Source of the DNA: Gammaproteobacteria bacterium
GTDB lineage: Bacteria > Pseudomonadota > Gammaproteobacteria > Arenicellales > UBA868
DNA: 34,180 bases
Assembly: GCA_011523045.1 (NCBI GenBank)
Contig: WTHR01000160.1
Location: 1 to 34,180 of the forward strand
Direction: 5' to 3'
This document shows positions 1 to 34,180 of this stretch, in pieces. Numbering within the stretch: position 1 is the first letter of the stretch; every line of letters begins with the position of its first letter. A program made the translations under genes and the position numbers. The notes under the pieces were generated by a model. That model had not been told where the DNA came from. It searched no databases and was given only the letters and a program-made list of their open reading frames with translations.

Positions 1-836
1 CCCTGAAGGGCGTTGTCATGGAGCTGGATGACTGTGCATTTCCGCTGCTTCACGGCATAGTGGCGTCCGATGATCCTGCCGTTGCATTTGCGGATATTGA
101 TTTCGCTATGCTGGTAGGGGCCCGCCCCCGGGGCCCGGGAATGGAGCGCAAGGACCTGCTGACCGAGAATGCCCGAATATTCTCAGTGCAAGGCAAGGCC
201 CTGAATGAGGTCGCCTCTCGAGAGGTCAAGGTGCTGGTCGTCGGAAATCCGGCCAATACCAACGCCTTGATTGCGTCTGCGAACGCGCCGGATATCGACA
301 CCGCCCAATTTACGGCAATGACGCGTTTGGATCACAATCGCGCCATCAGCCAGTTGGCGGACAAAACCGGTTCAGCAACCACCGATATTTCCAGGGTAAC
401 CATCTGGGGCAATCACTCTGCTACCCAGTATCCCGATATCCATCACACCATGATTGGCGGGAAACGTGCGACGGATCTCGTTGATGAGTCGTGGATGAAA
501 GACGATTTTATTCCCACGGTGCAGCAGCGCGGTGCGGCGATTATCAAGGCTCGTGGCGCTTCCAGTGCGGCCTCAGCCGCGGGCGCCGCGATTGATCATA
601 TGCGTACTTGGACCCATGGCACGTCGCAGGATGACTGGGTCAGCATGGCGATTCCATCAACCGGGGATTATGGAATTGAACCGGGACTGATCTATTCTTT
701 CCCCGTGACCTGCACGAACGGCAAGTACTCCGTGGTGCAGGATCTTGAAATCAATGATTTCAGCGAGGAAAGGATGAAGGCCACCGAGGCCGAGCTCCGC
801 GAGGAGCGTGACGGGGTAAAGGATCTTTTGGGTTAA
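1..836 (+). CDS. mdh: Malate dehydrogenase, 5' truncated by window edge
   Basis: Reading frame is open from the window edge ([16 protein letters not shown]...); [22 protein letters not shown] and [12 protein letters not shown] are typical of the MDH family. Confidence 0.95.
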
Positions 837-870
837 GCCCGGAACTTTTTCCATTTCTGGCAGGAGCACA

Positions 871-1659
871 ATGATTCAACTTGCTATCGCTGGCGCCGCG
901 GGCCGAATGGGGCAGAGTCTGATTTCGGCCTGCGAGGCCCATGAATCCTTTGCCCTGGCACATGCTTTCGAGCAGCCCGGACATGAATCGGTCGGCCAGT
1001 CTGCTGGCAGCGGCCAAGCCCCAGTGACTCTGACTGACGGTATTGATGGCCCGTCGTTTGATGTCCTGATCGATTTCACCTCGCCGGCGGCGTCTTTAGC
1101 CAATCTTGCTTTTTGTGCTGAGCAGGGTCGAAAAGCGGTCATCGGGACAACCGGGTTTTCCGATAGTGATAGAGCGCGCATGGCTGAGCTGGCTGAAAAA
1201 ACCGCGGTCGTGTGGGCGCCGAATATGAGTGTAGGGGTCAATATCACCTTGAGACTGTTGGAGCTCGCAGCCAGGGCATTTGGCGACGAGGTTGATGTCG
1301 AGATTATTGAGGCGCACCATCGCCACAAGGTGGACGCGCCTTCCGGTACTGCCCTGAAAATGGGCGAAGTCGTTGCAAAGGTGCTCGACAGAACGCTCGA
1401 CGACCACGGGGTTTTTGCTCGGCAAGGTCATACCGGACCGCGCACGGACAAGGAAATCGGCTTTTCCACTATCCGGGCATCGGATGTGATCGGCGAGCAC
1501 AGCGTGTGGTTTGCCGGAACCAAAGAGCGGGTGGAAATTACCCACAAGGCGTCGGGTCGGGAAATCTATGCCAATGGGGCGCTGCGCTGCGCTCAATGGC
1601 TGATGGAAAAGCCTTCTGGCCTCTTCGATATGCAGGATGTATTGGGATTAAAGTCGTAA
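871..1659 (+). CDS. dapB: 4-hydroxy-tetrahydrodipicolinate reductase
   Basis: N-terminal GAAGRMGQ nucleotide-binding motif; EIIEAHHRHKVDAPSGTAL signature of DapB. Confidence 0.97.
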   Translation: MIQLAIAGAAGRMGQSLISACEAHESFALAHAFEQPGHESVGQSAGSGQAPVTLTDGIDGPSFDVLIDFTSPAASLANLAFCAEQGRKAVIGTTGFSDSDRARMAELAEKTAVVWAPNMSVGVNITLRLLELAARAFGDEVDVEIIEAHHRHKVDAPSGTALKMGEVVAKVLDRTLDDHGVFARQGHTGPRTDKEIGFSTIRASDVIGEHSVWFAGTKERVEITHKASGREIYANGALRCAQWLMEKPSGLFDMQDVLGLKS

Positions 1660-1743
1660 AAGAGACCGTGAACGATTGATGTTTGAGGCGCAAGAAGATA
1701 GACTGCTCTACCCGAGATGAGCGAGCATCTGATTCAGAAAAAA

Positions 1744-1773
1744 GGAGAGACCCGGGGGTCTCTCCTTTTTTTT
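1744..1773 (+). terminator. Intrinsic (Rho-independent) terminator, possibly a carA leader attenuator
   Basis: Perfect stem GGAGAGACCC (1744-1753) / GGGTCTCTCC (1756-1765), followed by 8 T (1766-1773) and preceded by 6 A (1738-1743). Confidence 0.9.
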
Positions 1774-1795
1774 GTCCGCACAAAGGTTTGACCCT

Positions 1796-2941
1796 GTGAT
1801 CCCAGCGATTCTGGCTCTTGAAGATGGAACGGTTTTTCGCGGCCGATCTATCGGTGCGGCCGGTGAGACAGTCGGCGAAGTGGTGTTCAATACGGCGATG
1901 ACGGGCTACCAGGAGATCGTTTCAGATCCCTCATACGCCCGGCAGATAGTTACCTTGACCTGTCCGCATATCGGCAACGTTGGCGCCAATGATGAGGATA
2001 AGGAAGCCGAAGTCGCTTATGCCTGCGGCCTCGTCGTGCGGGATTATCCGACACTGCTCAGCAATTTCCGTTCCCAGGAAAGTCTGAGTGACTTCCTGGT
2101 CCGCCAGAACGTCATTGGAATCAGCGACATCGACACGCGGCAGTTAACCCGGGTGCTGCGCGAAAAGGGCGCACAAAACGGTTGTCTGCAGGCGGGCGAT
2201 ATCGACGAGAACGGAGCCGTTGCCAAGGCGCAGGCCTTTGCCGGCCTTAAGGGGATGGATCTCGCCAAAGCGGTCACTACCCAAAAGCCCTATCTGTGGG
2301 AGGAGGGCAGCTGGGAACTGGAAGGGGGTTTCAGATCTCCGGTTAAGCCTAAATTTCAGGTGGTGGCTTATGATTTCGGGGTCAAGCGGAACATCCTGCG
2401 TTTGCTGGTTGATCGGGGATGCTCGGTCGAGGTGGTGCCGGCAGAAACCCCTGCAGAAGCCGTGCTGGCGAAAAATCCTGACGGCGTCTTTCTGTCGAAC
2501 GGACCAGGAGACCCTGAGCCCTGCACCTACGCTGTTGAGGCAATTCAGGAGATTCTCAAGACCCGGGTGCCCGTATTCGGCATCTGCCTTGGACACCAAT
2601 TGCTTGGACTCGCCGCGGGCGCAAAAACACTCAAGATGAAATTCGGGCATCACGGCGCGAATCATCCCGTGGTGGATCTCGCGACCAGTCAGGTCATGAT
2701 CACCAGCCAGAATCACGGATTTGCGGTCGATCCGGATTCATTGCCCCAGGGCGTTTCGGTAACGCACCGCTCGCTGTTCGACCAGTCCATTCAGGGGATC
2801 GCACTACGCGATGCGCCGGCGTTTTCTTTCCAGGGCCACCCTGAAGCCAGCCCCGGCCCCCATGACATCGTTTCGCTTTTTGATCAGTTTGTCGAACTGA
2901 TGGCGAAATCAAAGAATTCAGGTCATGCCAAAACGAACTGA
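1796..2941 (+). CDS. carA: Carbamoyl-phosphate synthase small subunit (likely GTG start at 1796 rather than TTG at 1772)
   Basis: [19 protein letters not shown]...[11 protein letters not shown]; GATase class I motif [13 protein letters not shown]. The 1772 TTG of the ORF track lies in the terminator U-tract; GTG 1796 matches usual CarA N-termini and has AAAGG upstream. Confidence 0.95.
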
Positions 2942-5900
2942 CATCTCTTCAGTGCTGGTGATCGGTGCGGGCCCGATTGTCATTGGGCAAGCCTGTGAAT
3001 TCGACTACTCGGGAGTGCAGGCCTGTAAGGCCCTTCGGGAGGAGGGTTATCGGGTCATTCTGGTGAACTCCAATCCCGCAACGATCATGACTGATCCCGA
3101 GTTCGCAGATGCCACCTACATTGAGCCGATTACCTGGGAGGCGGTTGCGCTCATTATCGAAAAAGAGCGTCCCGACGTATTGTTGCCCACGATGGGCGGT
3201 CAGACGGCTTTGAACTGCTCTTTGGACCTGGTGCGTCACGGGGTGCTGGAGAAATTCGGTGTTGAGATGATCGGGGCAACCCAGGATGCAATCGACAAAG
3301 CCGAGGATCGCGAGCGGTTCCGGGATGCCATGCAGGCGATTGGTCTTGATGTCGTTACAGGTGACCTCGCCCATTCAATGGAAGAGGCGGCCGCCGTCCT
3401 GGAGCGGATTGGCTTCCCGGCCATTATTCGACCCTCCTTTACCCTTGGCGGCAGCGGCGGCGGAATTGCCTACAACACTGAGGAGTATGAGGCGATATGC
3501 CGCCGTGGGCTGGATGCGTCACCCACCAACGAACTGCTCATTGAGGAATGCATTCTCGGTTGGAAAGAGTTCGAGATGGAAGTGGTGCGGGACCGGCGTG
3601 ACAACTGCATTATTGTCTGCTCGATCGAGAATTTCGATGCGATGGGTGTTCATACCGGAGATTCCATTACGGTCGCGCCGGCGCTGACGCTCACCGACAA
3701 GGAATACCAGATCATGCGCAACGCGAGCATCGCCGTATTGCGTGAGATCGGGGTAGATACCGGTGGATCCAATGTGCAGTTTGCTATCGATCCCGCGAGC
3801 GGCCGCATGGTGGTGATTGAAATGAATCCCCGGGTGTCACGCTCTTCTGCACTTGCGTCCAAGGCGACCGGGTTCCCGATCGCTAAAGTCGCGGCAAAAC
3901 TTGCGGTCGGATATACCCTGGATGAGCTGGAAAATGACATCACGGGCGGTGCAACGCCGGCTTCATTCGAGCCCTCCATCGACTATGTTGTGACGAAGAT
4001 CCCCCGCTTTGACTTTGAGAAGTTTCCCCAGGCGGATCCGACGCTGACGACGCAGATGAAGTCGGTGGGTGAGGCGATGGCTATCGGGCGAACCTTCAAG
4101 GAGTCGTTCCAAAAGGCGCTGAGAAGTCTTGAGATCGGCAGTCTCGGCCTTGAGCCCCTATGGGATCCCACCGCGGATAATCATGATTTGGCTCGGGTCC
4201 TTAGAGTGCCGGGTGCGCGTCGCGCCTGGTATATCGCTGATGCGTTTCGCCAGGGCCTTGGATTGGATGAGGTCCAGACGCTCACAGGAATCGACCCTTG
4301 GTTTCTTTCGCAGATTGCCGAGTTGGTGGCATCGGAGGCCGAGGTCAGCGAGTTGTCTTTGTCGAAAGTCAGCGCCCCAGATCTGCGGCGTTTCAAGCGG
4401 GAGGGTTTTTCAGATGCACGCCTTGCCGATTTGATGCGTGTCAGCGAATCAGAAGTGCGTGCACGCCGCCATGAGCTCGGTGTCAGGCCAGTCTATAAGC
4501 GTGTGGATTCGTGCGCAGGCGAGTTTTCCACCCCTACTGCCTATCTCTATTCCACCTATGAAGACGAGTGCGAATCGCATCCGGAAGCCAAAGCCAAGGT
4601 TATGGTTTTGGGTGGCGGGCCAAACCGCATTGGCCAGGGAATCGAGTTTGACTACTGCTGCGTCCACGCGGCGATGGCGTTGCGTGAGGATGGCTACCAG
4701 ACCATCATGGTCAACTGCAATCCCGAGACTGTCTCAACGGATTACGACACTTCGGATCGGCTGTATTTTGAACCGCTGACGCTCGAAGATGTCCTTGAGA
4801 TTTGCTCGGTCGAGAATCCCTCTGGAGTGATTGTCCAGTATGGCGGGCAGACTCCCCTAAAACTGTCCCGAGGCCTTGCGCAGGCGGGAGTGCCTATCTT
4901 CGGGACCTCGCCTGACTCAATTCATCAGGCGGAAGATCGGGAGCACTTCCAGGAGTTGATTTCCCAGCTTGGCCTGCTGCAGCCGGAGAACCGTACAGCG
5001 ACCACCGAGGAGCAGGCGCTTGAGCGGGCTGGGGAAATCGGATACCCGCTTGTCGTTCGGCCGTCCTATGTGCTGGGTGGGCGCGCCATGGAGATTGTGC
5101 ACGGGCCGGAAGAACTCTCCCGCTATCTGCGTGACGCCTTCAAGGTATCCAATGAATCCCCAATTTTGCTCGATCGCTTTTTGAACGATGCGGTTGAGGT
5201 CGATGTGGATGCCATCTGCGATGGGAGCGAGGTGGTGATCGGCGGAATCATGGAGCATATCGAAGAAGCCGGGGTTCATTCGGGGGACTCAGCCTGTGTG
5301 CTGCCCCCGTTCGCTTTGAGCGACAAGATTCAAAGCCGCCTGGAGCAGCAGACCACCGAGATGGCCCTGGCGCTTGAGGTCCGTGGCCTGATGAACGTCC
5401 AGTTCGCAGTTAAAGGCAGGGATGTCTATGTCCTGGAGGTGAATCCTCGTGCATCACGTACTGTGCCTTTTGTCTCCAAGGCAACGACCCGTCCCTTGGC
5501 CAAGATCGGGGCGCGGGTCATGTCCGGGGTGTCTTTGGCGGATCAGGGGGTTCATGGCACGATCCGGCCAGACTATTTTTCCGTCAAGGAGGCTGTGTTC
5601 CCGTTCATCAAGTTCCCCGGAGTGGATCCCTTACTTGGCCCGGAAATGAAAAGCACAGGAGAAGTCATGGGTATCGGCATGACCTTCGGTGAAGCGTACC
5701 GCAAGGCGCAGCGAGCCACAGGGCTCCTCATCCCCGCTTCGGGAACCGCGCTCATCAGTGTCCGGACTGCAGATCAGGGGTCTGTGATCGACATCGCACG
5801 GTATCTGAGCGACAATGGCTTTTCACTTGAGGCGACCGAAGGCACGGCCCATGCGCTCAGTAGAGCAGGTCTTAAGGCTCGTATCGTAAACAAGGTGAGC

Positions 5901-6140
5901 GAGGGACGGCCTCACGTGGTAGACAACATAAAGAACGGTGAGTATGACCTTATCGTGAACACGACAGCGAGTCAGCACAGTCGGCAGGATTCAGAAACCA
6001 TCCGTCGACAGGCGTTGACGCACAAAGTAACCTACTTCACTACGTTGGCTGCAGCCCGGGCCGCATGCGAGGCCCATCGTGCGGGAAATGATCACAGTGT
6101 TAATCGATTGCAGACCCTTCATGAGACCGTAAGACAGTGA
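2925..6140 (+). CDS. carB: Carbamoyl-phosphate synthase large subunit
   Basis: 1071 aa; [21 protein letters not shown] and the duplicated ATP-grasp domains ([20 protein letters not shown]). Overlaps the carA 3' end by 17 nt. Confidence 0.98.
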
Positions 6141-6619
6141 GAGTACTGCTAACAGTTGAAGGGGAGGCGCGCCTCCGCGAGGAGTTGCAGCGGCTTAAAC
6201 GTGTGGATCGTCCGGCGGTGATCGAGGCGATTGCCGAAGCGCGGGCGCATGGGGATCTTTCTGAGAATGCCGAGTACCATGCAGCCCGTGAGCAACAGGG
6301 CTTTATCGAAGGCCGTATTGCAGATCTGGACGCCAAACTGGCGGTGGCCGAAGTCATCGATCCTGAGCGACTCAATGCGGGAGGCAAGATTGTGTTTGGC
6401 GCATGGGTGGATCTGTGGGAAGAAGAAGGCAATCGTGAGGTGACGTACCGGATCGTGGGTGAACTTGAAGCCAATATCGATGAAGGCATGATTTCACATA
6501 GTTCTCCGATTGCCAAAGCCCTCATTGGCAAGCGACAAGACGATGAGATTGAGTTTCAGGCGCCCGGCGGGATGCGGCGTTACGAAGTGCTGGCGGTAAG
6601 GTACAGTCCAGGCCCTTAG
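6137..6619 (+). CDS. greA: Transcription elongation factor GreA (GTG start, GTGA overlap with carB)
   Basis: [28 protein letters not shown] is the GreA N-terminal signature; C-terminal FKBP-like domain [20 protein letters not shown]. Confidence 0.97.
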
Positions 6620-6662
6620 GCCGATCCCCTCTAGGGAAATAGTCCGGGAAGAAACAGTCCTC

Positions 6663-8090
6663 TCAGTCGTGCCCCGGCGTTTTGGCCGTTGTTTCCTCAG
6701 AGTCGGGTGCTGCCTCAGCTTCTGATGAATCGTGCGCGACGTCCCCGTCGTCATCCGCTGCGCCCGAGCGGCCCAGCCAGAAAGAAAACGATTTATTCGG
6801 CGCTGCTTCCGGAGCAGGTGTTTCGAGGATATCTGGACCATCGTCGTAGTACTCGTCCACTTCGGCCCGGGGGTCAAGATCGCCGATGGCGCTGGGCGTT
6901 TCAGGTTGGAGGATATAGGGTTCTTTTTCGACCACCGGAGCCCATTGTCGAACACGGCTTCGCCAGGCAATGAATCCGACGAGCAGTACCGCGGCACCCA
7001 TAGCGAACATGAACATGCCCTGGGGCCCCGCAAAGCGCATTGCCGCCGAAGCGGCCAGCGGCCCAACCACCGCACCGACGCCAAATACCAGCACGAAGCC
7101 GCCGCTAGCCGCCACCACATCACCTGGGTCGAGATAGTCATTTGCGTAAGCAATACTCAGCGGATACAGCGTAGAGCTCAGGCCAAAAAAGACTGCTGCG
7201 CTGACCGGTAGCGTCCAGGACGGCATCATGCTGCTCAGCACCAGCATCAGCGCAGGAATACCTAAGCAGGCTGCCACACCAAAGAGCACGAGTCGCCGAT
7301 CCTGACGGTCCGACAGTCGCCCAATCGGTATCTGCAGAAGCATGCCGCCCAGAAGACCTGCCGTCATGAAGCCAGAGATCTGTGCCACCGTCAGGCCAAG
7401 TTCTTGGGCATAGACGGGACCCAGACCCCACCAACTCGAGGAGATGAGTCCGGCAACGAGGCAACCTACAACAGCGGTCGGCGAGACCGAAAAAAGCGTC
7501 CGGATATTGAGAAGGGGTTTATCTACTGGATCTGGATGGGTGGCTTTGGTCAGCGAAACGGGCACGAGAGACAAAACCAGGACAATGCCCACCAGCAGGA
7601 ATAGCCCGAAACTTGCCGGGTCGCCAAACTTGATTGCTTGCTGGCCAACGGCAGAGGCCATGTAGCCGATCATGATGTAGATGGACAGCAGAATGCCGCG
7701 GCTGTTGTTGGTGGCGCGGTTATTGAGCCAGCTTTCGACCACGACAAAAAGCCCCGCACTGGCCGCACCCATAATGGCCCGGAGGACGACCCAAGCCCAG
7801 GGATCCTGGAAAATAAGCACCATCATGGCCGAGGCCGCTGCGATCGCCGAAAGTGCGGCGAAGGTGCGGATATGACCGATTCGGTTAATGAGCGGCCCGG
7901 ACCGGAAGGTGCCTAGCGCAAAGCCGAAGAAGTATCCCGAGGCCATCAACCCAACCATCTCATTGGGATAATTCTCGATGTTGGCACGTAGCGCCAGCAG
8001 CGTAGAGAACATGCTGTTCCCGAACATCAGCAGCGTCACTGAGATCATCAGTGCAGAGAGGGTGCGCAGGACGGAAAGAGCGAATCGCAC
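6663..8090 (-). CDS. MFS transporter (YcaD-like) with acidic low-complexity C-terminal tail
   Basis: Multiple hydrophobic segments; MASGYFFGFALGTFRSGPLINRIGHIRTFAAL resembles the MFS loop 2-3; tail rich in D/E/A/P. Confidence 0.88.
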   Translation of the reverse strand: MRFALSVLRTLSALMISVTLLMFGNSMFSTLLALRANIENYPNEMVGLMASGYFFGFALGTFRSGPLINRIGHIRTFAALSAIAAASAMMVLIFQDPWAWVVLRAIMGAASAGLFVVVESWLNNRATNNSRGILLSIYIMIGYMASAVGQQAIKFGDPASFGLFLLVGIVLVLSLVPVSLTKATHPDPVDKPLLNIRTLFSVSPTAVVGCLVAGLISSSWWGLGPVYAQELGLTVAQISGFMTAGLLGGMLLQIPIGRLSDRQDRRLVLFGVAACLGIPALMLVLSSMMPSWTLPVSAAVFFGLSSTLYPLSIAYANDYLDPGDVVAASGGFVLVFGVGAVVGPLAASAAMRFAGPQGMFMFAMGAAVLLVGFIAWRSRVRQWAPVVEKEPYILQPETPSAIGDLDPRAEVDEYYDDGPDILETPAPEAAPNKSFSFWLGRSGAADDDGDVAHDSSEAEAAPDSEETTAKTPGHD

Positions 8091-8353
8091 AGGAATGCCC
8101 TGGAGATCGGTGGTAACGGGCGCGAAGTCTACGCCCGAATACTCTCAAAGAGAAGTGCTAAATCACCGAAAAGTCGGCCAAAGAAAAAATTTTTTAAAGG
8201 ACTGCCCCAAAGGAGTCTGGCAGTTGGTTCGTTCTCATCCTGCGAGCCGGCAGCACGATCTAGGCCGTCACTGGTTCAGGCTTGGGGATAGGTCGGTTAA
8301 TATCGCATTTACACCTATACCGCCGTTTCGACTGCGCCTTATCGTTTCTGACC

Positions 8354-10261
8354 ATGTTCCTGGTTCGTCTTGACGATGTCAGCCTCGCTTTTGGCCCCCG
8401 CAAGCTTTTGCGTGGCGCAGAGCTTTCTATTGAACCGGCAGAACGGGTTTGCCTTGTGGGCCGTAATGGTGCAGGCAAGACCTCCGTGCTGCGTCTGGTC
8501 ACTGGAACGCAGGAGCCGGATGAGGGTGAGGTCCGCCGCCATGGAGATCTTTGTATCACAGAGCTCGAGCAGGTGTTGCCGGGTGATGAGGATCAAAAGG
8601 TGGGCGATTTTGTGGCGGAAGGCCTGGCTGACATCATCCAGATGACGAATCAGTATCGTGAGCAGGCAGGTGCTGATCTCGATGCAGCCGGGCTCAAGGC
8701 GCTTCAGGATCTGCATAGTCATATTGATGCGCATGGCGGGTGGCACCCTCAGCAACAGGTCGAAAGTATCTGCACCGAAATGGGTTTGGATCCGGAGCAG
8801 CCGCTCAAAGCCCTGTCAGGGGGCTGGCGGCGGCGGGCGGCCCTGGCCCGGTCTCTTGCTCCTCGCCCTGATCTGTTGTTGCTGGATGAGCCAACCAATC
8901 ATCTGGATTTTGAGGCGATTAGCTGGTTGGAGAGTCGTCTCGCGGCCTTCTCCGGGGCGGTGCTGTTTATCACGCACGATCGGGCATTTCTTCAGCGCCT
9001 CGCCACCAGGATCGTTGAAATTGACCGCGGCAAATTACGCAGTTGGCCGGGCGATTATGGTGACTTTCTGCGCCGTCGGGCGGAGGCCCTGGCGGCAGAG
9101 CGTCAGGCGAACTCAGAGTTCGACCGCAAGTTGGCTGAAGAAGAGGTCTGGATACGCCAGGGCATCAAAGCGCGGCGCACAAGAAATGAGGGACGGGTTA
9201 GAGCGCTTGAGGCGATGCGTGAAGTACGCGCACAGCGGGTGAATCCTGATGCCAGAGCGAGAGTGCACATAGAGGAGGCGGATCAGTCGGGCCGTAAGGT
9301 CCTGGACGCAAGAGGGCTTAGCTTCGGGTATGGCGACTCGATGCTGATCCAGGATTTCTCTTTGCGGATTCGGCGTGGTGACCGGATAGGTCTTGTTGGA
9401 AACAATGGCGTCGGAAAGAGTACGTTGCTGAGGCTGTTCCTGGGAGAAATTGAGCCAAAGGTGGGCTCGATCAAGTGGGGTGTCAACATCCAGCTCGGTT
9501 ATTTTGATCAGCACCGGCGGGAGCTTGACCAGGACAAAACGGTCGCGCAGATAGTGGGAGACGGAAGGGAGTACGTCACGCTGAATGGCAAACCTCGTCA
9601 TGTCGTGGGCTATCTGCGTGGCTTCCTTTTTAGTGCCAAACGTGCATTGACACCGATCCGGGCGCTGTCTGGCGGTGAGAGAAATCGTGTAATTCTGGCT
9701 CGTCTCTTTACCCAGCCCGCCAACTTTTTAATCCTGGATGAGCCCACCAACGATCTTGATGTCGAGACTCTGGAAGTGTTGGAGGAAAAACTTTCAGAGT
9801 ACGCCGGCACCCTGATGGTGGTCAGCCATGATCGCGCGTTTCTCGATAACACCGTGACCAGTATTCTGGCCTTTGAAGCAGATGGGTCGATTCGGCCCTA
9901 TGTCGGCAACTACAGCGACTGGATGAAACGGGGTCGATTACTTGCATCGGGAGAGGCCAAAAGAACCCAAGGAAGGTCGACTGACTCCGAGTCATCTCAA
10001 ACGATACGCCCGGCATCGGCTCGCAAGTTATCGTATAAACTGCAGCGCGAGCTCGACGACCTTCCCAGCGTGATTGAGTCGGTCGAAACGCAGTTAGAAC
10101 AAGTCAGGAACCAAACGTTGGATTCTGACTTTTATCAGAGAGATTACAGTGAGACCCAGCCCGTGCTCGACCAACTGGCAGATCTGGAGCGGGAGTTGGA
10201 GCAACACCTTGAGCGTTGGAGTGAGCTCGAAGAAATGAACGCCGGACTAAAGCAAAATTAA
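8354..10261 (+). CDS. uup: ABC-F family ATP-binding protein, Uup-like (likely ATG at 8354)
   Basis: Two ABC domains (GRNGAGKTS / LSGGWRRRAALARSL / LLLLDEPTNHLD; GNNGVGKST / LSGGERNRVILARL / LILDEPTNDLD), no TM segments, C-terminal coiled coil. Homology begins at MFLVRLDDVSLAFG. Confidence 0.92.
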   Translation: MFLVRLDDVSLAFGPRKLLRGAELSIEPAERVCLVGRNGAGKTSVLRLVTGTQEPDEGEVRRHGDLCITELEQVLPGDEDQKVGDFVAEGLADIIQMTNQYREQAGADLDAAGLKALQDLHSHIDAHGGWHPQQQVESICTEMGLDPEQPLKALSGGWRRRAALARSLAPRPDLLLLDEPTNHLDFEAISWLESRLAAFSGAVLFITHDRAFLQRLATRIVEIDRGKLRSWPGDYGDFLRRRAEALAAERQANSEFDRKLAEEEVWIRQGIKARRTRNEGRVRALEAMREVRAQRVNPDARARVHIEEADQSGRKVLDARGLSFGYGDSMLIQDFSLRIRRGDRIGLVGNNGVGKSTLLRLFLGEIEPKVGSIKWGVNIQLGYFDQHRRELDQDKTVAQIVGDGREYVTLNGKPRHVVGYLRGFLFSAKRALTPIRALSGGERNRVILARLFTQPANFLILDEPTNDLDVETLEVLEEKLSEYAGTLMVVSHDRAFLDNTVTSILAFEADGSIRPYVGNYSDWMKRGRLLASGEAKRTQGRSTDSESSQTIRPASARKLSYKLQRELDDLPSVIESVETQLEQVRNQTLDSDFYQRDYSETQPVLDQLADLERELEQHLERWSELEEMNAGLKQN

Positions 10262-11190
10262 TGACGCGCAACTTTCCGGTTCTCTGGAGTCGTCCAATTG
10301 TCTTGCTCACGCTCTCGACAATATTCTGGGGCGGCAATGCGGTGGCCGGCAGATTCGCCGTAGGCCACATTTCGCCATTTCTCCTGACGCATCTTAGGTG
10401 GTTTATCCTGGCGGTCTTTCTTTTGGTGCTATTTCGAAAACGCTTGCAGGAAGCGAAAGAGTTATTTTGCGCAGGCTGGATAGGCTTTGTACTAGGAGGA
10501 ATGGCTTTAGGCGGTTTCAATATGTTCTTCTATATTGCAGCCCACCATACAAGCGCGATTAATCTCGGGATCCTCCAAGGCTCAATCCCGATTATCGTGA
10601 TTGCCGGATCGTTTTTCTTTTTCAAAGAGCAAATTCGATCTTTGCAAGGACTAGGCATTCTGATTGGGCTTACTGGTGTCTTGGTGCTTGCGTCCGGGGG
10701 ACAGTTACATCGGTTGGTTGGCGTTGAGTTCAACATTGGTGATCTATATATGCTGATCGGGTGTGGGTTGTTTGCTGGCTACACCTTAGGACTGCGAAAG
10801 TCTCCCGATGGTGATCAGATCATTGGATTATTGCTTTTTTCCATCACGGCCCAAATTGTGACGGTAATCGGATTGGCTTATGAATTCAATGCAGGCGCCT
10901 TGTTCTGGCCCTCTACTGAGGGATGGTTGATCGTATTCTTCGTTACAGTTTTCCCGTCCTTTCTGGCCCATCTTTTTTATATGCGGAGTGTTCAACTCAT
11001 CGGCGTTGAGATCTGCGGGTTGTTTCTTAACCTTGTTCCAATCTCAGCCTCCTTTTTGGCTGTAACACTGTTGTCGGAAAAATTTGGCGTATTCCATGCC
11101 GTGTCATTGATACTGGTCATTTTGGGTCTTTGGCTTGCCCAGAAACCAGCTATGGGTGCTTCCGGTCGCGATCATCCATCTTCTTCTTGA
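10261..11190 (+). CDS. EamA/DMT-family transporter
   Basis: 10-TM-type hydrophobic pattern; STIFWGGNAVAGRFAVGHISP near the N-terminus; TAATG overlap with the ABC-F gene. Confidence 0.88.
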   Translation: MTRNFPVLWSRPIVLLTLSTIFWGGNAVAGRFAVGHISPFLLTHLRWFILAVFLLVLFRKRLQEAKELFCAGWIGFVLGGMALGGFNMFFYIAAHHTSAINLGILQGSIPIIVIAGSFFFFKEQIRSLQGLGILIGLTGVLVLASGGQLHRLVGVEFNIGDLYMLIGCGLFAGYTLGLRKSPDGDQIIGLLLFSITAQIVTVIGLAYEFNAGALFWPSTEGWLIVFFVTVFPSFLAHLFYMRSVQLIGVEICGLFLNLVPISASFLAVTLLSEKFGVFHAVSLILVILGLWLAQKPAMGASGRDHPSSS

Positions 11191-11198
11191 ACTGCATC

Positions 11199-12077
11199 AT
11201 GAGTCAGTACATGCGAGGAGTGCTTATGGTCCTGGCGTCTGCACTGTTTCTCAGCACCTCAGGAGTTGGGCTTCGTGTGATCGAGTCTGCAGATGCATGG
11301 CAGATCTTGTTTTATCGCTCTATCAGTATGGCGACGCTGGTATTTATATTGCTGGTGCTTCTTAATCGAGGTGCCTGGGTCTTGCGCTTCAAGACGATCG
11401 CCAAGGACGATGTCGTGCTAGCGGTTGTCCTCGGCAGCGGATTTATTGCTTACGTATTCGCATTGCTGATGACTACTGTAGCCAATGCACTTTTTATCTT
11501 TAGTGCTGCTCCATTTCTAGCGGCTATGCTGGGGTGGTTTTTGCTGGGAGAGCGGGTGCCGCTTCGAACGTGTGTAGCGATTAGCGGTGCAATGCTAGGA
11601 CTGATCATTATGGTGGGAGCAGGGATGGCTCAAGGGAGATATCTCGGGAACCTTGTTGCATTGTGGTTGCCGGTGTCTTATGCGATCTCAGTGGTACTTG
11701 TAAGGCGCTCGAGGCAGCCTGATATGCTGGTTGCGCTTTTCCTTGCGGCCTGTTTTGCCGCGTTCTTATCAATCCCTTTTGTTGGGCAATTTTCAGTAAC
11801 CTGGTGGGACTTTGGCGTTTCAGTTTATCTTGGAGTGTTTCAGGTGGGTTTAGGATTCACTTTGCTGATCCTTGGAGCGCGCCACGTGCCTGCGGCTCAA
11901 GTAGGATTGCTGGCACTGCTCGAACCGGTACTCGGCCCAATTTGGGCCTGGCTTACGGTGACCGAGATTCCAACGGCTGCTACGCTTTGGGGAGGTCTTG
12001 TCATCCTTAGCGCTGTTGCTGTCGATGCAGGAATATCAGCGTACAAGGGCGCGCCTGCTAGACGTGCGGCGGAATAA
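11199..12077 (+). CDS. EamA/DMT-family transporter (likely ATG at 11199)
   Basis: Repeated EamA-like hydrophobic segments (LMVLASALFLSTSGVGLRV; YRSISMATLVFILLVLL; LLEPVLGPIWAWL). Confidence 0.88.
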   Translation: MSQYMRGVLMVLASALFLSTSGVGLRVIESADAWQILFYRSISMATLVFILLVLLNRGAWVLRFKTIAKDDVVLAVVLGSGFIAYVFALLMTTVANALFIFSAAPFLAAMLGWFLLGERVPLRTCVAISGAMLGLIIMVGAGMAQGRYLGNLVALWLPVSYAISVVLVRRSRQPDMLVALFLAACFAAFLSIPFVGQFSVTWWDFGVSVYLGVFQVGLGFTLLILGARHVPAAQVGLLALLEPVLGPIWAWLTVTEIPTAATLWGGLVILSAVAVDAGISAYKGAPARRAAE

Positions 12078-12141
12078 CCGTTAAGCGGCTGCCGATCAAT
12101 AAAGGCGGTGGACCAACTTAGTTGTCTGGTTAAGGTTCAAG

Positions 12142-12645
12142 CTAGACGGGTCGAGCTGGATTCGCCATGACAACATCGAATGACTCTAGGACGACTTTCA
12201 GTTGGCTCGACCACTCTTGACCCCAGTCGGTCAATTGAAGTTTAAAGTAATCTTCATGGGTGTTTTTCCAGAACTCTAGAGATCCATCTCCCTCGCCTTC
12301 CCGCGCAGCGAATTCTGCTGATACATCTTCAAATTTACATTCTTCGACATTTACTAATTCAACGACAACTGCGGGCGAGAGATCTTCCCAAAGAATCATC
12401 CAGTAGTCGCCTTTTTTTCTACGGATTACATTATTGAGTTCAAAATCAATAGCGAGGTGAGCGGTAGCGCGTTTGATACCCTTGATCGCCAATTCTGTAA
12501 TGTGATCACTGTAGTCTTGATATTTAGGATCGCCAAAGGTCAGGCAGTGATAATCTGAAGCAGTAATGGAATGCTCTTCGCAAACGAGTTTCCAAAACGC
12601 ATCTGACTCAGGGGTTTTTTCTCCAATCATGGGGCGCTCCTCCAA
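12142..12645 (-). CDS. ASCH domain-containing protein
   Basis: DYHCLTFGD...AIKGIKRATAHLAIDFE...DYWMILWE...VELVNVEECKFEDVSAEFAAREGEGDGSLEFWKNTHEDYF is the ASCH pattern. True start may be ATG at 12630. Confidence 0.82.
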   Translation of the reverse strand: MEERPMIGEKTPESDAFWKLVCEEHSITASDYHCLTFGDPKYQDYSDHITELAIKGIKRATAHLAIDFELNNVIRRKKGDYWMILWEDLSPAVVVELVNVEECKFEDVSAEFAAREGEGDGSLEFWKNTHEDYFKLQLTDWGQEWSSQLKVVLESFDVVMANPARPV

Positions 12646-12806
12646 ACGTTAAATGACTTTAGAATGATTTTTAATTTGACAAAAGTTATATCTCAAGCGA
12701 GCAGTATAGTCTTGCCCAAGCCGGATTAACATCGAAGTCAGACTATCGCTTTGAAGTTTCCTCAGAAGAAAATAGCTTTGGTGCTTGCGCTCAAGAAAAG
12801 GAAAAA

Positions 12807-14096
12807 ATGATGGAAATCTATGAAATGAGTCTGAGAGAGTTGGATAGCGGTCTACGGGCTGGAGCATTCTCTCTTAAAGAAATGTTCGAGAGTCTTGTAA
12901 ATCGGATTGAAGCACGGGAAAAAATAACACAGGCCTTCATAGAGCTAGATATAGATCGGGTTCGGCACCAGATCGATCAGATAAATTCTCGAGACCGTGC
13001 TACGAGAATCTCTGGTATCCCTTTTGGGGTTAAGGATATTTTCAATACCAAAGACTGGGTTACATCCTACGGGAGCAGCATATTTGAGGGATATCAACCG
13101 TGGTGTGATGCCGCAGTCGTATCTCAGTTGAGGTCGGCCGGTGGGGTGGTGATGGGAAAAACAGTGACAACAGAGTTTGCGTACTTTTTTCCGGGCAAAA
13201 CCAGAAATCCACATCATCCCGATCACACCCCCGGGGGCTCCTCACAGGGCTCGGCCGCCGCAGTTGGGGATTTTATGGTGCCATTCGCGATAGGCTCGCA
13301 AACAGCGGCATCGGTGATTCGACCCGCTGCGTTTTGCGGTGTCGTTGGCTACAAGGCATCGGTTGGACAGTTTCCGCTTAACGGGGCCTTAACCTTGTCT
13401 TACTCCATGGATTCGCTCGGCTTCTTTGTGCGAAGTGTCGAGGATCTCCAGTTACTACGAAATGTACTACTAGGCGTGTCGCGAGAAGCAGCCGGTTTAA
13501 AGCCAAGGAAAATAGGATTGGTGAGAACACCGTTTTGGAGTGAGCTCGACAGCGAGAGTCAGTTAACCATTGAAGCCGTCGGACGTGACCTGGCTATATC
13601 TGGGATTGAGTTAACAGAGGTGGATGTTGACGGACAAGCTGGGGTAAACCTTGTCGATGCCCACCAAACACTTATGGCATTCGAGGTTGCGAGGTCTCGT
13701 GCGGCAGAATATGAGCACCATCGGGAAAAGCTCAGCGATCAGTTTACCCAGCTCGTGGAATCCGGCCGCCAAATTAGTTATCAAGCGTATGAAGAGGCAT
13801 TGAAGCAGCGAGATTCCGCTAATAAAAGGCTTCACACCGAGTTTGCCGATTGTGATCTGTTCCTTACTGCAAGTGCGCCAGGAGAAGCGCCAAAGGGGCT
13901 GGGCAGCACCGGAGACCCAAAGTTTTCTCGTGCGTGGAATCTGATCGGCGGCCCGTCAGTTACCTTGCCGGCCGGAAAAGGGCGGGCTGCGCTCCCTCTA
14001 GGGGTGCAGTTAGTCGGTCGTCTCAATAAAGATGATGACCTTATTGCGCATGCTGGCTGGATTCGACGGGAACTGCAACTGGGATCATCAAACTGA
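12807..14096 (+). CDS. Amidase-signature family hydrolase
   Basis: GIPFGVKDIF (catalytic Lys), HTPGGSSQGSAAAV (cis-Ser), GSQTAASVIRPAAFCGVVGYK (nucleophile Ser). SD AAAAGGA before the ATG. Confidence 0.92.
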   Translation: MMEIYEMSLRELDSGLRAGAFSLKEMFESLVNRIEAREKITQAFIELDIDRVRHQIDQINSRDRATRISGIPFGVKDIFNTKDWVTSYGSSIFEGYQPWCDAAVVSQLRSAGGVVMGKTVTTEFAYFFPGKTRNPHHPDHTPGGSSQGSAAAVGDFMVPFAIGSQTAASVIRPAAFCGVVGYKASVGQFPLNGALTLSYSMDSLGFFVRSVEDLQLLRNVLLGVSREAAGLKPRKIGLVRTPFWSELDSESQLTIEAVGRDLAISGIELTEVDVDGQAGVNLVDAHQTLMAFEVARSRAAEYEHHREKLSDQFTQLVESGRQISYQAYEEALKQRDSANKRLHTEFADCDLFLTASAPGEAPKGLGSTGDPKFSRAWNLIGGPSVTLPAGKGRAALPLGVQLVGRLNKDDDLIAHAGWIRRELQLGSSN

Positions 14097-14141
14097 CGTC
14101 GAATCTTCAGGATCCAATTCAGGATCGAGACCCTGATCCCG

Positions 14142-15209
14142 TCAGTCCGAAAGAAGTTTAGAGAGTTCAACAGGCCAGGTTAAAGTGACTTTATCGCCGA
14201 CGTTTGACTTAACACTCTGAGATTTGGCTTCCAAGATGACGGGTTTTTGTAAGCCTACGTCGACGAAAAGACGAGTGAGATTGCCAGCGAATGTGCGTCC
14301 TGAGATTACACCCGCTAGATGATTCATATCGCTAGATGATTCGATGGAATTTTTCAGGCCGATATCCTCTGGCCGGACGCCGATAGATAGCGACTCGCCA
14401 CGGCCAGCAAGATTGACGGGCACACGTACCGTCTGATCGAGCCCGTCCAGCTTGATATTTCCTGTCTCAGGCTCGTAACTATTGGCGTCAAAGAGGTTAA
14501 TCTGTCCAACAAAGTCTGCGACGAATCGGGTTCTTGGTTCGTTATAGATGTCTTCTGCGCCACCCATTTGCTCTATTCGCCCCGAGTTCATCACAACGAT
14601 GCGATCAGACATATTCATAGCCTCAGTCTGGTCATGCGTGACGTAGACGGTAGTAATCGCTAGCTCTTGTTGAATACGCCGTAGTTCGATTTGCATCGTT
14701 TCACGTAATTTCAGATCGAGTGCGCCTAGAGGTTCATCCATGAGGAGAACCTTAGGGGGATATGCGACAGCACGAGCAACCGCGATTCGTTGCTGCTGAC
14801 CTCCACTCACCTCAGCAGGATAGCGATCATGAACCTCAGGTAGTCGAATGAGGTCCAGTAACTCTTCAACACGATCATTAATATCCTGTTTTGGATAGCG
14901 TCGCTCCTTGAGTCCGAATCCAATGTTTTCAGCAATTGTCATGTGAGGAAACAAAGCGTAATCCTGAAACACCATGCCGATTTCTCGGTGCTGGGGTGCG
15001 ACCTGCGTCACGTCTTCATCCCCAAGAAGAATCTTTCCTTCCGTAGGCTCGATAAAGCCCGCAATAAGCCGCAGAGTGGTTGTCTTGCCGCAGCCGGAAG
15101 GCCCAAGCAACGTGAGAAATTCACCTTCCTGAATTTCAAGATCTAATTCATGCAGGGCGACAAAATCACCAAAGGATTTTCTAACACCTTTTAGGAGAAC
15201 GCGTGACAT
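14142..15209 (-). CDS. ABC transporter ATP-binding protein, PotA-like
   Basis: LLGPSGCGKTTTLRLIAGF, VFQDYALFPHMTIAENIGFGL, VSGGQQQRIAVARA, VLLMDEPLGALD, plus C-terminal TOBE region (SIGVRPEDIGL). Confidence 0.95.
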   Translation of the reverse strand: MSRVLLKGVRKSFGDFVALHELDLEIQEGEFLTLLGPSGCGKTTTLRLIAGFIEPTEGKILLGDEDVTQVAPQHREIGMVFQDYALFPHMTIAENIGFGLKERRYPKQDINDRVEELLDLIRLPEVHDRYPAEVSGGQQQRIAVARAVAYPPKVLLMDEPLGALDLKLRETMQIELRRIQQELAITTVYVTHDQTEAMNMSDRIVVMNSGRIEQMGGAEDIYNEPRTRFVADFVGQINLFDANSYEPETGNIKLDGLDQTVRVPVNLAGRGESLSIGVRPEDIGLKNSIESSSDMNHLAGVISGRTFAGNLTRLFVDVGLQKPVILEAKSQSVKSNVGDKVTLTWPVELSKLLSD

Positions 15210-15232
15210 AGGAAATACTCGCTACTGGAGTG

Positions 15233-15272
15233 GCTCAAAAGCGGGCCGCCCGAGAACGGCCCACTTTTGAGC
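15233..15272. repeat. Long inverted repeat / hairpin between the SBP and ATPase genes
   Basis: GCTCAAAAG-c-GGGCCG (15233-15248) pairs with CGGCCC-a-CTTTTGAGC (15257-15272): 15 bp plus one C/A mismatch, 8-nt loop. Confidence 0.9.
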
Positions 15273-15302
15273 AATGGAAGCTAAGACAGCGTCAGATACT
15301 CG

Positions 15303-16376
15303 CTACTGAGAAACAGACCGGTTCCACTGGTCAATCCAGTCCGAGGTGTCAGCTTTTTGATAATCGATTTTCAACTGATTACCGATCTTGGCCGGGTCAA
15401 GTTCCAGCATCTCTGCAAAAATTGGATCACTAGCCAGCTGCGAAATTGACTTTCGGTTCGTGGGTACGACGCCACTTTTTACAGCATAAAGCATCTGAAA
15501 TTCAGGCTCTTGATACTCATTGATGAACCATGAAGCCGCCTCAGGGACTTTACTGTGCTTAGGAATCACGAGCCAACCATACTTGCCTACGCCGACATGG
15601 CTAGTTCCTGTGATGACAGGTTGGACGGTATCAACCGGTGAGCCAGCTTTGCGGGCTCTAAGGCACCAACCAGCGTGGACCACTGCCGCATAGACATCGC
15701 CTGACTCAAACTGGGTCACCACTTCTCCACCGCGAGACCAGAACTTCAAGGAGTTGAGACTTTTAATTACCTCAAGACCAGGCCCAACATTCTGCTCGTC
15801 TCCACCCGCTGCGTATGCAATTGCGCCAAAATTTGCGAATCCACCACCTGAAGTGATGTCTGGGATCACAACCCGACCGGCGAGTTTTTCATTCGCTAGG
15901 TCCTTGTAAGTTTTTGGAGCCGGCAGCCCCAGCTCGGCATATTTTTCACGGTTGTAGCAGATAACCTCTTGCGTGCTCCAGGATGCAACTCGCCAATCAT
16001 TGTACTGCCAGTCATCAAGGTATTCCTTGTTGGTGAGCTGGCTGAGATCAATTTTCTGTATCAGCTCATTGGTTTCAAAGAATTCCTTTTCCTGCGCGTC
16101 AAGCGTCTCCATTACGTCGAAAGGCGCTTTCCCACGAGCAGCAATCAGTTTGGCGAGATTGGCCTGAGGACTCCCGGTGACAAATTCAATCTTGCCGCCG
16201 AGGGCCTCAAATTTAGGCACGATTGCCTGCACCATGTTTTCTTTCCAAGAGCCACCCCAGGTGGCGACCCTTAATGTGACGCCGTCGAATTGACCAGCAA
16301 CACCGCTAGATGCGGTGAGTATCCCGACACTCAGAGCTGCGCTCTTTAGTATCAGGCTTGTGCGTTTAAGTTTCAT
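15303..16376 (-). CDS. Extracellular solute-binding protein, PotD-like (signal peptide present)
   Basis: N-terminal signal peptide MKLKRTSLILKSAALSVGILTASSGVAG, then LRVATWGGSWKENM typical of polyamine/Fe-type SBPs. Confidence 0.9.
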   Translation of the reverse strand: MKLKRTSLILKSAALSVGILTASSGVAGQFDGVTLRVATWGGSWKENMVQAIVPKFEALGGKIEFVTGSPQANLAKLIAARGKAPFDVMETLDAQEKEFFETNELIQKIDLSQLTNKEYLDDWQYNDWRVASWSTQEVICYNREKYAELGLPAPKTYKDLANEKLAGRVVIPDITSGGGFANFGAIAYAAGGDEQNVGPGLEVIKSLNSLKFWSRGGEVVTQFESGDVYAAVVHAGWCLRARKAGSPVDTVQPVITGTSHVGVGKYGWLVIPKHSKVPEAASWFINEYQEPEFQMLYAVKSGVVPTNRKSISQLASDPIFAEMLELDPAKIGNQLKIDYQKADTSDWIDQWNRSVSQ

Positions 16377-16431
16377 GATTATTCCTCTCCTATTTTTACG
16401 GGAAAATTAGACCACTCTTAGTTTGCAACAT

Positions 16432-17346
16432 TCATCTACTACCAGACCTCAACAAATTATCTAGACCAACAAGTTTCTGCATGCCGAGCAAAACCAGCAA
16501 ACAGAAAAATATGACTAGAGATGACGATGCCAATATGCTGGGATCAAAGTCATTCTCCATTCCATAAAACAGTTCGACCGGATAGGTGACGAATCCGGGC
16601 GCAGTAAGAAATATTGAGATGGGCACGTCCGCGAAAGACACCATGAAAGAGTAGAGTGCTCCCGCATAAACGCCCGGCATGATCACCGGGAGCGTCACTC
16701 GACGAAAAGTTCGCCATCGATTTGCGCCAAGGCTAAACGCCGCCTCTTCGAGTCGAACGTCAAACCGCTGCAGGATAGCAGTGACCGTTCCGACGACATA
16801 CGGTGTGGCCACGAACAGATGTCCAATGTAAAGCCCAATAAACGTTCCCTGAAAATAAAGTCCCGTTGCATCGCCAAAAAGATAATAAAGCTGCAAGAAG
16901 GCGATACCAGTAACGATCGCGGGTATTTGCAGGGGCGCACGAAAAACAGAGGAAATTACACTGCGTCCCGGCAGTTTCCCTCGGACAATACCTAACGCTG
17001 CAGGAATTCCGATGATGCACGCTCCCAATGCTGCCAGAGTAGCCAGTCCAAAACTGAGCGCGAGCGCCTTGAACTGTGCGGTGGGAATTTTTGTGTACCA
17101 CTGAAGTGAAGGGTCGTCAGGGGGGAACTTGATCGCTGTGTAGTATTCGCCTCCGTGAAAAGAAGCCCCGATCACCACAATCATCGGCGACAACAGAAAT
17201 ATGTATGACAGGGCGCAGTAAATGTAATGCCCGAGTTTCCCCCATGGATAGCCACGCTTTGGTGGAGGACCCTTGCGCCGTCTTTGGGCAATACGGGATA
17301 ACGAGTCCGAACTAGCGTCTCGAGAGAGTTGCGCGCTGGAACTCAT
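16432..17346 (-). CDS. ABC transporter permease, PotC-like (start at 17346, not 17634)
   Basis: EAAFSLGANRWRTFRRVTLPVIMPGVYAGALYSF is the EAA motif of inner-membrane permeases; start ATG 17346-17344 overlaps the TAA of the upstream permease. Confidence 0.92.
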   Translation of the reverse strand: MSSSAQLSRDASSDSLSRIAQRRRKGPPPKRGYPWGKLGHYIYCALSYIFLLSPMIVVIGASFHGGEYYTAIKFPPDDPSLQWYTKIPTAQFKALALSFGLATLAALGACIIGIPAALGIVRGKLPGRSVISSVFRAPLQIPAIVTGIAFLQLYYLFGDATGLYFQGTFIGLYIGHLFVATPYVVGTVTAILQRFDVRLEEAAFSLGANRWRTFRRVTLPVIMPGVYAGALYSFMVSFADVPISIFLTAPGFVTYPVELFYGMENDFDPSILASSSLVIFFCLLVLLGMQKLVGLDNLLRSGSR

Positions 17347-18200
17347 TAAGCAATTACCAGTCTCGCCGACCGCAGTCGTCGAATCAGATAGATCGATAGG
17401 AGATTGATCAGCAACACAGTCACAAGCAACACAGCGGCTAAGGTGCCGGCCATAGAGTATTTGATCTCCATCATCACTGTTCGCTGAATGAGGACGGGAA
17501 GAGTAAAGACTCTTCCGCCGCCCAATAGTGCGGCGGATGTAAATGCCCCCATGCACATGTTGAAGATCATGAGGACGCCAACCGTGACACCGGGCAGGCT
17601 CAATGGAAACAGCACACGGAGATGCATGCGCCATCGACTGGCCCCGTGAATTTGGGCCGCGTCTTCAAGGGATCTCGGAATCGTCTGAATAACGCTATAG
17701 AGAAGTAGCACTCCGAAGCCCAACGTAAAGTGCATCAAACCAACAACCACACCAGTTTGATTTCCTATAATTGTGTAGGGGGTGTCGACGATTCCCAGCC
17801 CCATCAGCGCCTGGTTAACTAAGCCATCTGCGGAAAATATGATGATCAGACCAAACACCTTGATTACGATCGTGACAAATGTGGCAACAACAATTCCTGC
17901 AAGCAGAATCATCGACCATTTAGATTGCATCCGCGCTATCAGGTACGCCACCGGAAAACCGAGCGTCAGCGTAAAAAGAGCGGCCAGTCCTGATGTCTTT
18001 ACCGTTATCCAGAGCGTGTGCAGGTAGAAGGAGTCTGTGAAGAACCGAAGGTAATTGACCATGCTTGCGGTATCACTAATCCTCCCCAAGCCGAGATCCT
18101 TAAAGAAACTGCCTTTCAGAAATACATACTGACTGGCGACGATCAGCAATCCCACAATGAGAAAACTTGGCAGCAGTACGTATTCCCAGCGTGTTTTCAT
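17346..18200 (-). CDS. ABC transporter permease, PotB-like
   Basis: EDAAQIHGASRWRMHLRVLFPLSLPGVTVGVLMIF EAA motif; about 6 hydrophobic segments. Confidence 0.92.
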   Translation of the reverse strand: MKTRWEYVLLPSFLIVGLLIVASQYVFLKGSFFKDLGLGRISDTASMVNYLRFFTDSFYLHTLWITVKTSGLAALFTLTLGFPVAYLIARMQSKWSMILLAGIVVATFVTIVIKVFGLIIIFSADGLVNQALMGLGIVDTPYTIIGNQTGVVVGLMHFTLGFGVLLLYSVIQTIPRSLEDAAQIHGASRWRMHLRVLFPLSLPGVTVGVLMIFNMCMGAFTSAALLGGGRVFTLPVLIQRTVMMEIKYSMAGTLAAVLLVTVLLINLLSIYLIRRLRSARLVIA

Positions 18201-18231
18201 GATCGTCTGACTAGTGAATTAGTGTGTTAAT

Positions 18232-19632
18232 TCAAGTGTCGCCACAATGCGCCGTAAAGCGCGTGTCATTCTTGAGAGTTCTTAGTTTTGACTCGATGAA
18301 TGATGCCCGTTCATCTCCGCCCAGAGTGTCACCCTCAAATACGATTTCCATGACAGCGTCGGTGACATCCTTTAGTAGTTGCTCATCATCAGAAGGGTGA
18401 ATCGGTATCGGCAACACGGTATCTTGAGTATGGGTAAGAAATTCCTCGCCCGCCCTTTCTGACTCGGGGAGACGCTCGCCGGCTTGAATGGCTCGAATCG
18501 CTCGTCTTAACTTGCGTCGCAGATAGGCCACGCCTTTATCGGTAGAGCCCAGGTTTTCCGCGGCGTGAGCATTGATCGAGCCCTGGGATACCTGCGCCTC
18601 GTAGTCGTTGGGATGCCTTTGCCGATATTCGTACGGTTCTTGTCCTGTTTGACCTGGGAAATCCACTGAATTTTTCCCAACCATAGATCAATCACCTTGA
18701 CCCTCAGGATCGACACCGGGCCCAAAGCTTCGCCACGCAATAATCATGCAGTTTTCGTTGTCGTGTGGAATCGTCCACTTCGTGATGCTGGCTCGCTTGA
18801 AGTACTTTTCTTCACGACCTGTCTCCCACCATGCTCCCACTTGGCTAAATGAAGGCGAGATGGTTTCCTGTGACCGCACCCAGATTTTGTCCTCAATACG
18901 ATAGGTGAGCGTTGCATAAATCTTGTGGGGTTTTTCGTAAAACTGGGTTACAGGAGCAATACCCCAGGTATCACCGAAATGAATATCAGTCACTCGCGCA
19001 TGTAGAAATACGGTGTGCCAGGGATCCATTGTGTTTTCGCAAATTTGAAGCCAGTTGCAGGGATAATGAATCGAGTAAGGCACCATTTCGACGTCAGGCA
19101 ACATCGTTGTGTCCCATTTAGGGAAATCAGGTTGCTCGTCAGGAGGCCCCATATAGGCAAAAATTAGACCAAGATATTCAACGACAGGATAAGCCCCGTG
19201 ACATATCTTCTCGCTTAGTTTCGAATCTTGAGCTGGTGTTTCGAGAATGGTGCCATCAACGTCATAGAGCCAGCCGTGGTAGCAACATCTGAGACCTTGT
19301 TCCTCGATCACACCAAACTCAAGAGAAGCGTTGCGGTGACTGCAGTGGAGATGCAATAGCCCCAGTGTTCCCTGTTTGTTACGAAACACAACAAGGTCTT
19401 CGCCGAGAATGCGAATACGAAGAGGCACATCGCTGAGTTCACTGCCGAGTGCAACGGGGATCCAGAACCGACGAAAATACTCGCCGCAGGGCGTCCCCGG
19501 GCCTACGTGCGTAAGTTCGTTATCTTCAATAGGCCGCTTTGCTTTGTGGTATCCACCGAAGGCGACTTGAATATTATTTTTATAACTTCTCGTTTCCTTG
19601 AGGTAGGCGCTTTGTGGTAAATCGTTTGACAA
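18232..19632 (-). pseudogene. Rieske [2Fe-2S] aromatic ring-hydroxylating oxygenase alpha subunit (phthalate/phenoxybenzoate dioxygenase-type), interrupted by one in-frame TGA at 18690-18688; either a nonsense-split gene or two polypeptides (19632-18688 and 18684-18232)
   Basis: Rieske CSHRNASLEFG...CCYHGW and mononuclear-iron ENTMDPWHTVFLH in the first ORF; C-terminal LGSTDKGVAYLRRKLRRAI in the second. Same frame: ...GGT GAT TGA TCT ATG GTT.... Only one stop separates the halves; the intact paralog at 32716-34056 has the equivalent region continuous. Confidence 0.88.
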
Positions 19633-19847
19633 TGAGAGGGTCCTCGTGAGAAATCCTGTTTTAAGTTCGATTTAAATTAAACAATGATTCTTATGTTCGT
19701 AGGGGGGATTAGTTGCCAAGCGTTAATTAACTACCTGTCAGATTGGGAAGTCGATTGGTGGAAACCCGATTTGATATAGGACATCTACCCATTACAAAAA
19801 ATGTGGTAATAAATAAACTCCCCCAGTAGCCAGAGGTGCCGATTGAA

Positions 19848-20837
19848 ATGCCAATTAGAAGCGATTCATCAGCCTTTCGTATTGCCTGTGCGGTGTCTAT
19901 GGGTATGAGCGCTATTCGACAGGAATTGGCCACGATCTCTCAAGTTGAGATTGTTGATCTCTCTCCGCGTTCCGAAGGCATTGGGATTGATCATGAATGC
20001 CGAGGCTTAGTGATTTATGCGAGCCAATTCTCTTCGTCAATAGTAGATTGGATTCACAAAAATCCTCTGGAGTGGATTCATTTGGTTACTGCGGGCTCCG
20101 ATCCACTAGATGCCATAAATATTTCCGATAGTCTTCATCTTTCGTCAAGCGGTCATTTATGGGCGGGCACAGTTGCAGAGCATGCGCTAGCAATGCTCCT
20201 TACATTAAGTCGGGGGATGAATGTCAGCATTCAGACAATTCAAACTGATCAATGGTCTCGCGAAGAGATCATTTCTCGACTTCACAGGATTAAAGATCTC
20301 AACTTTTTAGTTGTAGGGTATGGCCGAATTGGCTCTAAGATTGGGGCAAGCGTGAAGAATCTTGGCGCTCAGGTAACAGGGGTCGCCTTAACAGAACGAA
20401 GTGTTGACGGCATCAGCGTCTATAAAATGGCGGATCTTGACACTCTCATACCTCACGCCGACGTGATTTTTCTTTCAGTTCCTCTTAACCCTCAAACTCA
20501 TCACCTGATTTCAAAAGTTCAGTTTGATTTGATGAGAAAAAGTGTGTTCCTGATTAATGTTTCGCGAGGGGGTGTTTTGGATGAAGAAGCCCTTTATCAA
20601 ACTTTAGTCAACGGGAAACTCAGGGGTGCTGGACTCGACGTATTTGAGAATGAGCCGTTGCCGCTCAAGCACCCGCTACGATCACTGGATAATGTTCTGC
20701 TGACCCCTCATGTGGCGGGATTTGGAGAAAAAGATATTCAGCAAGCGGTTGCCCAAAACGTGAGAGATAATCTTCTGGACATTCTGGCTGGTCGCCCACC
20801 GAGAGACCAGATAAGCATAGGTCCAAAAACACAATGA
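19848..20837 (+). CDS. D-2-hydroxyacid dehydrogenase family protein (ATG 19848 or GTG 19836)
   Basis: VVGYGRIGSKIG nucleotide fold; catalytic NVSRGGVLDEEAL (Arg), GLDVFENEPLP (Glu), LTPHVAGF (His). AGAGG upstream of ATG 19848. Confidence 0.9.
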   Translation: MPIRSDSSAFRIACAVSMGMSAIRQELATISQVEIVDLSPRSEGIGIDHECRGLVIYASQFSSSIVDWIHKNPLEWIHLVTAGSDPLDAINISDSLHLSSSGHLWAGTVAEHALAMLLTLSRGMNVSIQTIQTDQWSREEIISRLHRIKDLNFLVVGYGRIGSKIGASVKNLGAQVTGVALTERSVDGISVYKMADLDTLIPHADVIFLSVPLNPQTHHLISKVQFDLMRKSVFLINVSRGGVLDEEALYQTLVNGKLRGAGLDVFENEPLPLKHPLRSLDNVLLTPHVAGFGEKDIQQAVAQNVRDNLLDILAGRPPRDQISIGPKTQ

Positions 20838-20849
20838 AAGATTCCAATC

Positions 20850-21575
20850 ATGAATGATCAGTTCACGCTGGTGACAGGAGCCAGTAAGGGTATCGGGCGG
20901 GCCTGCGCTGAGCGATTAGCTGGCGCCGGATTCAACGTTATCGGTCTTGCCAGAAAACAGCCTAGTGAGGAGTTTCCGGGGGAGTTTTATGAAGTAGATG
21001 TTGCTGACAGGGAAGCTTTGACAGCCTTTCTTAAGTGGCTCACTAAAGAAAAGCCGGTGGTGAATCTGATCAACAACGTTGGTCTAGCGGGTCCAGAATT
21101 GCTCCAAGATGTTACTTCCGAGACTTTGGATCGAGTGATAGAAACTAATCTGGTCTCCGCGATTCTCTGCGCAAAATATTGCAGTGGGGCAATGAAAAAA
21201 TCTAGGCAAGGCAGAATTATCAACATCTCAACTGAACTTATTCTTGGGGCTCCGACCCGAACCGCTTATGGCGGTGCAAAAGCAGCTTTGGCAAGTGTTT
21301 CGAGAACTTGGGCGCTGGAACTTGCGCAATTTGGCATTACCGTCAATACGATCGCGCCTGGCCCAGTGGATACAGAGTTTTTTCTTCAGAATAATCCTGT
21401 GGGTAGTGATATTCGACAGCAGAAGTTGGATCGGATTCCACTTGGTCGATTTGCAACCCCCGCAGACATCGCCAATCTCGCTAATTTTTTAATGTCGCCC
21501 GAGGCGGCCTACATCACGGGCCAGATCTTCCATATTGATGGCGGCTCAAGTATTGCGAGTGCACCCCTGTTTTAG
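20850..21575 (+). CDS. SDR family NAD(P)-dependent oxidoreductase
   Basis: TGASKGIGRA, NNVG, YGGAKAAL (YxxxK), PGPVDTEF, ITGQIFHIDGG. Confidence 0.93.
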   Translation: MNDQFTLVTGASKGIGRACAERLAGAGFNVIGLARKQPSEEFPGEFYEVDVADREALTAFLKWLTKEKPVVNLINNVGLAGPELLQDVTSETLDRVIETNLVSAILCAKYCSGAMKKSRQGRIINISTELILGAPTRTAYGGAKAALASVSRTWALELAQFGITVNTIAPGPVDTEFFLQNNPVGSDIRQQKLDRIPLGRFATPADIANLANFLMSPEAAYITGQIFHIDGGSSIASAPLF

Positions 21576-22480
21576 TCATTAGCGCTTTCTACGGATTGAT
21601 GTCTCGTATTTACGAGGTAGAGACCCGAGAAGATCGCCAGTGTCGCGACAATGAATGCCAGCGTCAGCTGTTCGCTAAAAAGCAGCATTCCCCAGATTAC
21701 GCCAGTAATCGCGATGATGTAACTACTGAAGCTGTAAAAAACAGGCCCTGCGAGATCAATTATCTTAAAAAGCAAAGCGTAAGCAGTTGCGCCGATGATT
21801 CCATGGAGAATGATGAGACCATCGGTAAGGTCTGGGGTAACCCAGAGAAGATGAACCTGCTGCGTGGCAAGGCTTATGGGCAAGAGGACGGCAAAGGATA
21901 CCAGTTGCGTCGCGCCTGCCATCAACAATGGATGCTCTGGTGAAGATATGCGACAACTTACATAAACGCTCATACTGGCATAAAGAACTGGACAAAGTAG
22001 AGCAACCAAGTAAAAACTGTTAATTGAAGTAATGGACTCTTGACCGCTAAGGGCGATCAGGATTCCTCCGAAAAAACCAAAAGCAAGTCCAATAAGGCGC
22101 CGCGGCTCAATTGTGTCTCTGCTGAGGCCGAGGAGCAAAGCGTACGTGAAGATCGGACCCAGAGTTAAGATCACCGCCATTGCGCCTGCGTTAATGTTTT
22201 CTATGGCAATAAAAAAAAGTACGTTTGGCACGGATGCGCCGACCGTGCCACAAAACAAATAATGAATGCCAGCTTGTCTGAATGATGGGAAACGTCGGGT
22301 TTTCAAGAAGCCAGCAGCAAGTAAGATAAGTGCAGCGATTAATGCCTGCCACATCGCATAGCTGATTGCTGGAACATCGTTGATCGCTACAAATTTAGCG
22401 AGGCTGGTGGCGCCGCCTCGAATTGTTCCCAGTAATAAGAGAAGGTAAAGCGCTAGCGAAAAGATGGAGGCAACTTTCAC
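21572..22480 (-). CDS. EamA/DMT-family transporter
   Basis: About 10 hydrophobic segments; GGATSLAKFVAINDVPAISYAMWQALIAALILL; convergent 4-nt overlap with the SDR gene. Confidence 0.87.
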   Translation of the reverse strand: MKVASIFSLALYLLLLLGTIRGGATSLAKFVAINDVPAISYAMWQALIAALILLAAGFLKTRRFPSFRQAGIHYLFCGTVGASVPNVLFFIAIENINAGAMAVILTLGPIFTYALLLGLSRDTIEPRRLIGLAFGFFGGILIALSGQESITSINSFYLVALLCPVLYASMSVYVSCRISSPEHPLLMAGATQLVSFAVLLPISLATQQVHLLWVTPDLTDGLIILHGIIGATAYALLFKIIDLAGPVFYSFSSYIIAITGVIWGMLLFSEQLTLAFIVATLAIFSGLYLVNTRHQSVESAND

Positions 22481-22521
22481 TCGGAATTATCAGTCGAGAA
22501 CACTAAAAGCAGCACTAGCGT

Positions 22522-23133
22522 CTACTCGACTTTCAACGCAGCTATTCGAACAAGCTGTGCGAAAGAGGAGGCATCGAGTTTGCGCATAATGCTAGATCTG
22601 TGACGTTCGATAGTTTTGGAGGAGAGCGAAAAATGCTCCGCCACCTGCTTGTTGGATTTGCCGGAGACTAAAAGATTAAGCACTTCTTCTTCACGAGGAG
22701 TCAGCAGCTCCAGGGCGGTATGAATGGATTGGCGTTTTTCTCTCTCCTTTCGTTCCGATAGGTCGAAACTAATAGCTTGATTAATTGCTTCAATTAAGAT
22801 GTTGTCGTTACAGGGTTTTTCCAAAAAATCAAAAACCCCTTGTTTAAGCGCTCGAACCGCAACAGGCACATCTCCATGCCCAGTGATAATGATGATTGGC
22901 TCCAGGATAGACCGCTGCCTCATTACATCGAGAGCCTCTAGTCCACTTAGTCCGGGCATTCGCAGGTCTAGAATTATGCAGCCAGGACCTCTGTCGGAGT
23001 AGGCCTGTAAAAAAGCATCAGCAGATGCATACTCGATACCGACAAGGTCGACCGATTCGACTAAAAACCTCGTTGATGCCCGAACCGAGTCATCGTCATC
23101 AATGATGTGAACACAGAACGGTGAGTCAGTCAT
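22522..23133 (-). CDS. Two-component response regulator, FixJ/StyR-like (receiver + LuxR HTH)
   Basis: HIIDDDDSVR...ILDLRMPGLSGLEAL...KPC receiver; LTPREEEVLNLLVSGKSNKQVAEHFSLSSKTIERHRSSIMRKL HTH. ATG at 23133 overlaps the kinase 3' end. Confidence 0.93.
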   Translation of the reverse strand: MTDSPFCVHIIDDDDSVRASTRFLVESVDLVGIEYASADAFLQAYSDRGPGCIILDLRMPGLSGLEALDVMRQRSILEPIIIITGHGDVPVAVRALKQGVFDFLEKPCNDNILIEAINQAISFDLSERKEREKRQSIHTALELLTPREEEVLNLLVSGKSNKQVAEHFSLSSKTIERHRSSIMRKLDASSFAQLVRIAALKVE

Positions 23134-25111
23134 GCTGGTAGCGTAACAAGGTGAATCGAAAGCAGCACCCCGGCTCATCGGTGTCCACCAGGTGCAGGCG
23201 ACCCCCGTGACCCTCAATGATTGTTTGGCTGATAGACAAACCCATACCGAGGCCAGTCAGCTTGTTAGTGACGTACGGTTTGAATATATCATCGGCTATG
23301 GAGTCATCTATACCGGGTCCATTGTCTTTTACTAACACCTCGTAGAAACGGTCGTTGACTGGTTTGACAAGAACTTCAATCAGAGGTGGTTTAGTACCCG
23401 ACAGAGCAAAAGAATCGATTGAATTTTTCAATAGATTGAACATGACTTGTTCAATTTCGATTCGGCTTACGAGAACGTCCGCGCCTCCATCAGGAAACCG
23501 CATTTCTGCTCGAACGTTATGCTGCTTAATGAGGCTATGGAGGAGTTGAAATACGTCTTGAACAATATCTTGAAATGATTCCTTCTGGGAGGGAGGTTGC
23601 CTACGAGAAACGAAATCACGCACGTGACTGATTATGTCCTTGGATCTTGTACCCGCATCTCGAATTTGAGCAAGAGCAGTACCGAGGTCTGCAGGAAGGT
23701 GCTGTTCTGTATCGAGGCGTCTAAGAAGTCCATTTGCGTAGTTAACGATTACAGCCAACGGCTGGCTCAGTTCATGAGCAAGCGCTGATGCCATTTCGCC
23801 CATCGAAGCGCGACGCAAAACGTGTGCGAGTTCCGCTTCATTTTTCTGACGTTGTGCTTCCGACTGCTTGCTATCAGTGATGTCAGTTCGAATGCTTACC
23901 ACACCACCATCCGCTGTCTCGCGATCCGTAGATCGTATCCATCGACCTCCAGATAGTTCTATATCGTGAACCTCGTCGACGTTAGGAAATGAGCTTAGCC
24001 TCTCTTCGATCCATCGTTCGGGACCGCTCTCATCAGAGATAACTTCACCCGCATTGACGCTCGTGGCGATAATTTCCTTAAACGTTTTCCCTTGCTCAAT
24101 CACTTGACCGGACTGAGGGAACATCTCTACCACCTGCTGATTGAATTCCACCAAGCGATGTTCGGCGTCAAACAGCATGAACCCGTCTGACATCGAATCA
24201 AGAGCATGATGTAGACGTTTTCGTTGTTGATCAAGCGCATTTTGAGCCTCGCGTGCCTCAGTAATGTCCTGAGCAGCAACAATAATTCGAGTCACTCGTT
24301 CGAGAGCGCGATCAAATTGGGGCCGACCATAGATCCGTAGCCACCGAACCTTTCCCTTTGCATCAATAACGCGAAACTCGTCTATCGAACTCTTGTTCGA
24401 CATGAGAGTCTCGATTCGGCTGTCTAGAATGTGCAGATCATCTTCGTGTGTGATTGGTCGCCAGAACCGAAAATCAGAGGCGTCAATACCGGGACCAAAT
24501 TCCTGACTAAGACGGCCTGTATGCCAAACAAGCCGCATCGCACCGTTTCCATCAACGTCATAAACGTAGATGAGATCGGACATCAATTCGGAAACAATAC
24601 GGTAGCGCTCTTCGCTTTCTTCTCGTGCCCGATTTTCTTTTGACAGTTCTTGGTTACGATGCCCTAACTCGGCAGTCGCATCTAAGATGCGTCTATCGAG
24701 TTCCGCGTTGATGGCACGTAACGCATCCTGCGCCCGATTTCGTTCAGAGACGTCTTGAACCAGAAAAAAGTAACCCAGAACCTGCCCGTTAGAACTGTCC
24801 GGAATGTAATTTAGATTTACTTGGCGAGTCTCACCATCAGGGTACTGGATCTCTCGCTCTTCGTTTACTTCTTTCCCGGCGAGCACCTGCCCAAGCAACC
24901 CTTCGACCGTTTGGTAGTGTTCTGCCGAAAATAACGTCTTCAGCTGCATACCCACAAGCTCATCTAATGGGCGCTGATACCACGTCTCTATGAGCTTGTT
25001 CGCATACACGATTCTAAGATCTAGATCCACATAGCCCACTAACGCAGGAAGAGAGTCCAGGATCTGGACAACCCTTGGGTATCCAACATTTTCATTACCG
25101 ATTGGATGCAT
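23126..25111 (-). CDS. Soluble multi-PAS sensor histidine kinase (FixL/TodS-type)
   Basis: Three PAS-like segments, HisKA H-box ALAHELSQPLAVIVNYANGLLRRL, HATPase (NLLKNSIDSF, VKDNGPGID, GLGMGLSISQTIIEGHGG); no evident TM segment. Confidence 0.93.
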   Translation of the reverse strand: MHPIGNENVGYPRVVQILDSLPALVGYVDLDLRIVYANKLIETWYQRPLDELVGMQLKTLFSAEHYQTVEGLLGQVLAGKEVNEEREIQYPDGETRQVNLNYIPDSSNGQVLGYFFLVQDVSERNRAQDALRAINAELDRRILDATAELGHRNQELSKENRAREESEERYRIVSELMSDLIYVYDVDGNGAMRLVWHTGRLSQEFGPGIDASDFRFWRPITHEDDLHILDSRIETLMSNKSSIDEFRVIDAKGKVRWLRIYGRPQFDRALERVTRIIVAAQDITEAREAQNALDQQRKRLHHALDSMSDGFMLFDAEHRLVEFNQQVVEMFPQSGQVIEQGKTFKEIIATSVNAGEVISDESGPERWIEERLSSFPNVDEVHDIELSGGRWIRSTDRETADGGVVSIRTDITDSKQSEAQRQKNEAELAHVLRRASMGEMASALAHELSQPLAVIVNYANGLLRRLDTEQHLPADLGTALAQIRDAGTRSKDIISHVRDFVSRRQPPSQKESFQDIVQDVFQLLHSLIKQHNVRAEMRFPDGGADVLVSRIEIEQVMFNLLKNSIDSFALSGTKPPLIEVLVKPVNDRFYEVLVKDNGPGIDDSIADDIFKPYVTNKLTGLGMGLSISQTIIEGHGGRLHLVDTDEPGCCFRFTLLRYQHD

Positions 25112-25248
25112 AGTTCAGCTGCTGTGGTCTATGTTAAAAACATTAAATCGCATTTGATCCACTGGAAAGCTTGTAGTATAGAGTTGGATGGAAACTCAAA
25201 CCCTCCCCACAGCACCAAGGCTCCACTATCGCTGATAACGACCCGACG

Positions 25249-26307
25249 ATGAATAAATTTTCGCTTTATTGTTGGGAGGGGTATGAGGTGAGGGAGATAC
25301 TTGGGAAGTTTGCTGAGTCCCGTGGATTACATGTCGAATCCGAGAACTTGACCTCGGACTCAGAGGCGTCATCAAGGGTGATTTTGGGGAAAGCCAAAAA
25401 CCCGTCGATACTGAATATCAACAACCCATTTCCGCGCAAAAGACTCTTCCCGGCAAAACGAATTCACGCCCTTGATCGCGGCCATCTGCCTGAGTGGACT
25501 GCGACGATACTTCCATGGACAAAATCGCTCTGTGAGTGGGGCTACAGTGACACGGGTGAACTGATTGGTATTCCTCAGCGCTTTGGCCCGTTTAACTTCG
25601 TTATTAATACCACGCTGATCTCCCAGACCGTTGCGGAGAATGAGGGATTTTGCCTTTTAGCGACTCCCAAGTCGGCACCCAAATACGGTCTTTTGGTATT
25701 TCCGGAATTTAACGTATTCCATATTGCGCTATCGCTGGGATTAAACCCATTTTCTCCTCTTTCCAAGCAGGATAAACAGCGTTTCGAGTTCCAAGCGCAA
25801 CAGTGGTTTGATCATGCAGCATATATTTCTGACGACTGCAGAAAACTCAATACACGACTGACTGAGAGATCAATAAGCATGATTATGTCAGCGGGCATGT
25901 TTTCTTCCGGATATCTACGCCGCGAGGGTTTCCACGAGATTTATTGCATAACTCCAAAAAAAGGACCGATGGGCGGAAACGGCGGTATCTGTTTTGTTGA
26001 GTTAAATACGATCCCGGTGGATACCCCATCTTATGCCGATAGCATTGAATTTCTTGAAATGATCCTCAGTCCTACGATCACCAAGAGTGTGATCAGCAAT
26101 CAAGTTAACTGCAACCCTATTGTTCAGATGGGAGATCGTCGAATCTTTGATGAGCTAGATTCTGACTTACTCGAAGCGCTGCAGTGGGGCACACTCGAAG
26201 AGGATCTGGCGCGATGTGTGGAATACGACTTACCCCCTGACTTTGATGAATTGTTGGGCATAGTGAACACAACTATTGAACACTCAAAAGATGGACGTTG
26301 GCTTTAA
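25249..26307 (+). CDS. PotD-like solute-binding-fold protein lacking a signal peptide
   Basis: MNKFSLYCWEGYEVREILGKF resembles the mature N-terminus of PotD-type SBPs (xxWEGY); GIPQRFGPFNFVINTTLIS also typical. Upstream in-frame sequence reaches TAG at 25174-25176 with no ATG/GTG/TTG start, so no secretion signal is available. Confidence 0.68.
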   Translation: MNKFSLYCWEGYEVREILGKFAESRGLHVESENLTSDSEASSRVILGKAKNPSILNINNPFPRKRLFPAKRIHALDRGHLPEWTATILPWTKSLCEWGYSDTGELIGIPQRFGPFNFVINTTLISQTVAENEGFCLLATPKSAPKYGLLVFPEFNVFHIALSLGLNPFSPLSKQDKQRFEFQAQQWFDHAAYISDDCRKLNTRLTERSISMIMSAGMFSSGYLRREGFHEIYCITPKKGPMGGNGGICFVELNTIPVDTPSYADSIEFLEMILSPTITKSVISNQVNCNPIVQMGDRRIFDELDSDLLEALQWGTLEEDLARCVEYDLPPDFDELLGIVNTTIEHSKDGRWL

Positions 26308-26396
26308 GGCCTGGACGCGGCGTCACCAGTGCCGCCGCGAAATGGTAAACCTCGATTCCCAAGTAGAAGTTTGGGGAATAGAGCGACACCGGCCTT
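26306..26396 (+). ncRNA. Candidate structured RNA (three-way junction) in the 5' region of the second amidase
   Basis: Closing stem AAGGCC(t)GG (26306-26314)/CCGGCCTT (26389-26396); hairpin CGCGGCG/CGCCGCG-type arm 26316-26339; hairpin CTCgATTCCCAA/TTgGGGAATaGAG 26351-26383. Confidence 0.4.
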
Positions 26397-26432
26397 GGGT
26401 TCCCGAAGGTAACTGTCTGGGCTGACCAATAA

Positions 26433-27800
26433 ATGCTCCAAGACCCATCATCAATTCAACAATTTGGCACGCAGATTCGGGAGGGAAAGCTGCAGATTAC
26501 CGATGCCGTTGAACATTACCTAAACAAAGTAAATGAACGAAATACTGAGCTGAATATCGTAGTGAAGGGCTTTGATGATGAAGCTCGAAACAGAGCGGAA
26601 GCGCTTGATGAAGAGTTGCGTCAAGGAAAAGACCGGGGACCAATGCATGGCGTCCCAGTCGCCGTAAAAGATATTTTTGCCATGACCGGTTGTTTGCCAG
26701 CAGCAGGGAGTGGTGCCGAGATAAAGTGTGGCAACAAAGACGCTGCGGTTATCAGAAAATTAAAGGCATCTGGGGCAATTATCCTGGGAACGCTCAATCT
26801 GGATGAGTTTGCGGCGGGTGGCACAGGTGTAAATCTCTGGTTTGGACGGTGTAAAAATCCCTTGGATCCTCGGCGAATCACCGGAGGCTCTTCAAGCGGT
26901 AGCGCTGCAGCAGTCAGTGCAGGTTTCTGTCTGGCAAGTATCGGATCAGATGCGGGCGGATCAATCCGGATTCCTGCGGCATTTTGTGGTGTTTATGGAC
27001 TGAAGCCTACCTACGGCCGTGTTGGTCGCTCTGGTGCTGTGCCCCGTACGTGGAGCATGGACTGTATCGGACCTTTGGCGTCGAGTGTAGACGACTTGGG
27101 GATTGTGCTTGCTGCTATCTCTGGCTTTGATGATGATGATCCAACCTCTCGAAGAGATAGTGATTTCATCTGGACCCGGCAAAGCTTTGACAATCTGCCG
27201 CGGATAGGAGTTCTCTCTGATAAGAGTGGCGGTCATATGCCTCTTGCTAGCTACGAACGCGCTGTTCGCTCAATTGAGCAGTCCGGTTTTCCTCTGATAC
27301 CTAAGTCGCTTGACAAGCTTGATCTCTACACTGAATATCATCAGAGAGTGGTAAAAAGCGAGGCCGCAACGTATCACCGAGCGGTTCTGCGGGGCAAAGA
27401 TTCCACGGTGGCGCCAGAAACAGTAGCAGCCCTTCGAGCGGGTATGCAGATCTCGGCGATGGAATACCTAGAAGCGCAAACGCACCGTGAGTTGCTCCTG
27501 CAGGAGTTTTTAGACCTCGCGATGAATGATGTAGAGGTTCTCGTCCTTCCTGTCTCGTACGAAGAGGCTCCGATTTATCACGAAAAAACATCCAGGGATG
27601 CGGAAATGATCAATCAGGAATTCGCGAAGGCCTCTATCTTTACTCGATTCGTTAACTTCCTGGGTCTCCCGGCTGTCAGTTTGCCCACGGGTCTTGGTCC
27701 TTCGGGGTTACCAACGGCAGTTCAGTTGATAGCGAAACCGTTCGAGGAGGCAACGATGCTCAGCATTGCTTCAGAAATGGAATCCGTTTTTTCACGCTAA
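26433..27800 (+). CDS. Amidase-signature family hydrolase (GatA/AtzF-like)
   Basis: GVPVAVKDIFAMTG, RITGGSSSGSAAAVSAG, GSDAGGSIRIPAAFCGVYGLKPTYGRVGR. Confidence 0.94.
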   Translation: MLQDPSSIQQFGTQIREGKLQITDAVEHYLNKVNERNTELNIVVKGFDDEARNRAEALDEELRQGKDRGPMHGVPVAVKDIFAMTGCLPAAGSGAEIKCGNKDAAVIRKLKASGAIILGTLNLDEFAAGGTGVNLWFGRCKNPLDPRRITGGSSSGSAAAVSAGFCLASIGSDAGGSIRIPAAFCGVYGLKPTYGRVGRSGAVPRTWSMDCIGPLASSVDDLGIVLAAISGFDDDDPTSRRDSDFIWTRQSFDNLPRIGVLSDKSGGHMPLASYERAVRSIEQSGFPLIPKSLDKLDLYTEYHQRVVKSEAATYHRAVLRGKDSTVAPETVAALRAGMQISAMEYLEAQTHRELLLQEFLDLAMNDVEVLVLPVSYEEAPIYHEKTSRDAEMINQEFAKASIFTRFVNFLGLPAVSLPTGLGPSGLPTAVQLIAKPFEEATMLSIASEMESVFSR

Positions 27801-27926
27801 CCAGACGAAAGTTTCATCTCTTATATTTGGAAGAGAAAAGAACTAAGAGACTTTCTAAGAGAATACTTTGTGTCGGCGTATGCTTGCTGCGGGGTAAAAC
27901 TTTGTAACGATAGTAGGAGACCTTGG

Positions 27927-28835
27927 TTATACATCTTTTAGCCAAGCCCTCATCATATGATAGGCGATCGAAATCGATTGTGGAAATATCTTGTCACCGT
28001 CAGGATTACGAAATACCTCTTCCAACTGTTCTCGCGTAAACCAGTCAGCGAAAACAAGCTCATCTTTATTGACGGTGAGCTGGTCCTTCTCGGCAGTTGC
28101 AAAACAGCCCAGCATCAGACTTGATGGAAAAGGCCAAGGCTGGTTACCCCAAAATCGAATATCTGTGCAGACGAGTCCCACTTCTTCTCTGATCTCCCGG
28201 TTGATCGTATCCTCAATAGACTCGCCCGGCTCCATAAATCCTGCAAGAGGAGAGATGATTTTGTCGGGATAGTCATGACTGCGTCCGAGGAGACATTTCT
28301 GGTTGTTACGCGAAGTGACCATGATAATCACTACAGGATCGATACGTGGGAAGGTGAAAGCGCCGCATGCGGGGTTTGTGCAGTTCAGTCGGTAGCCGCC
28401 CAAACGAACCGCATTACTCGATCCACATCTTGAGCAGAATCGATGGTGAGCTATCCATTTCAAGATGGAGTGAGCCTGTGCAACGATTGCGGTTCGGTTA
28501 TCTGCAAGTTGAGCGGCAATTGACCTGATGTTCTGAAAACCGTTCGGTATGAAATTGTTCCATTCTTCCAGACTGTCTCCAATCTCGATGGCGAATCGAG
28601 GTGAGCCATCGGGAGCAAGCCCTAGAAAGATAGGTCTATCGGAATCAGCGGCGATTGAGTGAATGACGCTCCATGGGACCCAAAAGAGATCGCCAGATTC
28701 GGTCGTCGCAGGATTGAACTTGGAGCAGACGAGAAAAAGGGCGTCTTCACGAATCTTAAGTTTATGAAGCTTGATCTCATCCTCTCGGAGGCCAGTGGGA
28801 CAGGAGAGGGGAGTTCCGCTAAACGGAAGAGCCAT
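27927..28835 (-). CDS. nudC: NADH pyrophosphatase / NAD-capped RNA hydrolase (Nudix)
   Basis: Nudix box GFMEPGESIEDTINREIREEVGL, NudC-specific NQPWPFPSSLMLG, zinc ribbon CSRCG...CTNPACG. Confidence 0.95.
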   Translation of the reverse strand: MALPFSGTPLSCPTGLREDEIKLHKLKIREDALFLVCSKFNPATTESGDLFWVPWSVIHSIAADSDRPIFLGLAPDGSPRFAIEIGDSLEEWNNFIPNGFQNIRSIAAQLADNRTAIVAQAHSILKWIAHHRFCSRCGSSNAVRLGGYRLNCTNPACGAFTFPRIDPVVIIMVTSRNNQKCLLGRSHDYPDKIISPLAGFMEPGESIEDTINREIREEVGLVCTDIRFWGNQPWPFPSSLMLGCFATAEKDQLTVNKDELVFADWFTREQLEEVFRNPDGDKIFPQSISIAYHMMRAWLKDV

Positions 28836-28960
28836 AATGGGATCTGCCTTGGTGGTTTATAAGTCTATGATGGTGCGTGCGGGGTTTTCGCGACGGGTGG
28901 ACGATTCCTCAGTTTTTGCGTATAGCAGACGATGGGCAATACCTAAGATACCGGCGTGCG

Positions 28961-30151
28961 TCAGTCGAGCGCCTGATAGGCGGCGGCCATCAGGTCGGTG
29001 CGCATGGGCGATAGTGAGCCGAGGTTTTGTGTCATGACGACGCCGACAAAGTCTTCCTGCCGATCGGCCCAATAGTAGGTTGCTGCGGCGCCACCCCAGC
29101 CGCCCTCTGTTTCGCCGGTCAGAGAGATAGCCTGTCCCGGGTCCATCATCACTCTGCCCAGCAGGTTAAAGCCATAACCGGGACTTGGAAAAGGGCCGAG
29201 CCAATAAGGCAATTGCTCATCGCGCAAGCGGTTATGCCACATGAAGTCGACCATTTTTCGGGAAAGCAGCGACGCGCCCATGGGAGTTTTGCCGTCAACG
29301 GTAAACTGTGCGAATCGGATGTAATCCTCTGCGGTTGAGAAGAGTCCATGCCCTCCCCGGGCAAACACCTCAGGCTTGTCACAGGGGTAGGCATCTGCCA
29401 CATCGAAGGATTTGAGCGTGTCGTGTATATCAGGCGACTGCAGAATCTCATCGAGAGAGCGGCCGTACATGGGCATCAAACGGGAGCGTTCACTCTCGGG
29501 AACAAAAAACTGCGTATCCGTCATGCCCAGCGGATCAAAGACTTCGTGCTGCAGCAGCTTTCCCAGTGGTTGGCCAGAGACGACCTCAAGCACCCTGGCC
29601 AGGATGTCGTGACCAATGCTGTAGTGCCAGCGCTGACCTGGCTGGAAGGCAAGCGGGAACGCTGACGCACGATTGGCGAAAACTTCCAGCGAGCAACTGC
29701 CGTCATTGATCAGGCCGTCTGACTGATACAAGGCGCCCACAGGACAGTCCGGCATAAAGTTGTAACTGAAGCCGGCGCGATGGGTAAATAGGTGCTCGAT
29801 CAGGATGGGCGCCGCACTTTCGGAACTGCCATCGGCGTTAAGTACTTTCATATCCCGAAATTCGGGAAGGATGCTGCCAAGCGGCGTAAAGAGGTGCAGA
29901 CGAAACCGCTCCATCAGCAGTATCGCCGCCGCTGCGACGATGGGCTTGGTCATTGAGTAAATTCGGTAGATCGGCCGCTCAGGCAAAGGCGTAGGCGTGT
30001 CTTCAGATAGAGCAGAACCGGCATCCACAACTTCGCCCCGCTGCTTTATCAGCCATTCGATACTGGCGAAGTGTCCCGCCTCGATATACCCCTGCGCCAC
30101 GCGGGCAATGTCTTTTGTTCGCGACAAACTCGGTATGCTGTCGGATCTCAT
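28961..30151 (-). CDS. Serine hydrolase, beta-lactamase (class C)/EstB-like
   Basis: SMTK (SxxK) motif, YSIGHDILARVLEVVSGQPL, C-terminal GGWGGAAATYYWADR. ATG at 30151 overlaps (ATGA) the thioesterase stop. Confidence 0.92.
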   Translation of the reverse strand: MRSDSIPSLSRTKDIARVAQGYIEAGHFASIEWLIKQRGEVVDAGSALSEDTPTPLPERPIYRIYSMTKPIVAAAAILLMERFRLHLFTPLGSILPEFRDMKVLNADGSSESAAPILIEHLFTHRAGFSYNFMPDCPVGALYQSDGLINDGSCSLEVFANRASAFPLAFQPGQRWHYSIGHDILARVLEVVSGQPLGKLLQHEVFDPLGMTDTQFFVPESERSRLMPMYGRSLDEILQSPDIHDTLKSFDVADAYPCDKPEVFARGGHGLFSTAEDYIRFAQFTVDGKTPMGASLLSRKMVDFMWHNRLRDEQLPYWLGPFPSPGYGFNLLGRVMMDPGQAISLTGETEGGWGGAAATYYWADRQEDFVGVVMTQNLGSLSPMRTDLMAAAYQALD

Positions 30152-30567
30152 GTCGTGGGCTTTGGCCAAAGGATGCTCTGGGTGCATCGGAACCAGGCAA
30201 GTGTTTTTTGATCTTTTTCAGAGATGATCTCGACATCCCACATTTGAGTTGATCTGCCAAGGTGCTTGGGCGTGGCCACTGCCTTAATGGTTCCGCCATC
30301 GGTCGTTGCGACAAAGTTTGTTTTTGCCTCAAGGGTGGCAAAACCCGTTGCCCCTTCGGGCAGGGATTTCAGGCAGCCAAATCCTGCGCAGGAGTCGGCC
30401 AGCGCAAAAAGGGTGCCTGCATGGATTCGACCCTCCCAGGAAAAATGATGCTTCTCAAGCGAAAGCAAACCCGTTGCAACACCTGACGGGTCAAAGGAAA
30501 AGCTCATCCCCAGATGATCGAAAAGATATCCTTTGCCGTGAGGCTTGAATTCTTGTGGGGAGGTCAT
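30148..30567 (-). CDS. PaaI-family (hotdog) thioesterase
   Basis: HFSWEGRIHAGTLFALADSCAGFGCLKSLPEGATGFATLEAKTNFV is the hotdog thioesterase pattern. Confidence 0.87.
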   Translation of the reverse strand: MTSPQEFKPHGKGYLFDHLGMSFSFDPSGVATGLLSLEKHHFSWEGRIHAGTLFALADSCAGFGCLKSLPEGATGFATLEAKTNFVATTDGGTIKAVATPKHLGRSTQMWDVEIISEKDQKTLAWFRCTQSILWPKPTT

Positions 30568-30627
30568 GAGTTAGCGTAGCAGTGGTCGCGCGACAGTCGC
30601 AATAATCTCTCGATCTGAGCCAAGCAT

Positions 30628-30816
30628 TCAGCGGTCGGATAGGTCTGACCCATCGAAAGAGTGGTCTGTCTCTTTTTTTGCAGCCTCATCTGTTTTCGGG
30701 CCTGCAGCCCCGCTGGATTCTTTCTTCGCTTGCCAACCTTCGAGGGTAGCGAACTTCCAGTACATCTTTCCCTTTTTTCGGGCGGTATTGCCTTCGGCTT
30801 TTGGGGTGTCGTCCAT
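30628..30816 (-). CDS. Small hypothetical Lys-rich protein
   Basis: 62-aa ORF MDDTPKAEGNTARKKGKMYWKFATLEGWQAKKE... fills the gap between two - strand genes; no recognisable domain or strong SD. Confidence 0.3.
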   Translation of the reverse strand: MDDTPKAEGNTARKKGKMYWKFATLEGWQAKKESSGAAGPKTDEAAKKETDHSFDGSDLSDR

Positions 30817-30861
30817 AATGGGTGAAAAGGCGGATGAAAGAGTCTGACCCGATTATGGTTC

Positions 30862-31638
30862 TTAATCCGTAGCAGACTCAAGACGTTTGAGAATATCCTC
30901 CAGGCCATCTATCAAAGACTGATTCGCGCCGACACGGTTACGCCTCGAAAGAAATTGCGCGTTCAGGCCGCCGGGGGTCTGGCAGTCTGCACTCATCGTG
31001 TGGAGCGTCTCCGGCGGCTGCCTGACGGTGAGATCCGCCAGCGCATGATAAAGCGCAGTGGTGTAGCTTGCGGCTGTCGGCAGATCCAACCCTTTTGCGT
31101 TCATCCACTGCGTCACTCCAGAGACCTGATCATAGAAGTCAGCCATTAGCGCGCTGGCCGCACCAAAAAGGTTGAATTGGTTCTCGTCTGAGACCGCAAC
31201 ACAGGTGCCGATCCTGTGAAAGAGCGCTTCGGTGGCATCGTCTGGCGGACAAAGAGCCACCGGCCCCAGGCCATGCTCAATCGGCGGCATCGGAATCACC
31301 CTGACCACATCAGTCGCCGGCGCTGCCGCAGCACGCAGTTCGTCAAGAGAGACCCCGGCCGCCAGGCTGACCACTTTTTGATCCTGACGGATACTTAACT
31401 CTGACAGGACTTCAGACACCTGGTCCGGCAATACGGAGACCACAATCCAGTCGCATTGTTCAGTAAGCTCCTGATTCTGATCGACGACGCGAACATTCGG
31501 GTAGGTCTCGCTCAGCCTCTGCGAGCGCTCCTCTGAGCGTTTCGATACCAGAATCGTCCCTTCATAATGTGCTGCGTCATAAAGGCCGCGAATAATGGCC
31601 TCGGTAATAACACCTGTTCCCAGAAAACCGATGATCAT
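30862..31638 (-). CDS. Pyrroline-5-carboxylate reductase-like NAD(P)-binding protein
   Basis: IIGFLGTGVITEAIIRGL N-terminal motif; VVSLAAGVSLDELRAA; C-terminal ADCQTPGGLNAQFL (PGG motif of the ProC C-terminus). Confidence 0.85.
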   Translation of the reverse strand: MIIGFLGTGVITEAIIRGLYDAAHYEGTILVSKRSEERSQRLSETYPNVRVVDQNQELTEQCDWIVVSVLPDQVSEVLSELSIRQDQKVVSLAAGVSLDELRAAAAPATDVVRVIPMPPIEHGLGPVALCPPDDATEALFHRIGTCVAVSDENQFNLFGAASALMADFYDQVSGVTQWMNAKGLDLPTAASYTTALYHALADLTVRQPPETLHTMSADCQTPGGLNAQFLSRRNRVGANQSLIDGLEDILKRLESATD

Positions 31639-31696
31639 CGCAATATCTTCATTGAAAGAGGGTCAGAGTCGTATCGAGACGGATCGTGTGACAGAT

Positions 31697-32719
31697 TCAA
31701 TAGCCCAGCGCCGTATTTACCTGATTCTCGAGAGCCTCGCCCCGAATGAGTCTTCGCATGTTATTGAAGAAAACGTCAAGGGTTAAGGAGACATACGCGT
31801 TGCCATCGTCTGCAGAGACATGGGGCGTGATCACGAGATTGGGTTGAGCCCATAGAGCGGATTCAGACGGCAGGGGTTCAGGGTCAAAAACATCAAGTAC
31901 CGCTCCTCCAATGGCACCGGAGTCAAGACCTTCGACCAGGGCTGCGTAGTCAACCACAGCTGCACGACCGATGTTGACGAGCCCTGCGCCCGGCTTGAGT
32001 AAGCGTAGTCGCCTCGCATCAAGCAGGTTTTCGGTTTCAGGGGTGAGGGGAGTGACCACGAAGACAAAGTCGCCCCGCGGCAGCACGCGATCAAGCTCTT
32101 CAACCGGAAGGGATTCATCCAGTTCCGGAAGCATGTTGCCATGTCGTGAGACTCCGATCACGTGGATCCCCAGACTTTGAGCATGCTTGGCGACAGCACG
32201 GCCGATGCTGCCTGTGCCGATAAGAACCAATGTCTTTCCTGCAATGGGGGTTGAATACAACGAGTCGTAGCATGCCCGAATCTGGTTCGTCATGATCTTG
32301 GGCATATGGTTATGCAGCATCAGGATGCTCATGATCCCGAATTCACCGCCCTTGGCCGCATGTACCCCTTTATTGTTCGTCAGTATGACCCCGTCGGGCA
32401 GCCAATCCATCGGCGTCAAGTGCTCAACGCCCGCTCCTATGATATGAATCCACTTTAGCCGCGGCGCCACTTCGGCGAGGTTCTCTGTGGGCAGATCCCA
32501 CGTCACCAGCGCATCAGCGGTGGCCATATGGGAATTAAAATTTTCGGTATCCCAGTCGATTGATACCTCGATCTCAGCCAAGACGTCGGGGTGTGCCTTT
32601 GCCGCAGTATCAAATCGCTCCTGGGTGATGGTGAAAACTTCCTCACCTTCTGCCGTATTCGGAAAGGTGTCGTGTCGGTAATGATTGTTTTTGATGTGAA
32701 CCTGATACATTGATCTCAT
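31697..32719 (-). CDS. D-2-hydroxyacid dehydrogenase family protein
   Basis: LIGTGSIGRAVAKHAQSLG; NIGRAAVVDYAAL (Arg), VLDVFDPEPLP (Glu), ITPHVSA (His). ATGA overlap with the upstream Rieske gene. Confidence 0.92.
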   Translation of the reverse strand: MRSMYQVHIKNNHYRHDTFPNTAEGEEVFTITQERFDTAAKAHPDVLAEIEVSIDWDTENFNSHMATADALVTWDLPTENLAEVAPRLKWIHIIGAGVEHLTPMDWLPDGVILTNNKGVHAAKGGEFGIMSILMLHNHMPKIMTNQIRACYDSLYSTPIAGKTLVLIGTGSIGRAVAKHAQSLGIHVIGVSRHGNMLPELDESLPVEELDRVLPRGDFVFVVTPLTPETENLLDARRLRLLKPGAGLVNIGRAAVVDYAALVEGLDSGAIGGAVLDVFDPEPLPSESALWAQPNLVITPHVSADDGNAYVSLTLDVFFNNMRRLIRGEALENQVNTALGY

Positions 32720-34056
32720 CCTAACTGCTGAAGTTGGGAAATGATCCTGTGATCCCGCTCAGGTGCGGGACCTTCATCGCAATCAAAAAGGATGTTCATG
32801 ACGCGATCTCCCGTTTCGCGCAGGAGTTGGTGATCATCGAATTCAGATGTTTCTGGTCGGTGCAGGACGGTATCGCTGCCATAGGTGGGAACAAACTCAG
32901 TGCCGAGGTCCGCGGGTTGGGGCGGCGCTTGTCCTTTCTCGAGGTTGCGTGCGAGCTGACGCAATTGGCGTCTATACAGGCTTACCCCCTTGTCACCCGG
33001 CAGCAGAAATTCCTTCTCCTGATCTGCGATGGATCCCATGCCTTCGACGGCCTCGACATCGCCCGGCCGTCTTTGACGTTCCTCATAGCTTCGATCAAGG
33101 ACTTCGCCCTGCTCGATGCGCTGCATACCCTCGAGTGTATTGAATTCGTGAGGGTCCGCGCGGTCTCCGAAGTTGCCCCAGGCAAAAGCCATCGTGTGTC
33201 GGTCATCCAAAGGCACGACCCAGCGGGTAAAAGCACTGCGTCCGAAATGCCGCAGCTGGGTACCGTCGCACGCAAATGCCGCACCAGCCTGGGTGAAGTT
33301 TGGCAGGATGAGTTCGTTGACTCGTACCCAGATATTCTCGCCGACCCGTCGGGAGGCGGTACCCAGGAATCGAATCTTGTCCCGATGATAGAACTCGATC
33401 GCACCCAGCTTTCCGAATCCGTCTGAGAACTGGGACTCATGGAGAAATGCTGTGTGAACTGGATCGACGATGGCATCGAGCACCTGGATCCAGTTACAGT
33501 TAAACGGCACGGCATACGGGGTCATCACGAGATCAGGAATTTCGTAGGTGTCATACAACGGAAACGCCGGAATCTCTTCCGGCGGGCCGAGGTAGGCAAA
33601 TAACAGTCCTCTGAACTCCCGAACCGGATAGGCACCCAGATGGATGTGCTCCATTGCGTGACGCACGTGTTCCGATCCTTGCGGTTCTCCAGGAATCTCA
33701 AGCACGGTACCGTCAATATCAAACACCCAGCCGTGATAACAACAGCGTATCCCATGCTGCTCGCATCGACCGAATTCGAGTGATGCCCGTCGATGTGGAC
33801 ATTTCTTGTGGACCAGTCCGTAGTTGCCGGAAAGATCCCTAAAGAGCACCAGTTCCTCTCCGAGGATGCGGATCAGTTTGGGCAGATCACCGACTTCATC
33901 AGCTATGTGAATGGGATGCCAGTACCGTCTCAGCAGTTCGCCGCTCGGGGTACCGGCGCCCACCTCGGTCAACTCCCGAAGGGATTCCCCTTCCCAGTTC
34001 TGGTGATAACCGCAATACGGGCCGGTCAGTTTGCGATCTTGAATAGAAGCCGTCAT
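32716..34056 (-). CDS. Rieske [2Fe-2S] aromatic ring-hydroxylating oxygenase alpha subunit, intact paralog
   Basis: CPHRRASLEFG...CCYHGW; DAIVDPVHTAFLH mononuclear-iron region; C-terminal GDKGVSLYRRQLRQLARN. Confidence 0.93.
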   Translation of the reverse strand: MTASIQDRKLTGPYCGYHQNWEGESLRELTEVGAGTPSGELLRRYWHPIHIADEVGDLPKLIRILGEELVLFRDLSGNYGLVHKKCPHRRASLEFGRCEQHGIRCCYHGWVFDIDGTVLEIPGEPQGSEHVRHAMEHIHLGAYPVREFRGLLFAYLGPPEEIPAFPLYDTYEIPDLVMTPYAVPFNCNWIQVLDAIVDPVHTAFLHESQFSDGFGKLGAIEFYHRDKIRFLGTASRRVGENIWVRVNELILPNFTQAGAAFACDGTQLRHFGRSAFTRWVVPLDDRHTMAFAWGNFGDRADPHEFNTLEGMQRIEQGEVLDRSYEERQRRPGDVEAVEGMGSIADQEKEFLLPGDKGVSLYRRQLRQLARNLEKGQAPPQPADLGTEFVPTYGSDTVLHRPETSEFDDHQLLRETGDRVMNILFDCDEGPAPERDHRIISQLQQLG

Positions 34057-34065
34057 ATCGTCGGA

Positions 34066-34180
34066 TCAGCCAATCAGGTCAGTAATCGCTTTATCAAGAA
34101 AAGAATGAAACTGCGGATCGTTGTTGGAGGAGGCGACACAGTGCCCCCATGGAGACTCATACACCCGCAATTCGCCATCT
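34066..34180 (-). CDS. C-terminal fragment of an alpha/beta-hydrolase (MetX-like) protein, truncated by window edge
   Basis: Reverse strand reads ...DGELRVYESPWGHCVASSNNDPQFHSFLDKAITDLIG*; the SPWGHC context resembles the catalytic His region of MetX-like hydrolases. Confidence 0.55.
   Translation of the reverse strand, partial: DGELRVYESPWGHCVASSNNDPQFHSFLDKAITDLIG

Follow-up and report, generated by a model that had tools for sequence, protein, structure and literature searches.

The interrupted gene and its neighbourhood

The window (the whole stretch of 34,180 nucleotides that was analysed) carries on its minus strand, from 19632 to 18232, a single 466-codon Rieske oxygenase frame when one internal TGA at 18690–18688 is read through. 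The first open reading frame (ORF) ends in GTC GAT CCT GAG GGT CAA GGT GAT TGA and is followed by TCT ATG GTT; the second is in the same frame, with its ATG two codons past the TGA. The original prediction of a gene split by one in-frame TGA, with AGGTGAT 6 nt before the ATG of a same-frame second ORF, was confirmed from the sequence and the ORF list. The TTG start of the first ORF is kept in the closest orthologs. The features of the locus are as follows.

18232–19632, minus strand: Rieske oxygenase gene, phthalate-dioxygenase-like, interrupted; uninterrupted orthologs are 98–70% identical
18688–19632, minus strand: N-terminal ORF, 314 amino acids, TTG start; Rieske [2Fe–2S] domain, catalytic β-sheet, D203, H206/H211
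18688–18690, minus strand: TGA stop, codon 315; CGA, CGT or CGC (Arg) in 9/9 closest orthologs
18691–18697, minus strand: AGGTGAT, Shine–Dalgarno-like, within coding sequence; present too in intact L039 and L045
18232–18684, minus strand: C-terminal ORF, 150 amino acids from ATG; mainly helical, bears the third iron ligand D343
18200–17346, minus strand: PotB/PotC-type permease, downstream of the oxygenase
17349–16432, minus strand: PotB/PotC-type permease, downstream
16376–15303, minus strand: solute-binding protein, downstream
15209–14142, minus strand: ABC ATPase, next in the window
19836–21575, plus strand: 2-hydroxyacid dehydrogenase and SDR genes, divergent; context kept in the closest relatives
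32716–34056, minus strand: intact second Rieske oxygenase, about 43% identical to the broken copy, with a LigXa_C-like match

The oxygenase heads a conserved oxygenase/ABC-importer cassette: it is followed by the two permeases and the binding protein in like order in the orthologs (L040–L046 and L051). The region 14142–21575 thus joins a Rieske oxygenase with an ABC importer of the PotABCD/2-aminoethylphosphonate type, which suggests uptake and oxidation of one common compound. The transporter genes begin 31 nt past the oxygenase gene, and polarity on them may or may not occur. The whole 34 kb window aligns with a contig of a related genome (G010:C89) at 92.6%, and this comparison showed no stop within the body of any other conserved gene. 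The remaining flagged stops seem to belong to ORFs on the opposite strand or to upstream extensions.

The genome, a draft of 2.7 Mb in 250 contigs (about 90.5% completeness), is rich in such oxygenases, with 24 Rieske-domain matches, none of which has an internal stop in the domain. Redundancy was considered as a reason for tolerance of the stop and was rejected, since the closest paralogs in the genome are just 43–47% identical and none is an obvious replacement. Stops flagged inside paralogs at C208 and at position 32695 of the window are terminal stops. Across about 267 kb of the genome there are 22 candidate in-frame breaks, which may be no more than adjacent genes and give no genome-wide rate.

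Domains, iron ligands and predicted structure

The first ORF matches PF00355 (62.7 bits, E 3.2e-17); the second ORF alone gave no Pfam or NCBIfam match. Residues C97, H99, C116, C117 and H119 are invariant, and the Rieske [2Fe–2S] pattern C-x-H-R...C-x-x-H is present. In an alignment of 24 relatives, D203, H206, H211 and D343 are invariant. The iron ligands of isophthalate dioxygenase (PDB entry 9INA) are H177, H182 and D337, with D174 as the bridge (PMC12445078). These four residues align with H206, H211, D343 and D203, respectively; counted from the alignment, they sit 23 residues further on in the deposited chain. Of the aligned positions, D203, H206 and H211 lie in the first ORF and D343 lies in the second. 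The intact orthologs have the 2-His-1-Asp mononuclear iron site and the bridging Asp on one chain, which the window copy does not.

An AlphaFold model of an intact ortholog (pLDDT 84.8, pTM 0.86) places residue 315 between the last catalytic strand (295–303) and helices beginning at residue 334 (334–339), with D343 at a helix start. The nearest solved structures to the model are phthalate dioxygenases (Foldseek E about 1e-26 to 1e-22, probability 1.00). As read from sequence and model, the 314-residue product would keep the Rieske centre together with the catalytic sheet and both iron-binding His residues. It would lack the third ligand and the helical C-terminal part and for this reason is expected to be inactive. 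The alpha-only phthalate and isophthalate dioxygenases of Comamonas testosteroni KF1 (PDB entries 7FJL, 7V25 and 7V28; 9INA and 9IOY) share the fold, the Rieske motif, and the order of the bridging Asp and the 2-His-1-Asp iron site with the window gene. They differ in that the window copy is broken ahead of the third ligand; identity is only about 24–26%, and the substrate is not inferable.

Codon 315 and selection in related genomes

Orthologs were sought with the protein query in 60 relative genomes and a species-level genome collection, and clear orthologs were recovered in the same gene order. The nine closest (L039, L045, L040, L041, L042, L043, L044, L051 and L046) are 70–98% identical and lie in the same operon. 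Codon 315 is CGA in L039, L045, L040, L041 and L042 (five of the nine), CGT in L043, and CGC in L044, L051 and L046; no internal stop was found in any of the nine. The change in the window is a single transition, C to T within a CpG, from Arg315 CGA to TGA. An ortholog is present in four of the 20 genus genomes searched (the window's own included), and the stop is in the window's own genome only. No relatives were found in the viral contigs searched. The intact genes in related metagenome-assembled genomes (MAGs; L039, L045, L040, L041 and others) therefore differ from the window copy in having Arg where it has TGA, and they resemble it in operon order. The original prediction had held that a sense codon in all orthologs would make the stop an error or a strain-specific mutation; the alignment that it proposed returned Arg in 9/9.

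Measured against L039, dN/dS is 0.046 before the stop and 0.051 after it. Values between intact genes range from 0.03 to 0.12, which covers both halves. Both halves are under equal purifying selection (dN/dS about 0.05), with no sign of decay. Apart from the stop, the 3′ half has seven synonymous changes and no nonsynonymous change that are private to the window. The proposed dN/dS check of the 3′ half and these counts bear out the earlier statement that a disruption, if there is one, is recent or tolerated. As in a pseudogene, the stop is absent from all orthologs and the frame is otherwise intact; relaxed selection after the stop, which a pseudogene might show, is not seen, as is expected if the stop is very recent or an error. 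The lack of decay is thus explained if the stop arose too recently for decay to follow, or if it is not real. It also fits a gene kept working by readthrough or restart, but if the gene were still in use the stop might then be expected elsewhere too.

Origin of the internal stop

Pairing with the 16S tail was scored with the gammaproteobacterial standard, which was assumed; the tail pattern was not found in the draft genome. The AGGTGAT–tail duplex is predicted at −11.4 kcal/mol, the strongest upstream of any start scored in the window. Window genes contain 626 in-frame start codons, of which 12 pair at least as strongly, and four of 599 codons that are one transition from a stop have such a start within seven codons downstream; the match of a Shine–Dalgarno sequence and a start after the stop is not very rare. 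The intact relatives L039 and L045 contain AAGGTGATCGATCTATG. In the three nearest intact genes the predicted duplex at this site reaches −14.0 kcal/mol, compared with −11.4 with the TGA. It is weaker in L041, a 92% ortholog (−9.1 kcal/mol), and in five more distant orthologs (L042–L044, L051 and L046) it falls to −2.9 to −5.7 kcal/mol, with the ATG and the Shine–Dalgarno sequence absent. As the closest intact genes have the stronger version of it, the site already existed and the stop weakened it. The Shine–Dalgarno sequence and ATG are chance coding sequence and did not arise to serve restart after the stop. Restart is physically possible and some C-terminal fragment might be made; there is no sign of selection for it. 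More generally, an internal Shine–Dalgarno sequence beside a premature stop can be accidental; in this case the closest relatives, which lack the stop, have the stronger one.

The probabilities expressed below are judgements and were not computed. Very probably this is an ordinary single-chain Rieske gene with either one private, recent nonsense change or a consensus-level sequence error, the two alternatives in the original prediction that are supported by a sense (Arg) codon in every close ortholog. We lean towards a real and very recent mutation in the strain or population. In that case a C to T change would have turned Arg315 CGA into TGA in the gene of a single-chain Rieske non-heme iron oxygenase, and translation would yield a 314-residue protein without the third iron ligand. 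An artefact, with CGA in the true strain sequence and a TGA that arose as an error of consensus or assembly, or was taken from a minority allele into the metagenome assembly, is a less likely but serious alternative. The draft state of the genome (250 contigs, about 90.5% complete) and a private single-base change with no decay nearby and no other broken gene in the vicinity are consistent with it; against it, base errors should a priori seldom land where they create a stop, and C to T at CpG is a common real mutation. Single-nonsense pseudogenes of bacteria likewise have a private one-base stop, an intact remaining frame and a split that is not conserved; the window gene differs from them in being too young to show decay, and it could yet be a sequence error.

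A two-polypeptide oxygenase, with termination at the TGA, reinitiation at the ATG two codons on and assembly of the halves, is very improbable. The ATG does stand in frame behind the strongest Shine–Dalgarno pairing scored in the window, both halves are constrained, and the model puts the break in a loop region between the strand at 295–303 and the helix at 334–339. However, recency explains the constraint, the Shine–Dalgarno/ATG site predates the stop and is lost in distant orthologs, and neither the split with its restart signal is conserved in relatives nor the stop present in any other genome searched. With D343 in the second fragment as well, the termination–reinitiation proposal found no support. 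Slightly less probable still is that one base change made a split Rieske enzyme of two working chains in a single step by way of the pre-existing internal Shine–Dalgarno sequence and ATG. Readthrough of the TGA to a full-length enzyme by suppression, recoding or selenocysteine is likewise highly unlikely, and the suggestion of it gained no positive support. The frame is open and constrained on both sides of the stop, but the nine closest orthologs carry Arg and not Cys or Sec at the site. In this incomplete genome (about 90.5%), SelA was not found and no tRNA-Sec match exceeded the family cut-off. Shuffled sequences fold as well as the RNA around the stop (z −0.22), which gives no sign of a bSECIS-like hairpin, and TGA ends 14 of the 28 window genes; selenocysteine or recoding was rejected on these grounds. 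With the gene uninterrupted in all nine of the closest relatives, the break most likely reflects a recent mutation of an ordinary kind, or an error, and not a new two-piece enzyme.

Beyond annotation this has little significance; in sequence records both ORFs belong to one interrupted gene and should not be entered as a pair of genes or as a split enzyme. Three more window-private changes (codons 306–308; two silent, one I to V) form a small cluster at 18709–18717, just upstream of the stop.
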